From: Candidatus Thiovulum imperiosus
GTDB lineage: Bacteria > Campylobacterota > Campylobacteria > Campylobacterales > Thiovulaceae
Length of the DNA stretch: 60,148 nt
Direction of reading: 5' to 3'
Assembly (NCBI GenBank): GCA_024281175.1
Contig: JAMJTW010000030.1
Location: 1 to 60,148 of the forward strand
The notes beneath the pieces were generated by a model. The model did no database searches. It saw only the letters and a program-made list of their open reading frames with translations, and was not told the DNA's origin. Positions 1 through 60,148 of the stretch are shown here, piece after piece; the first letter of the stretch is position 1; each line of letters begins with the position of its first letter. A program made the position numbers and the translations under genes.

Positions 1-963
1 GTAAATGAGCAGAAGAGTTTTTCAAATGAAGAGATTTATATTACTGATGAGGTTCTCCACACAATTGAAGGTGGAAAAAAAGTTAAACGAGAAAATAAGA
101 GGAAAATTCTTCAGAAACTTGTTGATGAGGGTGAACTTTTTGAACTTATAACTCCAAAAAATAGTCTTGAAGATGTTGTTTTAACAAAAAAGAGTAGAGA
201 GACTCTCAATACAATTGTAAAACAACTTGATAAGCGAGTTGTTGAAAGACTCTATGAGTGGGGAATTAGAGATAGAAAAAAAGGGGTAGATGCTAGAATT
301 ATCTTTCATGGAGTTCCAGGTACAGGAAAAACTATGACTGCTGTTGCTCTTGCAAAAACTCTTAAAAAAGAGGTTCTTCACTTTGACTGTTCAAAAATTC
401 TATCGATGTATGTTGGAGAGAGTGAAAAAAATGTTCGAAATATTTTCGACTCTTATAAAGAGATTGTTAAAGAGAGTGGAGTTGAACCTGTTCTTCTACT
501 TAATGAAGCTGACCAATTTCTTACTGCTCGTTCAACTGATACAGCTTCCTCAATTTCCCAAATGTACAATCAGATGCAAAATATATTTCTTGAGCAGATA
601 GAGAATTTTGAAGGTGTTTTAGTTGCAACAACAAATCTCTTAGAGAATTTAGATAAAGCATTTTCAAGAAGATTTAATTATAAAGTTGAATTTAAACCTC
701 CAACAGAAAAAGAGAGAATCGAAATCTGGAAAAAACATTTGCCAGAAAAAGCACCTTTTGAGAAAGATTTTAGTGTAGAGAAGTTGGCAAAATATAAACT
801 TACTGGTGGTCAGATAGATTTGATTGTTAAAAATACAGCTTTTCATGTAGCTACTGAAGAGAAACCACTTTTTACAGAGAGTGCTTTTATAAAAGAGATT
901 GATAGAGAGAAAAAGAGTGGTTTTGAAAATGAGCAAGTTATGGGATTTTTAGTAAATAGATGA
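1..963 (+). CDS. AAA+ family ATPase, 5' end outside window
   Basis: The frame is open from the first base, so the N-terminus is missing; a reading that began at the first in-window ATG (334) would wrongly discard the nucleotide-binding loop. Visible parts: a helical N-terminal region, Walker A GVPGTGKT at about bases 310-333, a Walker B-like strand ending LLLNEAD (Asn before the catalytic Glu), then a sensor-1-like segment [13 protein letters not shown] and an Arg pair (SRRF) suited to an arginine finger. This is a classical AAA module of the kind that remodels protein complexes; the substrate is unknown. The stop overlaps the tgt start (ATGA), so the two are probably cotranscribed. I see no protease or helicase domain. 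Confidence 0.85.
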
Positions 964-2084
964 AATTTGAAGTTCTAAAATCAGATGGCAATGCTCGTTA
1001 TGGAGTAATAGAGACAACTCGAAGTAGAATTGAGACTCCCGTTTTTATGCCTGTTGGAACTCTTGCAACTATTAAAGGCCTTGATACAGTTGATTTAAAA
1101 GAGCATCTAAAACCTGAAATTATCTTAGCAAATACTTACCATCTATATTTGAGACCAAACCATAAAATAGTAGAAAAGATGGGTGGTCTTCACGGTTTTA
1201 CAAATTTTGAAAAGAGTTTTTTAACTGATAGTGGTGGTTTTCAAGCATTCTCTCTTAAAGAGTCCAAAACTTCAGATTCTGGAATCGAATTCAAAAGTCA
1301 CATTGACGGTTCAAAACACTATTTTACTCCAGAAAAAGTGATAGATATTCAAAATAGTTTAGGTAGTGATATTATGATGGTGCTTGACGACCTCATCGCA
1401 CTACCTGCTGAAAAGAGACGAATTTCAGACTCTATTGAGAGAACAACAAGATGGGCAAAAGAGTCTCTAAAATACCATTTAGAAACTCGAAAAGATGAGG
1501 TTCAAAATCTTTTTGCAATTGTTCAAGGTGGAGTAGATTTAGATTTTAGAAAAAAGAGTGCAACAGAACTCACAGAGATAGAAATTTCTGGAAAGAGTTT
1601 TGATGGTTTTGCTATCGGTGGACTCTCTGTTGGAGAACCAAATCAAGCAATGTATGATACAGTAGAGTTTACAGCTCCACTGCTTCCAGTAGAGAAGCCA
1701 AGATATCTTATGGGTGTTGGAACTCCTGAAGACCTTATTGAAAATATCTATCGAGGTATCGATATGTTTGATTGTGTTATGCCAACTAGAAATGCTAGAA
1801 ATGGAACTCTTTTCACCTCTTTTGGACGCCTTAGTATAAAAGCGTCACGATTTAAAGAGGGCTCAAATCCAGTAGACCCTAGTTGCAACTGTTACACTTG
1901 TCAAAACTACTCAAGAGCCTACTTAAATCACCTTTTTCGAGCTAAAGAGATAACATATATTAGACTTGCCTCTCTTCACAACCTGCACTACTATCTAAAT
2001 CTTATGCGTGAAGTTCGAGAAGCTATTCAGAAAGGGCAGTTTGAAGAGTATCGAAAAGAGTTCTACTCTAAAAGAGTCTTCTAA
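960..2084 (+). CDS. tgt: queuine/preQ1 tRNA-ribosyltransferase (tRNA-guanine transglycosylase)
   Basis: Exchanges guanine-34 of GUN-anticodon tRNAs (Asp, Asn, His, Tyr) for preQ1, a step of queuosine synthesis in the cytoplasm. The 374-residue length is normal. Family motifs are intact: TDSGGFQ near residue 90 with the general-base Asp, the nucleophile region [15 protein letters not shown] near residue 265, and the zinc site with Cys-x-Cys-x2-Cys plus a His downstream (CNCYTC then LNH) near residues 306-335. The ATG overlaps the stop of the preceding AAA+ gene. Two copies of the GATGAGGT octamer lie in it, in opposite orientations. Confidence 0.97.
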
Positions 2085-2092
2085 ATTTGGAG

Positions 2093-2106
2093 TGGCTAAA
2101 TAGCCA
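2093..2106. terminator. hairpin between convergent tgt and gpmI
   Basis: A perfect 6-bp stem TGGCTA/TAGCCA with a two-base loop lies 9 bases after the tgt stop. No long T-run follows, so termination is plausible but weak; it directly precedes a REP-like palindrome. Confidence 0.4.
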
Positions 2107-2117
2107 TCTGTCTCTTC

Positions 2118-2196
2118 TGTCATTTCGATATGAGCGTAGCGATACAGAAATTTCCATACTTTCAAGATTTCTCACCCTGAAGGGTTCGAAATGACA
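2118..2196. repeat. REP-like inverted repeat (intergenic palindrome pair)
   Basis: Starts TGTCATTTCGA and ends with its complement TCGAAATGACA. Each half also carries a short inner palindrome (such as ACCCTTCAGGGT) and a form of GAGAAATCTT. The same building plan recurs near 23.6-23.9, 25.0 and 44.4 kb. It fills most of the convergent tgt/gpmI gap. Confidence 0.8.
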
Positions 2197-2206
2197 TCTA
2201 AACAGT

Positions 2207-3664
2207 CTAAATTAGAGGCTTCTCCATCTCTTTTGGGATTTCTATGCCCATAAGTTTTAATACTGTTGGAGCGATATTTGAGAGATTTCCACTTTGCACT
2301 TCTGAAACACCTTCAGCTTCTACAAAACACCAAACATCTCCAGTTGTGTGATTTGTGAGAATATTTCCATTTTCATCAACCATCTCTTCACAATTCCCAT
2401 GGTCACTAGTTAGAACTAAACTATACCCTAAATCTTTCGCCTTTTCTAAAACTCTACCTAACTCTCTATCTACTGTTTCAACAGCTTCAATTCCAGCTTC
2501 AAAAACTCCAGTATGACCTACCATATCACCATTTGCGTAATTTACAACAATAAAGTCATATCCGAAATCCATTCCCTTTAGAACCTCATCAGTAACTTCT
2601 ACGGCACTCATTTCAGGCTTCTCATCATAAGTTTTAACAGCTGGACTATTTACAAGAATTCGACTCTCATTTAGAAATGGTTCTTCTAAACCACCATTGA
2701 AGAAAAATGTTACGTGAGCATACTTTTCTGTTTCTGCTGTATGAAGTTGAGAAAGCCCAAGTTTTGAAATAGTTTCAGAGAGTCCATTTTGAGGAACTTC
2801 TTTTGGAAATAGAATTGGATAAGAGAAATCTTCTTGATATGAAGTAGCTGTAAAAAGAGATACTTCTCTCTTTTCTCTAGGAAACTCTACAAACTCTTCA
2901 TTTCCAACTGCTTCAACTATCTCTCTCATTCGGTCAGAACGGAAATTATAGAAGATAATAGAGTCTCCATCTTCAACTCTACTTCCAAAAGAGATTGGAG
3001 TTAGAAATTCATCACTTTCTCCATTTTGATATCTACTCTCAACATACTCTAAAACAGTACTTTCACTTTTTGGAGAGGCTTCAACAATAGCTCTATATCC
3101 CTTTTCAACTCTATCCCATCTCTTATCTCTATCCATTGCAAAAAATCTTCCACCAATAGATGCAATTTCTACTCTCTCTTCAAACTTTTCAAAAAGCATT
3201 TCCAAATACTTTTTTACAGATTTTGGAGCAACATCTCTGCCATCACTAATTAGATGTAAAATAGGTTTTTTACCATGCTTAAGAACTATATCTATAAGTC
3301 CAAAAAGATGTTCTATATGAGAATGAACTCCACCATCACTAAAAAGACCGATGAGGTGAACTTTTTCACTCTCTAAAGCTTTTGCAACTCTCTCTTCCAA
3401 CTCACCATTAGAAATTGCTTGTGAAATTTTTACAAGGTCTTGATACAAAACCCTACCACTACCAATAGTCATATGTCCAACTTCACTATTTCCCATTTGA
3501 CCATCTGGAAGACCAACAGATAATCCAGAAGTTGCAACCATTCCATAAGGAGTTGTTTCAAAAAGTTTGTCATAAGTTGGAGTTTTAGCATTATAGAATG
3601 CGTTGAATTTAGTTTTCTCAGAAAAACCTATTCCATCTGTGATTACTAAAATCGCTTTTCTCAT
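2207..3664 (-). CDS. gpmI: 2,3-bisphosphoglycerate-independent phosphoglycerate mutase
   Basis: Interconverts 3- and 2-phosphoglycerate in glycolysis/gluconeogenesis; a cytoplasmic two-manganese enzyme of the alkaline phosphatase superfamily. The 485-residue length is slightly short of the usual 490-515. Visible motifs: N-terminal VITDGIG metal site, the nucleophile serine in GNSEVGHMTIGSGR near residue 59, HSDGGVHSH-type loop (FSDGGVHSHIEH), RDVAPKS, RFFAMDRDKRWDR, and C-terminal metal ligands in GDMVGHTG and TSDHGNCE. The ATG overlaps the stop of the putative amidase upstream (ATGA), indicating one operon. Confidence 0.97.
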   Translation of the reverse strand: MRKAILVITDGIGFSEKTKFNAFYNAKTPTYDKLFETTPYGMVATSGLSVGLPDGQMGNSEVGHMTIGSGRVLYQDLVKISQAISNGELEERVAKALESEKVHLIGLFSDGGVHSHIEHLFGLIDIVLKHGKKPILHLISDGRDVAPKSVKKYLEMLFEKFEERVEIASIGGRFFAMDRDKRWDRVEKGYRAIVEASPKSESTVLEYVESRYQNGESDEFLTPISFGSRVEDGDSIIFYNFRSDRMREIVEAVGNEEFVEFPREKREVSLFTATSYQEDFSYPILFPKEVPQNGLSETISKLGLSQLHTAETEKYAHVTFFFNGGLEEPFLNESRILVNSPAVKTYDEKPEMSAVEVTDEVLKGMDFGYDFIVVNYANGDMVGHTGVFEAGIEAVETVDRELGRVLEKAKDLGYSLVLTSDHGNCEEMVDENGNILTNHTTGDVWCFVEAEGVSEVQSGNLSNIAPTVLKLMGIEIPKEMEKPLI

Positions 3665-4206
3665 CTATTTAAAACTCTTTTAGCTTCAATTATAGATTTT
3701 ATATATGCTTCAATTATTGCATCATATCTATTTAATAATTGCTGTACTTTACTCTCTTCTATCTCTGAAGGAAAAACTTCAACAACAATACATGGTGCTT
3801 CTATATTTTTCATCGCTATCCCATCACTATCAGCATCACTTCTTAAAATTGTTCCTAAGTCAGGAATTTTAATTATTGGTGATATATTTCTATGAAAAAG
3901 GGAGGCTAAATCTTTGCCTTGAGTAGATTGACTGTGATATCTAACTGCAAAACCACCCAATCCTCCACTTATATGACACTGTATAGAGACTAAAAAATCG
4001 AAGCCTTTGCCATTTGTCAAATTAGAAAGATTGTTTATATAAGCTCTTTTAATTAGCTCTAACTCAACTCCAACACCTTTTGGAAAATTCTTCAAAATAT
4101 CAAAAGCGATTTTGTCGCTAGTGAAAAATTTATGGAGATTATTTCTATTCTGTTTCCCATGAACAAAGTCTGAAGAGTTGTCTCCCAACATTATTCCAAC
4201 TCTCAT
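3661..4206 (-). CDS. putative N-acetylmuramoyl-L-alanine amidase-like protein
   Basis: About 181 residues. The frame is open back to 4311, but the ATG at 4206 is chosen because GAGGA lies about 8 bases upstream and the longer version would run into the divergent gene. Weak features of the amidase_3 fold are visible: a His-Gly after the first strand (FVHGKQN), VSIQCHISGG resembling the family's ISIHAN segment, and a late strand IVVEVFPSE resembling the catalytic-Glu strand. If correct, it cleaves or binds peptidoglycan stems or a related amide. There is no signal peptide, which is unusual for a wall amidase, so an N-formylglutamate-type or other cytoplasmic amidohydrolase is an alternative. 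Translationally coupled to gpmI. Confidence 0.5.
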   Translation of the reverse strand: MRVGIMLGDNSSDFVHGKQNRNNLHKFFTSDKIAFDILKNFPKGVGVELELIKRAYINNLSNLTNGKGFDFLVSIQCHISGGLGGFAVRYHSQSTQGKDLASLFHRNISPIIKIPDLGTILRSDADSDGIAMKNIEAPCIVVEVFPSEIEESKVQQLLNRYDAIIEAYIKSIIEAKRVLNR

Positions 4207-4290
4207 ACACATATCCTCATTTAAGTAAATTGGTTCTACAATATGAACTATTTCTATTCTAGCATAAAAATATTGGAGGTGTCTTTCTAT

Positions 4291-5013
4291 ATGGCAAATT
4301 TTAAAACTCATATGGTTGTTGGAGCATCAGTAGCTGGTGTATCTTCAACGCTACTTCTCTCAACACAAAATCTAAGTGCAAGCGAAGCTCTGCTTATGTT
4401 TACACTTGGAACAGTCGGTTCACTATTTCCAGATTTAGACTCAGATAATAGTACACCTTTTAAAGTTACATTTACTCTGCTCTCTGTTTTATTAGCATTT
4501 TTTGTCATCTTTAGTAAAGATAACTACTCTCTAATTGAGATGGCGATATTGTGGTTTGGAACATTTTACTTTATGAAACTTGTGGTGGAGGAGCTGTTTA
4601 AGAAATTTACAGTTCATAGAGGAATTTTTCACTCACTACCGATGGCATTTTTCTTTGGAATTTTAGGATATTTCTCTCTTAAAGCTCTTTTCTGGATAGA
4701 GCCACACACAGCAATTTGGGGAGGCTTCTTTGTCTTTTTAGGTTTTTTAACTCATCTTGTTCTTGATGAGGTTTATAGTGTTGATTTAACAAATAATAGA
4801 CTTAAAAGGTCTTTTGGAACAGCAATAAATCTCTATGAGAAAAATAATATTATTGGAACTATAATTTTATATGCTCTTATCGGCTTTCTTGGATATCAGA
4901 TAGATGGCTACTACATTGTAACAGATGTGATTTTCAGCACACAATTTTATGGTGATATATTTGGAAATATCCTACCTCAAAATGGTTGGTTTAATGACCT
5001 TCTTAAAATTTAG
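4291..5013 (+). CDS. YdjM-like inner-membrane metal-dependent hydrolase (DUF457 family)
   Basis: A 240-residue polytopic membrane protein. Family hallmarks are present: an N-terminal His in NFKTHMVVGAS, the acidic cluster FPDLDSDNS near residue 55, HRGIFHSLP in the centre (His pairs typical of this family), and THLVLDEVYS near residue 165. The start is ATG 4291, preceded by GGAGG; the frame is open to 4243 but would overlap the divergent amidase-like gene. The biochemical role of the family is not established; E. coli YdjM is known as an SOS-induced membrane protein. The next gene overlaps its 3' end. Confidence 0.8.
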   Translation: MANFKTHMVVGASVAGVSSTLLLSTQNLSASEALLMFTLGTVGSLFPDLDSDNSTPFKVTFTLLSVLLAFFVIFSKDNYSLIEMAILWFGTFYFMKLVVEELFKKFTVHRGIFHSLPMAFFFGILGYFSLKALFWIEPHTAIWGGFFVFLGFLTHLVLDEVYSVDLTNNRLKRSFGTAINLYEKNNIIGTIILYALIGFLGYQIDGYYIVTDVIFSTQFYGDIFGNILPQNGWFNDLLKI

Positions 5014-5383
5014 TATTTTACTTCTCTCTTCCACTCTATTTGGAGGAGAGATATATATCTTGAGTTATAAACTTGTTACAAAAGGTAATAGAGTTTCTGC
5101 TGAGTCGCTTTATATCTCTTCACCAATGGTAGAAAAGAGATATACTCCAATCCGCTCTTTAAAAGTTGAAGCAAGTAGATTTGATAATGATAGATATGTA
5201 ATTCAAAAAAATCGAGACGAAATCTTAGAATTTCTCTTTAAAAGTGGTATTTCAATTCGAGACTTTTCAAGAAATATTGGAATGGCTGGAAACTCTCAAA
5301 CAACACTACTTCTTCCACCCTTATATATTGCACTCGATAGAGTTAGCATTGGAAACTTTATAACTCTTTTAGAAGTGAAGTAG
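4994..5383 (+). CDS. small predicted secreted protein, function unknown
   Basis: About 129 residues starting with a typical signal peptide (MTFLKFSILLLSSTLFGGE). It begins inside the end of the YdjM-like gene in another frame, so it is probably translationally coupled. Alternative in-frame starts lie upstream (4982), but 4994 gives the best signal peptide. The mature part has no motif I recognise; it ends with a hydrophobic LYIALDRVSIGNFITLL segment. Called real because of the signal peptide and the position between two hairpin-terminated convergent units. Confidence 0.65.
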   Translation: MTFLKFSILLLSSTLFGGEIYILSYKLVTKGNRVSAESLYISSPMVEKRYTPIRSLKVEASRFDNDRYVIQKNRDEILEFLFKSGISIRDFSRNIGMAGNSQTTLLLPPLYIALDRVSIGNFITLLEVK

Positions 5384-5404
5384 GAGTTAGAATTTCTATA
5401 TTAT

Positions 5405-5434
5405 GAGAAATCTTCTATGCTTCCAAGATTTCTC
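5405..5434. terminator. perfect hairpin in convergent gap
   Basis: A 10-bp perfect inverted repeat GAGAAATCTT/AAGATTTCTC with a 10-base loop, reaching the stop of the minus-strand gene. The stem is the same word found in the REP-like repeats, so this may be a reduced REP unit serving as a bidirectional terminator. Confidence 0.55.
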
Positions 5435-7244
5435 AAGTATGCTCATTCCATTTATCTTGTAACTTATCTTTTAAAATTCTATTATTCAACTCTTTAATAC
5501 TTTCAATATGAGTAAAGTTTTCTTGTAAGGCATCGCTATTTTTGTGACTAGTTGTAGCTATATCATCAATTATTTCCACTATCTTAGTTTTTCTATTATT
5601 GACTATTTCTTCTTGAGCTTTTAAAGAAGTTATGATTTGAAAAGTTTTATCAAATGTTTCAAGAAACTTTAATATATCGGAAGAGATGGCATTATAACTA
5701 TTTTTAATTGCAGAGATAGTATTAGATGCACTAACTATTTCAACATTGATATTTTTCATATTCTCTACAATTTTCTTTCTATCTTTTGAGATATTGTCGA
5801 TTTCACCATTCAACATATTGGCAATTATTATATTTTCATGACCAAGACTATCTACACTATCTGATATTATTTTAAGTGAACTTATAAATTTACCATTTAG
5901 AACTTTATTTACCTCATCAACTTTTTTTGAAAGAGAGAAGTTAACATTTCCACTCTCTTCTATTTTTTCTGAAATAAATAGTAGATTTTGCATACCATCT
6001 TCAAACTCACTTTTTGATGTAGAAAGATATGACTCCAAACTTTTAGAAATAGTTAAAAGAGCTTCAAAGTTAAAGCTAAAAGAGTGAATTGCTGAAATCC
6101 CATCTCGACTCCTCTTATTCAATCTTTTACTTATCTGATTTAATTCAAATGAGAGTCTCTCAAAATTCTCTAAAATATCTCTCTCTTCCTCTGATATCTC
6201 TTTGTCACTAATAATCTCATTCTTAAATCTATTAACTAGTATCTCTACATTTTTTCCTATCTCATAAAACTCATCTCTATTTTGAAATTGAACTTCTGGA
6301 GAGTTTTTAAACTCTACTGTAAACTCATGTAATTTATTAAAAGATTTTATAACTCTTTTTGAAAATAGAAATAGAGTTAATAAAAGTAGAAGTAGAGTTG
6401 TTACAATAGAGATTGCTGAAAATTTCTCAATCTGCTTTCTCTCTTGCTTTACCTTCCTATCTATATAGGATATTGTCTTATCAACTATTTGATAAGAGTT
6501 GTAAAGATAGTTTTGAATATCTCCTAAAATACCGTTATTCTTATAATTTCCTATTTTAGTTAAAACTTCAACAGATTGACCAAAATATTGTTGGTATTCT
6601 CTTAAGTTTAGAGTTATCTCATCTCTCTTTTTTTGAGAAAGGTTTGATTTTTGAATTCTTAAATAAAAATTGTCATAATTTAATTGAAACTTTTTCATAA
6701 AATAGATATCTCTTCTATTTACAAACTCCCTCTCATCAATTTCAAGAATTAAAATATCTTTTAAAAAAGAGTAGGCTTTTGCCTCTAAGATAGAGCTTCT
6801 AAGATGTTCTCTTGCAAAATTTAGATTTTGGAGAATACCCATATTTGAATTGAAACCAAACAGTTTCTCTTCATTACTATACTCTATAAAAGTTTTCAGT
6901 AGATGACTTACAAGATGTTGAAATTCACTAAGTTGGCTTCTATCAAATCCTCTCTCTTTAAACTTTCTACCAAGTTCATCAATTTTTTTCTGCAGTTTGT
7001 AGATATCTTTTCGAAAGATATCAGCCTGTTTCTCATCTTTGAACTCTTTAAATCTGTATATACTTCTTTCAGCCCTATAAAGATAATTTTTTAAAGTTGT
7101 TGTTGATACAAAAATTCTGTTTAATCTTTTAACTTCACTTGAATAATTTATAGTTAAAGCTATTATTAAAACAGATGAGAATAGTGTAAATATTACTGTT
7201 ATAATTAATATAGTTTTAATTGTTAATTTATTTATTAAGTTCAA
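5433..7244 (-). CDS. two-TM membrane signal-transducer-like protein with long coiled coil
   Basis: 603 residues. Start is TTG at 7244, with AAGGA nine bases upstream. TM1 at about residues 10-31, a helical periplasmic region to about 275, TM2 at about 278-300 and then a long cytoplasmic coiled coil. The topology and periplasmic four-helix look resemble a chemoreceptor, but the conserved chemoreceptor tip (the [16 protein letters not shown] type) is absent and I see no kinase, GGDEF or EAL motif. It follows the bcsQ-like gene on the same strand 62 bases downstream, so it may belong to the exopolysaccharide cluster as an input or scaffold protein. Confidence 0.75.
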   Translation of the reverse strand: MNLINKLTIKTILIITVIFTLFSSVLIIALTINYSSEVKRLNRIFVSTTTLKNYLYRAERSIYRFKEFKDEKQADIFRKDIYKLQKKIDELGRKFKERGFDRSQLSEFQHLVSHLLKTFIEYSNEEKLFGFNSNMGILQNLNFAREHLRSSILEAKAYSFLKDILILEIDEREFVNRRDIYFMKKFQLNYDNFYLRIQKSNLSQKKRDEITLNLREYQQYFGQSVEVLTKIGNYKNNGILGDIQNYLYNSYQIVDKTISYIDRKVKQERKQIEKFSAISIVTTLLLLLLTLFLFSKRVIKSFNKLHEFTVEFKNSPEVQFQNRDEFYEIGKNVEILVNRFKNEIISDKEISEEERDILENFERLSFELNQISKRLNKRSRDGISAIHSFSFNFEALLTISKSLESYLSTSKSEFEDGMQNLLFISEKIEESGNVNFSLSKKVDEVNKVLNGKFISSLKIISDSVDSLGHENIIIANMLNGEIDNISKDRKKIVENMKNINVEIVSASNTISAIKNSYNAISSDILKFLETFDKTFQIITSLKAQEEIVNNRKTKIVEIIDDIATTSHKNSDALQENFTHIESIKELNNRILKDKLQDKWNEHT

Positions 7245-7306
7245 TGAAACTGTTCCTTAGTGAATAGTAGTATAAAGTATATTTTTAGAAAATATACTTT
7301 AATATT

Positions 7307-8056
7307 TTAATTTAATCTTTGTAACTTTTCTAAAAAAATAACCATCATCTCATCTAATAAAATAGCGTAAGGACTATCTGAAAAGTTTGTATATATTGTT
7401 TCACAGTTAGCAACTGCTTTTTTTATATTTGAGTCATAAGGTAGTGAGAATAGGTATCGGTCTTCAAAAACAAACTTAAGGAGTTTCTCAAAATCGACAC
7501 TTAAATCATCTATATCTACTAAATTTATTACAAATAAAATCTCTTTCTCTTCAGCATCTCTTATTTTGGAAAGAATAGACTCCATCAAATCTAAAGTTGC
7601 ATAAGAGGTTGGGTCAGCTTCAAGAAGTCCCAAAATAATATTACTAGCTAACATAGCACTATTTGCCATCGGATTAAAACCTGGCGGAGTATCAAATATA
7701 ACAAAATCGTACTCATCTTCAAGCTCTTCGATGATTGCCTCTTTAACAAAATAAGGCTCTTCTTGTAATAGTGATGAAAACTCAAGAGTATCTCTATTTG
7801 CCTCTATTCCAGTAGACATAAAATAGAAACCTTGAGCTGTCTCTATAACAAGTTCACCTAATTTTGCAGAACCATTTACTAATTCACTTAAACCTTTCTG
7901 TAATTCTAAACCCAATACACCTAAAATAGAGTTTTGAGGGTCTGTATCTATTACCAAAACTTTATAGTTTTGTCTAACTAAATTTGTAGCCATATTTGTT
8001 GATAAAGTTGTCTTTCCAACACCACCTTTTGAAGAGTATACAGTTATAACTTTCAT
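7307..8056 (-). CDS. ParA/MinD-type ATPase, BcsQ-like
   Basis: 249 residues. The deviant Walker A KGGVGKTT is at residues 9-16, the second conserved block is VIDTDPQNS near residue 40 and Walker B-like VIFDTPPGF near residue 120. This family makes membrane- or DNA-associated dimers that position complexes. The gene sits directly behind a BcsC-like barrel and a GH8 glucanase, the setting of BcsQ (YhjQ), which localises cellulose synthase at the pole. Its ATG shares one base with the stop of the barrel gene (TAATG), implying coupled translation. A chromosome-partition ParA is less likely, as no parB or centromere-like repeats are nearby. Confidence 0.8.
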   Translation of the reverse strand: MKVITVYSSKGGVGKTTLSTNMATNLVRQNYKVLVIDTDPQNSILGVLGLELQKGLSELVNGSAKLGELVIETAQGFYFMSTGIEANRDTLEFSSLLQEEPYFVKEAIIEELEDEYDFVIFDTPPGFNPMANSAMLASNIILGLLEADPTSYATLDLMESILSKIRDAEEKEILFVINLVDIDDLSVDFEKLLKFVFEDRYLFSLPYDSNIKKAVANCETIYTNFSDSPYAILLDEMMVIFLEKLQRLN

Positions 8057-10044
8057 TATTCCGCCATCTCTCTTAAACTAGAAGCGTTGGACAAATCACC
8101 TACACTGTTGCCTTTACTACCAAAATAATAAACTGCATTTAGACCAAAAAATAGATTTGCAAAATTCTCTGCATATTGATAGCCCATTCCTCCTAAGAGT
8201 TGAAGAGATGAGTCGAGTTTATAACCTCCAAATAGTTTAAGGTCATAACCAAATCCTCCAGCCTCTTCTGCCACAGACTCTTCCCGAAACATGTCAGCTC
8301 CATTTGTAAAACTCATAATTCCTGCATTTCCTTTAACTTTCCAGAAAAATTTTTCATCAACAACTCTTCCAGCATCAGCATAAACACCCAAAAGAATAAA
8401 GTTTTTAGGAGAGAAGTAGCCTCCATTTCCATATCCATCTTGTCCCATTGTAAAATAACTACTACTGTATGTGTAGTTATCATAAATTAAAATAGGACCA
8501 ACCATAAAAGTATCGATTTTATCGATATCAAGAAGTCGAAGATATAGGAGGGTTAGAGCCATCTCCTCATTATCCATCACTTTATAGCCAGTAAGCTTAT
8601 AATAGTTGAGGTTTCCAGCCACGATTTCTCCATCGTGTGAGTGCTTCAAACCAATTTCAAATCCCTGTTTAGTTATACCACCCCTAACACCACTACCTAT
8701 TGTTGAGTTCTCTTCATTTATTAACGCTGTCTCGGGGTCATCAGGAGTAATTATATTTTTGTACTCATATCTATCTCCAACCCAAGAGAGCATAGTATCT
8801 TTGACACTCTTATTTACATAGGCTACATCAAGTGATATTTTACCGAATTTGGTTGAGTATTTAATTTTCCAAGAGTTTTCTACGGTAGGAGATACAGCAG
8901 GAGATGGTGCAGAGCCATATTCTAAGGTTATAGAGTCATCATCACCAAGATATTGATAACCAACTTTCCATTCACCTAAATTGGAGATAGCTTCAACATT
9001 TCCACCCTCATTTGCACCGTATCTATCGTTTGCATCACCAACAATTGTTCCACTATTCATATTTAGTAAATTAAAATTTCCGTAGAGATGGTGAGACATT
9101 CCTAAATAGATGTGTGCATCAAAAGTTGGTAAAACAAATGTATCAAGAGCGTCTAAACCAGCTTCACCACTTCTAGTTTTGTAGAACATTCCAACTCCAA
9201 CAGAGTCTCGGCTATCTCCTAAAACATCATCTTTTAATTCAGACACTTTTGCTAAAAATGGATTTGAAACATCATTTTCAAACTCTGGAGTTTCTGTACT
9301 CTTCTCTTCTCTCTTTGTTGGAAGTTTTGGAGGTGTTTCAAAATTTTCTTGAGGTTGATGCTCTTTTGGAAATTCTGGAATTTCAAGAACCTCATCATCA
9401 CTTATCTCAACTTCAATAGTCTCTTTCTCAGGTTCACTTTCCACCTCTTCAGAAAAAAATATATCTATTGGAATAGCATCTATCTCTTTAACATCTTGCT
9501 TAAAAAGTTCTGTATAAGGTATATCACTTATCTTTTTTGGCTTCAAACTATTTTGGTGTGCAGAGTTCAAATTCATCACCTCTATATTTGAAGGTGTACT
9601 CTCTAAATTTGAAACAGCTCTATTTTCTAAAACTCCGTCCCAAGATGTATCTTCTCCAGAAATAGGTCTAATTTCTAAACCAGTTCCTGAAGTAGGAACT
9701 TCTTCCAAACTAACTCCAGAAATTGGAGTTCCTAAAACTGGAGTTGCCTCAAAACCAATTCCTGAAACTGGAGTTGCCTCAAAACCAGTTCCTAAAACTG
9801 GAGTTGCCTCAAAACCAGTTCCTGAAGTTGGAGTTGCCTCCAAACCTGCGCCTAAAACTGGAGTTGCCTCAAAACTTGTTCCTGAAGTTGGATTTATCTC
9901 AAAACCAGTTCCTGAAGTTGGATTTATCTCAAAACCTGTTTCTGAAACTGGAACTATATTTGAAGTTGGATTTACTTCCAAACCTGTGCCTAAAATTGGA
10001 GTTGCGTCTAAATTCATCTCTTTACCAACTGAAAAATCCTTCAT
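8056..10044 (-). CDS. BcsC-type outer-membrane beta-barrel, separated from its TPR part
   Basis: About 662 residues from ATG 10042-10044. It has no signal peptide, which an outer-membrane protein needs. Layout: about eleven 10-residue repeats of the GTGFEATPVS type (residues 10-125), an acidic Pro/Glu-rich linker (190-280), then a barrel with alternating strands and the GGYFSPKNFILLG segment typical of the BcsC C-terminal domain; it ends SLREMAE. The frame is open upstream into the end of the TPR gene, and the two frames join if the A10 tract at 10051-10060 loses one base. I therefore read it as the C-terminal half of one exporter, expressed only after slippage, or a recently split gene. It would form the pore that takes a glucan through the outer membrane. 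Confidence 0.75.
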   Translation of the reverse strand: MKDFSVGKEMNLDATPILGTGLEVNPTSNIVPVSETGFEINPTSGTGFEINPTSGTSFEATPVLGAGLEATPTSGTGFEATPVLGTGFEATPVSGIGFEATPVLGTPISGVSLEEVPTSGTGLEIRPISGEDTSWDGVLENRAVSNLESTPSNIEVMNLNSAHQNSLKPKKISDIPYTELFKQDVKEIDAIPIDIFFSEEVESEPEKETIEVEISDDEVLEIPEFPKEHQPQENFETPPKLPTKREEKSTETPEFENDVSNPFLAKVSELKDDVLGDSRDSVGVGMFYKTRSGEAGLDALDTFVLPTFDAHIYLGMSHHLYGNFNLLNMNSGTIVGDANDRYGANEGGNVEAISNLGEWKVGYQYLGDDDSITLEYGSAPSPAVSPTVENSWKIKYSTKFGKISLDVAYVNKSVKDTMLSWVGDRYEYKNIITPDDPETALINEENSTIGSGVRGGITKQGFEIGLKHSHDGEIVAGNLNYYKLTGYKVMDNEEMALTLLYLRLLDIDKIDTFMVGPILIYDNYTYSSSYFTMGQDGYGNGGYFSPKNFILLGVYADAGRVVDEKFFWKVKGNAGIMSFTNGADMFREESVAEEAGGFGYDLKLFGGYKLDSSLQLLGGMGYQYAENFANLFFGLNAVYYFGSKGNSVGDLSNASSLREMAE
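9655..10015. repeat. 30-bp in-frame minisatellite
   Basis: About eleven imperfect copies of a 30-bp unit, whose + strand reading resembles CTGGAGTTGCCTCAAAACCA with variations, encode the 10-residue GTGFEATPVS-like repeat in the barrel gene. Unit length is a multiple of three, so copy-number change would alter the linker without breaking the frame. An open frame on the opposite strand here is only a repeat shadow. Confidence 0.85.
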
Positions 10045-12640
10045 TGACCCTTTTTTTTTTGATTTCAAGAGTTTCTGGTTCTGGAACAACTTGGGGTACT
10101 GAATTGTATATTGTTTGAGTTTTTGGTATTTCCATAATTGGAGGTGGAGAAGTTGCAATATTTCCAGCTAGAAAAGGGTTAAATGTATTTAGGTTATCTT
10201 TTTGAGAAATCTCTTGGGAAATTGGCATTGCTGTAAATTGAGTTGGGCTATTTCCTCCACTGTTTGCACTTTTCTGTATACCTATATCTCTTTTTCCCAA
10301 CTCTTCAATAAGTTTTATAACTCGATAAGAGTCTTTTTTAAATCCTATATCCTTATATATCTCAGCAACTTTATAGAGTAAATCTATATCGGAACTTCTT
10401 TCAGCCATTTTGAAATAGTTTTTAGCTTTAACAAACTGTTTTAAATTCACATAAGCTAAACCAAGTCCATACATGATAGTATAGTTTTTAGGTTCTTTGA
10501 CAATCATTTTGTTGAAGTAGAAAATTGCATCATTGTATCGTTTGCTATTCAATCCAGCCCAACCAGCACTCTCTATAAAAAATGTATCTTCAGGCTCCAT
10601 CTGTAATCCAGATTTTGCACCTTTTAGAGCATAAACATAATCTTTCTCTTCAAGTGAAACAGCTGTATATTTCTTATAAAATTTTATATAGAAATCTCGA
10701 AGTTGTGTTCTCTGTTCAGGAGAAAATTTGAAACCTTGAAATTTTCCTAAAAGAGTCTGTATCTGGTCAAAAAGGTTCTGTTCTAAAAGTAAATTTAAGA
10801 GTTTTATTCTAGTTCCAAAATTTTCTGGGTCGAGTTGAAAAGCTCTACCGTAATAGAAATAGGCATCTCTAATATTGTTTCCTTCCATATTCAAATCACC
10901 GAGAATTTTATAAAGCTCAACATTTGTTGGGTCATCTAAAAGCATACTTTTTGCTAAATTCATAGCCTCTCTTTTGTTATTCTCTTGCATATACATCTTT
11001 AGTTTTGTACTATTTGTCAGAGTTTTAATTTCAGGACTATCTCCTTTTAACTTTTGAAGGAGTTGTAAAGCATCACCATACTTTTCAGTAGCGATATAGA
11101 CTTTACTAAGTCCAAGAATTACATTTTTATTTGTCTCATCTCGACTCAAAACAGTTTTATAATACTCTATGGCACTGCTATATTTTTTCTCTCCTCTATA
11201 CACTTCAGCAAAGTAGAGAAGAACTTTCTGATTTGTTGGAAACATTAAGTAGAGTTCTCGAAGAAGACTTTTAGCTTGGTGATAATGTTGCTCGTTGATG
11301 AGGTTTTCTACCTCTTTAAGAAGTTTTTCTCTTTTTGGATTGTATTCAAGATTTGCTTGAAAGTTTGGTTCAAGTGAGTTGAAAAAGGCTTCTGCTTCTG
11401 GTTCTCTTTTTGCTTTTAAATAAGCATCAATTAGAAGATTTGCACTTTTAAAATCTCTTTTTTTGTCAAAGATTTTTTTGGCTTCTGGTATTGCACTATC
11501 AAAATCTTTTGCATTCGTAAAGGCGTAAGCAAGACCCTCACTAACATCTGCTGTCATCTCAACTTCACCAGCTTTTTTAAAAAAAGCGATAGATTTATCA
11601 GGGTCACTTGAGACATTTTTCCAACCTTTTTTTAAGTTCATGTTGTAGATGATAGATTGGAAAGTTTTTTGAATATCATCTCTATCTTTAGCTAGTGCTA
11701 CAATTGGATTTAAAGTTACATATGCTTTAAGCCAATCTCCCTCATTCATAAATGCAAGAGCATAACCAAAAGATGCATCAATATCTTGCGGACTATATTT
11801 TAAAATATCACTAAAAATCTCTTTTGCAGTTGAGAGCTTTTTTGCATTCAGAGCTTTATATCCATCAGCAATTGAGTGTTTTGAACGACCACCTTTTAAA
11901 AGATGAAGTTGTGGAGGTTGAGAATTTGTATTCCCATTTACTTCTCGATTTTGCAATTCTTCTCGAGGATTTCTAGTAAGAGCTGGTCTCTCTTCTCGAG
12001 GGTTTCTAGTGATGGCTGGTCTCTCCTCTTGAGGATTTCTAGTGAGAGCTGGTCTCTCTTCTCGAGGGTTTCTAGTAACAGGGTTTTCCTGAGGAGTACT
12101 ACCTCCTCCTAAAAAGAATTCACTTGGAACACTTTTATCTCTAACTACAAAGTAGTCTACTCCAAATCTTCTCAAGATATTTTGTCCCTCTCTTAAAGCT
12201 GAACGACTTGTAGATGGGTTGCATCGAAGATAGAGATATCGTCCCTCTCTCAAATAGCATTTTAGTCCCATATTTTCAATTCGGTTCTTTTCTCTCTCTG
12301 CAGCTTTTCGATACGACTTACTTGTTGTTAAAGTTTGAATAGCGTAAAAAGTTCTGGAAGAGCTACTCTGCTTTCGTGTTACTCTTTGTGGTTCAGGATT
12401 TGAGTTTTTAGCCTTCACTTTTAATTTTACAATTGCTCTCTCTATCTCTCTGTTTCCGGGAAAGTCTCTATTGTACTTCTCATAAACATTGAGAGCTTTT
12501 TCATAATCACCTTTCTCTTCAAAACTCTTTCCAAGATTTAAAATTGATTTTTCATAAAGAGAGACTGCTGAAAATAGATTATTCGGAAAATATGTCAGTA
12601 AAAAGAAGTAAACTAAAAGAGTAGTAGTTGTCTGTTTCAT
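10022..12640 (-). CDS. periplasmic TPR/SPOR-like protein, N-terminal half of a BcsC-like exporter
   Basis: 872 residues with a signal peptide (about 1-24), a first TPR-like helix pair, a SPOR-like segment (about 112-165: FYAIQTLTTSKSYRKA and downstream), an 11-residue repeat block (about 188-230), then roughly fifteen TPR units to residue 800. AAGGA lies seven bases before the ATG, which is inside the 3' end of the GH8 gene (62-bp overlap). The last codons read ATC-AAA-AAA-AAA-AGG and then a stop follows within 13 codons. The TPR plus downstream barrel order equals BcsC, in which the TPR scaffold binds the synthase and the peptidoglycan. SPOR suggests binding to denuded septal glycan, which is not usual for BcsC. 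Confidence 0.85.
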   Translation of the reverse strand: MKQTTTTLLVYFFLLTYFPNNLFSAVSLYEKSILNLGKSFEEKGDYEKALNVYEKYNRDFPGNREIERAIVKLKVKAKNSNPEPQRVTRKQSSSSRTFYAIQTLTTSKSYRKAAEREKNRIENMGLKCYLREGRYLYLRCNPSTSRSALREGQNILRRFGVDYFVVRDKSVPSEFFLGGGSTPQENPVTRNPREERPALTRNPQEERPAITRNPREERPALTRNPREELQNREVNGNTNSQPPQLHLLKGGRSKHSIADGYKALNAKKLSTAKEIFSDILKYSPQDIDASFGYALAFMNEGDWLKAYVTLNPIVALAKDRDDIQKTFQSIIYNMNLKKGWKNVSSDPDKSIAFFKKAGEVEMTADVSEGLAYAFTNAKDFDSAIPEAKKIFDKKRDFKSANLLIDAYLKAKREPEAEAFFNSLEPNFQANLEYNPKREKLLKEVENLINEQHYHQAKSLLRELYLMFPTNQKVLLYFAEVYRGEKKYSSAIEYYKTVLSRDETNKNVILGLSKVYIATEKYGDALQLLQKLKGDSPEIKTLTNSTKLKMYMQENNKREAMNLAKSMLLDDPTNVELYKILGDLNMEGNNIRDAYFYYGRAFQLDPENFGTRIKLLNLLLEQNLFDQIQTLLGKFQGFKFSPEQRTQLRDFYIKFYKKYTAVSLEEKDYVYALKGAKSGLQMEPEDTFFIESAGWAGLNSKRYNDAIFYFNKMIVKEPKNYTIMYGLGLAYVNLKQFVKAKNYFKMAERSSDIDLLYKVAEIYKDIGFKKDSYRVIKLIEELGKRDIGIQKSANSGGNSPTQFTAMPISQEISQKDNLNTFNPFLAGNIATSPPPIMEIPKTQTIYNSVPQVVPEPETLEIKKKRVNEGFFSW
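10051..10060 (-). other. A10 homopolymer at the frame boundary of the BcsC-like genes
   Basis: On the coding strand ten adenines precede GGGTCAATGAAGG. With ten A the TPR frame ends at 10022; with nine A it would read straight into the barrel frame (I-K-K-K-G-S-M-K-D). Homopolymers of this length are slippery for RNA polymerase and during replication. A sequencing or assembly error is the trivial alternative. Confidence 0.8.
11950..12080. repeat. 33-bp in-frame minisatellite
   Basis: About four copies of a 33-bp unit encode the 11-residue repeat RNPREERPALT between the SPOR-like and TPR regions of the minus-strand gene. It is a proline/arginine/glutamate-rich flexible spacer. Confidence 0.85.
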
Positions 12641-13619
12641 TCTTAATTCCTTTCTCTATTTTTCTATCCATCTCTTCCAATGGTTCTAAATTGAATATTT
12701 TAAATAGATAGCGGTATACTGCTATAAATCCATAAGGTGGATATCTATATCGAATTCTATGACTTTTGAAATCTATCTGGTAAATATATTTGTCCAGCTT
12801 TTTTATATACTGCATAAATACTCGATACCCTACCAGAAGTTCTTTAAATGCCATCTCTCTTTTTAGTTGATACTGTCTTGCTAAGAAAAGTGGTGTTCTG
12901 ATGGAATCAAAACCAAAAATTGACTTCTCTTCTAAATAGTCGTATTTTCTACTTTTTCTATCCAACATAATCCAATCTGGGTGCATCTTCAAATTTCCAA
13001 GAGCTGAACCTTCAAACATACTTAAAGAATCTAAAACAAGAGATTGCCAAATTCTATCTTTGTCATAAATTGCAAACTTATCAAAAATAAAAGGAATTGT
13101 GTAAGATGGATTTAGTTGAATATACTCGTTTTGGACAAATCCAAAAGATGCTGGAATAAGTAGCAGTTTGCCATTTTCCCGAATCAAACAGCTTTTTTTA
13201 ATTTCAGAAATAAGTTTTTCAGCCTCTTTCAGATACTCATGATTTCCCCATTTCTCATAGGCAAGAAGTAGAGAATAGGCTATCCACATATCTCCATCAG
13301 TTGCATTATTGTAATCAAGAATTCCCCAACTACCACTATCTCGTTTTCCCCATTTCCAAGCGTAAAGATTATATTTATTCAACTCCATATTTGAGTGAAG
13401 CCAGTTATGAATTTTTTGGAAAGTTTCTAAATCTCCATAAGAGACTGCAAAATACATTCCGTAGCCGATAGACTCTGTGTGGGTTATATCAGCATTCATC
13501 TTATCAATCACTCTACCATCTTCTGAAATAAACTGCTTTTTAAATTGTGTCCAGTAGTTGTAATCTAGAGCATTTGCAAAAATTGGAAACAGCAAAAAAA
13601 GTGTTATCAATATTTTCAT
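12579..13619 (-). CDS. glycoside hydrolase family 8 endoglucanase, BcsZ-like
   Basis: 346 residues with a signal peptide (about 1-18), so periplasmic. GH8 features: the acid Glu in THTESIGYGMYFA near residue 50, the base/substrate Asp in ATDGDMWIAYSLLLAYEKW near residue 110, WKWG and the later YTIPFIFDKFA segment. GH8 enzymes hydrolyse beta-1,4-glucans; BcsZ trims nascent cellulose and is needed for export. It is the first visible gene of the minus-strand cluster and overlaps the TPR gene start by 62 bp. No BcsA/BcsB synthase gene lies next to it, so the exact glucan is an inference. Confidence 0.85.
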   Translation of the reverse strand: MKILITLFLLFPIFANALDYNYWTQFKKQFISEDGRVIDKMNADITHTESIGYGMYFAVSYGDLETFQKIHNWLHSNMELNKYNLYAWKWGKRDSGSWGILDYNNATDGDMWIAYSLLLAYEKWGNHEYLKEAEKLISEIKKSCLIRENGKLLLIPASFGFVQNEYIQLNPSYTIPFIFDKFAIYDKDRIWQSLVLDSLSMFEGSALGNLKMHPDWIMLDRKSRKYDYLEEKSIFGFDSIRTPLFLARQYQLKREMAFKELLVGYRVFMQYIKKLDKYIYQIDFKSHRIRYRYPPYGFIAVYRYLFKIFNLEPLEEMDRKIEKGIKNETDNYYSFSLLLFTDIFSE

Positions 13620-13828
13620 AAAATAGACCTTACTATTACAAAATTTAATATTTAAAATGAAATTTCTTATACTTTTAGATTAGACTCATTCTATCATAAA
13701 TAGAAAATTCAAATTGTTATAAATTTAGATTTCAAATTTTTTTACAAAGAGATATTTCTTAAAACAGGATTTGATATTTCTAAATTTTTATACTAAAATG
13801 ATTTTTAACAAATTTTTTAGGAAAAAGT

Positions 13829-14344
13829 ATGAATTTAGAGAAGATTTCTCCTGGTGGCAATCCAGACAAAGTGAATGTTGTTATCGAGATACCTTATGGT
13901 TCAAATGTAAAATATGAGGTAGATAAAGATAGCGGTGCGGTAATGGTTGATAGAGTTATGTATTCAGCAATGTTCTATCCAGCAAACTACGGTTTTGTTC
14001 CAAATACTCTTGCTGGAGATGGTGACCCTGCTGATGTTTTAGTTGTAACTCCTTACCCTCTAGTTGCTGGTAGTGTTATCAAGACGAGAATTATTGGTGC
14101 TTTAGTTACAGAAGATGAGTCTGGTATGGATGAGAAGTTTTTAGCTGTTCCAGTTTCTAAAATTGACCCAAATTTCGACCATATACAATCTTTTGAAGAT
14201 TTACCTAAGCCTACACTCGATAAAATTAGAAACTTCTTTGAGACTTACAAAATACTTGAACCGAATAAGTGGGTTAAGGTTAAAGAGTATGTTGGAAAAG
14301 AAGAGGCTAAGAGAATTTTAGATGAGGCAATAGAGAGAGCCTAA
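13829..14344 (+). CDS. ppa: inorganic pyrophosphatase, type I
   Basis: Hydrolyses pyrophosphate to two phosphates, pulling biosynthetic reactions forward; a soluble hexameric Mg2+ enzyme. 171 residues, normal for bacteria. The signature with its three metal-binding aspartates is DGDPADVLV near residue 65; YPANYGFVPNT and KWVKVKEYVG are also conserved. The gene stands alone after a 209-bp AT-rich gap shared with the divergent GH8 gene. A TATACT box at 13789-13794 is a possible -10 element, and AGGA lies before the ATG. Confidence 0.97.
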   Translation: MNLEKISPGGNPDKVNVVIEIPYGSNVKYEVDKDSGAVMVDRVMYSAMFYPANYGFVPNTLAGDGDPADVLVVTPYPLVAGSVIKTRIIGALVTEDESGMDEKFLAVPVSKIDPNFDHIQSFEDLPKPTLDKIRNFFETYKILEPNKWVKVKEYVGKEEAKRILDEAIERA

Positions 14345-14457
14345 GCTAATATTTTTCGCAAGAACATCTCCTTTAAAATAAGCTTCTGGGGTGAGGGAGG
14401 AACTCTCTCCTTCAGAGTTTTTGGTAGAATAGAATAGATGATTTTTTAGGAGTGTTT

Positions 14458-16698
14458 GTGAAGCAGAAAAATAATTCTCTACAATCTATAATCTATAAAA
14501 ACTACTTAGGTGCTTCTTTAATTCCTATCTTTGTGATAGAACTTGCCCTACTTGTCTTATACTTCTCTATAAATCTTTTTATTTCTGAAAAGAACATGGA
14601 TACACTCTTAGATGAGGTTTCTCAAAATATTAAAGAGATATCTAAAAGAGAGACAACAAATATAAACAATCAACTTCAAGAAGTTTCTAAATACGCTTCT
14701 CTACTTCAAAATGAGCATCAACTTTTCTTCTCAAATCCAAATCTATCTGGAATGCCAAATGGAGAAGTCCAGTTTGCTACTGCTGAAAACGGTGCTTTTT
14801 ACAAAACAACACATGTTGGAAGTTCTCTCTATTACGCTTCTACAACTAAAATTGGAGAAGAGGAACTTCAGAAAGCCAAAAGATCTGAGATTTTGGATAC
14901 AACTTTCAAATCGATAGTTGATACAAATCAAAATATTGTAGCTGTCTACCTGAATACTTGGGACGATATGAACCGACTCTATCCATTTATGCCAGATGCT
15001 CCAACTCAGTATGGTAGTGCTATAAATATGGAGGATTATAATTTCTATTTTGAAGCTGATGCGAAACACAATCCAGAGAGAAAACATGTCTGGACAGGTG
15101 CATATTTAGACCCCGCAGGACAGGGTTGGATGGTATCTTGTATAGTTCCAGTGTATAGAGAAAACTTCTTGGAGGGTGTAACAGGAATTGATGTTACTAT
15201 CGATAAATTTGTAAAGAATATTTTGAATTTGAATTTACCTTGGGAAGCTGATGCTTTTCTAATTGACAAAGATGGAATGATTTTAGCGATGCCTGAAAAG
15301 ATAGAGAGGCTCTTGGGATTAGAAGAGTTAAAAGAACACTCTTACGATAGTGCAATTTTAGAAACTGTAACAAAACCTGAAGATTTTAAAATTCCGAACC
15401 AAATTCAGAAAGTTGTAGATGAAAATTTGGATTTGAAAGAGATAGAGATTTCTGGAAAAAAGTATCTTCTCTCTCAACAACTTATTCCAGAAACAGGCTG
15501 GAGACTGATGATGGTTGTTGATGAAAATATAGTTTTTAAACCTATTTTTGAATTGGAAGAGCTTTCAAATAGAGTTGGTTATATCGCCATTGGAGTTATG
15601 CTAATTTTCTACATACTCTTTTTTGCTTATTTAGTTCGTCGTTCAAGTGGACTCTCTGAAAAGATAGCACTTCCAATAGAAACACTTTCTAAAGCTACAA
15701 AAGATTTGGGAACTCATCTTGGAGGAGATAGTGTTCAAAAAGTTGGTATTTATGAAATTGACCAACTCTCTGGAAACTTCAATCAGATGAGTTTCGAACT
15801 GGATATAAGAACACAGGAACTTATTGACTCCCAACTTCGAGAAAAGATAAAAGAGAAAGAGGCAGAGTATGCTTACAATATGGGACTTTTTGAGAGTGCA
15901 AGTAGCTATCTTCACAATATTGGAAACTCACTTGCTGGAATAAATGGAAAGATGCTAACTCTTCGAAAAAGTCTTGATGCTACTGGAAATTATGGTCGAG
16001 TTTTTGAGACAATAGAGAAATCTCATAAAGATGCTCTTGAGGGGAAACAGGATAAGACTCTACCTCATCTCCAAAAATTTAAAACAATTCTTGTAGATAA
16101 GTTAGTTCCAAAACTCTATCAAAATCTTGATGAGGTTGTGAAAATTCAAGAACATATGGTTCTTACAATAAAACATCAACAAGAGCAGTTCAATACAACT
16201 CATAGAAATTCAAAAAAGTATGTGATGGAGTTTGATGTAAATGAGATAGTTGCAAATATTCTCAATGATTTTGAACCAACTCTGGAGAAACATAATATTG
16301 AAATTGTCAAAAATCTTGGAGAAAATCTTATTGTGTCAAATCAGAGACACCAATTTCTACACGGTCTTAACAATGTAATTAAGAATGCAATTGAAGCTGT
16401 TATTGAAAATGGTGGAGAGATTAGAAAAATCTGGATAGATGCTGAAAAGAGCGAAGAAACGCTCACTCTATATGTTAAAGACTCTGGTATTGGTATTGAA
16501 CCTGCTGATAAAGAGAGCATGTTTAAATCAGGCTTTACAACTAAAAAAGGTGGTCACGGTATTGGACTCCACTCTTTTGTAAATTTCCTAAATGCAAATA
16601 GTGGAAAAATAGAGTTTGAGAGCAATGGTGTTGGTGAAGGAACTCTATTTAAAATCTGGCTAGATGATGTTGCTGTTGAAAGCAGTATCACTAAATAG
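14458..16698 (+). CDS. membrane sensor histidine kinase with dCache domain
   Basis: About 746 residues. GTG 14458 is preferred over GTG 14452 because AGGAG at 14448-14452 then has normal spacing. TM1 about 18-38, a large periplasmic double-Cache domain (about 45-365), TM2 about 374-395, HAMP-like linker, then the kinase. The H-box is the LHNIGN type near residue 484, a variant subfamily. The ATPase domain shows the N-box NNVIKNAIEAV (~637), G1 DSGIGIEP (~675) and GGHGIGLHS (~699). No response regulator gene adjoins it, so it is an orphan; the ligand is unknown, and Cache domains usually bind small organic molecules. Confidence 0.9.
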   Translation: MKQKNNSLQSIIYKNYLGASLIPIFVIELALLVLYFSINLFISEKNMDTLLDEVSQNIKEISKRETTNINNQLQEVSKYASLLQNEHQLFFSNPNLSGMPNGEVQFATAENGAFYKTTHVGSSLYYASTTKIGEEELQKAKRSEILDTTFKSIVDTNQNIVAVYLNTWDDMNRLYPFMPDAPTQYGSAINMEDYNFYFEADAKHNPERKHVWTGAYLDPAGQGWMVSCIVPVYRENFLEGVTGIDVTIDKFVKNILNLNLPWEADAFLIDKDGMILAMPEKIERLLGLEELKEHSYDSAILETVTKPEDFKIPNQIQKVVDENLDLKEIEISGKKYLLSQQLIPETGWRLMMVVDENIVFKPIFELEELSNRVGYIAIGVMLIFYILFFAYLVRRSSGLSEKIALPIETLSKATKDLGTHLGGDSVQKVGIYEIDQLSGNFNQMSFELDIRTQELIDSQLREKIKEKEAEYAYNMGLFESASSYLHNIGNSLAGINGKMLTLRKSLDATGNYGRVFETIEKSHKDALEGKQDKTLPHLQKFKTILVDKLVPKLYQNLDEVVKIQEHMVLTIKHQQEQFNTTHRNSKKYVMEFDVNEIVANILNDFEPTLEKHNIEIVKNLGENLIVSNQRHQFLHGLNNVIKNAIEAVIENGGEIRKIWIDAEKSEETLTLYVKDSGIGIEPADKESMFKSGFTTKKGGHGIGLHSFVNFLNANSGKIEFESNGVGEGTLFKIWLDDVAVESSITK

Positions 16699-16701
16699 AA
16701 C

Positions 16702-16723
16702 TCCACTCTTTTTTTAGAGTGGA
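16702..16723. terminator. hairpin between convergent kinase and nitrite reductase genes
   Basis: Perfect 8-bp stem TCCACTCT/AGAGTGGA around a six-T loop, in the 33-bp gap between two convergent genes. The AT-rich flanks allow bidirectional use. Confidence 0.7.
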
Positions 16724-16731
16724 ATTTAGTT

Positions 16732-18525
16732 TTAGATTTTCAAATCTTCTAAAATTTCTGAAAAGAGTTGGTATCTATCTCCAAAACTCTTTTCAACCAT
16801 TTTCAGAATAGTGTTAGAAATTGATGACTCTAACTCTGCTGGTGCTTTTTCAGAAGTTGTTGAAAAGTTGCTGATTTCGTCATAGGGATTTTCTCCAGAT
16901 ATGTTTTTATATATCTGAACTCCAAAAGAGAATATTTCAAAAAGCTCTTTTCTACCACTATCAGGGTTTTGAGAAAACTCTATGTTTTCAAGTTTTGTAA
17001 ACTTTCTGTTGAATTTGAGAAGAAAACTTATCGCCTCAGGTGAGTAATAACTCAAGACTCTTTTTTCAAAATTTGTAAAAGTTTCAAACGGTTTTTTCAT
17101 CTTTAAAAATATCTGAACAAGGTCATAAGTGTAGAGTTTCGCTTCTGGTATTGGTACTGATTTTAAAACTCTTCTACCCTCACTCTGCATAGTTCCGCCA
17201 ACAGAGATATGAACTGCTGGAACACTTTTTCCATCAACTTTTGTCTTTGTTCCCTCATATCCAAAATTTCCGAAACCGTGAATACCACAACCTTTTGGAC
17301 AGGCGGACCAGTGAAAAGAGATATTTTCGTCAAAATCTACAATCTTTTCTGATAGGTAGTGTGCCATATCAACAGCGTCAGGTTTTCCCTCTATAACTCC
17401 GAATGGACAATCTTTTGAACCAGCACAAGCAACCATATTTCTATAAAAGCTATTTTCATAAGAGGAGTATTTTGAAAAACATCTCTCTTTTCCAATCACA
17501 TATAAATTTTGTTGATAAGTAAATCTTATCTCTCCAGAGTTACTAAGTTCTATAAGCTCACTACCTGAAAATATACCAGCAGGTATTATGATAAGTTTTG
17601 CAAACTCATTATTTTTCAAAGAGACAAGAGTCTCATTTGAAACTTCTGAACTAACAAGAGTCTCTCCCGATGTTTGGAGTTCGATTTTAGCCTCTTTTCT
17701 AATTGTCGTAGAGAATTTCTCAATTCCAACAGCTTCTAAAAGATAGTGCAGACGATTTCTGTTTCTATTATCTCGAAAACCATATTTTCTAAAAATCTTT
17801 AAAGTGGCTTCAAAAACTTTTAAAACCTCATCATCATCTTTTAGAAATATGTCTGTCTGTTTTGCAACTTCACCAACTTTTCCACCAAGATATAAGTTAT
17901 ATCCATACTCACCATTTTTTTTAGCAAGAACAAGGGCGAAATCGTGTCCAAAGATGTTTGAACGATTTTCAAAACTACCATTAATTCCAACATTAAATTT
18001 TCTTGGTAGTGCTGAAATCCACTCATCTTTTTTTAAGAAAATAGACTCCATTTTCTGAATTGTGGTATCTGAACTTAAAATTGAGTCTTTTGCAACTTCA
18101 GAGAGAGGGTCAGCAACAATGTTTCTTACATTATCAACTCCAGTTTGAAAAGAGGTGATACCAACCGACTCCAATTCAGAAATTACTGTTGGAATATCCT
18201 CAATTTTCAAGTAACGAAGTTGTATCTGCATTCTTGTTGTAATATCGATGTAATCTTTTCCAAACCTCTTTGCAACTTCTCCAACTTTCTTAGCTTGATG
18301 AGGTAATAATCTACCTCCAGAAACTCTAACTCTCATCATAAAAGAGTTTGGCTCTTTTCTATCAAAAATACCAAATGACTTTAAGAAAAAACTTAAATCC
18401 TCTTTTAAAATAGTTTCATAACCAGATTTTGAATACTCCTCAAGTTTCTCTAAAGCCTCTTTTGGAGTTCTTGTCTCTTTCAACTTCTCTATTTTGTTTA
18501 ACTTGCTCTTTTTCTCAATTAACAC
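16732..18525 (-). CDS. siroheme- and [4Fe-4S]-containing nitrite/sulfite reductase
   Basis: 597 residues from a GTG start at 18525; the neighbouring ATG is out of frame. It reduces nitrite to ammonium or sulfite to sulfide by six electrons. Two ferredoxin-like half-domains (GGRLLPHQAKKVGEVAKRFG near residue 70; a second near 320) and the siroheme/cluster ligands ACAGSKDCPFG (Cys-x5-Cys, ~380) and SACPKGCGIHG (Cys-x3-Cys, ~415) are intact. A divergent siroheme synthase gene lies 100 bp away. Because a Nas-type nitrate reductase is also in the window, I favour a ferredoxin-dependent nitrite reductase (NirA-like); sulfite reductase remains possible. Confidence 0.88.
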   Translation of the reverse strand: MLIEKKSKLNKIEKLKETRTPKEALEKLEEYSKSGYETILKEDLSFFLKSFGIFDRKEPNSFMMRVRVSGGRLLPHQAKKVGEVAKRFGKDYIDITTRMQIQLRYLKIEDIPTVISELESVGITSFQTGVDNVRNIVADPLSEVAKDSILSSDTTIQKMESIFLKKDEWISALPRKFNVGINGSFENRSNIFGHDFALVLAKKNGEYGYNLYLGGKVGEVAKQTDIFLKDDDEVLKVFEATLKIFRKYGFRDNRNRNRLHYLLEAVGIEKFSTTIRKEAKIELQTSGETLVSSEVSNETLVSLKNNEFAKLIIIPAGIFSGSELIELSNSGEIRFTYQQNLYVIGKERCFSKYSSYENSFYRNMVACAGSKDCPFGVIEGKPDAVDMAHYLSEKIVDFDENISFHWSACPKGCGIHGFGNFGYEGTKTKVDGKSVPAVHISVGGTMQSEGRRVLKSVPIPEAKLYTYDLVQIFLKMKKPFETFTNFEKRVLSYYSPEAISFLLKFNRKFTKLENIEFSQNPDSGRKELFEIFSFGVQIYKNISGENPYDEISNFSTTSEKAPAELESSISNTILKMVEKSFGDRYQLFSEILEDLKI

Positions 18526-18631
18526 ACATTTACCTTAAATTTAAATAAATTTAAAAAATATATTATCAAATAAACAGCATGTTTTACAAATATTTAATTT
18601 TAAATTCAGTTTTTAAAACTACAATTATCAA

Positions 18632-19846
18632 ATGTATAAGACAGTACCAATATTTTTAAATTCTCCTCAAATTTTACTGATTGGAGGGGGTAAAGTTGCA
18701 AAGCAGAAAGCTGAAACTTTACAAAAAAATAGTATAGATTTTGTTGTTATTTCAGAAGATTTTATCTTAGATTTTCCTGATACAAATAGAATTCAGAGAC
18801 GATTTTTAGAGTCTGATTTAGAAAATTTTAAAGTTGTAGTTGATGCCACAGGCTGTGATGAAGTTGGTGAAATTTTAAAAAGAAATCCTCAAATTTTACG
18901 AAATAGGGTTGATACTCCAAAAGAGTGTGATTTCTTTTTCTCCTCAAATATAGTTCAGGGAGATTTAAAAATTGCAGTTTCTACTTCTGGTAGCTCTCCA
19001 AGAGCAGGACAGATAATTCGAGATAGAATTGAGAAGTTCATCACTCCAAATTTTGGAGAAATTTTAAAAGAGTTTGGTAAAAAGAGAGAGGTAAAAGAGA
19101 TAAATTTAGTAGAAGTTCAAAAAGAGAGTGAAAAAGCTCTTTCCAAAGTTTATCTTATTGGAGCTGGAACAGGAGACCCTGAACTTCTAACAATAAAAGC
19201 CTATAAAACTTTACAAAGTCTCGATACAGTTTTTTATGACCACCTCATCTCCAAAGAGATTTTAGAACTCATTCCTGAAAGTGTAGAGAAGATATCTGTT
19301 GGAAAACAGAAAGGAAGTCACTCAAAAAAACAGGAAGAGATAAATATAATGCTACTTCATGAAGTTAAGAAAGGTAAAATTGTTGGTAGACTTAAAGCTG
19401 GAGACCCCTATATTTTTGGTAGAGGTGGTGAAGAGGCTCTTTTTCTCATTGAGAATAGAGTTCAAGTAGAAGTCATTCCAGGTATATCATCTTCAATCTC
19501 ATTTGGACTACCTCCAACTCACCGAGGTTTAGCCTCAGGCTTCTCTGTTGTTTCAGCCCACTTAAATGGAAATCGTGTCAATCTTGACTGGATACCTCTT
19601 TTGAAAATGAGAAATCACACTCTTGTCGTTCTTATGGGACTTTCTCGAATTCCAGAAATTGTAGAAACAGCTTTAAAAATTGGAGTTTCAAAAGAAGTTC
19701 CTGTTGCCATTATTTCAAATATCTCGAGAGTTGAAGAGAGTAGAGTTTTTACAAATCTTGAAAATTTAGAAGCCAACTCCAAAGGTGTTCCAAGACCAGC
19801 CATTTTAGTTTTTGGAGATGTTGTACATTTAGCAGAAGCCCTTTAA
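18632..19846 (+). CDS. cysG: siroheme synthase, fused dehydrogenase/ferrochelatase and uroporphyrinogen-III methyltransferase
   Basis: 404 residues, slightly shorter than E. coli CysG. The N-terminal half has the NAD-binding loop LLIGGGKVAKQKAE (residues ~15-28) and TSGSSPRAGQIIR, typical of precorrin-2 dehydrogenase/ferrochelatase. The C-terminal half from ~170 is the SAM-dependent methyltransferase: VYLIGAGTGDPELLT, YDHLIS, RLKAGDPYIFGRGGEE, VIPGISSS. It supplies siroheme for the divergently encoded reductase 106 bp upstream. No good Shine-Dalgarno sequence precedes the ATG. Confidence 0.93.
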   Translation: MYKTVPIFLNSPQILLIGGGKVAKQKAETLQKNSIDFVVISEDFILDFPDTNRIQRRFLESDLENFKVVVDATGCDEVGEILKRNPQILRNRVDTPKECDFFFSSNIVQGDLKIAVSTSGSSPRAGQIIRDRIEKFITPNFGEILKEFGKKREVKEINLVEVQKESEKALSKVYLIGAGTGDPELLTIKAYKTLQSLDTVFYDHLISKEILELIPESVEKISVGKQKGSHSKKQEEINIMLLHEVKKGKIVGRLKAGDPYIFGRGGEEALFLIENRVQVEVIPGISSSISFGLPPTHRGLASGFSVVSAHLNGNRVNLDWIPLLKMRNHTLVVLMGLSRIPEIVETALKIGVSKEVPVAIISNISRVEESRVFTNLENLEANSKGVPRPAILVFGDVVHLAEAL

Positions 19847-19896
19847 ATCTCTGTTTCAGGTAAGATATTTTTACAAAATCTTATCAAAGGCAAAAT

Positions 19897-21333
19897 ATGA
19901 GAAAGGCAATTTCAGTTCTACTCTTTTCAATTCAACTATTTGGAAACGAGATAGTAAAATGTAGTGGAGAGGGGCGTACAGAAAGTGAAGCAATTGTAAA
20001 TGCTCAAAGAAAGGCTCTTCAGAGTTTTAACACAAAACTTAAAGTTCATTTTCAGAAAGATATTTCAGTTGTAGACAGAGAGGCAAAAGAGAAGATAGCT
20101 TACAAATTGGAGACCTCATCAAATGGAGTTGTTTCACTACTGCTTCCTGAAGTTATAAAAGATGGAGAGAAGTTTCTTGTAAAGGGAATTTGTCAAATCA
20201 ACAACAATTTGAAAAGTAGAGTTTTGGAACTGCAAGAGAAAATCTCTTCAAACAGCACTTCACTTTCAGAACTTCAAAACGGTTTGGAGATTCTCAATTT
20301 TGAAATAGAGAGTTTTCAGAAAGAGAGTCTCCAAATAGATGCTGAAACAGAAAAGAGAATTTTAAAACTGCTCTACAAATTGGAAAACTTGGAAGATAGT
20401 TCCAAGCATCAGAAAGAGGTTTTAAAACTTGAGATAGACTATCTTCAAAGAGATTTAAAAGAGTTAAAAACTGTAACTGCTGATGAGGTTCAGAACCAGA
20501 TTTTAGAGCTTCAAAATGATTTGGAGAATCTTCCAGATATTTCTGAAGTTCGAGATTCTCTACTTTACCAAATCAGAACAAATTTTAGAGTTTTGAATGA
20601 GAAGATAGAGGTAATTTCAGATAGATTTGAGGAATCTGTTTCAAATTTTAAGAGTGAGCAAAAGGAGAAGATAGATAAACTTGAAAACTCTATCTCTACT
20701 ATAAGTTCTGAAATAGAAAATTTAGAGTCTCGAGTCTCAATTCTGGAAAAGTATCAAATTTACATCTTTTCAGCACTGGCACTGCTCTTTTTTCTAATTC
20801 TGTTTCTTCTTTTTAGAAAAAGAGATAGCGAAACAGAGAAAATTGCTGATATTCACACTATTGACAATAGAGTAAAAATAGAGTTGAACAGCAAAATCTT
20901 AACTTCAAAAGAGAAATTACGGGCAACTGTTTTTCATAAATTTAAAACAGAGATGTATCTATACATTGTGAATTTAAATTCAGAAAACAGAGTAGAGTTT
21001 TTATACCCAACTTCTAAAGATAATAATTTGATACCGCCAAATAGAACTCTCTCCACACCAGACTTTGATATCACACAGCCTTTTGGAAAAGATATCTTTA
21101 AAGTAATTGCCTCTCCACTGCCGTTAGAAATTCCAAAAATTGCTTATAAAAGCAGTAAGATTTTTGCCGATAGTCGAGGATTTAAAAATCCAGAAATAGA
21201 GAGTATCCAAAAAGAGTTGGCTGAAAGTAGTGAAGTTTCTAATATGGATATCATTGGACATTTCCGAGGTCAAGCCTTGAAAAATAATTTTAAACTTTAT
21301 GAAAACTTTGTTGAGTTGGAGACGAAATTATGA
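19897..21333 (+). CDS. LPP20-like / coiled-coil / DUF4384 membrane protein, partner of caspase
   Basis: 478 residues. A signal peptide (about 1-17) is followed by an LPP20-like alpha/beta unit (GEGRTESEAIVNAQRKAL), a coiled coil (about 105-285), one TM helix (about 288-308) and a C-terminal DUF4384-like domain (FHKFKTEMYLYIVNLNSE onwards). Predicted topology: LPP20 and coiled coil in the periplasm, DUF4384 in the cytoplasm. DUF4384 commonly accompanies caspase-like peptidases, and here the caspase gene overlaps the stop (ATGA). I infer a sensor or regulator that relays an envelope signal to the caspase. Confidence 0.75.
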   Translation: MRKAISVLLFSIQLFGNEIVKCSGEGRTESEAIVNAQRKALQSFNTKLKVHFQKDISVVDREAKEKIAYKLETSSNGVVSLLLPEVIKDGEKFLVKGICQINNNLKSRVLELQEKISSNSTSLSELQNGLEILNFEIESFQKESLQIDAETEKRILKLLYKLENLEDSSKHQKEVLKLEIDYLQRDLKELKTVTADEVQNQILELQNDLENLPDISEVRDSLLYQIRTNFRVLNEKIEVISDRFEESVSNFKSEQKEKIDKLENSISTISSEIENLESRVSILEKYQIYIFSALALLFFLILFLLFRKRDSETEKIADIHTIDNRVKIELNSKILTSKEKLRATVFHKFKTEMYLYIVNLNSENRVEFLYPTSKDNNLIPPNRTLSTPDFDITQPFGKDIFKVIASPLPLEIPKIAYKSSKIFADSRGFKNPEIESIQKELAESSEVSNMDIIGHFRGQALKNNFKLYENFVELETKL

Positions 21334-23531
21334 AAACAGCACTTGTAATTGGAAATGGAGAGTATCAGAATACAGCAAAACTGAAAAATCCAACGAACGA
21401 TAGTCGAGATATGAAAAGTGCTTTGGAAACTTTGGGTTTCAAGGTATTTTATGGTGAGAACTTAAAGAAGAGAGAGATGAGAGAACTCTTAAATAAGTTT
21501 TCGGAGAACTCACGAGGTTCGGAAACCTCTCTTTTCTACTATGCTGGACACGGTTTGCAACTGGAGGGTGAAAACTATCTAATTCCAATCGACTCAAAAA
21601 TCGACTTTTCTGATGATATTCCAGAAGAGAGTATGAACTTTTCCAGAGTTGAAAGCGAATTTGGAAAAGTTGGAAGTTCAAATATCTTTATTCTTGACGC
21701 TTGTCGAGACAATCCATTTCAGAAAAGTGGTAGAAGTATTGGCGGTCGAGGTCTTGCAAATCCAAGTATGCGAATTGGGAATTCTATAATTGCCTACTCA
21801 ACTTCTCCAAATGAGATAGCCCTTGATGGTAGCGGTGCAAATGGGATTTATACAAAGTATCTCAAAAGTGTGATTTTGGAAACTGGAATTTCAATTGAAA
21901 AGGTTTTTAAAAAAGTAGCAAAATTTGTGAAAGATGAGACTGGACAGAAACAGACTCCTTGGGTTCATTCTAACTCTCATGAAGATATTTACTTGAATGG
22001 GAAAGTTGAGAGTGGTTTGAGAGCTGAAGATGTTCAGAAAATTGCGGAACTTGAAGAGAAGTTACGAATTCGTGAAGAGAAAGAGCGGGAGTATGACTCA
22101 CTCTTTTCAGAACTTGAAGATAGAACTGGAAAACTTAAAAATATTGAAAATCTTCAGAAACTTGAAGAGGAGAAAGAGAAACTTCGGGAACTGAATGAGA
22201 GGCTTAAATCGAAACAGAGCGAAATTGAGACAGTTTCTAAAAGTGTTCAAATCGAGGAAGTTCGGGAAGATACAAAAGTTGGAATTTGGAGTGGAGGAGA
22301 AGAGAGAAGTAAACTTTTCTTTTCGGATTTTAAGAAGAGGGAAGTAGAGAAGCGAAAAGCGGAACTGGAAAAAAATATTTCAGAAATTCAAAATGAAGTT
22401 GCTCCACCTTTTAGGGCTTTTGAGAAGCAGAAACCTGTTCAGGGCGAATTTGAGAAAACTCTTGATTTTCAGATACGAGAGATAGAGTATCAGCAAGAGA
22501 AACTGAATTACGAAAGTGAGAAAGAGAATTTTATAGCAAAAATTGAGAGAGGGAAAAAAGAGCGAATTCTGAAAATCCGAAACCAATTTGCGGAATCTGA
22601 AAAAGATTTTTATTCAAAACTTCTAAACTCCTATTTTGGAAAACAGAAAATATCGATGAGGTATGACCCTGATAAAGAAGTTTTTAAAGTAAATCTGAAT
22701 GGACTAGGGTTTTTTGTAAAAGTTCCAATTGGTATTGCTGAAGAGTTTAAGAAAAGTGTGAAATCTTTTCAGGTTTTTGTTCATCTGGAGAGTTTGGAGA
22801 TTTTGAAGATTTCGGCAAACTTTAGAGGAAATGACTTTTTTGGTGAGGGGTTTGAAAAGAGGTTTTTTGAGATAGAAGAGGCTCGAGAGAGAGAAGAGGC
22901 TCAAAGAAAACGAGAAGCTGAAAGACGACAAAAAGTTCAAAGACGGCAAGAAAGAATAGCCAAAAATATAAAGAAAACTATTTTTGGAATTCTTTTAGTT
23001 GCAACTCTTTCTGTCTTGGGATACTTTGGGTATGGAGAGTATCAGGAGTATGAAGAAAAGAGAATTGCTGAAGAAAATAGGAGATTGGGTTTTGTAAAAG
23101 AGACAGACTCTTATAAAATTTACAGAGATTTTTTTGTTGATAAGAAGACAAATTTGATGTGGCAAAAGAAAAGTGGAAACTGGGAATACTACACTTGGCA
23201 AGAGGCGATGAGGTATTGCGAAAATTTAGAACTCTCTGGATATTCAAATTGGAGACTTCCAAGCCGAGATGAAGCAAAGAGTCTGCTTACAGAATATTAT
23301 GGAGAATATAACTCTAATTGGAGAAAGTGGTTTGATGCAAACCAGCATAAGAGACATAATGAAAGATTTGTTAAAAATGAAATCTCACAATTTTTACCAT
23401 ATTGGATATGGACTTCAACAAAACATAACAAATATAGTTCCGATTCGTGGATTGTCGATTTCAAGTATGGTAGTGACAATTGGAGTTACCAGACTAACGA
23501 CAATTTCGCGGTCTGTGTTCGATACTTATGA
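21330..23531 (+). CDS. membrane-anchored caspase (C14) with C-terminal Lcl/DUF1566 domain
   Basis: 733 residues. The N-terminal caspase p20-like domain has its catalytic pair: His74 in FYYAGHG and Cys125 in ILDACRDNPF. A long charged coiled coil (about 230-540) leads to one TM helix (about 550-570), then a C-type-lectin-like Lcl/DUF1566 domain (FVDKKTNLMWQ, SGYSNWRLPSRDE, YWIWTSTKH, FAVCVRYL). Without a signal peptide the caspase should be cytoplasmic and the Lcl domain periplasmic, opposite in polarity to the partner gene. Bacterial caspases are linked to regulated self-killing, defence or protein processing; the target is unknown. Confidence 0.85.
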   Translation: MKTALVIGNGEYQNTAKLKNPTNDSRDMKSALETLGFKVFYGENLKKREMRELLNKFSENSRGSETSLFYYAGHGLQLEGENYLIPIDSKIDFSDDIPEESMNFSRVESEFGKVGSSNIFILDACRDNPFQKSGRSIGGRGLANPSMRIGNSIIAYSTSPNEIALDGSGANGIYTKYLKSVILETGISIEKVFKKVAKFVKDETGQKQTPWVHSNSHEDIYLNGKVESGLRAEDVQKIAELEEKLRIREEKEREYDSLFSELEDRTGKLKNIENLQKLEEEKEKLRELNERLKSKQSEIETVSKSVQIEEVREDTKVGIWSGGEERSKLFFSDFKKREVEKRKAELEKNISEIQNEVAPPFRAFEKQKPVQGEFEKTLDFQIREIEYQQEKLNYESEKENFIAKIERGKKERILKIRNQFAESEKDFYSKLLNSYFGKQKISMRYDPDKEVFKVNLNGLGFFVKVPIGIAEEFKKSVKSFQVFVHLESLEILKISANFRGNDFFGEGFEKRFFEIEEAREREEAQRKREAERRQKVQRRQERIAKNIKKTIFGILLVATLSVLGYFGYGEYQEYEEKRIAEENRRLGFVKETDSYKIYRDFFVDKKTNLMWQKKSGNWEYYTWQEAMRYCENLELSGYSNWRLPSRDEAKSLLTEYYGEYNSNWRKWFDANQHKRHNERFVKNEISQFLPYWIWTSTKHNKYSSDSWIVDFKYGSDNWSYQTNDNFAVCVRYL

Positions 23532-23955
23532 TTTTTTGTTTTTAACAATTTGATTTTATCATTTCGAGCGAATGCGAGAAATCTTCAACTCATTCCAGCC
23601 CCTTTTTGGGGCTGGTCTTTCTCTCTTTCCGCCCGTTTTTGTCATTTCGAACGAATGTGAGAAATCTTAAAAACTGGAAAAGGATTTCTCACCCTAAAGG
23701 GTTCGAAATGACGGTTTCCCATCACATTCGTTCAGAGTGAAAGCCTCCCCCATTTTGTCATTTCGACATGAGCATAGCGATTGAGAAATCTTAAAAACTT
23801 GAAAAGGATTTCTCACCCTAAAGGGTTCGAAATGACAGGGAAGTAGAACAAGTTCGGCATGACTTTTCCCCACTTTGTCATTTCGAAATGAGCGAAGCGA
23901 TTGAGAAATCTTAAAACTTCGCTTTTCAACCGTAGTAAATTGCTACCTTTAAAAA
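23532..23955. repeat. 424-bp gene-free stretch filled with REP-like palindromes
   Basis: Units beginning TGTCATTTCGA and continuing to GAGAAATCTT occur at about 23558-23586, 23640-23713 (inverted pair), 23756-23837 (inverted pair) and 23876-23912. Between the first two is a strong terminator. A block CACATTCGTTCAGAGTGAAA at 23733-23752 recurs at 24991-25010, on the other side of the regulator/antirepressor pair. No gene is visible here. Confidence 0.8.
23595..23627 (+). terminator. strong rho-independent terminator of the caspase operon
   Basis: Eight-bp GC-rich stem CCAGCCCC/GGGGCTGG with a five-T loop followed by TCTTTCTCTCTTT, 64 bases after the caspase stop. It is the most GC-rich hairpin in the window. 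Confidence 0.85.
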
Positions 23956-24162
23956 TCACCTTAAATTATTGTGCAAATAAACAAGTCTCTTATCAAGAGG
24001 AAGCTCCTTTAAAAGTTCAATAATTACTTCTATATGTTTTGGAACTCTATCTTGTTTTTTCCAATAAGTCTGATTATTCCGATGTCCATCAATCAATTTA
24101 ATTAACTGCGAACCTTGTAGATTTAGCTCTTTTAAATTTTCTCTATAAGAGTCATAATTCAT
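23956..24162 (-). CDS. small helical putative DNA-binding regulator
   Basis: 68 residues. The sequence (LKELNLQGSQLIKLIDGHRN followed by a Trp and basic residues) has the spacing of a short XRE-type helix-turn-helix protein, but the match is weaker than for the two 41-44 kb homologues. It is transcribed divergently from a BRO-type antirepressor gene 99 bp away, with a 16-bp palindrome between them. I infer a repressor of the divergent promoter. Confidence 0.6.
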   Translation of the reverse strand: MNYDSYRENLKELNLQGSQLIKLIDGHRNNQTYWKKQDRVPKHIEVIIELLKELPLDKRLVYLHNNLR

Positions 24163-24228
24163 AAATTTGAAAACTCCATTTTTATATAGAGTGGCTAAAG
24201 CCCAAATATTATGCTTTTTAGTGTATAA

Positions 24229-24244
24229 TTTAATTGCAGTTAAA
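24229..24244. promoter_or_regulatory. candidate operator (module 3), TTTAATTGCAGTTAAA
   Basis: A 16-bp palindrome with seven of eight pairs matched, adjoining a TATAAT box at 24224-24229 and 17 bp upstream of the antirepressor ATG. Its core ATTGCAGT is shared with the palindromes at 43663 and (one change) 42568, and the single mismatch falls in the same place in all three while the arms differ. Confidence 0.6.
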
Positions 24245-24261
24245 AAACTAAAGGATAATAA

Positions 24262-24972
24262 ATGGACTTAATAGTAGAGAAGTTTAACAACTCTTCTGTA
24301 AGAATTCTCTTAATAAATGGAATTGAGTGGTTTGTCGCAAAAGACACCGCAGAATTATTGGGTTATGTAAATACAAGAGATGCAATTTCTCAACATTGCA
24401 AAAAAGTTACGACGGTTGAAAATTTCAAAAGTAGTGATTTACGACCTTTGAATTTGAGTAAAGAGTTTGGAAATAATTACAAAAATACAAAACTCATTCC
24501 AGAGTCTGATGTTTGGCGACTCATCATAAAATCTCGACTTCCAGAAGCGGAAAAAATTGAAGAGTGGATTATGGAAGAAGTTCTACCAAGTATTAGAAAA
24601 ACAGGAAGCTACTCCATTTCAGAAATTCCAAACTTTTCAGAACTCCTCTCCCAAAATGAAGACGCTAAAAAGCTCATAGAACTTTTCGAGGAAACAAAGC
24701 CATTCCGCCTTTTGCTTCTCCAAAAGCTCTTAGGTGAGAAAAGTATCTCTTCTCTCTTCCAACTAGACTTCTCTAAAATCTACTTTCTTCCAACAGAACT
24801 TGGAAAGTTACACGGTCTTTCAGGAAGAGAAACAAATTTGAAACTAGAGGCTTTAGGTTTCCAGATTTCAGAAAACGGAATTTGGAAACTTACCTCATCG
24901 GGCAAGGAGTTTGGAATAGAAATTGGTGGAACTTACCACCAACTCAAATGGAAACTAGAAACTCCACTCTAA
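24262..24972 (+). CDS. BRO-N domain antirepressor-like protein
   Basis: 236 residues. The N-terminal half is a BRO-N/phage antirepressor DNA-binding domain: VRILLINGIEWFVAKDTAEL, LLGYVNTRDAIS, and SDVWRLIIKSRLPEAEKIEEW and PSIRKTGSY at about 88-120. The C-terminal half contains a winged-helix-like segment (LPTELGKLHGLSGRETNLKL) similar in plan to the C-termini of the two antirepressors at 41-44 kb. AAAGGA precedes the ATG. It forms a divergent switch with the small regulator. No phage structural genes are near, so this is an isolated module. It carries one GATGAGGT-type octamer. Confidence 0.8.
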   Translation: MDLIVEKFNNSSVRILLINGIEWFVAKDTAELLGYVNTRDAISQHCKKVTTVENFKSSDLRPLNLSKEFGNNYKNTKLIPESDVWRLIIKSRLPEAEKIEEWIMEEVLPSIRKTGSYSISEIPNFSELLSQNEDAKKLIELFEETKPFRLLLLQKLLGEKSISSLFQLDFSKIYFLPTELGKLHGLSGRETNLKLEALGFQISENGIWKLTSSGKEFGIEIGGTYHQLKWKLETPL

Positions 24973-25020
24973 AGTCTTTCTTAGACTCTTCACATTCGTT
25001 CAGAGTGAAAACCCCCACTT

Positions 25021-25123
25021 TGTCATTTCGAACGAATGTGAGAAATCTTTAACTTAATGGCAGTGGAGCTTGTCGAAAAATCTCAGAAAGGAACCTCTCC
25101 ATTCCGCTCCAGTCGAAGTGACA
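25021..25123. repeat. REP-like unit plus a second palindromic family
   Basis: A TGTCATTTCGA to GAGAAATCTT unit (25021-25049) is followed by a related but distinct element whose complement begins TGTCACTTCGACTGGAGC (25091-25123). The second type recurs at 48178-48219. Confidence 0.7.
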
Positions 25124-25155
25124 GGAACAGCTATTTGGTCAGTTCTTGAAAATTG

Positions 25156-26052
25156 TTATCTTTTTTGAGTTCCAAAGTCTGAAATAAACCATTGATTTTT
25201 AAAATCAAGAGTTAAATAGTAAAATCCATCAACTCCTCTTGAAGAGTGAATTAGAATATTTTCTATAATAATTTGAGTTGTCTCTTCAGCTTTTTCCAGC
25301 TCTTTAAAATCTACTTTTGGAATTGGAAATTTGCTAATCGATATCTTTTCAGGTCTCTCTTTAAAAAGATATTCATCTCTATTTGGATACATCTTTTCCA
25401 GAACCCACTCATTTTTCCCATTTCGTATAAACTGGAATGTGTGATATTTGCCATCTTTTAAAAAATATTTGTAGAGTCGAATAGTTGTAGCATCAAAGTT
25501 TGCAAATTTATTTTTCAGCTTTCTTTCAAAAGTTTGAAACTTGAAATTTTGACTATAAAATGGTTTATATCTCTTTTCAATAAAAGAGAATTTGAACCTT
25601 TTTAAATCTTTAAGAAGTAGTTCAAAGTTGGAATTATCAATTGGAACTCCAAACTTCTTTTCCATAAAAGAGACTGCTTTATCAACTTCAACTTCTACTT
25701 CACCTTTTAAATTGTAAATACTGTTTTTCCAAGAGTAGCCCAATACAGAAAGTTTTGTAAAATCTTCAGGATTTCGTAAAAAGTGAAGTTTGATAAATTC
25801 ATCTATCTGCTGTTTTGTATAATTTGTCTCATCTTTTAAAGATGATTTAACTTTCTCCTGCAATCTAGTAGCAACACCTTCTAACAGTTCTCTTGTCGCT
25901 TTTCTACGAGCTTTCTTATCATCTTCACTCTCTCTAGCTTTATAAGATACCTCTTCAACATGTCCGCTTGAAACCAAAGGTTTCTCAATTTTCGGCTCTA
26001 CACCACAACCATAAAATAACAATACTAAAAGTGAAATATAAAACAATTTCAT
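25156..26052 (-). CDS. LPP20-like lipoprotein
   Basis: 298 residues with a lipoprotein signal (LLVLLFYGC; Cys16). The following region (ARESEDDKKARRKATRELLEGV) is the Ala/Lys-rich helix that starts LPP20-like domains, as in the proteins at 19.9, 45.7 and 56.0 kb. The remainder has a helical middle and a beta-rich C-terminus (DGFYYLTLDFKNQWF). Function is unknown; LPP20 of Helicobacter is a surface/outer-membrane lipoprotein. It stands alone between REP repeats and the divergent cytochrome gene. Confidence 0.7.
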   Translation of the reverse strand: MKLFYISLLVLLFYGCGVEPKIEKPLVSSGHVEEVSYKARESEDDKKARRKATRELLEGVATRLQEKVKSSLKDETNYTKQQIDEFIKLHFLRNPEDFTKLSVLGYSWKNSIYNLKGEVEVEVDKAVSFMEKKFGVPIDNSNFELLLKDLKRFKFSFIEKRYKPFYSQNFKFQTFERKLKNKFANFDATTIRLYKYFLKDGKYHTFQFIRNGKNEWVLEKMYPNRDEYLFKERPEKISISKFPIPKVDFKELEKAEETTQIIIENILIHSSRGVDGFYYLTLDFKNQWFISDFGTQKR

Positions 26053-26151
26053 GAAATTCTCTTTTTGATGATTTTATCAAAAATTAGAAACTACAAAAGT
26101 AGGAATAGATGTTGCTAGTTTCTATAAAAATATCTTATTTTTGGAGGAAGT

Positions 26152-27900
26152 ATGTTTTTTAAAACAACTCTATTTACATTAGCTTTACTATTTTACAGCG
26201 GTTGCGGTTCTGATAGTGATGGGACAAATACAAGTAAAGCTACTTTAGAAACTGAAGAGGAAGCTGAGCAGGAAGCTGAGCAGGAAGCTGAGCAGGAAAC
26301 TGAGCAGGAAACTGAGCAGGAAGCTGAAGAGGAAGCTGAAGAGGAAGCTGAGCAGGAAGCTGAGCAGGAAGCTGAGCAGGAAACTGAAGAGGAAGAGAGT
26401 GTAGAACTTTCTAGCGAAGTTGTTTCTGGGGCAGAGTACCAAGTTATCGCGTGGAGTGATTTGGGAATGCACTGTATGGACGGAGAGGATTTTTCAGTTT
26501 TTGCAATTTTACCTCCACACAACAATTTGATGGCTCAAGTCATTCAAAAAGGAGATGAGCCTAGAAAAATAAGTAGTGGAATTACTCTATCTTACGAAGC
26601 ATATCCATCTCTTGATGGCAAGGTGAATACATCAAGTTCAGATAAGACAAATTTTTGGGATTATGTTTATGAACTTTTTGGAGCAGAAATTGAGCCTGAT
26701 ATTGGTTTAAGTGGAAATGAGGTTCAGAGTGCAACACCGCAAAATATGGTTTACAACACCTCATCAGGATTGTGGGAGGCTACTGGAATTCCAACTTCTC
26801 CTCAAAATGATGATGGAACTAAAAACTACTATCCAATGGTGAAAGTTGTAGCAAAAGACTCTAGTGGCGAGATACTTTCCGAAACAACAACAGTATTACC
26901 TGTTAGTGATGAGATGAATTGTAAAAGTTGCCATAAATCTAATGGAGATGATGAGGTAAAACCGAGAGAAGGTTGGGAAAATCATAGTGACGAAGAGAAA
27001 GATTATAAATTGAATATCTTGAAACTTCATGATGATAAGCATGATATTTCCGCTTATATCGAAAATTTGAATTACACCTCATCGCTATATGAAACAGCAC
27101 AAAATGGAACTCCAATTCTTTGTGCATCTTGTCATAATAGCAACGCATTAGGTAAAAGTGGCTTTTCTGGAATTCCATCTTTAAGTAAAGCTATACACTC
27201 TGAACATGCAAAAATTGAGACTGAACAGAATAGAAACTCATGTTATCAATGTCACCCTGGAGCTGAAACAGAATGTTTTAGAGGTGCTATGAGTCAAGGA
27301 GATATGGAGTGTCAAAGTTGTCACGGAAATATGAGTGCTGTTGGTTCTCACTCTCGAACTCCTTGGGTTGATGAACCAGACTGTCAATCTTGCCATCATG
27401 ACGGAAAAAGAGAGACTACTGCTGTTACAGATTTCGGCACTGGAACTTTACGGTCAGCTCTAATTACAGATACAACTTTTGCTACAAATAGTGGAAAAAG
27501 TTTTAAAGAGAGTAAAGGACATGGAAATTTAAACTGTTCAGCTTGTCACGGTTCAACTCACGCTATCTATCCATCTACAAAAGCTGAAGATAATCTACAA
27601 AATGAGAGAATTCAAGGATATAGTGGAACTCTTTCAAACTGTGCTAGTTGTCATGGTGAAATGATTTACACATCTAATGAAGGTCCTCACGGCTTACACC
27701 AAATTGGAGAGAATTGGGTTCGAAACCATGAGGATGTTGCAGAAAGAGGTACAGAGAGTTGCCAATCTTGTCATGGCGAAGATTATCGAGGCTCTGAACT
27801 TTCAAGAATGTTTGAAACTAGAGTCTTAGATAGAAAAACTTTCGAAAAAGGGTATCAAATAGGCTGTTATGATTGTCATAATGGACCAAGTGGACACTAG
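26152..27900 (+). CDS. nine-heme c-type cytochrome lipoprotein
   Basis: 582 residues. Lipoprotein signal LLFYSGC (Cys20), an acidic repeat (about 30-80), a beta domain with WSDLGMHCMDGEDFSVFAIL at ~100, seen in other large cytochromes, then nine CxxCH heme sites between residues ~256 and 577 (CKSCH, CASCH, CYQCH, CQSCH, CQSCH, CSACH, CASCH, CQSCH, CYDCH). It should be anchored in the outer membrane facing the periplasm or outside and move electrons to or from an external or periplasmic partner. No porin or reductase gene adjoins it. GGAGG lies four bases before the ATG. Confidence 0.88.
   Translation: MFFKTTLFTLALLFYSGCGSDSDGTNTSKATLETEEEAEQEAEQEAEQETEQETEQEAEEEAEEEAEQEAEQEAEQETEEEESVELSSEVVSGAEYQVIAWSDLGMHCMDGEDFSVFAILPPHNNLMAQVIQKGDEPRKISSGITLSYEAYPSLDGKVNTSSSDKTNFWDYVYELFGAEIEPDIGLSGNEVQSATPQNMVYNTSSGLWEATGIPTSPQNDDGTKNYYPMVKVVAKDSSGEILSETTTVLPVSDEMNCKSCHKSNGDDEVKPREGWENHSDEEKDYKLNILKLHDDKHDISAYIENLNYTSSLYETAQNGTPILCASCHNSNALGKSGFSGIPSLSKAIHSEHAKIETEQNRNSCYQCHPGAETECFRGAMSQGDMECQSCHGNMSAVGSHSRTPWVDEPDCQSCHHDGKRETTAVTDFGTGTLRSALITDTTFATNSGKSFKESKGHGNLNCSACHGSTHAIYPSTKAEDNLQNERIQGYSGTLSNCASCHGEMIYTSNEGPHGLHQIGENWVRNHEDVAERGTESCQSCHGEDYRGSELSRMFETRVLDRKTFEKGYQIGCYDCHNGPSGH
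26250..26400. repeat. 12-bp acidic minisatellite
   Basis: About a dozen copies of a 12-bp unit (GCTGAGCAGGAA and GCTGAAGAGGAA) encode Ala-Glu-Gln/Glu-Glu repeats after the lipobox of the cytochrome. Frame-neutral length variation of a tether is expected. Long open frames on the other strand here are shadows. Confidence 0.9.
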
Positions 27901-27935
27901 AATTGAAAGAGGAAGAGAAATATAAAACTCTCCTC

Positions 27936-27951
27936 CTAACTATTTAGTTAG
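27936..27951. terminator. hairpin between convergent cytochrome and kinase genes
   Basis: CTAACTATTTAGTTAG is a 7-bp palindromic stem overlapping the kinase stop. An imperfect GAGGAAGAG/CTCTCCTC pair just upstream may add to it. No T-run, so only a candidate. Confidence 0.35.
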
Positions 27952-29406
27952 TTTCACAAAAAGAATAGAGTCTAAAAATTTGAGAGTGATAACATCATTT
28001 GAATTTATAAGAACTCCAGCACTATTTTTAGAAATAGGTTCATTCCACTTTTTCTGAAAATAGTTGCGAGTTTTCACATTTATAAAAGAGGAAAATTGTA
28101 CTATTTCATTGTAGAACTCATCTCCTAAATCTCCAATTTGTGGAAATTTCGAAATTGTTTTATAAGATATATCAGAAGTGTATATATTGTAAGTTTCTAA
28201 ATCCAAATTTTCAAAAGAGACTCTGCTTGAAAGTAGATTTATAAGAATTGGTCTATTTCCTTCTGGAAAATCTTCTAAAAAAAAAGAGGTTCGACTTCTG
28301 ATTTTTTCTAAACTATTTTGAAAGTTTGGACTCTGTTCAGCCGTAGAAAATATCTCTGAACTATCTGAAGTTCGAAGTTTTGGATTAGAGCTTTTAGAAT
28401 TTGAGTTGAATTCTACAATAGAGTAGAAAATATTTTTAGCTTTACTAAAATTTAGAACTCTCTGATTTACAATATCTTTCATTCGGCTGTAAATAGTGGT
28501 ATCGCTCTTATCAATATTAAAAATAAGATAGGTTGGTTGAGAATTTAGAAAGATGTTTGGATTGTAATTAAAATCTGAAATAGCTTTTTCCAACTCTTCC
28601 AAAAGGTGCTGGAGAACCTCATCACCAATATTTTCCAACTCTTGAAACAGTTTTGAGTTTTCTAAATCTTCAAAGTCTCTTTTAACAAAAAGCAGATTTT
28701 CACCATTGCTATACTTTTCTAAAAGATGAGGTTTTAAAGAGATAACTTTAATTGAGATTGCAATAACAAGTTGCGGAAAATAGTCTATTCTCAAATCGAA
28801 ATTACTACCTCTTTTCGGGTGTTGATAATTTGGAGAACCAACTTCTAAAGCCTTTTTCCCAAGTAGTGATGATACAAAAATACCATCATAATCGATAAGA
28901 GTTATCTCACCAGAGTCTGAAATTATCATATTGTCATGCTTCAAATCTCCATGAGCAATACCCCTGTTTTGAAGAAATCTTGAGAGTTTTATCCAATTCT
29001 CAAAAAGAGTCCCCAAAAGAGCAGTATTAGATTTCTCCTCTTTCAAAAACTTCCCAAGAGTTCGACCTTCAATCCACTCCATTTTCAAAACTGGATATAA
29101 CTTTTCACTATTTGAAATAGTAATTGCAAACTCATCTTGAAAATAGTCATAAGTGCAAAAGTATGAACTATTTAGAGAACTCAAATAGTTGGAAATCTCC
29201 TTATATCTCCTCTCTCTTTCAGCAGACTCTACTGTAAAACACTTTAAAGCGTATCTCTTTTTTGTAGAACTATCTTCTGTTTTGAAAACAACTGCAAAAT
29301 TTCCAGATAAACCACTCTTTTCTAATGGAACTAGAGTTTGTAAATTTTCAGTTCTATTTTCAAGATATGGAATAGCCCGATTATAATCTGTTGCATTTGG
29401 ATACAC
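27940..29406 (-). CDS. Ser/Thr protein kinase of a vWA-PP2C-kinase triad
   Basis: 488 residues from a GTG start overlapping the PP2C stop by one base. Kinase motifs: Gly-rich SGLSGNFAVV (~33), the VAIK-type lysine in RYALKCF (~55), HEM-like hinge MEWIEGRTL, catalytic loop HGDLKHDNMI (~157), DYDG in place of DFG (~173), and GSPNYQHP activation segment. The 200-residue C-terminal region has no recognised domain, and I see no zinc ribbon. It should phosphorylate the vWA protein or its clients, opposing the adjacent phosphatase. Confidence 0.88.
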   Translation of the reverse strand: MYPNATDYNRAIPYLENRTENLQTLVPLEKSGLSGNFAVVFKTEDSSTKKRYALKCFTVESAERERRYKEISNYLSSLNSSYFCTYDYFQDEFAITISNSEKLYPVLKMEWIEGRTLGKFLKEEKSNTALLGTLFENWIKLSRFLQNRGIAHGDLKHDNMIISDSGEITLIDYDGIFVSSLLGKKALEVGSPNYQHPKRGSNFDLRIDYFPQLVIAISIKVISLKPHLLEKYSNGENLLFVKRDFEDLENSKLFQELENIGDEVLQHLLEELEKAISDFNYNPNIFLNSQPTYLIFNIDKSDTTIYSRMKDIVNQRVLNFSKAKNIFYSIVEFNSNSKSSNPKLRTSDSSEIFSTAEQSPNFQNSLEKIRSRTSFFLEDFPEGNRPILINLLSSRVSFENLDLETYNIYTSDISYKTISKFPQIGDLGDEFYNEIVQFSSFINVKTRNYFQKKWNEPISKNSAGVLINSNDVITLKFLDSILFVKLTK

Positions 29407-30788
29407 TATTTCACCTCTATCAAAATCATCGAGTAGTCATCTCTCAAGAGATAGCCACTTTTGTAAAATTCCATTACACTTTTTGAGAAATTCTCTCTCA
29501 ATTTTGAGATAGCTTTTTGAAGAGTCATATCTGAACTTCGAAGTTTTTCTACTGTTTTAGAAATCTTTCCAGTTTCTAAAATATCTCCATTTTGAGATAA
29601 AGCTGTAATCATCACACTTAAAGCGTCAGAAACTAAAACTATTTTCTCCCCTGTTTCAACTTTTGCAGAATATCTTTTGACAAACTCCTCTTTTAAACTA
29701 TGTTTCCAATTTATCAGTTCAGGGTTTTTCTGAAAGTCGATGAGGTTCATCTCTGGCAACATCTTTTTCAAATTCCACTCTTTATCAAAATGGAAAAGTA
29801 GAGAATCCCCGTAAGAAATCGCTTCTAAATTTCCATTCTCAATTTTTCCTCCAACAAGAGTTGCCGAACTTCCCTCTTTCTGAAATTTAGTTCTCTTGAA
29901 ATTGTCGTCTATCTCAAATTTATAGAACTTTACAAAATCTTCCCAAAAACTATCTAGTAAAACATTCAAATCTTCTGGAAACTCTTCTATAAAATGTTCC
30001 ACAAGAGCTTCTGACCACTCCGCTGAAAAAAGTCCCGAACCCCCTGCTCCATCTGAAAGAGCAAAAACTATATTTCCATCTCTACCCTCAACTTTACAAA
30101 AATCCTCATTCTTCCGACTCTCTACTTCCTCTGGCTTCTTCTCTCTACTAAAAAAGTAATCAAAACCTGAATCCACCTCATCAGCTTTAGAAATAAATTC
30201 GGGTTCCTTTTCAAAACCTGCTTCTGTTTTGGAACTAGAATCTGTTTCGGATTCCTTTTCAAAACCTGTTTCTGTTTTGGAACTAGAATCTGTTTCGGAT
30301 TCCTTTTCAAAACCTGCTTCTGTTTTGGAATTGGAATCTATTTCAGATTCCTTTTCGAAATCTGTTTTGGAATTGGAATCTGTTTCAGATTCCTTTTCGA
30401 ATTCTGTTTTGGAATCTGTTTCTGTTTTGGAATTAGAATCTTCTTTTTTAAATCTTTCTTTTAGAGTTTCAACTGTAACTTCTATTTCTATAAGAATGCA
30501 CTTTTTGAGGAGTTCTATTTCATTTTCTTCAACAAAGTCACAAAGTTTATCTAACTCTTTTGTGTAGATATTTTTCGATTTTAGGCTTCTCTGTATAATA
30601 TCTTCAAAACTATTTCTACTACTGTTTCTTTTTAAGATTTTATAGAGCTTATAGGAGATTTTGTAGTTCAAATTAGATGTGCAATCTATATTTTGTAAAT
30701 CACAAAACTGATATTTTCTATTTTTTGTGGCAACTTCTAAAAACTTAGTGACTAATTCATCATCACTTTTCCAAAAGATTTTCTGCAT
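29406..30788 (-). CDS. PP2C-type protein phosphatase with N-terminal helical and repeat region
   Basis: 460 residues. An unrecognised helical N-terminal region (about 1-110), a Ser/Lys/Glu/Thr-rich repeat (about 118-200) and a PP2C domain from ~222: VFALSDGAGGSGLFSAEW metal site, SSATLVGGKIENG, ISYGDSLLF, and KIVLVSDALS. It dephosphorylates Ser/Thr in the cytoplasm. It starts 2 bp after the vWA stop and overlaps the kinase start, so the three are one translation unit. Confidence 0.87.
   Translation of the reverse strand: MQKIFWKSDDELVTKFLEVATKNRKYQFCDLQNIDCTSNLNYKISYKLYKILKRNSSRNSFEDIIQRSLKSKNIYTKELDKLCDFVEENEIELLKKCILIEIEVTVETLKERFKKEDSNSKTETDSKTEFEKESETDSNSKTDFEKESEIDSNSKTEAGFEKESETDSSSKTETGFEKESETDSSSKTEAGFEKEPEFISKADEVDSGFDYFFSREKKPEEVESRKNEDFCKVEGRDGNIVFALSDGAGGSGLFSAEWSEALVEHFIEEFPEDLNVLLDSFWEDFVKFYKFEIDDNFKRTKFQKEGSSATLVGGKIENGNLEAISYGDSLLFHFDKEWNLKKMLPEMNLIDFQKNPELINWKHSLKEEFVKRYSAKVETGEKIVLVSDALSVMITALSQNGDILETGKISKTVEKLRSSDMTLQKAISKLRENFSKSVMEFYKSGYLLRDDYSMILIEVK
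30185..30440. repeat. 48-bp-class in-frame minisatellite in the PP2C gene
   Basis: About five to six copies of a 39- to 48-bp unit encode FEKESETDSSSKTE-type repeats. They separate the N-terminal region from the phosphatase domain. Reverse-strand and alternate-frame open readings across this stretch are repeat artefacts. Confidence 0.85.
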
Positions 30789-30790
30789 CT

Positions 30791-31654
30791 CTATCTATAA
30801 AACCCAACATCTCGAGCTGGTCGAGTTCCAATATCGAGGATTTTGATAACATCGGTCATTTTTGCATTAACTGCCATTCCAACGATATCTTCAGAGGTAT
30901 CTATTTTGAAAACATCTTTAATTGCACTTTTCCAACTCTCTGGTAAAACTGATGATATTTTGAAAAGAAGGTGAGCATAAAAGTAGTCTGGAAGTTGGGA
31001 AGTTGAACTTGGAAAAACAACTTGATTTCCATTTGCGATATGAATGTTGATGACAACTGTATTTCCATCATCTGTTGAGATATTTTGAAGATTTTGAGAA
31101 GCTGTAAGAATTTCCTCTTCTGTTTTTACATCGTTCACTTCACCATCTGTGATATTTATAACAATTGGAGGGTAGGACTCTTTGTGAGTAGAGACCCATT
31201 TTTCAAGTTCCTCTTTTGCAGTTTCAAAAGCACCTTTCATTGGAGTCATACCAACAGCTTTTGGAGTTAGCCAAGTCAATCTTGTATACTCTTCTTCAAC
31301 AATATTTCCTCGAACAACAACTTCTTTTTTATAAGTCTGTTCTACGGCAACTTCTCGAATTTCAGAGCTTTTTGCAAAGCTCTTTCCTTCTAAATTTCCC
31401 TCCCAGAGAAAAGTTTTATCTCCACCATAACCGATAAGAGCAATCTCAAAATAGTCTCGAATTCCATCTTCTTTTAAAGCCCGATTTACTAACTCTTCAA
31501 GAATTGAATTTATCGCGTCTGATACAGCCTCTTTTCTTGGTAGAGGATTTCCATCTTCATCTTTTGCATCACTACTATTTTCCATAGTTAGAGATTGGTC
31601 TATAAGAAAAACAAAAGCTACTGGATTTTTACTACTTATTTCAGCACTATACAT
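30791..31654 (-). CDS. TerY-like von Willebrand factor A protein
   Basis: 287 residues, cytoplasmic. Complete MIDAS site: DQSLTM (Asp-x-Ser-x-Thr) at ~19-24, the conserved Thr in GMTPMKGAF (~137) and Asp in INITDGEVND (~168). It matches the TerY family, in which the vWA domain serves as a metal-dependent docking platform in phosphorylation switches. The ATG follows the recA stop by two bases, so it depends on recA transcription and probably on its translation. Confidence 0.87.
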   Translation of the reverse strand: MYSAEISSKNPVAFVFLIDQSLTMENSSDAKDEDGNPLPRKEAVSDAINSILEELVNRALKEDGIRDYFEIALIGYGGDKTFLWEGNLEGKSFAKSSEIREVAVEQTYKKEVVVRGNIVEEEYTRLTWLTPKAVGMTPMKGAFETAKEELEKWVSTHKESYPPIVINITDGEVNDVKTEEEILTASQNLQNISTDDGNTVVINIHIANGNQVVFPSSTSQLPDYFYAHLLFKISSVLPESWKSAIKDVFKIDTSEDIVGMAVNAKMTDVIKILDIGTRPARDVGFYR

Positions 31655-31656
31655 AT

Positions 31657-32745
31657 CTACTCTTCTGTCTTTTTTCTAGTAGCTCTCTTTTTTGGAGCCT
31701 CTTTTGGTTTCTCTTCAGCTTCCTTTTTTTCAACCTCTTTTTTGATTTCTTCATTTACAGGAAAGAGTTGCTCTTTTATTTTCGCTTCTAACTCATTTAA
31801 AATTTCTGGATTTTCTGAAATAAATTTTTTCGCATTTTCCCGACCTTGCCCAATTTTCCTGTCTCCATAAGAGAACCAAGCTCCACTTTTGTCGATGAGG
31901 TCAAATTTCACACCGTAATCGATGATTTCACCTAGCTTACTGACACCTCTACCAAAAATGATGTCAAATTCAGTCTGCTTAAATGGTGGAGCTACTTTAT
32001 TTTTTACAACTTTAACTCTGGCTCTATTTCCAATGACTTCGTCACCCTGCTTTAAAGAAGCAATTCTTCTAATATCCAATCTTACAGAAGCGTAGAATTT
32101 AAGAGCCTGCCCCCCGGTGGTCGTCTCATTTGGGCCATAGCCCATTACACCTATCTTTTGTCGAAGTTGGTTTATAAAAATAACCATAACATTCATATCG
32201 TGAAGAACAGAAGCGAGTCTTCGAAGAGCTTTACTCATAAGTCTTGCTTGAACTCCAACTTGTTGGTCTTCAATTTCACCCTCAATTTCAGCTTTTGGAG
32301 TTAGTGCAGCAACAGAGTCGATTACTATCAAATCGAATGCTCCACTTCGTGCCATAGTTGAAACTATTTCTAAGGCTTGTTCTCCATAATCTGGTTGAGA
32401 AAGGTAGAGTTCATCGGTATTTACTCCTAGATTTTTTGCATAGTAGATATCAATGGCATGTTCTGCGTCAATAAAGCCACATCTCATTCCATTTTTTTGA
32501 GCTTCAGCAATAGTTTGGAGTGCAAGAGTTGTTTTTCCTGAACTTTCAGGACCAAATATTTCAATAACTCTACCGATAGGTAGTCCGCCAATTCCAAGAG
32601 CTGTATCAAGACCAATTGAACCTGTTGAGATAGCAGGAATTTTTTCAATCTCTTTATCGCCAATTTTTATAAGTGTGTGTTTTCCAAATTTCTTATCAAT
32701 CTCTTTAAGTGCAGCTTGAAGAGCCTTGTCTTTATCAGCAGACAT
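31657..32745 (-). CDS. recA: recombinase RecA
   Basis: Forms the ATP-dependent filament on single-stranded DNA for homologous recombination and repair. 362 residues with a Lys/Glu-rich tail. Walker [14 protein letters not shown] at ~66, IDAEHA (~95), [17 protein letters not shown] (~140), [22 protein letters not shown] with loop L2 (~190). It is the first gene of a minus-strand unit that continues with the vWA, PP2C and kinase genes. The 85-bp gap upstream is shared with the divergent nadB-like gene. No LexA-type box was identified. Confidence 0.98.
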
Positions 32746-32830
32746 TTAAAACCTTTTTTAAAATTGTAACAATTAGATGCTTTATATTTTAGAAGTGCTA
32801 AGATAAAAATTTAAATTTTTAGGAGTCTAT

Positions 32831-34411
32831 TTGGATTTTGATGTTTTAATAATTGGTAGTGGTGGTAGCGGTCTTACAACAGCTATAAAACTTAGAGAGT
32901 TAGGGGCTAAAGTTTTGGTTGTCTCAAAAGGAGTTCCAACCTCATCACAAACTTCTATGGCACAAGGTGGAATAAATTCTGTTTCTGATGATGAGGTAGC
33001 TCTACATACTAAAGAGACTTTTAAAGCTGGAGCAGAGTTGGGAAACAGGAAAATTATAGAGTCTATTTCTCAAAAGAGTGAAGAGGCGATAGAGTTTCTA
33101 AAATCTGTTGGAGTTCCTTTTGGAGATAAAAAGCGGAGATTGGGTGGTGTCTCTTCAAATAGAGCAAATTTTGTAAAAGATTATACAGGACTCTCTATTC
33201 TTCAAAGACTTTATGAAAGAGCAAATAGTCTAAATGTTCAGTTTCTCTCTCACCACTTTCTCTTAAATTTTGTAGTAGAGTTTGGAACAGTTTCTGGTGC
33301 AACTTTTCTTCGTAGAGAGGACTCTACTGTAATAGAAGTTTTAGCAAAAAGTGTTGTTTTGGCTACGGGTGGATATACTCAAATTTACAGAGGGTTTTCA
33401 ACAAATTCCATAGAGGCTACTGGAGATGGTTTGGCTTCTACGCTTCGAGCTGGTGGTGTTTTAGCAAATCTCGAATTTATACAGTTTCACCCAACAGCAA
33501 TAAAGAGAAAGGGTGTTCTAATTTCTGAAACAGCAAGAGGCGAAGGGGGATACCTTGTTACAAAAGATGGAAAAAGATTTGTAGATGAACTTCTTCCAAG
33601 AGATATTGTGGCAAGAGCTATCTATGAAAAAATTCAAAATGGTGATGAGGTCTTTTTAGATTTAAGAGATATCAAAAACATAAAGACTATTATGCCTCAA
33701 GAGTTGAAACTTATCCACATTCACACAAAATTAAATCCCAAAACAGATTTAATTCCAATTGAACCAGTTGCTCACTACTCTATGGGTGGAGTTGAAACAA
33801 AACTTGATGGTCGAACAAATTTGAAAGCACTTTTTGCTGTTGGAGAAGTTGCATATTCTGGAGTTCATGGAGCAAATAGATTAGGTGGAAACTCTCTTCT
33901 TGAACTAATTGTTTTAGGAATGGAAGTTGCAAAAAGCTCTTTTGAATTTGCACAGAAGAGAGAAGTTTTAAAAAGTTCTGGCATTCAACTTCAGAAAGAT
34001 AGAAATTTTATAAATGCTGTTTTCACAAGGTTTACAAATCAGATAAGTTTTCGAGAAAAGAGAGAATTTTTAGGAAAGATACTTTATCGAAATGGTGGAA
34101 TTTTTCGAGAAGAGATGAAATTGAAAGGTGTACTTTCTGTTGTAAGACAACTTGAGAGAGAAATTCCTTTTATGGGAATTTCAGATAAGAGCAGAGTTTG
34201 GAATAGAGAACTTGTTGAATTTATAGAGTTTGGAAATATTATAGAACTTGCTGAACCTATATTAGTTGGTGCTATAAATAGAAGCGAAAGTAGAGGTTCA
34301 CATTTTAGAGTAGATGCTACAAAAATGGATAATGTAAATTTTCAAAAAAATTCCATTTACTGGAAAGAAGATGGTGTTTTGGCTTCTGAATTTAAAATAA
34401 TAAAGAGCTGA
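32831..34411 (+). CDS. nadB: FAD flavoprotein of the L-aspartate oxidase / fumarate reductase family
   Basis: 526 residues from TTG 32831, with AGGAG upstream. FAD-binding GSGGSGLTTAIKL (~9), SSQTSMAQGGINS (~40), the catalytic stretch ISETARGEGGYLVTKDGKRF (~233), RDIVARAI, HYSMGGVETKLDGRTN (~315) and GANRLGGNSLLELIV (~355). Length and sequence suit L-aspartate oxidase, which makes iminoaspartate for NAD synthesis. A fumarate reductase/succinate dehydrogenase subunit is the main alternative, but no iron-sulfur or membrane subunit genes follow. Confidence 0.7.
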   Translation: MDFDVLIIGSGGSGLTTAIKLRELGAKVLVVSKGVPTSSQTSMAQGGINSVSDDEVALHTKETFKAGAELGNRKIIESISQKSEEAIEFLKSVGVPFGDKKRRLGGVSSNRANFVKDYTGLSILQRLYERANSLNVQFLSHHFLLNFVVEFGTVSGATFLRREDSTVIEVLAKSVVLATGGYTQIYRGFSTNSIEATGDGLASTLRAGGVLANLEFIQFHPTAIKRKGVLISETARGEGGYLVTKDGKRFVDELLPRDIVARAIYEKIQNGDEVFLDLRDIKNIKTIMPQELKLIHIHTKLNPKTDLIPIEPVAHYSMGGVETKLDGRTNLKALFAVGEVAYSGVHGANRLGGNSLLELIVLGMEVAKSSFEFAQKREVLKSSGIQLQKDRNFINAVFTRFTNQISFREKREFLGKILYRNGGIFREEMKLKGVLSVVRQLEREIPFMGISDKSRVWNRELVEFIEFGNIIELAEPILVGAINRSESRGSHFRVDATKMDNVNFQKNSIYWKEDGVLASEFKIIKS

Positions 34412-34513
34412 TTGTTCGATATAATTTAGCAGATTAAAGAATAAAATAACTGAATTAATATTTGTAATATTTATATTATCAATATATATTTTTAGTTTAG
34501 AAAGGAAATTCTT

Positions 34514-37258
34514 ATGGTTAGTAAGTTGAGTATTAAGTGGAAACTTATTCTCCTTTTCTCCTTGCCTACAATTGGGCTTATATCTCTTTTAGCAATGACA
34601 AGTTTTGAAAAGAAAGCAGTTGTTAATGAGATGGATAGGCTGAATGATGCGACTCAGATGGCTTCAAAAATTAGTGCCTTGGTTCATGAGTTTCAGAAAG
34701 AGAGAGGTATGACAGCTGGTTTTCTCGGAAGCAAAGGCAGGAAATTTGGAGATAAAATAGTTGTACAAAGAAATTTAGCAGATAAGAGAATAGCAGAACT
34801 GGAAGAGTATCTAAAAGATTTAGATATGAGTGACTTTCCAGATAAAGTTAAGAAACTTCTTCAGAGTGCTTTGATAGATTTGAAAAAGTTGAGTGATGTT
34901 CGACTTAAAGTTACAAACCAGCTTATAACTAAAGGTAATGCAATTAGTTACTATACTATTATGAATAGTTGGTTTCTTGATACTATCGCTGCAATTTCAT
35001 ATATGGCAAATGATGCACAAACAATAAAACTTGTTGCAGCTTACACAAATTTTCTCTATGCCAAAGAGAGAGCTGGAATTGAGAGAGCTGTTGGAACAGC
35101 AATATTTGCTCAAGATAAATTTACAAATCAAGAGAAAGAGCGGTTTCTTCGACTTATTGTTGAACAAGATAGTTTTCTAAAAAGTTTTAGAATGTTAGCT
35201 TCTCACTCAACTCTACTTCTATATAAAATTACTATGAAAAAAGAGATTGTTGATGAGGTTCAGAGAATGAGAGACCTCATCATACACAATGAAGACGTAG
35301 GTGGTTTTGCATTAAACCCAAGAGATTGGGATAAACAGTCTACTCTCTCTTTAGATAATTTAAGAGGTGTTGAAGAGTATATAAAATCTAAATTTCCAAA
35401 AAGACTCAATAGAAATATGAGTTATATCATCTCTTTTGGAGAGTTATTACACGCAATTCAAAATGAGAGATATATGGCTGGAGATTATCTTCAAACAAAA
35501 GGAAATTTAGTTTATAGAGATATTTTTATTCAAAACAGTTCAAAACTAGACTTGGCTTTAAAAGAGGTCTCTAATATTCAAGATAGATTTGGTTCTGTTT
35601 TTGAAAATAGATATGAGAAGTTTCAAGAATTTTTAAAAAAGTTACAAACTACTAGAGATAAAATTGCTGAAATATCGATAACTGAAAAGCAGAGTAGAGA
35701 TTACTACAACTCTTTAGGACACTCTATTTTAGAGGTAATAAACTCTCTCTCTATTTTAAATAGTGGAGTAAAAACAGATTATAGACTTCTCTTAAGTTAT
35801 CATGAGATATTAAATATGAAAGAGTACTTTTCTCAAATGCAGAGAATTATTCAGAGTGCATTTAAAGAGAATAGAGCTTCAACAGAGACTCTCAATGAAA
35901 TCTCAAAAATAAATGTCCAGTTTGATAAAAATTTAGAAGAGTTTATGGTAAACGCCTATCCTCGAACAGTTACTTACTTTGAAGAGAATTTCTTAAGTCA
36001 GCAGAACTACAAAGAGGTTCTATTTATGAAGAACTCTCTTATCTCTTCTACAAAAATTGGTGGAATGGGTATCGACCCAAACTACTGGTTCTCAACAATT
36101 ACACAAAAGATAAATTTCTATAAACAAGTAGATGATTATATAGTTGAAAAGATTTTAGACCATACATTTATGACAAGTTTAGAACTTAAAGCCTCCTATA
36201 TTTTTATAAATACTATTTTCATCATCATTTTTGTAGTTTCAATAGTTATCTCTTTCTTTATATTTAAAGAACTCATGAAAGCTGTAAGAGAATTTGAGAG
36301 AGCTTCTAAAGATTTCCAAAACTTAAATACTCGACTTGATGTTACAACAACAGATGAACTTGGTGAAGCTCAGATAAATTTAAATAGATTTATTGAACTT
36401 GTTCAACACACAATTTCCGATGCAAAAGCGACAAGTAAAGATAATATACGAAGTAATGGAAAACTTGATTTAAATGTAGAGCATATTCGACACGCTATTT
36501 CCCAAATTAGTGGAACAATGATAGACCTCTCAAACAAGATGGGATATGTTAAGACAAATGTGATGATGTCTCTTACAGAAGCTGAGTCTACTCAAGATAG
36601 AATTAATAAGGCTTATGAAGACCTTGTAATTACAAAAGACTCAATTGATGAACTTGTTCAAGATATTCAACTCTCTTCTGAAAATGATTTAAAAATGGCG
36701 AAAAAACTTACAAAAACGAGTGAAGATGCCAACAATATTAAAGAGGTGATTTCAAATATTGATGATATTGCTGAACAGACAAATCTCTTGGCTCTAAATG
36801 CAGCGATTGAGGCAGCAAGAGCTGGTGAACATGGAAAAGGTTTTGCAGTTGTTGCTGATGAGGTTCGAGCTTTAGCAGAACAGACTCAAGAGTTTTTAAG
36901 TTCTATAAGTCTTACTATAAATGCTGTTGTTGATAGTGTAAATCATATTTCTCAAGAGATGAACCAGAAAACTGAATTTATTGATAGACTCTCCAGAGTT
37001 TCCAGAACAGTTGAGATTTCAACTCAAAAGAGTATCTCTCTTATGAATGACACTTTAAATTCATCTACAAGTAATATGGAGGACTCTAAAAAGTCGGCTA
37101 AAACAATTTCAGAACTTACAGATGCAATTCTTAAAGTGAACTCTTTATCTCAACAGAACCTTTACGATATAAATCAGATAAAACTTCTTTTAGAGAAAGT
37201 TGGAGAACTTACAAAAGAGTTGGATAAGAAATTGAATAAATTTGAGACGGAAGAGTAG
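34514..37258 (+). CDS. methyl-accepting chemotaxis protein with NIT domain
   Basis: 914 residues. TM1 about 10-28; a long periplasmic helical region with NIT-domain features, including [19 protein letters not shown] at ~50 and a second such segment ([16 protein letters not shown], ~317); TM2 about 562-584; HAMP; then the chemoreceptor domain with its tip [20 protein letters not shown] (~757-776). NIT domains sense nitrate or nitrite. AGGAA precedes the ATG. moeA begins at the base after its stop, so the two may be coexpressed, linking nitrate taxis to molybdenum cofactor supply. Confidence 0.9.
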
Positions 37259-38464
37259 TTGCGAAATTTCATATCATGGGTAGAGTCCCAAAAGAGATTA
37301 GAGAGTCTCAAAACTGGAATTACTTGGGAAGTAGTTCCTCTCCAAAATTCACTAAATAGATACCTTGCTGAAGATATAAAAGCTACTGAAAACTCTCCAG
37401 CATTTCCGACCTCATCACTCGATGGTTTTGCAATTCGGGCAAAAGAGCAAATTTCTGAAATTCTCATCTTTTCTAAAGACAATCCAGCAGGAAATTCTGA
37501 AATTCCAACTCTGCCAGAAGGTTTTGCAATTAAAACTTTTACAGGTTCAATTATGCCAGTTGGTTCAGATACTCTAATTCCAATAGAGAATTGTAAAGAG
37601 GAGAATGGAAAGTTAGAGATAGAAACTCCTGTTTCTATTGGAAATGGGGTTCGTCCAGTTGGAGAAGTGTACAAATCTGGAGAGGTAGTTTTAAAAAGAG
37701 GAACTAAAATTGGATTTGCTGAAATAGGAGTTATGGCGGAACTTGGGGTTGTCTCTCTAAAAGTTGCTAAGAGGCCAAGAGTCTCTATTTTGGCTACGGG
37801 TAGTGAAATTCTTAGTCTTGGTGAACCTCGAACTTCACCATCTCAAATTAGAAGTTCAAATAACTATACACTGGAAGCATTGGTTTCAAAATATGGTGGA
37901 GAGGCTATCCAACTCGGAACTGTTGGAGACTCCAAAGAGAAAATTTTAGAGGCGATGAGGTCTGCAGATAGTGATTTCTTGGTTACAACTGGTGGAGTCT
38001 CTGTTGGAGATTACGATTTTGTTACAGATGTTGTAAAAGAGTTGGGGTTTGAACTTCTCTTTCATGGTGTAAAAATTAAACCTGGACAACACATTTTAGT
38101 TGCAAAAAAAGAGAACCAGATACTGTTAGCACTACCAGGATTTGCCTACTCTTCAACTGTAACAGCAATACTATATCTTCTACCACTACTTCGATACCGT
38201 TTAGGATTACCTTTTGAAACTGAGTTTGTAAAAGCAAAACTTGAAGAAGATTTCTTTAAGAGGTCGAAAAAGACAGAGTTTACAACTTGTAATTTAAGAT
38301 TTGAGAATAGCGAACTTCTTGTAAATTTTAGAGATAAGAAAATTGGAACTTCTGCAATTCTTACAAATATGTTGAATTCAGCTTCTCTACTATACTCACC
38401 TGAAGATAGTGGAAATGCAAAACAAGGCGATATTGTAGAAGTGCTAAAGTGGACTCCTTTCTAA
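37259..38464 (+). CDS. moeA: molybdopterin molybdenumtransferase
   Basis: Inserts molybdate into adenylylated molybdopterin, the last general step of Mo cofactor synthesis. 401 residues from a TTG start immediately after the chemoreceptor stop. Conserved parts: TSSLDGFAIRA (~47), SILATGSEIL (~175), RSSNNYTL, and TTGGVSVGDYDF (~240). The usual GLPGNPVS loop appears as ALPGFAYSS. The cofactor would serve the nitrate reductase at 53.7-55.6 kb. The Crp/Fnr gene starts before its stop (16-bp overlap). Confidence 0.93.
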   Translation: MRNFISWVESQKRLESLKTGITWEVVPLQNSLNRYLAEDIKATENSPAFPTSSLDGFAIRAKEQISEILIFSKDNPAGNSEIPTLPEGFAIKTFTGSIMPVGSDTLIPIENCKEENGKLEIETPVSIGNGVRPVGEVYKSGEVVLKRGTKIGFAEIGVMAELGVVSLKVAKRPRVSILATGSEILSLGEPRTSPSQIRSSNNYTLEALVSKYGGEAIQLGTVGDSKEKILEAMRSADSDFLVTTGGVSVGDYDFVTDVVKELGFELLFHGVKIKPGQHILVAKKENQILLALPGFAYSSTVTAILYLLPLLRYRLGLPFETEFVKAKLEEDFFKRSKKTEFTTCNLRFENSELLVNFRDKKIGTSAILTNMLNSASLLYSPEDSGNAKQGDIVEVLKWTPF

Positions 38465-39057
38465 AATATAAAACTTTCATAGAAAAATATATCAAATTGA
38501 GTAGAGTCGAATGGACTCTATTCAAGTCAAAACTCTCTTTGCGAAAATTTTCTAAAGGTGAAATTGTGATTTCTCAAGGAGAAATTTGCAAAGAGCTTCT
38601 TTTTATAAATAGTGGTTTAGCTAGAGGCTATATTTTAGGCGTAGATGGGAAAGACCGCACTTGGAGTATCTATTTCAACGATAAAAATTCTAATATGACA
38701 AATCTCTTTTTAGTAGAGTATGATAGTTTTCTACACCAAAAACCATCTTCAATTTCTATTGAAATTTTAGAAGAGAGTGAAGTTATTGTCTCTAAATTTG
38801 AGGATATTCAAACTCTCTACAATTTAAAAAAAGGAGAGAGGTTTGGAAGATATATGGCAGAAGAGGCTTATAGCTTTCTGCACAATATGATATTAGATAG
38901 ACAGACAAAAAGTGCAAAAGAGCGATTTGAAATTTTCATGGTAGAGACACCCCACCTTTTAGAGAAAGTGCCTCAATATCATATTGCTACCTATCTTGGA
39001 ATTACTCCACAGCACCTTAGTAGATTAAAATCTTTAAATTCCCATTTGACTATTTAG
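38449..39057 (+). CDS. Crp/Fnr-family transcription regulator
   Basis: 202 residues from a GTG start inside the end of moeA. An N-terminal cyclic-nucleotide-binding-like beta roll (KFSKGEIVISQGEICKELLF, about 30-50), a long dimer helix and a short C-terminal helix-turn-helix (QYHIATYLGITPQHLSRLKS, ~178-197). No Cys cluster for an Fnr-type iron-sulfur centre is present, so it is not a classical oxygen sensor. Coupling with moeA suggests control of molybdenum- or nitrogen-oxide-related genes. Its 3' end overlaps the convergent TolC-like gene by 24 bp. Confidence 0.85.
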   Translation: MDSFLKYKTFIEKYIKLSRVEWTLFKSKLSLRKFSKGEIVISQGEICKELLFINSGLARGYILGVDGKDRTWSIYFNDKNSNMTNLFLVEYDSFLHQKPSSISIEILEESEVIVSKFEDIQTLYNLKKGERFGRYMAEEAYSFLHNMILDRQTKSAKERFEIFMVETPHLLEKVPQYHIATYLGITPQHLSRLKSLNSHLTI

Positions 39058-40365
39058 CTCTTCTCTTAAAAGCAGGTAATTTAGTTTATATTGCAACACT
39101 TTTTTCTTAATATCGAGAGTATAAATCTCTCTCTGATTTAAAATAAAAAGAGAACTGCTACCGAGAACATATTTTCTATTTTCAGCATTTTCCAATTTCT
39201 GAACAAGAGAGACTTCTTCTTCAGCATTTTCAATATTTTTTCTCAAAATTTCTAAAGAGTTCATCAAATTTCGTAGAGCAGTTGTAATTTCAAAAGTTTT
39301 CCTCTCAACTAACTCATCTATATTTCTCAAACTCTGAAGATACTCTCCAACTTTTGAGTTGTATTTACTTCTTTCAAAAGGAAATTCCATATCAAAAGAG
39401 AATTTAAACCCATTACCATATTTTAAATCGTGTACACCGTAAAGAGTCAAATTCATATTTGGATATTTTAATCTATTTACATCTATCTTCTCTAAATATA
39501 TCTTCTCTTTCTCAAGTTCCAACATTTTTATATCTGGTCTATTTGATTTTGCAGTTCTCAAAACCTCATCAAAATTGAACTCTTTAAACTCTATCTTTAA
39601 AGAATCTTCTAAAAAATATCTGTATTGAAATTTCTCTTTTGTGATTCCAAGATACTTCACAAAACTTACTAAACTGTTTTTAAAACTTGCTGTGGCTACA
39701 AAGAATCTCTGCTCTCGATTTATTATCTGCTGTTTTGCTTCAAGTAGAGAGAGTTGTGGTAAAAGACCAGAAGATACTCTTTTCTCTATAAAACTCTTTC
39801 TATTTTGAGCTTTTACTAGAAGCTGTTTTTCAAAATCTAAAACCATTTTGTTATACAGCATTGTGTAATAGGATTTGAGAACTTCCAGATAGAAAATACG
39901 AAAACTATTTTTAGAACCGTGTATATCTCTTCTATGTTCTATTTTAGCAACTTCAAGAGCTGTTTTATAAGAGTTTGTTCCATTTACAAGTTCAAAAATT
40001 GGCAACTTTACACCAATCATCGCTTCACCATCTTTACCAGTTTTAATGTTGTTATACTCTTGAGTCCCTTCTGCATTTCTATATCCAGTAAAAAGTTCAA
40101 TTCCACTCTCTATCTTCTTCTTTAAAAAGATTTCATGGTAATCTCCTGTTGTTGCTGGATACTCTTTATTGTCATATTTTCCAGTTATCTTTGTATCAAA
40201 AGCACTTTCAAAATATTCAATTTTCTCTTTTGCAACTCTCTCTCTATTGTAAAGAGTTGAGAAAAAAGGGTTCTTCTCATTTAGATATTGAGATATATGT
40301 TCAGGTGTAAAAAGTTCAGCTCCCTCTAAAAAAGAGAGTGTGAGAAAGAGAATTCTAAATTTCAT
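39034..40365 (-). CDS. TolC-family outer-membrane efflux/secretion protein
   Basis: 443 residues with a signal peptide (about 1-16) and the long heptad-rich helices of the TolC fold (e.g. KIEHRRDIHGSKNSF, LLVKAQNRKSFIEKRVSSG, SLLEAKQQI). TolC trimers form an outer-membrane and periplasmic tunnel for pumps or type I secretion. No inner-membrane pump or adaptor gene is adjacent; instead it follows and overlaps (11 bp) a phosphohexomutase gene, hinting at an envelope-polysaccharide role or plain operon packing. Sequence identity to characterised members appears low. Confidence 0.78.
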   Translation of the reverse strand: MKFRILFLTLSFLEGAELFTPEHISQYLNEKNPFFSTLYNRERVAKEKIEYFESAFDTKITGKYDNKEYPATTGDYHEIFLKKKIESGIELFTGYRNAEGTQEYNNIKTGKDGEAMIGVKLPIFELVNGTNSYKTALEVAKIEHRRDIHGSKNSFRIFYLEVLKSYYTMLYNKMVLDFEKQLLVKAQNRKSFIEKRVSSGLLPQLSLLEAKQQIINREQRFFVATASFKNSLVSFVKYLGITKEKFQYRYFLEDSLKIEFKEFNFDEVLRTAKSNRPDIKMLELEKEKIYLEKIDVNRLKYPNMNLTLYGVHDLKYGNGFKFSFDMEFPFERSKYNSKVGEYLQSLRNIDELVERKTFEITTALRNLMNSLEILRKNIENAEEEVSLVQKLENAENRKYVLGSSSLFILNQREIYTLDIKKKVLQYKLNYLLLREELNSQMGI

Positions 40366-41716
40366 CTAAAAGTTTCTGCATACTACTCATATATAAATCT
40401 AGCTCATTTTGGTCAGCTGTTGTCTCAAATCTAGTTACCAAAACTGGTGTTGTATTACTAGCTCTAACTAATCCCCAACCATTTTTGAAAACAACTCTAA
40501 CACCATCAACGCCTATAATTTCACGAATTTCTGGAAACTCTGCTGGAGGATTTTGAAGTTTCATTTTCAACTTCTCTATGATTTCAAACTTCTTCTCTTC
40601 AGTTGTCTTGATTTTTATCTCATCAGTAGATAGTGTTTGTGGTAGTTTAGCAACCTCATCATCTAAATCTATACCACTTTTTATAAGTTCTAAAACTCTT
40701 AAAGTTGTATAGATGGCATCATCAAAACCGAAGTATCTATCGTTGAAAAAGATATGTCCACTAACTTCAGCAGCAAGGTCAGCGTCTGTTTCCCGAATTT
40801 TCACTTTCAGATTACTATGTCCAGTTTTATACATGATAGCTTTTCCAATTTTATTTATCTCATCATACATAACTTGGGAACATTTAACTTCACCAATGAT
40901 AGTTGGATTTTCCATCTGCTTTGCAAAAATTGTAGCAAGAGTATCTCCCTTGATTGTATTCTTCTGAGTGAAAATAGCAATTCTGTCACCATCTCCATCA
41001 TAAGCAAAACCTATACCATATTTTCCAGTTCCCAACTCTTTTCTAATTTCGATGAGGTTCTCCTCTTCTGTTGGGTCAGGGTGGTGATTTGGAAAAGTTC
41101 CGTCTGGTTCTGTAAAAAGACCTTTTGCTTCTATTCCCAGTCTTTTGAAAACCTCATCAACTACAACTCCAGCAACACCATTTCCAACATCATAAACTAT
41201 ACTCTTCATTCCTCTCAAATTTGAAAATTGCTCCACAAGATAGTTTATGTAAATCTCTTTTGCAGAAATGTGCTTTACAAAAGGTGGTATATTCCCCATT
41301 GGCTTATCTAAATCTTTCAAAACATCTTCACCAAGTTTGTAGATATCATCTCCAAAAAATGGCTTCTTATCTATTGTGATTTTTAGACCATTATATTCTG
41401 GTGGATTGTGAGAACCTGTTATCATAATTGAAGCATTTGGAATATCTTCATTAAAACTGACATAGTTGGAAAAGTAGTTGTTTGGAGTTGGAACAAGTCC
41501 CATATTTAAAATTTTTAAATTGGAAGTTGCCAATCCCTGAACAAGAAACTTGAAAATATCTGGAGAGTGAATTCTAGCATCATATCCGATAGCAACGATA
41601 TTACCAACTTTAGAAATTCTATCTCCAAGATGAACACCTATCCAATATAAACTCTCTCTATTTAACTCTACTTCAAAAATACCTCTAATATCATACTCTC
41701 TAAAAATTGTTTTCAT
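40355..41716 (-). CDS. phosphomannomutase/phosphoglucomutase
   Basis: 453 residues. Moves phosphate between C1 and C6 of hexoses to provide sugar-1-phosphates for polysaccharides. REYDIRGIF at the N-terminus, phosphoserine loop MITGSHNPPEYNGLK (~105), metal site FAYDGDGDRIAIF (~242), substrate loop AEVSGHIFF (~320) and phosphate-binding RASNTTPVLVTRFE (~425). Similar to AlgC/ManB enzymes. It could feed both lipopolysaccharide and the glucan cluster at 5-13 kb, although not linked to it. Confidence 0.93.
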   Translation of the reverse strand: MKTIFREYDIRGIFEVELNRESLYWIGVHLGDRISKVGNIVAIGYDARIHSPDIFKFLVQGLATSNLKILNMGLVPTPNNYFSNYVSFNEDIPNASIMITGSHNPPEYNGLKITIDKKPFFGDDIYKLGEDVLKDLDKPMGNIPPFVKHISAKEIYINYLVEQFSNLRGMKSIVYDVGNGVAGVVVDEVFKRLGIEAKGLFTEPDGTFPNHHPDPTEEENLIEIRKELGTGKYGIGFAYDGDGDRIAIFTQKNTIKGDTLATIFAKQMENPTIIGEVKCSQVMYDEINKIGKAIMYKTGHSNLKVKIRETDADLAAEVSGHIFFNDRYFGFDDAIYTTLRVLELIKSGIDLDDEVAKLPQTLSTDEIKIKTTEEKKFEIIEKLKMKLQNPPAEFPEIREIIGVDGVRVVFKNGWGLVRASNTTPVLVTRFETTADQNELDLYMSSMQKLLDEI

Positions 41717-41773
41717 AATCTAAACTTTTTAAAAATTATATAGTTTATAGAGGATTTTCAAACTAAAAAAATT

Positions 41774-42544
41774 TTAGAGTCTCACTAAATTTAGCAAACT
41801 CTGGAATTTACTTTCAAAATAGTGAGGTTGAGTTTCCAGCTGATTGTGAGGTGAAATCAAATTCTTTCCAAACTCTAAACCCTTTTCAGTTAGAGATTTG
41901 AAACTCTTCTCTCCACTTTTAGATTTTCGAGTTTTGATTTGTAGAATTCCATTTGAAATTAGAATTTGATTTAGTTTTTTTGCTGAAATTCCAACTTTGA
42001 ATTTTTTCAAAAGATGTGAAAGTGAATAGGTGTGTTGTTCATCAGAATAGTCTGGAAGATAAGATGTCTCAAGTCCTATCTTTTTGTAGAGTGTTTTTGT
42101 CATTAAGATTTTTGAGGCTTCATTTACATTTAAAATTCGTATAGAAGTTTCAAGACCTAAAAGTTCGGTTTGAACTTTTTCATAGTTTTCTGAAAAGTGT
42201 GGTTTTCCATTTTGTAAAAGTTCTCTCATTTTAAAAAACTCTTTCACAAGAACTTTTTTAAAATTTTTCACAGTTTCACTATTCCGCAAATATGTCATAA
42301 GTAAAGTTGCTTGAGCTTCATTTAAAAAGTATATTTTTGTTTCATTTTCCGCACCCACCGAGTTTTTTACAGTGGCGATTTTAAATCGCAACTGTCCAAA
42401 TTCTTCAAGATCATACTTATTTTTAGTAATTAAATCTAAAATAGATTTAGGTTTATTTTCTGTTTGCTCTGCGATTTTTATGTGAGAAATTCGTAATTCG
42501 TTTTCAAGTAGTTCAATTAAATTTGTGTTATGATTTTGCATCAT
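41774..42544 (-). CDS. Rha-like antirepressor, tandem copy 1
   Basis: About 256 residues. ATG 42544 is chosen, since GGAG lies five bases upstream, whereas the first ATG (42559) has no ribosome site and nearly touches the palindrome. The N-terminal ~110 residues look like the phage regulatory Rha domain (ISHIKIAEQTENKPKSIL; YFLNEAQATLLMTYLRNSET; FKKVLVKEFFKMRELL). The C-terminal 150 residues are almost identical to copy 2 (DYSDEQHTYSLSHLLKKFKV). It is the last gene of two tandem regulator/antirepressor modules. Confidence 0.8.
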   Translation of the reverse strand: MMQNHNTNLIELLENELRISHIKIAEQTENKPKSILDLITKNKYDLEEFGQLRFKIATVKNSVGAENETKIYFLNEAQATLLMTYLRNSETVKNFKKVLVKEFFKMRELLQNGKPHFSENYEKVQTELLGLETSIRILNVNEASKILMTKTLYKKIGLETSYLPDYSDEQHTYSLSHLLKKFKVGISAKKLNQILISNGILQIKTRKSKSGEKSFKSLTEKGLEFGKNLISPHNQLETQPHYFESKFQSLLNLVRL

Positions 42545-42567
42545 TGATACTCCAGTCATTTACAAAA

Positions 42568-42583
42568 AGAGATGGCAGTCTCT
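42568..42583. promoter_or_regulatory. candidate operator (module 1), AGAGATGGCAGTCTCT
   Basis: 16-bp palindrome with six of eight pairs matched, 14 bp downstream of a minus-strand TATAAT box (42598-42603) and just before antirepressor copy 1. The same spacing is seen in module 2. Compared with the module 2 site, two arm bases change in a compensating way (A-T to G-C). Confidence 0.6.
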
Positions 42584-42627
42584 AAATGGTTGGAGTCATT
42601 ATAACATTACAATTTGCAAAAAAGCAA

Positions 42628-42831
42628 TTATTTTACACTTATACTCAAGTTGTCAAGTATTTTAGTTCTTTTGTATGCTTCTATATATAATTTTACAAGT
42701 TTAGGAGTTTTTAACTCTCCTTGAACCCATCTAGTTATTGTGTAAACACTTTTATCAATATGTTCAGCAAACTCTTTTTGAGTCATTCCAATACTTTTAA
42801 GTTCTGATTTTAAATCAAACTTCTCTTCCAA
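42628..42831 (-). CDS. XRE-type HTH repressor, tandem copy 1
   Basis: 67 residues. An XRE helix-turn-helix: GMTQKEFAEHIDKSVYTITR at 15-34. The first 23 residues are identical to copy 2 (43735-43932), while the recognition helix and everything after it differ. It starts 32 bp after antirepressor copy 2 and lies upstream of antirepressor copy 1, with the promoter/operator between them. I infer that it represses that promoter. Confidence 0.85.
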   Translation of the reverse strand: MEEKFDLKSELKSIGMTQKEFAEHIDKSVYTITRWVQGELKTPKLVKLYIEAYKRTKILDNLSISVK

Positions 42832-42863
42832 ATCTCCCTCTTTTCTTTTGATTTTAGCAGAAT

Positions 42864-43634
42864 TTAGAGTTTCACCAAATCTAGTAAGTTCCTAAATTTT
42901 ATTTCAAAATAGTGAGGTTGAGTTTCCAGCTGATTGTGAGGTGAAATCAAATTCTTTCCAAACTCTAAACCCTTTTCAGTTAGAGATTTGAAACTCTTCT
43001 CTCCACTTTTAGATTTTCGAGTTTTGATTTCAAGAATTCCATTTGAAATTAGAATCTGATTTAGTTTTTTTGCTGAAATTGGTACTTTGAATTTTTTCAA
43101 AAGATGGGAAAGTGAATAGGTGTGTTGCTCATCAGAATAGTCTGGAAGATAAGATGTCTCAAGTCCTATCTTTTTGTAAAGTGTTTTTGTCATCAAAATC
43201 TTTGAGGCTTCATTTACATTTAAAATCCGAATAGAAGTTTCAAGACCTAAAAGTTCGGTTTGAACTTTTTCATAGTTTTCTGAAAAGCTTGGTCTTCCAT
43301 TTTGCAAAAGCTCTCTCATTTTAAAAAACTCTTTGACAAGACGGATTTTAAATTGCTTAACAATTTCATTGTTTCGCATGAAAGTTAAAAGTAGAGTTGT
43401 TTGAGGTTCATTAAGATAGAAAGTTTTTTCTTCATTGACTTTGTTTTTGCTATTTTTAATAGCCTCGATTTCAAATCGAACCATTCCAAGTTCTTCTAAA
43501 ACTACGATATTGTCGGTAATTAGCTTCTGAACAGATAAAACCTTATTTTCAGTTTGCTCTGCAATAACTCTGTGAGAAACAACAAGTTCATTATTTCTGT
43601 TTTCTACAAGAGTTGTGTTAAAATCAAAGTTCAA
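42864..43634 (-). CDS. Rha-like antirepressor, tandem copy 2
   Basis: 256 residues from TTG 43634, with GGAGA eight bases upstream. Same layout as copy 1: a Rha-type N-terminal domain that differs clearly from copy 1 (VVSHRVIAEQTENKVLSV; TFYLNEPQTTLLLTFMRN) and a nearly identical C-terminal 150 residues. The 3' half is also nearly identical at the DNA level to 41774-42250. The function is inferred from phage antirepressors. Confidence 0.8.
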   Translation of the reverse strand: MNFDFNTTLVENRNNELVVSHRVIAEQTENKVLSVQKLITDNIVVLEELGMVRFEIEAIKNSKNKVNEEKTFYLNEPQTTLLLTFMRNNEIVKQFKIRLVKEFFKMRELLQNGRPSFSENYEKVQTELLGLETSIRILNVNEASKILMTKTLYKKIGLETSYLPDYSDEQHTYSLSHLLKKFKVPISAKKLNQILISNGILEIKTRKSKSGEKSFKSLTEKGLEFGKNLISPHNQLETQPHYFEIKFRNLLDLVKL

Positions 43635-43662
43635 GATAATTTCTCCAATTAAGTTTTCAAAT

Positions 43663-43678
43663 AGAAATTGCAGTTTCT
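43663..43678. promoter_or_regulatory. candidate operator (module 2), AGAAATTGCAGTTTCT
   Basis: 16-bp palindrome with seven of eight pairs matched (and a further flanking T/A pair), 14 bp downstream of a minus-strand TATAGT box (43693-43698), 29 bp before antirepressor copy 2. It shares AGA-AT-GCAGT-TCT positions with the module 1 site. Confidence 0.65.
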
Positions 43679-43734
43679 ACTTGATTGGAGATACTATACA
43701 TTAATTAATTTAAAAAATACATTAAAGCTGTTTT

Positions 43735-43932
43735 TTACTTTACTAAAAGTTCATTTAATGCTTGTGATTTTTTGTAATATTTAATAAGAAGTTTTACCCA
43801 TGTCGGAGTTGGTAAATTACCTCTTACCCACTTACCAACAGAATTCACATGAACATCTGTAAATTCAGCAAACTCTTTTTGAGTCATTCCAATACTTTTA
43901 AGTTCTGATTTTAAATCAAACTTCTCTTCCAA
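43735..43932 (-). CDS. XRE-type HTH repressor, tandem copy 2
   Basis: 65 residues; GMTQKEFAEFTDVHVNSVGK at 15-34 is the helix-turn-helix. N-terminal 23 residues and the DNA upstream match copy 1. It is divergent from the small gene at 44001 and 100 bp upstream of antirepressor copy 2. Probably a repressor with a different DNA preference from copy 1. Confidence 0.85.
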   Translation of the reverse strand: MEEKFDLKSELKSIGMTQKEFAEFTDVHVNSVGKWVRGNLPTPTWVKLLIKYYKKSQALNELLVK

Positions 43933-44000
43933 ATCTCCCTCTTTTCTTTTGATTTTAGCAAAAGTTATAATAAAATCATTAAAAAAATAAGATTTATTTT

Positions 44001-44408
44001 ATGAAGACTTTTGCGGAAATATTTAATTTAAATTTATTAGATGAGCTTTTAGAAGTTCATAAAGAATATTATGAAGTATGTGAAAAAGAAGTAGAAGAAT
44101 TTTCTTCTGATATTTCTGAAGAATGGTTTTTTTGTGAAGAAAGAGTAAGTTTTAAGAATAGAATTGAAGATATAGTTTTTAAATATCCAAAAGAAGATGT
44201 TCTAAATTTGTATGCCTTGTATTATTTTGAACTTGAATTACATACAAATAGTTGCTTCTTTGATATGTATGAAAGAAGTCATTCTTTAGAACAGGCTTAT
44301 TATAAATTTAGAGGAACACAATATTTAAGGCTGAAAGAGTCCTTTGCAAGAACTAAAGAAAATTTTGACAAACACCATATGGAAAAATGTTTGGAAAGAA
44401 AAATTTGA
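44001..44408 (+). CDS. hypothetical acidic protein next to regulator module
   Basis: 135 residues, rich in Glu, Tyr and Phe, fully helical in appearance (NLNLLDELLEVHKEYYEVCE). No domain recognised and no clear ribosome site. Divergent from XRE copy 2, with a TTATAAT-like box at about 43966 in the gap. Base composition is even more AT-rich than the neighbours, with more AAA/GAA codons, suggesting it was acquired with the module. It may be the cargo controlled by the switch. Confidence 0.55.
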   Translation: MKTFAEIFNLNLLDELLEVHKEYYEVCEKEVEEFSSDISEEWFFCEERVSFKNRIEDIVFKYPKEDVLNLYALYYFELELHTNSCFFDMYERSHSLEQAYYKFRGTQYLRLKESFARTKENFDKHHMEKCLERKI

Positions 44409-44424
44409 TAAAATAAAAATCTTC

Positions 44425-44461
44425 AAGATTTCTCAATCGCTTCGCTCATTTCGAAATGACA
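44425..44461. repeat. REP-like unit
   Basis: Single unit in inverted orientation: begins AAGATTTCTC, inner palindrome around TCGCTTCGCTC, ends TCGAAATGACA. It marks the right border of the regulator/antirepressor cluster. The rest of the 188-bp gap holds the mrp promoter region. Confidence 0.75.
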
Positions 44462-44596
44462 AAATACTCTCTAATTTAGCTAGTTCCTAAATTCACTTTC
44501 CTTAGAAAAAGTTTATCTCCAATTTCTACCACTTTGATTTTTTCTATATTTCTTTAAAATAGAGTATAGTCCATTTCTGAAAAATTAGGAGAAATC

Positions 44597-45736
44597 ATGA
44601 ATGAAGAATTAGTTAAATCTGCTCTTTCAAAAGTTATCTATCCAGGTTTCCAAAAAGATATAGTCTCTTTCGGATTTGTGGATAAGATTGAAATTGATGG
44701 TAGTGATGTAAGTGTTGAAATCACAATTACAAGTTCTGCTGATGAGGTGAAAAGTGAACTACAAAGAGGTATCGATTTAGAAGTTTCTAAAATTGGTGCT
44801 GAAAAAGTTTCTGTAAAAGTAAATCGTCCAGCAGTTCCACGAGAAACCTCATCACGAGGAAAGAACATCGCTCCAAATGTGAAGAATTTCGTGATGGTTA
44901 GTTCTGGAAAAGGTGGAGTTGGAAAATCTACAACTTCTGTAAATCTAGCTATTGCTCTTGCAATGCAAGGTAAAAAAGTTGGTCTTCTTGATGCAGATAT
45001 TTATGGTCCAAATATCCCTAGAATGTTAGGTGTTGAGAATGCAAAACCTGAAATCATTGGAAATAAAGTTAAGCCGATGGAGGCTTACGGTATTGAGATG
45101 ATAAGTATGGGTTCTCTTATGGCGAGTGGAGAAGCTCTAATTTGGAGAGGCTCACTTATCATAAAAGCTATTCAGCAGTTCCTTACAGATATTCTCTGGA
45201 GTGAATTAGATGTTCTTGTAATTGATATGCCTCCAGGAACTGGTGATGCTCAACTTACTCTAGCTCAAAGTGTTCCTGTAACGGCTGGTGTTACTGTTAC
45301 AACTCCTCAAACTGTTGCTCTTGACGATGCTGAGAGAAGTTTGAATATGTTTAAGAAACTCAATATTCCAATCGCTGGAGTTGTTGAGAATATGAGCGGT
45401 TTCATCTGTCCAGAAACTGGAAAAGAGTATGACATTTTTGGAAAGGGAACTTCTGAAGATCTTTCTAAAAAATATGATACTTTTATTCTTTCTGAAATCC
45501 CAATTGAACCGAAAGTTCGAGTTGGTGGAGACTCTGGAAAACCTATCACTTATACAAATCCAGACTCTGAAATTGCAAAGAGATATTTGAAAGCTGGAGA
45601 GAGACTTTGGGAAGAGATTGAAGATATAAATTCTAGAGGTGTTGTCTCAAATGAGGAAATTCAGCCAACAACTGGAGCTTCAGCATGTTCAACTGGAAAC
45701 TCTTCTCACTCATCTGGTGGAAGTTGTGGATGTTAA
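44597..45736 (+). CDS. mrp: Mrp/NBP35-type iron-sulfur cluster carrier ATPase
   Basis: 379 residues. N-terminal MIP18/DUF59 domain (about 1-80), then the P-loop domain with deviant Walker A SSGKGGVGKSTTSVNLA (~101), DADIYGPNIPRML (~130) and VIDMPPGTGDAQLTL (~212), and a C-terminal Cys-rich tail ending GGSCGC. ApbC/Mrp proteins carry and deliver Fe-S clusters to apoproteins. AGGAG precedes the ATG. The next gene, a DUF4384 lipoprotein, starts before its stop. The two octamers in it lie in opposite orientations 97 bp apart. Confidence 0.93.
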   Translation: MNEELVKSALSKVIYPGFQKDIVSFGFVDKIEIDGSDVSVEITITSSADEVKSELQRGIDLEVSKIGAEKVSVKVNRPAVPRETSSRGKNIAPNVKNFVMVSSGKGGVGKSTTSVNLAIALAMQGKKVGLLDADIYGPNIPRMLGVENAKPEIIGNKVKPMEAYGIEMISMGSLMASGEALIWRGSLIIKAIQQFLTDILWSELDVLVIDMPPGTGDAQLTLAQSVPVTAGVTVTTPQTVALDDAERSLNMFKKLNIPIAGVVENMSGFICPETGKEYDIFGKGTSEDLSKKYDTFILSEIPIEPKVRVGGDSGKPITYTNPDSEIAKRYLKAGERLWEEIEDINSRGVVSNEEIQPTTGASACSTGNSSHSSGGSCGC

Positions 45737-46812
45737 AATATCTAATTCCAGCACTCCTTTTTTTGGGGTGTGGGGGTGAAGCTCCTCCAAAGCCTGAAAC
45801 TCCTAAAGTTTCTAAAGAGGTTTTAGATAGTAAAGCTAAAAGTGAGGGATACGGAGACTCTAAAGAGGAAGCAAAAGCAGATGCTTTAAGAAGTCTAATT
45901 TCCAAAATATTTATAGAAGTAAAAAGTAGTTTCTTTCTGGAAGAGGGTATTGCTGGATTTAAAGCCTTTAAAAATATGAAAAAAAGTCTGAAAGCAAAAA
46001 GTAGTTCATCTCTAATTGGAGTTGAGTATTCTGAACCAAAAAGTGAAAATGGCTTTTTTACAGTTACTGCTTATATATCTTCAGAAACTGAAAATCTGTA
46101 TCTTAAAAAGTTGGAAACTCTTAAAAGTAGTTTAGAAAAGAATTTCAAAACTGCTACTGAAAAGAAGAAATTCGATGAGAAGATAGTTTATTTACAAGGT
46201 GCTATGGAGAAGTGGGAAGAGTTTCATAAATATTTACATGTAGCAAATTTTCTAAAACTTCAAAACATTCCAGAGTTAGCTTTTTCAAAAGAGGAAATTA
46301 GAGCTGAACTTGCTAGAGTTGAAATTGATTTTGGAAATGCAGAAAGTGGGAATCTCGAAGCAAAAATTACAACAAATTTAGGAAATCAAAATCCAAGTTT
46401 TGCAAAAGGTGATAGTGTAGAAATTTACGCTCATCTTACAAGAAGTGGCTGTTTTGTAGTTATTGGATACTCTAAAGAGGTCTCCTACTTTTTAGAAGTT
46501 GGTAATGGAGATGGTATTTTCAAATTTGTAAAATGTGTTGGTAGCGATGAGGTTGGGAAAGATTTTCTTCTCGGAAAATTCAATGTTTCACCACCTTTTG
46601 GAGAAGAGAAGTTAGACCTAATTTATACAAAAAATCAATTTAGAAACGAGGATTTTGAAAAGTTGGGTGTTTCATACAGTTCGCAACTTGGAGTCTATAC
46701 AATGGGAGTTGGAGAAAAAGAAGTTCTTGATGCTTTTGTAAAAAGCAGACTTTTAACCTTGGAGAGAGACTTTCAAATCTCATCACTACGGTTTACAACT
46801 TCTAAAGAGTAA
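45730..46812 (+). CDS. lipoprotein with LPP20-like and DUF4384-like domains
   Basis: About 360 residues from ATG 45730, seven bases inside mrp; the longer upstream frame lacks a signal. Lipobox LFLGC (Cys13). An LPP20-like unit (SEGYGDSKEEAKADALRSLI, about 38-57) is followed by a helical middle and a DUF4384-like C-terminal part (GDSVEIYAHLTRSGCFVVIG, ~225). The same two domains occur in the caspase partner at 19.9 kb, but here tethered by lipid. Function unknown. Confidence 0.75.
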   Translation: MLKYLIPALLFLGCGGEAPPKPETPKVSKEVLDSKAKSEGYGDSKEEAKADALRSLISKIFIEVKSSFFLEEGIAGFKAFKNMKKSLKAKSSSSLIGVEYSEPKSENGFFTVTAYISSETENLYLKKLETLKSSLEKNFKTATEKKKFDEKIVYLQGAMEKWEEFHKYLHVANFLKLQNIPELAFSKEEIRAELARVEIDFGNAESGNLEAKITTNLGNQNPSFAKGDSVEIYAHLTRSGCFVVIGYSKEVSYFLEVGNGDGIFKFVKCVGSDEVGKDFLLGKFNVSPPFGEEKLDLIYTKNQFRNEDFEKLGVSYSSQLGVYTMGVGEKEVLDAFVKSRLLTLERDFQISSLRFTTSKE

Positions 46813-46834
46813 AACTCCCAAAGAAAATAGTGCA

Positions 46835-47104
46835 TTAAGCAGTAAAATTTAGAACTTCTTTTTTTAAGTCATTTAGACTTTCAAAAAGATTTCTCTTTGT
46901 TGGAATAATCGTCTCAAGCTCTCTATTTTTACTCTCAAGTCTTAAACGAAATCGCCCTTTTTCTCTCTCTATAATTATGCAAACAATAGTGTTAGAGTGA
47001 GAGAGTTCAAGGTCCAATTTGTGAAGCTCTTTTAAATCCTTACCTCGAAAATCATAATCTCCAACGAGCCTTATCACTTTCATATCATTTCTAGTTATTA
47101 TCAT
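46835..47104 (-). CDS. small conserved-looking protein, function unknown
   Basis: 89 residues: alternating beta strands and a C-terminal helix (MKVIRLVGDYDFRG, IVCIIIEREKGRFRLRLES, SLNDLKKEVLNF). AAGGA lies before the ATG, which supports expression. It is in the nadK orientation but upstream or independent of it? It lies downstream of nadK by coordinates order on the other side, so it has its own transcript or reads through from nadK is excluded. No family recognised. Confidence 0.55.
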   Translation of the reverse strand: MIITRNDMKVIRLVGDYDFRGKDLKELHKLDLELSHSNTIVCIIIEREKGRFRLRLESKNRELETIIPTKRNLFESLNDLKKEVLNFTA

Positions 47105-47206
47105 AACTTTTCCTTAATACTATTTCCGCCGAATTATAAATTTATTTTATCTTTTAAAAGTTAGAAAATATATTTAGATATAAACCTAAGTTATTTTTAA
47201 AGAATA

Positions 47207-47233
47207 GAAGAGTCAAATTTTAGAAGACTCTTC
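47207..47233 (-). terminator. terminator after nadK
   Basis: Perfect 8-bp stem GAAGAGTC/GACTCTTC with an 11-base loop, 8 bases beyond the nadK stop, followed on the minus strand by a T-rich stretch. The identical stem recurs after ftsX. Confidence 0.65.
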
Positions 47234-47240
47234 AAATCAT

Positions 47241-48116
47241 TTACATTTCAGTTCCCCACTTTAGTTTTCTCCTTAAAATTTTAAAAAAGTTATATTTCTC
47301 ATTTCTGATAATTCGGATAGGTCTCTCATGAATAGAGATGTGAACTCTTTCATGTTCAGAGAGATTTACATCTTTTTGTCCATCAATTTTAAGAAGACCA
47401 TCTGAACCTTCAATTCCAAGAGATATTTTAAGATTTGGAGGTAAAACAATTGGTCTTTGAGATAGTGAGTGAGGTGCAATTGGAGTTAAGATAAAGCTAC
47501 TCATTTCTGGCGAGAGAATGGGTCCTCCAAGAGAGAGATTATAAGCTGTTGAACCAGTTGCTGTTGAGATAACCAAGCCGTCACCATGATAGTTATTAAC
47601 AACATGATTTTTCTCATAAACATAGATATTTGCCATAGCCATTCGCTTTCGATTTGTAACTGTGACATCATTTAAAGCAAACTCCCGCTCTTCTCCAATT
47701 GTAATGCTGAGAACTCTTCGTTGCTCTATCTTATATTCACCTTTAACTAACTGCTCTACGAAAAAATCTATATCTCGAACATCTAAATCTACTAAAAATC
47801 CTAAAGTTCCTGCTTGAATTGAGAGAATTGGTTTTGAGTATTCAAAACTCTCTCGAACAGTTGAGAGAAGTGTTCCATCACCTCCAAGTGATATAAGAAT
47901 GTCGCTTCTTTCACAAAGCTCTTTTTTAGGTAAAATATTTTCGCCCTCTAGTTTTAACATCTTAGCACTCTCTTCTACGATAAAAACTTTTATTCCTAAT
48001 CTTTCAAACTTCTTTTGAATATTCTGAAATGGTTTTAAAAGTTCTGGACGATTTGGACGAAGAAAGAAGCCAACCTCTTTTATTGAAATAGGCGACGAAT
48101 TTACTGTATCAGACAT
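47241..48116 (-). CDS. nadK: NAD kinase
   Basis: Phosphorylates NAD to NADP in the cytoplasm. About 291 residues from ATG 48116 (AGGGGA upstream); the frame is open to 48140 without a ribosome site. Catalytic Asp and nucleotide loop in ISLGGDGTLLSTVRE (~65), NYHGDGLVISTATGSTAYNLSLGGP (~170). Monocistronic, bounded by a terminator and, upstream, by a palindromic repeat. Confidence 0.95.
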   Translation of the reverse strand: MSDTVNSSPISIKEVGFFLRPNRPELLKPFQNIQKKFERLGIKVFIVEESAKMLKLEGENILPKKELCERSDILISLGGDGTLLSTVRESFEYSKPILSIQAGTLGFLVDLDVRDIDFFVEQLVKGEYKIEQRRVLSITIGEEREFALNDVTVTNRKRMAMANIYVYEKNHVVNNYHGDGLVISTATGSTAYNLSLGGPILSPEMSSFILTPIAPHSLSQRPIVLPPNLKISLGIEGSDGLLKIDGQKDVNLSEHERVHISIHERPIRIIRNEKYNFFKILRRKLKWGTEM

Positions 48117-48177
48117 AAATCCCCTTAAAAATATTATCAAAGTTTAGCAAAATAGGGAGTGACAAAATAGTTGTTCT

Positions 48178-48219
48178 TGTCACCTCGACTGGAGCGAAGC
48201 GGAGTGGAGAAGTCTCCTT
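48178..48219. repeat. palindromic repeat of the second family
   Basis: Begins TGTCACCTCGACTGGAGCG and ends AGAAGTCTCC, with an inner GAAGC/GGAGT region. It matches the element at 25091-25123 in inverted orientation. It separates nadK from the TonB receptor. Confidence 0.6.
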
Positions 48220-48226
48220 TCACTCT

Positions 48227-51200
48227 TTAATATTTCCAATCGAAACCAAATGAGTAACTTCTACCTTTTTTATACTCTCTCGTAACTTCGCCGTCTTGTT
48301 TCCAAACAACTTTATCATCAAGAAGATTTCCGATTTTAAATTTCAATTTCCAAGCCTCATCAAGACTTTTTTGAGCAACAAAATCGACTTGGTCAAATGG
48401 CTGTTCATAATGGTCTGCCTGTTTCTGTTGTCCGAGTCTCCGTATTCTCTCTCCAAATCGGTTATATGCCAAGTTTAGACTTGTTCCATCATCTACGTCA
48501 TCATAAGAGAGTTGCATATTTATAACATAAGGAGATTGTCCCTGCATCTCTCTATTGTTTGTTGTAAGAACACTCAAATCCTCCTCACGAATTTTAACTT
48601 CAGACTCAATTAGAGCTAAATTTCCAGATAGTGAAAAGAGTTCTAGTTTTGGATTTAGAAATTCCAAGTTCTTTCTGAAATCTATTTCAGCACCATAAAG
48701 AGTTGCCTCTTTCGCATTTTTGAAAGTTGTTACTGGAGTGTCTGAAGCAGTAAGAGTTGTTTCGATTGGGTTCTCAAAATATTTTGAGAAAAGTGCTACT
48801 GAAAAAGTCTCAACGGCTGACATGTACCACTCCCATCTTAAATCGAAGTTCTGAATTGTTGTATAAGTTAAATCGCTATTTCCCATAACACTATCAGCAT
48901 TTTCTGGGTCTTGGTATCGAATTGTGGCAAATTCTCGAAAGTCTGGTCTTGAGACTGTTTTTCCATATCCAGCTCGAATTTGCATATCTTCCCCAATTTT
49001 ATAAGTTGCTGTAAGAGCAGGTAGAACCTCATCAGAAACTATCTCTGTCTTTTCACCTGAACTTGTAACTTCTTGAGTTGAGTCTTCCATTCTTGCTCCA
49101 ATCATAAGAGAGAGGTTGTCTGAAAATACCAGATTTGTCATTGCATAAAATGCGTTTAAATCTTGAGAAGCTGTATAGAAATCACTTGTTGTAAAGATAT
49201 CTTCAAATCTTATTTTGTTATCTGCCAAATTTTCCTGATTTATAAGTGAATTTATCCCAAGAGTCAAATCCTCTTCTTTTCGGAAAGTTGGTGCAAAACT
49301 AAATGAGAACATTCGTGTTTTTGAGTCTCTCTCTTTTTTCAATAGCTCATATCCAACTTTGATTTCAGACTTCTCATCTGTACCAAAAATATCAACTGGA
49401 AATTTTAAATCGAACTTCAAATTATCTGTATCATCTTCAAGAATATTGTGTGTATATTTGTAGTTACTTCCAATTGGAGAGAATGCGTAAATACCACTAT
49501 CTTCATCTTGAGTGTAGTAATACTCAATTGTAGATGGTTCTGTTCTTTCAGCTTTTGAATTTCCGTAATACCACAAAAAATCCAAAGTATCAAAGTTGTG
49601 TTCACCCTGTATCTGATTTATCAGAAGATTTCGTTCAACCCAACTTAAATAGGTCTTCTCTCTCGGTATCTTATTCTCATCTGTATAGTTCTGAATTTGA
49701 GTAATATCATTACTCTTATTTATATAAAAAGTTGTTGTTCGTAATTTATGATTTTCTCCAATATTGAGTCCTAAGCCCAAAAGAAAAGCGAGTTTTATAT
49801 CTCGATTTGTTGTTACGAAATCTCCACCATTGCTGTAAATCAGTTTTCCATCAACTCCATTGTAGAAATTTCTTGTAATTGTTGTCTCATCATACTCATG
49901 ACCATAAGTGATAGAGGAGATATATCCTAAAGTGGCATCATATTTGTCAAGAGAAAATTTGTCTCCAACTGTAAGAGAACCAGAAATTGGAGGATAGAGA
50001 GTAATATCTTCAGTTTCAGAGTCTCGAATTGTAGATTTTCCTAACTCTCTCTTCTCATCTTTAGTTTTGTAAATAAGTCTTTTTCCGTCAGTTTCAGAGA
50101 GTAGAGTACCATCTAAATCTCTATCTCCATCATCAAAACCGAGAAAATCGTAACTTCCACCACTATAACTTTTTCCCTCTCCAAAAGTTGTCCCCTCGAT
50201 ATATTTTGTAGAGAAAGAGGCTTTCATAAAAAAGTCATCAGGAATATTTTTAGTTCGGATTTGGATTGTTCCACCACCAAAAGTAGCAGGAATGTCTGGA
50301 GAGAAAGTTTTCTGAATTATCATACTTTCAATTACACCAGTTGGAAATAGGTCAAGAGGAACTACCCGTCGAGTAGGTTCTGGAGAAGAGAGGTTCAAAT
50401 TATTCATTAGAGTATTTGAGTATCTCTCTCCAAGACCTCGAACAAAGACATATTTTCCACCAACAACTGTAATTCCAGAAGCTCTTTTTAAAGCTCCAGC
50501 AGCATCTGAGTCTCCACTTTTTGAAAACTGTTCTGAACCGAGAACATCAGCAACTGCACTTGTGTTTCTCTTTTCATCAATTGTTGCTGAAATACTACCC
50601 TCAAGTTGAGGTGCAATAACTTTAAATTCTGCTAATTCCAAAGAAGATGGAGAGAGTTCAATATCTCTTTTTGTTGTCTTGTTTATCTCAATTCCAATAC
50701 CATTCACATTTTGAGAACTGAACTCTGTATGAATTAGAGAGATAGAGTAGTTTCCTTCTGGAAGTTGTAGGGAGTAGCTACCATCACTATTTGTAGAAGT
50801 ATCTCTTGGATATCCTTTTACAAATATCTTTACTTTTCCAATTCCCTTTCCTGTTTCTGATGAGGTTACAAAACCTGATAGAGTTCCTGTTCCAAGTTTC
50901 TCTTTTTCAAGTTTTTTTGAAAGGAAATCTTCCTCAACCCCTTCTGGCTCTTCCATATCTATTTTAGAAACCTCATCATCTTTAAGTCTTAAGATAATTT
51001 GTGTATTCTCTTCAGTAGCAATTTTGAATTTTAAAGTAGAAATAGCTTCTCCATCTTTATAAATAACAGCAAAATGATTTCCACGATCTAATTCTAAAAA
51101 TTTAAGACTTCCCTTCTTATCTGTCTTGTATCTCTTTTTTCCATCTATCTCAATTTCTAAACCGCCATACGGTTCACCATTATTAAAAATAAAAAGATTT

Positions 51201-51256
51201 AAAGTTCCATCTGCTAAAAGAAACAGGGGAAAGAGTAGAAATAGTAAGTAACGCAT
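48227..51256 (-). CDS. TonB-dependent outer-membrane receptor with N-terminal carboxypeptidase-regulatory-like domain
   Basis: 1009 residues. Signal peptide (about 1-16), two beta-sandwich units (NLFIFNNGEPYGGLEIEIDG; LSGFVTSSETGKGIGKVKIF), a plug (about 225-345: SDAAGALKRASGITVVGG, KYVFVRGLGERYSNTLMNNL, SPDIPATFGGGTIQIRTK) and a 22-strand barrel ending in an aromatic residue. It imports a bulky ligand with TonB energy; the plug style (VVPLDLFP, TFGGGTIQI) resembles receptors for carbohydrates or proteins more than siderophores, an inference. GGAGA precedes the ATG. No TonB or ABC genes nearby. Confidence 0.88.
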   Translation of the reverse strand: MRYLLFLLFPLFLLADGTLNLFIFNNGEPYGGLEIEIDGKKRYKTDKKGSLKFLELDRGNHFAVIYKDGEAISTLKFKIATEENTQIILRLKDDEVSKIDMEEPEGVEEDFLSKKLEKEKLGTGTLSGFVTSSETGKGIGKVKIFVKGYPRDTSTNSDGSYSLQLPEGNYSISLIHTEFSSQNVNGIGIEINKTTKRDIELSPSSLELAEFKVIAPQLEGSISATIDEKRNTSAVADVLGSEQFSKSGDSDAAGALKRASGITVVGGKYVFVRGLGERYSNTLMNNLNLSSPEPTRRVVPLDLFPTGVIESMIIQKTFSPDIPATFGGGTIQIRTKNIPDDFFMKASFSTKYIEGTTFGEGKSYSGGSYDFLGFDDGDRDLDGTLLSETDGKRLIYKTKDEKRELGKSTIRDSETEDITLYPPISGSLTVGDKFSLDKYDATLGYISSITYGHEYDETTITRNFYNGVDGKLIYSNGGDFVTTNRDIKLAFLLGLGLNIGENHKLRTTTFYINKSNDITQIQNYTDENKIPREKTYLSWVERNLLINQIQGEHNFDTLDFLWYYGNSKAERTEPSTIEYYYTQDEDSGIYAFSPIGSNYKYTHNILEDDTDNLKFDLKFPVDIFGTDEKSEIKVGYELLKKERDSKTRMFSFSFAPTFRKEEDLTLGINSLINQENLADNKIRFEDIFTTSDFYTASQDLNAFYAMTNLVFSDNLSLMIGARMEDSTQEVTSSGEKTEIVSDEVLPALTATYKIGEDMQIRAGYGKTVSRPDFREFATIRYQDPENADSVMGNSDLTYTTIQNFDLRWEWYMSAVETFSVALFSKYFENPIETTLTASDTPVTTFKNAKEATLYGAEIDFRKNLEFLNPKLELFSLSGNLALIESEVKIREEDLSVLTTNNREMQGQSPYVINMQLSYDDVDDGTSLNLAYNRFGERIRRLGQQKQADHYEQPFDQVDFVAQKSLDEAWKLKFKIGNLLDDKVVWKQDGEVTREYKKGRSYSFGFDWKY

Positions 51257-51310
51257 ATATTCTCCAAAATGTAGTCATAGAAACTATATTACATTTTGGA
51301 AACATATCAA

Positions 51311-52489
51311 TTACAACTCTTTTAAAACCTCTTTTGTAGATTGGAGGAGATATGAGAACTCATCTTCTGTTAGAGAGTGGTGAAAAGGAAAAGAGACCAT
51401 ATTATCGAAGAAGCTATCACTATTTGGAACTTTCGCATCTCCAAATCCAAGTTTTTTATAGAAATCGTATCTGTGAAGTGGATAGTATTGAACAACAACT
51501 TGTATTCCCTTCTCTTCAGACATCTTTTTCATAAAAACATCTCTTTTTCCATCAATAACTTCTGCAACTAAAAGATGATAATTGTGTTGAACTGTTTCAA
51601 CTTTATGAAATTTGAGAAGTGGTGAAATTTTTGAAACAGCATCTATAAAGTGTAAAGCTCTACCTCTTTTCTCTCTATTGATTTTGTCAATTCTCTTTAA
51701 AAGTTCAACTCCAAGTGCTGACTCAACTTCACCGAGGGAGAAGTTATTTGGCAGAATTCCTTTTCCATTTAATTCTGGTAAATCAACATTCCCCATTGCA
51801 GGAGTCCAGTAATTTTCTCTATCAAAACTCCAAGCGGTGTGTCCATTATGTCGAAGCATAGGAACTATATTTGCAAACTTATCATCTTTTACAACTAACA
51901 TTCCACCTTCACCAAGAGTAGTAATATTTTTATGAGAATGAAAAGAGAATACTCCAAAATCTCCAAAAGTTCCAGCTTTCTTTCTGTTTACTTCTGTTCC
52001 AAGAGCTTGAGCAACATCTTCTATAAGAAGAATATTGTTCTCCTTACAAAAATCTGCAATTTCTACAATATCTGGTATTGCAAAACCGTAGAGATGGACA
52101 ACAATTACAGCTTTTGTTTTAGAAGTAGTTACAGCTTTAATACTCTCAAGATTTACAACTCTGCTTTCCATATCAATATCTGCCCAAACTGGAGTAGCAC
52201 CATTTTTAATAAATGGATATAAACTCGCTGTAAAAGTATGAGATGGACAAATTACCTCATCACCATTCTCAAACTGGCACATTTGAGCTGAAAGATATAA
52301 AGCAGAAGTTGCATTATTTACACCAAAAGCATAAGGAGAGCCTATATATTTTGCAAACTCTACTTGAAATTCTGCTAAATATTTTCCTTGAGTTAATGGA
52401 ATAGCATCTCTCATAGCTTTTAAAACTATCTGCTCTTCCTCTTCTGTATAGTTATGAGCTCTACCACTAAAAGGTATTTTAAAATTCAC
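51311..52489 (-). CDS. DegT/DnrJ/EryC1-family sugar aminotransferase
   Basis: 392 residues from a GTG start overlapping the pth stop (GTGA). PLP-dependent transfer of an amino group to a keto-sugar nucleotide. GVNNATSALYLSAQM (~57), HLYGFAIPDI, IEDVAQALG (~155) and the Schiff-base Lys in FSFHSHKNITTLGEGG (~190) are intact. Most likely for surface glycan or glycoprotein sugars. Unlike usual, no other sugar-nucleotide genes adjoin; it is packed behind efp and pth. Confidence 0.92.
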   Translation of the reverse strand: MNFKIPFSGRAHNYTEEEEQIVLKAMRDAIPLTQGKYLAEFQVEFAKYIGSPYAFGVNNATSALYLSAQMCQFENGDEVICPSHTFTASLYPFIKNGATPVWADIDMESRVVNLESIKAVTTSKTKAVIVVHLYGFAIPDIVEIADFCKENNILLIEDVAQALGTEVNRKKAGTFGDFGVFSFHSHKNITTLGEGGMLVVKDDKFANIVPMLRHNGHTAWSFDRENYWTPAMGNVDLPELNGKGILPNNFSLGEVESALGVELLKRIDKINREKRGRALHFIDAVSKISPLLKFHKVETVQHNYHLLVAEVIDGKRDVFMKKMSEEKGIQVVVQYYPLHRYDFYKKLGFGDAKVPNSDSFFDNMVSFPFHHSLTEDEFSYLLQSTKEVLKEL

Positions 52490-53034
52490 GATTTTACTTT
52501 CCTGCTATATTTAGAAGCTACTTTTTCCCAATTTTCTGTTTCTAAAATCTCTAAAATAGCTTTTTTTGAAATCTCTATCCACTCTTGTAGATGAGGTCTC
52601 TCTTCAGATGAGAACTTAGAAAGTACAAAACTAGAAACTGTTCCAAATTCTGGTTTCCCAATTCCCATTCTAATTCGAATAGACTCTTTTTGAAGTTCTG
52701 GACTTAAGGATTTTAGACCGTTGTGTCCTCCAGTTCCTCCACCTTTTTTAAAACGAACTGCTCCAAAAGGTAAATCTAAATCATCATGAACTATTAGAAT
52801 ATTCTCAATTTTGAAATAGTCCTTCACAGCTGAAATACTCTCACCTGAAAGGTTCATATAAGTAGATGGTTTTAAAAAGAAGAGATTTCCATCTCTCCAG
52901 AGTTCTCCACGAAAAGAGGCTTTTCGAACCTCATCACCACTTCGAACACTATCTAAAACATTGAAACCTATATTGTGTCGAGTATCTTCATACTCCTTTC
53001 CAATGTTTCCAAGTCCAACGACAAGAGTTTGCAA
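52486..53034 (-). CDS. pth: peptidyl-tRNA hydrolase
   Basis: Releases tRNA from prematurely dropped peptidyl-tRNA. 182 residues from a TTG start directly after the efp stop. Motifs: VVGLGNIGKEYEDTRHNIGF with the catalytic His (~20), VHDDLDLPFG (~90) and GGTGGHNGLKSL (~107). Operon efp-pth-degT by contact or overlap. Confidence 0.97.
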   Translation of the reverse strand: MQTLVVGLGNIGKEYEDTRHNIGFNVLDSVRSGDEVRKASFRGELWRDGNLFFLKPSTYMNLSGESISAVKDYFKIENILIVHDDLDLPFGAVRFKKGGGTGGHNGLKSLSPELQKESIRIRMGIGKPEFGTVSSFVLSKFSSEERPHLQEWIEISKKAILEILETENWEKVASKYSRKVKS

Positions 53035-53601
53035 CTACTTCACTTTCTCAACATATTCACCCTCAATTGTGTGAACTCTGATTTTGTCTCCCTCAACTAG
53101 GTGAAAAGGAACTTGAACAACTGCACCAGAATTTAAAGTAGCAGGTTTTTTTCCACCCTGAGAATCTCCCTTAAAATTTGGTGGTGTTTCAACAATTTCA
53201 AGTTCAATTACATCATCAACATCAACGGAGATAGCGTTTCCGTTGTGAAAAACAACTCTGGCATTTGCACCATCAATTAACCACTTTTCTGTATCTCCAA
53301 CTTGTTCATGAGTAAGTCCTATCTGTTCATAAGTTTCTGTATCCATAAATTGTAAGAAATCACCATCATCATAGAGATATTGCATTGTCTTATACTCCAT
53401 ATTTGGAACTTGACATTTATCTCCAGCGTGGAAAGTCTTCTCAACAACTTTTCCAGTAATTAAACTTTTAATTTTTGTTCTAACAAAGGCAGCACCCTTT
53501 CCAGGTTTTACATGCTGATACTCTGTAATTCGATATGGAACCTTATCTATCTCAATTTTTAGATTTTTATGTAAATCACTCATTCCGTAAGTTACAGCCA
53601 C
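53035..53601 (-). CDS. efp: translation elongation factor P
   Basis: Relieves ribosome stalling at polyproline. About 188 residues. GTG 53601 is chosen: AGGAG sits five bases upstream and the product then begins [17 protein letters not shown], matching the MAIGMSEL start known from Helicobacter. The modification-loop Lys is in [10 protein letters not shown] (~34-43). [17 protein letters not shown] and the C-terminal EYVEKVK agree with the family. First gene of the efp-pth-degT unit. Confidence 0.97.
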
Positions 53602-53691
53602 AAACACTCCTATTTTTTCAGGAATTATACAAAAGTAATATCTTAAATTACGGGACTATGTAATTTCCAAGATTTCTAATTTGGTCACTCC

Positions 53692-55563
53692 CTAAATTAC
53701 TTTTGAGACATCAACAAATGTATTGTATTGAGGCTCTTTGCTAAAAGGGTCTAAAGTATCATTTGTAACTCTATTGATTTCTCGAAAGTGCATTGGAACA
53801 AATAGAGTTCCTTCAGAGATATCTGTCTCTTTTGCAACTACTTCTATATAACCCTTTTCATTCCAGAGTTTCACTTTCTGACCCTCAGAAATTTCTAATT
53901 TTTCCATATCCCTTTTAGAAATTTCTACAAAAGCGAAATCATCACCAAAAGGTGTTACAGTTTTTGAGTTTGTGTGCCAAAAGTTTCCATATCTTCCAGT
54001 TAAGAGTTGGAATGGAAAGTTCTGCTTTTCAGCTTCCCACTCAAAAAACTCTATTTTTGCTTTTTGAAACTTATACTCTTCTCCCCAACGAAATGGGAAT
54101 TCGTGTTTCATATCTATATCTGGAGAGAGCTTTGTCATCTCTGCATACTCTTTAAAAACCTCATCGGAATTGTGAAACTCGAAACCATCAAATCCCAATG
54201 CAACACCTATTTTGGAAAATATCTCCCAATCTTGAAGTGAGTCACCAGACTTTTCAAAAAGAGCTTCTGTTTTTGAAACCACTCTATCATAATTTGTAGA
54301 AGTACCACTTTTCTCTCCAAATGGTGAAGCTGGTAGAAGCAGATTAACAAATTTTGAAGTTTCTGAATTTAAATAGGCATTCGCCTCAACTATAAAATCT
54401 ATCTCTTCAAATCTCTTTTCTACAAGATTTCTATTTGGTAGATGGAAAACTGGGTCTGTATGAGAAACAAAGAGAAATTCTAAACCTCCTTTCTCTATCA
54501 TCTCATAAGCTGTAAGACCTCCTTTTTGTGGCATATTTTCTGTTTTCCAAAACTCTTCAACTCTTTTTACATTTTCAGGGGTGTAGTCTAAATGGACGGC
54601 AAGAGTTGTTGCAAGACCTCCAACTTCTCTACCTCCCATCGCATTTGGTTGTCCAGTTAATGAGAATGGACCATTTCCTTTTTTGAAAATCTTTCCAGAA
54701 AGTAGATGTAAATTTATAAGAGCTGTATTATTTTTGACCCCTTGACGGTCTTGATTTAGTCCCATTGTCCAAGATGAGACAATATTTTCTGAAGAGTTCC
54801 ATAATTTCATAAAGTTTTCAAAATCACTTTTTGAAACTCCAGCGTTGATGAGGTTCTTTTCAACATCTACTTTAGAAATATTTTCCAAATACTCTTCTAA
54901 ACCATCTAGCTCCAAGTTTGGTTTCTTCTCTATCTCTTTTGCAATCGCATTTAGAAGCAGTAAATCTTTTCCAACACCTATCTCTATATGTAAATTAGCA
55001 AGTTTGGCAACTTCTGTTTTTCGAGGGTCAATTACAATCAGCTTCATTCCCCGCTTCAACTCTTTTTTCACTTTTTTAAAAAGAACAGAGTGAGAAACAG
55101 AGAGATTTGAGCCAAAGAGAATATAGAGGTCACTAGAAAGTGCATCTTCCGAAGTTGTTGGAACAAAATCAAGTCCAAGACTCTTTTTATACCCAACAAC
55201 AGCACTTGCCATACAAGTTCGACTATTTGTATCAACATTTCCAGTTTTCAAGAAACCTTTTGCAAGTTTATTGCCTAAGTAGTAATCCTCATTTAAAAGT
55301 TGTCCAGAAAGATAAAATCCAACCTTTTTTGGTTCTACTCTTTTCAATTTCTCTACTATCTTTCCAATTGCAAAATCCCAACTCACTTCTCTAAACTCCT
55401 CCACAATAGAGTCTCTAAAGAGGGGTTTTAGAATTCTATTTTTAGATACACTTTTTAGTTGAGAAGCCCCTTTTGAGCAGATACTTCCTTTCTCTATCGG
55501 AGTAATCTTATCTTGAATTTCAAATTGACAACCAACTCCACAATATGAACATGTTGCTAACAC
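53692..55563 (-). CDS. molybdopterin nitrate reductase catalytic subunit, NasA/NarB-like
   Basis: 623 residues. N-terminal [4Fe-4S] ligands CSYCGVGC and GSICSKG (residues 5-31), a Mo-ligand Cys in NSRTCMASAVVGYKKSLG (~113), MGD-binding segments (FGSNLSVSHSV, VIDPRKTEVA, LSGKIFKKGNGPFSLTGQPN) and a C-terminal MopB domain (TGRYGNFWHTNSKT). The Cys ligand and short length indicate assimilatory nitrate reductase; the formate dehydrogenase family, with Sec/Cys, is an alternative. No twin-arginine signal, so cytoplasmic. Works with the siroheme reductase at 16.7 kb and MoeA at 37.3 kb. Confidence 0.85.
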   Translation of the reverse strand: MLATCSYCGVGCQFEIQDKITPIEKGSICSKGASQLKSVSKNRILKPLFRDSIVEEFREVSWDFAIGKIVEKLKRVEPKKVGFYLSGQLLNEDYYLGNKLAKGFLKTGNVDTNSRTCMASAVVGYKKSLGLDFVPTTSEDALSSDLYILFGSNLSVSHSVLFKKVKKELKRGMKLIVIDPRKTEVAKLANLHIEIGVGKDLLLLNAIAKEIEKKPNLELDGLEEYLENISKVDVEKNLINAGVSKSDFENFMKLWNSSENIVSSWTMGLNQDRQGVKNNTALINLHLLSGKIFKKGNGPFSLTGQPNAMGGREVGGLATTLAVHLDYTPENVKRVEEFWKTENMPQKGGLTAYEMIEKGGLEFLFVSHTDPVFHLPNRNLVEKRFEEIDFIVEANAYLNSETSKFVNLLLPASPFGEKSGTSTNYDRVVSKTEALFEKSGDSLQDWEIFSKIGVALGFDGFEFHNSDEVFKEYAEMTKLSPDIDMKHEFPFRWGEEYKFQKAKIEFFEWEAEKQNFPFQLLTGRYGNFWHTNSKTVTPFGDDFAFVEISKRDMEKLEISEGQKVKLWNEKGYIEVVAKETDISEGTLFVPMHFREINRVTNDTLDPFSKEPQYNTFVDVSKVI

Positions 55564-55598
55564 TTTTTTCTCCTTTAAACTTGTATTTTACTATTTCC

Positions 55599-55627
55599 TT
55601 GACTTTATAAAAAAAAATCAATACAAT
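55599..55627 (+). promoter_or_regulatory. sigma70 promoter of the tRNA cluster
   Basis: TTGACT (55599-55604), a 17-bp spacer with a run of nine A, and TACAAT (55622-55627), 16 bp before the first tRNA. It is the clearest -35/-10 pair I found in the window. Confidence 0.75.
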
Positions 55628-55643
55628 TCCACTCACAATTTCA

Positions 55644-55718
55644 GCGGGAATAGCTCAGTGGTAGAGCATAACCTTGCCAAGGTTGGGGTCGCGAGTTCGA
55701 CTCTCGTTTCCCGCTCCA
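55644..55718 (+). tRNA. tRNA-Gly (GCC)
   Basis: Acceptor GCGGGAA pairs with TTCCCGC; anticodon GCC in CCTTGCCAAGG; T-loop GTTCGAC; CCA encoded. First of a four-tRNA transcript. Confidence 0.97.
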
Positions 55719-55722
55719 GAAC

Positions 55723-55809
55723 GCCCGGATGGCGGAATTGGTAGACGCAAGGGACTTAAAATCCCTCGGTAGTTTTACCGTGCCGGTTCAAGTCCGGCTC
55801 CGGGCACCA
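55723..55809 (+). tRNA. tRNA-Leu (UAA)
   Basis: Acceptor GCCCGGA pairs with TCCGGGC; anticodon TAA in GGGACTTAAAATCCC; long variable arm of a class II tRNA; CCA encoded. Confidence 0.97.
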
Positions 55810-55816
55810 CTTTAGA

Positions 55817-55890
55817 GGCGGCATCGCCAAGTGGTAAGGCCGCGGCCTGCAAAGCCGTTATCCCCAGTTCGAATCTGGGTGTCGCCTCCA
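55817..55890 (+). tRNA. tRNA-Cys (GCA)
   Basis: Acceptor GGCGGCA pairs with TGTCGCC including one G-U; anticodon GCA in CCTGCAAAG; discriminator U; CCA encoded. Confidence 0.97.
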
Positions 55891-55926
55891 TGTTGCGAGT
55901 GGTCTGTTCTATCTTTATAATTGTGT

Positions 55927-56015
55927 GGGTCTTTGGCAGAGCTGGTCGAATGCACCGGTCTTGAAAACCGGCGAGGGTAATACCTCCCAGGGTTCGAATC
56001 CCTGAGGGCCCGCCA
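55927..56015 (+). tRNA. tRNA-Ser (UGA)
   Basis: Acceptor GGGTCTT pairs with AGGGCCC using G-U pairs; anticodon TGA in GGTCTTGAAAACC; long variable arm; discriminator G; CCA encoded. Confidence 0.95.
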
Positions 56016-56034
56016 CTCCTTTTAGGATTTCAAC

Positions 56035-57054
56035 ATGAAATACATTTTTAAGATATTTTTTTTCAGTACTATACTATTTGGAAATACAGTACAGTATAAC
56101 GGTTTTGGCAACTCTTTTGAAGAAGCGAAAAAATCAGCACTAAAAGAGTTTAGTCATTTTTTACTAGTTGAAGTGGAAGAGTTATTTCCTTATAAAAAAC
56201 ATGGCGATATTTCAAAAAACTTTTACCTAGAATTTAATGATTTTTCCCACTCTATATTTGATTACATTAAATTTAAGAATGAAGTTGAGTTTGATGGAGA
56301 ATTTGCGATAAGTTTAGAACTTACAGAAAATGCTTTTAGAGATTATATTTATAATTCACAAGTAGAATTTGAGAAAAGCCCAAAAAATAGAGAAGGTGCT
56401 ATTGAGCAGTTAAAAAAACTCCATCTCCTATTACCAATTATATATTTGATACCAAACAATAGTTCAATTGAGGATTTTCTTATTAGAAAAGAGGCTGATT
56501 TGCTTTTCCAATTAAACTCAGGAGGTCTAATTTTCAACTCAAATGTGGAAGCGGAAATTACTATTTTAGAAAAGAGATATACAACTTCTCAAAATATATA
56601 TTTATCAAAAGGCAGATACAAATATACTCTATTTAGAGATGGATATAGAGAAAAGAGTGGTTTTGTAACGATAAATAGAGGCGAGAAGAGAGTTAAAAGC
56701 ATCTCTTTGATTTCAAGCATAGGAGAGAGAATAATCTCTGTTGAAGCAGATAAGCAATTTTTAGAAATAGCAGAAAATATTTTAAAGAACTATGGAATTT
56801 TGGTAAAAGGGAATAGTAAATTTTTACTAGAGATTTCAACAGAGATATTTAAAGAGAAAGATATAAAAGGAGAGAAATATTTGGACTTCTCTATTTCTAT
56901 ATCTCTCTATAAGAGTGGTGAACTCTTTTCAGTTCAGAGAGTAACTTTCTGGAATAAGAGCAGAAAATATATAGATAGTAATATTCAAAAAGCAATCTAT
57001 ATATTAGTAGAAACTCTTTTTGATAATGGAGAAATAGAGAAGTTCTTTCATTAG
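56035..57054 (+). CDS. secreted protein with LPP20-like start and PEGA-like domain
   Basis: 339 residues. Signal peptide (about 1-17), then YNGFGNSFEEAKKSALKEF, which has the LPP20-like helix pattern also seen at 19.9, 25.2 and 45.7 kb. A PEGA-like surface unit (VEAEITILEKRYTTSQNIYL, LSKGRYKYTLFRDGYREKSG) spans about 175-225. The C-terminal 110 residues form an alpha/beta domain without a match. AGGA precedes the ATG. It follows the tRNA-Ser gene by 19 bp, so read-through from the tRNA promoter is possible. Confidence 0.72.
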   Translation: MKYIFKIFFFSTILFGNTVQYNGFGNSFEEAKKSALKEFSHFLLVEVEELFPYKKHGDISKNFYLEFNDFSHSIFDYIKFKNEVEFDGEFAISLELTENAFRDYIYNSQVEFEKSPKNREGAIEQLKKLHLLLPIIYLIPNNSSIEDFLIRKEADLLFQLNSGGLIFNSNVEAEITILEKRYTTSQNIYLSKGRYKYTLFRDGYREKSGFVTINRGEKRVKSISLISSIGERIISVEADKQFLEIAENILKNYGILVKGNSKFLLEISTEIFKEKDIKGEKYLDFSISISLYKSGELFSVQRVTFWNKSRKYIDSNIQKAIYILVETLFDNGEIEKFFH

Positions 57055-57368
57055 ATTTTCATATCTATTTTCTTATGCTTCTCATCTAAGAGCTGTTTAG
57101 GTTCTTCTCTCTCTTCTTTGCTATCTCTCTCTCTCTTTTTGTATTTTGGGTGAGCATCATAAACAGCATTGTCGATGAGGTGTTCATCTATCGCTTCTGT
57201 CTCTTCAGCTTCTCTTGTCTCTTTCAATCTTTTATAGTTCTCTTCAAAATTATCAGAGTTTATTACATCTTGTGAAGTTAGCCTTGCATGAGCATTTGAA
57301 AACTTTGTTCCTATTACAGACATGTTCTGGTTTAGAAATATCTGATTTCCAAGTGATGAGATACTCAC
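57051..57368 (-). CDS. small charged protein, function unknown
   Basis: 105 residues from GTG 57368, with GGAGG six bases upstream, a strong sign of expression. The first third (LGNQIFLNQNMSVIGT) is uncharged, the last half is extremely Lys/Glu-rich (KYKKRERDSKEEREEPKQLL). Its stop overlaps the convergent PEGA gene end by 4 bp. It lies 42 bp downstream of a chemoreceptor on the same strand and may be part of that signalling unit. It contains one GATGAGGT octamer. Confidence 0.65.
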   Translation of the reverse strand: MSISSLGNQIFLNQNMSVIGTKFSNAHARLTSQDVINSDNFEENYKRLKETREAEETEAIDEHLIDNAVYDAHPKYKKRERDSKEEREEPKQLLDEKHKKIDMKI

Positions 57369-57387
57369 TTTAAACCTCCCTATTTTT

Positions 57388-57406
57388 GATAGCCTAAATG
57401 GCTATC
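57388..57406 (+). terminator. perfect hairpin between chemoreceptor and small gene
   Basis: GATAGCC/GGCTATC 7-bp stem with a 5-base loop. Its T-run (TTTTTA) follows only on the + strand, so as a terminator it would stop transcripts antisense to the two minus-strand genes; on the minus strand it may act as an attenuator or RNA-stability element. Confidence 0.5.
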
Positions 57407-57409
57407 TTT

Positions 57410-58777
57410 TTATACGAAATCTCTATTTCCGCTTTTCTCTCTTTTTCTATGTTTATAGTTCTTTGCACTTGCTGATGCAAATAGAGTTGTTACAGCTTCA
57501 TCAACTGTTGAACGCCTTTTCTCTTGAACTATTGTATCTAGTAAGTTGAAAACATCTCTACTAGCCTCTTCTATATTTAAGAAGTGAATTAGCACCTCAT
57601 CAAGAGGTATTGAACTTGTATCATGCTTATCCAATATCTCCATAACATTGTTTGCCTCTTTATGAACTGTGGAGTGAGGTAGTTCAAGGTGCTTGAAAGA
57701 GTCTGTTTGCGAGAAGTTGTCTCTACCAGCACCGTGATAATACCACTTTCCAAGACGACAACTGTAATGGTCACTAGCAACGAATTCACTCGACTCTTGA
57801 AGAAAGTATGTATAGAGATTGTTTTTAAATATAACATGGTCAAATTTAGCTAAGTTTGCAAAAATATGATATGAGATATCTTTAACTTTAAATGAAGTTC
57901 TAGTTGAGTTACCTTGAAAATCTATAATAAGGTTTCTAACATCTGTAACATCTTTTCGTATAGTTCCAACTAAATCATCAATTGCATTTGTCTTTTTTCT
58001 GCTCTTTCCAATATCAAGAGTCATAGCACCTATAACATCTCCAATATCTTGAGTAGCTTTTTGAGTCTTTTCAGCCAAACCTCTTATCTGCTCAGCAACA
58101 ACTGCAAAACCTCGACCATGTTCTCCAGCTCGAGCTGCTTCGATTGCTGCATTTAGAGCGAGAAGATTTGTTTGGTCTGCCACATCATCAATTAGAGCTA
58201 AAACTTCTTGAATACTTTGACTACTCTTATTTAGCTGGTCCATAACAACAACACTATCATTAACATGTTTTGCTAAATTCATAGTATCTTTATAGATGCT
58301 TTCTATATTTTTCATACCCTCTTTTGAACTGTCAGCAGTTCCTTGAGCCTCTTCAACAAGGAAGTTCATATCATATAGAAGAGAGTCCAAAAGTTGTTGT
58401 GAATTAGTTAGAGCATCTACAATAATATTTTGTCGAATATCTTTAATTCTTGTGTACTTCTCATCATCAGTTGTTGGCGCATCATCATCTATAATATCAT
58501 CATGTCTAATGTCAACTTCAAAGAGTCTAAAACTTTCTGATTTTATTTTCTGTTCTGAAACTTTTGCAGAGAAATTTTCTCCAACTATCTTATCTGAACC
58601 AGAAAGCATAATACTCTGGTATCGGTCTAATCTATACTCTTCAGCTTCTTCTGTCAAATAGAGAAGTTGAGCATCTTTAAAAAGAATTATAGGTTTTCCA
58701 CTATATAATGAGATGGCATCTCTATAAAATTTAACTTCTTCTTGAAGTTCCAATATTTTTCGCTCTTCTGCTGTCAT
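57410..58777 (-). CDS. cytosolic chemoreceptor with C-terminal CZB zinc-binding domain
   Basis: 455 residues, no TM helix. A PAS-like N-terminal region ([20 protein letters not shown], ~25-45), the chemoreceptor signalling helices with tip [20 protein letters not shown] (~203-222), and a CZB domain (about 305-425): [11 protein letters not shown], the signature [12 protein letters not shown], and HSTVHKEAN with His ligands. CZB domains bind zinc and in some species respond to hypochlorite or metal. Short signalling helices indicate a soluble receptor. AGGAG precedes the ATG. Confidence 0.93.
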
Positions 58778-58874
58778 AATAAACTCCTACTTATATTTGA
58801 GACCTGTACTATTGTAATTCTAGCAGACTTACTTTAAAAATATATCTTTAAAATCGGATAGAAAAGAGAGATGA

Positions 58875-58893
58875 GAAGAGTCTAAGACTCTTC
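58875..58893 (-). terminator. terminator after ftsX
   Basis: Perfect 8-bp stem GAAGAGTC/GACTCTTC with a three-base loop, 12 bases past the ftsX stop, followed by TCTCTCTTTTC on the minus strand. Confidence 0.7.
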
Positions 58894-58904
58894 GATTTAT
58901 GAAA

Positions 58905-59720
58905 CTATTTACTACTTCTATTTTTTATAATAGTGATAGTTGCTAAGACGAGAGATATGACAATAGCGATACTAAAGAGTTTAGTTGTATCTTCAAAAAA
59001 CTCAAAAATATCAACTTCAATTGTAATCATAGAGAAAAGTTCATGAAGCCACCCATTTACATCAAGAATGATAAAAGTTATTACAACAAAAACAGAAGAG
59101 AGTAGAGCATCAGCAATTGCAACTTTAAAGAGAACAGCACTACGCATCCAGAGAGGAGCACCAAAAAGAGCCATAATATTCATTCTTTCTGTATGTTCAA
59201 ACTGCCAAATTCTCATCTCTTTAATTACAAGTAGAGCAGAAACTATGAAAATAGCAATTAGAAGGACATTGCTTATATCTTTAAATAGAACTAGCAATTT
59301 AAAAGTTTGGTCATGAGCTTTGCTATAAGTTTCTACTCGAATAACATTTTCAATTTCTAAAAGTCTATCTCGAATAGAGAGTAACTCTTCAGGAGCTGGA
59401 TAGGTTTTTAGAAAAATTCTATAAAAACTTGGAAGACTATCTTTAAGAGTTCCTAAATCATCTTTATTTAACTCGTTTCGGAGTCTATCAATAACTTTTT
59501 GAGGGTCAATTATCTCCATCTTATCGATTGCACCAATGCTATCTTTCATAAGGTCTCCATTAATTTGACCATTTGAAACGGCAATTATGGAGTAATTATT
59601 TTTAAGAGTTATCTCATAAATTTCGATTGTTCTCTCTATGATGAAAAAGACTTGAAGAGTGAAAAGAATTGTAAAGAGTGCAATTACTAGGGAGATGTGT
59701 TCACGAATTAGTAAATTCAA
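58905..59720 (-). CDS. ftsX: cell-division permease-like protein FtsX
   Basis: 271 residues with four TM helices (about 10-32, 145-168, 193-217, 245-265) and a periplasmic loop between the first two, the FtsX layout. With FtsE it couples ATP hydrolysis to septal peptidoglycan hydrolase activation. Its ATG overlaps the ftsE stop (ATGA). Sequence conservation is low, as usual for FtsX; the call rests mostly on topology and the partner. Confidence 0.85.
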   Translation of the reverse strand: MNLLIREHISLVIALFTILFTLQVFFIIERTIEIYEITLKNNYSIIAVSNGQINGDLMKDSIGAIDKMEIIDPQKVIDRLRNELNKDDLGTLKDSLPSFYRIFLKTYPAPEELLSIRDRLLEIENVIRVETYSKAHDQTFKLLVLFKDISNVLLIAIFIVSALLVIKEMRIWQFEHTERMNIMALFGAPLWMRSAVLFKVAIADALLSSVFVVITFIILDVNGWLHELFSMITIEVDIFEFFEDTTKLFSIAIVISLVLATITIIKNRSSK

Positions 59721-60148
59721 TTTCTTCCCCCGTAGCCATCTTCTAAAATTACTCGACCTTGATGCAGAGAGTAGTGAGTATACTCTATATTTAGTTGTGG
59801 AGGAATGTTGTGAGTTACAACAACAACAGTTGTTTCAAGCTGTGTATTTGCTCCAGCGAGAAGTTTCCAAATAACCCCACTAGAGTAGACATCTAAGTTT
59901 CCAGTTGGTTCATCAGCTAAAATTATTGTTGGGTTGTGTGCTAAGGCTCTTGCCATCGCTGCTCTCTGTTGTTCTCCCCCTGATAACTCCATTGGAAAAC
60001 GCCCTTTTCGACTATATAAATCTACATGAGTTAGCAACTTATCAACTTGAGCTTCACAAACTCTTTTTGAGTAACCAGCGATTAGAAGAGGTAACATTAC
60101 ATTTTTATCGATTGTCCACTCTTTAATTAGTTTATAGTCTTGAAAGAC
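59717..60148 (-). CDS. ftsE: cell-division ATP-binding protein FtsE, 5' end outside window
   Basis: 143 codons up to the right edge; the frame is open to base 60148, so the P-loop lies outside. Visible: Q-loop VFQDYKLI, ABC signature LSGGEQQRAAMARAL, Walker B IILADEPTGNLD and the H-loop VVVVTHN. An internal ATG at 60097 is not the start. Forms the FtsEX complex with the overlapping ftsX. Confidence 0.92.
   Translation of the reverse strand, partial: VFQDYKLIKEWTIDKNVMLPLLIAGYSKRVCEAQVDKLLTHVDLYSRKGRFPMELSGGEQQRAAMARALAHNPTIILADEPTGNLDVYSSGVIWKLLAGANTQLETTVVVVTHNIPPQLNIEYTHYSLHQGRVILEDGYGGRN

Follow-up and report, generated by a model that had tools for sequence, protein, structure and literature searches.

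Organization of the bcsC locus

The window, that is, the whole stretch of 60,148 nucleotides from Candidatus Thiovulum imperiosus analysed in the present study, carries on its minus strand, in this order, a bcsZ-like gene for a GH8 endoglucanase (12579..13619; assigned by family match), an adjoining TPR open reading frame (ORF; 10022..12640), a barrel frame, a gene for a BcsQ-like ParA ATPase (7307..8056; TIGR03371, 5e-29, below the cut-off of this family) and, directly downstream of the latter, an ORF of 603 aa (5433..7244), which is tentatively assigned to the operon from its position and for which no match was found in Pfam or NCBIfam. The zero-frame TPR ORF encodes 872 aa corresponding to the periplasmic half of the exporter BcsC. 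It starts at 12640 with a signal peptide (N-terminus MKQTTTTLLVYFFLLTYFPNNLFSA), judged by sequence and hydropathy without a dedicated predictor, continues with a SPOR-like N-terminal part, assigned by eye, and with TPR repeats (Pfam TPR_19, 1e-41; a weak BcsC match, NF008520, 7e-11), and ends at 10022.

The junction between the two halves is a T10 run at 10051-10060 of the plus strand, i.e., an A10 run on the coding strand (putative slippage tract, 10051..10060, minus strand), preceded by the C of an ATC codon. The zero frame is read here as CTT GAA ATC AAA AAA AAA AGG GTC AAT GAA GGA TTT TTC AGT TGG TAA, with the stop nine codons past the KKK of the tract (KKK-RVNEGFFSW-stop; tail at 10022..10050). 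The barrel frame is +1 to that of the TPR half and runs open from 10158, upstream of the tract, to 8056; past the tract, the continuation in this frame (8056..10059) comprises a linker and the barrel. The TPR array and the signal peptide lie upstream of the barrel in the same transcription unit, in a different frame. With nine A instead of ten, both frames fuse (863 + 664 = ~1,527 aa). No signal-peptide-like segment was found in the barrel half, the highest hydropathy of any 12-aa stretch among its first 250 residues being 1.2, versus 2.0 in the TPR N-terminus. A sequence-only reading of this DNA had described a BcsC-like exporter split by A10 into two frames, with a signal peptide on the TPR half and none on the barrel half, a barrel frame open upstream across the tract and a joined protein of ~1,520 residues after removal of one A; each of these points was borne out. 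Between the tract and the barrel, the linker carries imperfect tandem repeats (PTSGTGFEATPVLGTGFE-like; 9660..9990, minus strand; TPVLGTGFEA...), and the linkers of relatives differ in length and sequence.

The barrel (8122..9078, minus strand) is that of BcsC. The barrel half matched PF05420 (BCSC_C) at 5e-23 over positions 24-335 of 336, and the solved Escherichia coli BcsC both in profile comparison (6TZK/9B8A, 1.2e-25) and in fold (9B8H, 6.5e-17); the model of the barrel reached pLDDT 73 with a 7-sequence alignment and pLDDT 31 with the single sequence. A protein search of the genome contigs with the barrel half as the query gave no match. Like E. coli BcsC (6TZK, 9B8A), the protein has a signal peptide, TPR repeats and a C-terminal barrel, and bcsZ, bcsQ-like, bcsA and bcsB genes are present in the genome; unlike its E. 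coli counterpart, encoded in one unbroken frame, it is split. It counts as BcsC only if the frames are joined. Changes in the barrel between the window and its counterpart in genome G003 occur at codon positions 1/2/3 with frequencies of 0.40/0.30/0.61, and both halves are under purifying selection, which argues that the barrel is made.

The genome of the window (36 contigs, 2.2 Mb, 98% complete) also encodes, on other contigs, four BcsB-like proteins and the cellulose synthase BcsA (TIGR03030, 780 bits, above the cut-off), which completes the bcs set to which the exporter belongs. Four BcsB-like paralogs per genome (G000 contigs C2, C14, C27 and C34; G003 contig C178, loci L074/L075; G002 C5) are unusual for a cellulose synthase; those of G003 and G002 are arranged in tandem. 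In G001, a genome of the same genus, none of bcsA, bcsB, bcsZ and bcsC was found, so not all members of the genus have the cellulose system.

Conservation of the tract in the Thiovulum family

The nearest relatives obtained by protein search were Ca. Thiovulum karukerense, the metagenome-assembled genome (MAG) UWMA-0117 and Ca. Thiovulum stygium; the genome of the window falls in the Thiovulum family, and the four bcs-bearing genomes represent four genera by database labels. The three relatives contributed four further bcsC copies. The five copies known, two of which come from one MAG (contig coverage 13.8 and 3.3) and one of these possibly from another strain, are all split at the same position, each by exactly A10 after E-[I/V]-K-K-K and with the barrel always in the +1 frame; a C likewise precedes the tract in L011, L012, L013 and L014. 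The continuous reading frame usual for BcsC is therefore absent from all five copies, and two separate genes, each with its own export signal, were not found among them, a result in favour of the sequence-only reading.

The codons at the site are conserved beyond the amino acids. In all four copies with a readable TPR frame, the five codons GAA-ATC-AAA-AAA-AAA are identical (GAA-ATC at 10061..10066, immediately 5' of the tract on the minus strand), and besides EIKKK the gene has just one other stretch of five identical codons in these copies, codon identity at identical residues elsewhere being 50-58%. Only one of 15 invariant Glu residues and three of 10 invariant Ile residues have the same codon in four of four copies, and the E and I of the site are among them. 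In the codon statistics, which cover the window and selected loci, ATC accounts for a minority of Ile codons (13-26%), the share of GAA varies (28-68%) and that of AAA is 68-86%. With the four lineages treated as independent, the product of these shares gives a chance of ~2e-6 for the codon string at the site, a value that shared ancestry makes less extreme. Moreover, AAG breaks up every other Lys run of at least three in these genes. A search of 399 genomes of the order for the 16-base site GARRTCA10 gave nine occurrences, of which five are the bcsC copies, one each; the remaining four belong to one unrelated genus, with longer runs (A12-A15) and not at a split gene.

Outside the Thiovulum family, PF05420 was detected in only four genomes of the order searched (G287, G371, G210 and G104), all with TPR and barrel in one open frame (710-1,161 aa). 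Judging from these outgroup sequences, BcsC is normally a fused protein, and within the genomes searched the split is confined to the Thiovulum family. The single-frame BcsC of G210, a member of another family, carries an in-frame A12 in the TPR-barrel linker (L061:4297-4308), which is possibly a mirror-image slippage site, where slippage would truncate the protein, or a matter of chance, this being one example; bcsC was not found in the other genomes of the G210 family among those searched.

Homopolymer runs in the genomes

Long A/T runs are avoided in the genes considered, since only four runs of at least eight A or T were observed in the genes of the window against 18.9 expected from synonymous codon shuffling. 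Such avoidance is expected where long runs slip, nine being the usual threshold of counter-selection (PMC1088944). In the 2.2-Mb genome of the window, 13 runs of at least ten A/T were counted, three of them inside genes, and the bcsC tract alone lies at a frame junction. With such runs rare in the genome and avoided in the genes of the window, and with the site recurring in every bcsC copy of the family, the split is not a product of chance. The other A10 or longer runs in G000, G002, G003 and G004, and most of those in G210, are intergenic for the most part or close to gene ends; the exceptions are the A12 in G210 bcsC, an in-frame A10 in one G003 linker and a few in-frame runs. The G003 run, a second A10 in the bcsC copy at L011 (L011:2053-2062), is located on the barrel side of the linker, and the paralog L014 has an A7 nearby. 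At L080 (G004, about 1506), a helicase-like frame ends at an A10 where another frame opens, which may be a sequencing error, as the T. stygium assembly has frame breaks elsewhere.

Discussion

The split of bcsC is real and conserved, and very probably functional. The cell very probably makes both products from this one gene, through slippage of RNA polymerase or, less likely, of the ribosome. Features of slippage genes include an uninterrupted A/T run of at least nine at an ORF overlap and retention of both the ORF arrangement and the run in homologs; bcsC has A10 at the overlap, and arrangement and run are kept in five of five copies. Programmed transcriptional slippage is probably the mechanism by which bcsC of the Thiovulum family gives two products, a short TPR-only protein and the full-length exporter. 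RNA polymerase would slip on A10 and produce a pool of mRNAs with runs of several lengths. The templated A10 mRNA would direct the synthesis of a TPR protein that is secreted to the periplasm and terminates shortly past the tract; an A11 mRNA would give a short TPR protein too, the third frame also stopping soon in four of the five copies; and mRNAs with nine (or 12) A would yield the full BcsC, the barrel of which would reach the outer membrane thanks to the signal peptide that the TPR half supplies. One gene would thus provide TPR-only scaffold alongside the complete channel for cellulose export. The basis for this reading is the anatomy of the gene, its frames, the conserved A10 with its codons and the other bcs genes of the genome, from which we infer slippage, its transcriptional level, its efficiency and the function of the short product. 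Outer-membrane barrels are Sec and BAM substrates, and one lacking a signal peptide, as the barrel half here, can get to the outer membrane only as part of a fusion protein.

No consistent hairpin was found when the 60-nt segments on either side of the tract were folded in the five copies (z from -1.9 to +1.4), and hairpin-assisted slippage or frameshifting is rejected on this basis. Pure homopolymer slippage needs no hairpin. The closest precedent is tssM of Citrobacter rodentium, in which slippage of 20-25% on an 11-A run gives truncated and full-length protein, both needed, and cDNA with 10 to 15 A (PMC4256274). As in the poly-A tssM of C. rodentium and Yersinia pseudotuberculosis, an A run shortly before a stop puts the remainder out of frame, so that the templated mRNA would encode a short protein and slippage the full-length one, and the product belongs to an envelope export machine (PMC4256274). 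The gene itself is a different one, slippage being proven for tssM and proposed from sequence for bcsC, and the frame is restored by an inserted A in tssM but would require the loss of one or the gain of two here. The length of the tract, the lack of conserved RNA structure and the tssM precedent together make programmed transcriptional slippage the most likely explanation, followed by ribosomal frameshifting. On A runs, the RNA polymerases of E. coli and Buchnera add one base in most cases (PMC5574713), whereas fusion here needs -1 or +2, so the yield of the full-length protein could be low; a channel formed as the minor product might suit an excess of free TPR scaffold. RNA-seq data exist for Ca. 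T. stygium (PRJNA673084; PMC9938260), whose tract lies at 1419895-1419904 of CP091137.1.

In programmed ribosomal frameshifting, which we regard as a rather unlikely source of the fusion, the P-site tRNA-Lys on AAA AAA AAA A would re-pair +1 or -2 into the barrel frame and the mRNA would stay A10. Ten A do allow full +1 re-pairing of the last tRNA-Lys, A runs are slippery for ribosomes as well, and in four of the five copies KKK is followed by an AGN codon in the zero frame. Nevertheless, the folds of the five copies gave no conserved downstream structure, an upstream Shine-Dalgarno-like element was not seen in the sequences read by eye, and neither a stop nor a slow codon is conserved in the A site; moreover, the common -1 shift leads to the wrong frame, and an uninterrupted run of ten exceeds what a -1 heptamer needs, being a better fit to RNA polymerase slippage.

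DNA-level phase variation, in which replication slippage would turn the exporter ON (A9, A12) or OFF (A10, A11), is improbable. Homopolymers act in this way in numerous bacteria, typically on surface structures (PMC3711429), but the run length, which varies between related genomes in phase-variable genes, is always ten here; all five copies are exactly A10, with none in the ON state and neither A9 nor A11 seen among the assemblies, and the flanking synonymous codons are conserved too. Accordingly, of the two possibilities left by the sequence-only reading, slippage and a phase switch, the former is favoured by an A10 at the same codons and with the same frame relation in five copies from four genera, and the latter is opposed by the constant length and by a fused state (nine or 12) never assembled in the family. 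A constant ratio of two products is a simpler reading than a switch.

A decaying gene, or two genes with translational restart of the barrel, is very improbable. In three copies, an in-frame ATG lies near the upstream stop (codons 6, 14 and 15, counting KKK), but in G004 the first ATG, GTG or TTG past the tract is codon 159, and in G002 a GTG at codon 4 is the sole candidate upstream of codon 109; translational restart is rejected, as no start codon is conserved. In addition, a restarted barrel would remain cytoplasmic, no barrel half having an export signal, and purifying selection on the barrel speaks against decay. Assembly or sequencing error, with a true A9 tract and one ordinary bcsC gene, is rejected as practically negligible: homopolymers are prone to error, and the data include MAGs and long reads (the G004 assembly of Ca. 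T. stygium, which has other frame breaks, was made from Nanopore reads with 12x Illumina polishing; PMC9938260), but the same A10 stands in five concordant copies from at least four assemblies obtained by different methods.

If transcriptional slippage operates, the TPR-only protein may have a function of its own. The zero-frame tails of the five copies read RVNEGFFSW, SFWF, SIWF, SGSWF and IGQQQWF, each followed by a stop; all end in W-(F)-stop (W-stop in the window, WF-stop in relatives), although their lengths differ. Within TTY, the C/T difference leaves the zero-frame residue (F) unchanged but alters that of the +1 frame (S or F), at most a hint of selection on the tail itself. A separate TPR scaffold is known from alginate export, in which AlgK, a lipoprotein and TPR scaffold, and the barrel AlgE are separate polypeptides encoded by two genes. 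The free TPR product of bcsC would be comparable to the former, except that one gene would provide both products here and AlgK is a lipoprotein.

Other slippage genes differ in their arrangement. In Thermus thermophilus dnaX (A9), homopolymer slippage also gives two lengths of one protein in a fixed ratio (PMC1088944, PMC5009743), but there the template itself reads in frame and slippage shortens the product, whereas in bcsC the template already encodes the truncated form. Shigella spa13 and mxiE, a secretion-apparatus and a regulator gene, are likewise extended through slippage (PMC5009743), but their proteins are unrelated and are not outer-membrane barrels. No link between BcsC and transcriptional slippage was found in the literature searched. 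To our knowledge, few ordinary chromosomal genes have a conserved slippage site. Thus, bcsC is very probably a new slippage gene of a known type, in an exporter for which the literature searched holds no such report.

Thiovulum secretes a stalk and forms veils; the 2022 genome paper assigned no polymer genes to them, and the words cellulose and polysaccharide are absent from it (PMC9938260). Stalk and veils may be linked with cellulose. As a tentative extension, it is conceivable that this giant veil- and stalk-forming family sets the ratio of free TPR scaffold to complete channel by slippage, both products being needed and the short one carrying a selected W-(F)-stop tail; the in-frame A12 of G210 would reach the same mixture from the opposite side. 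If slippage of this kind is true, an exopolysaccharide exporter would be made in two lengths from one gene, which raises the role of a free BcsC-type TPR protein, and cellulose secretion in Thiovulum may go unnoticed, as annotation pipelines would label the exporter as a pseudogene or as two genes.
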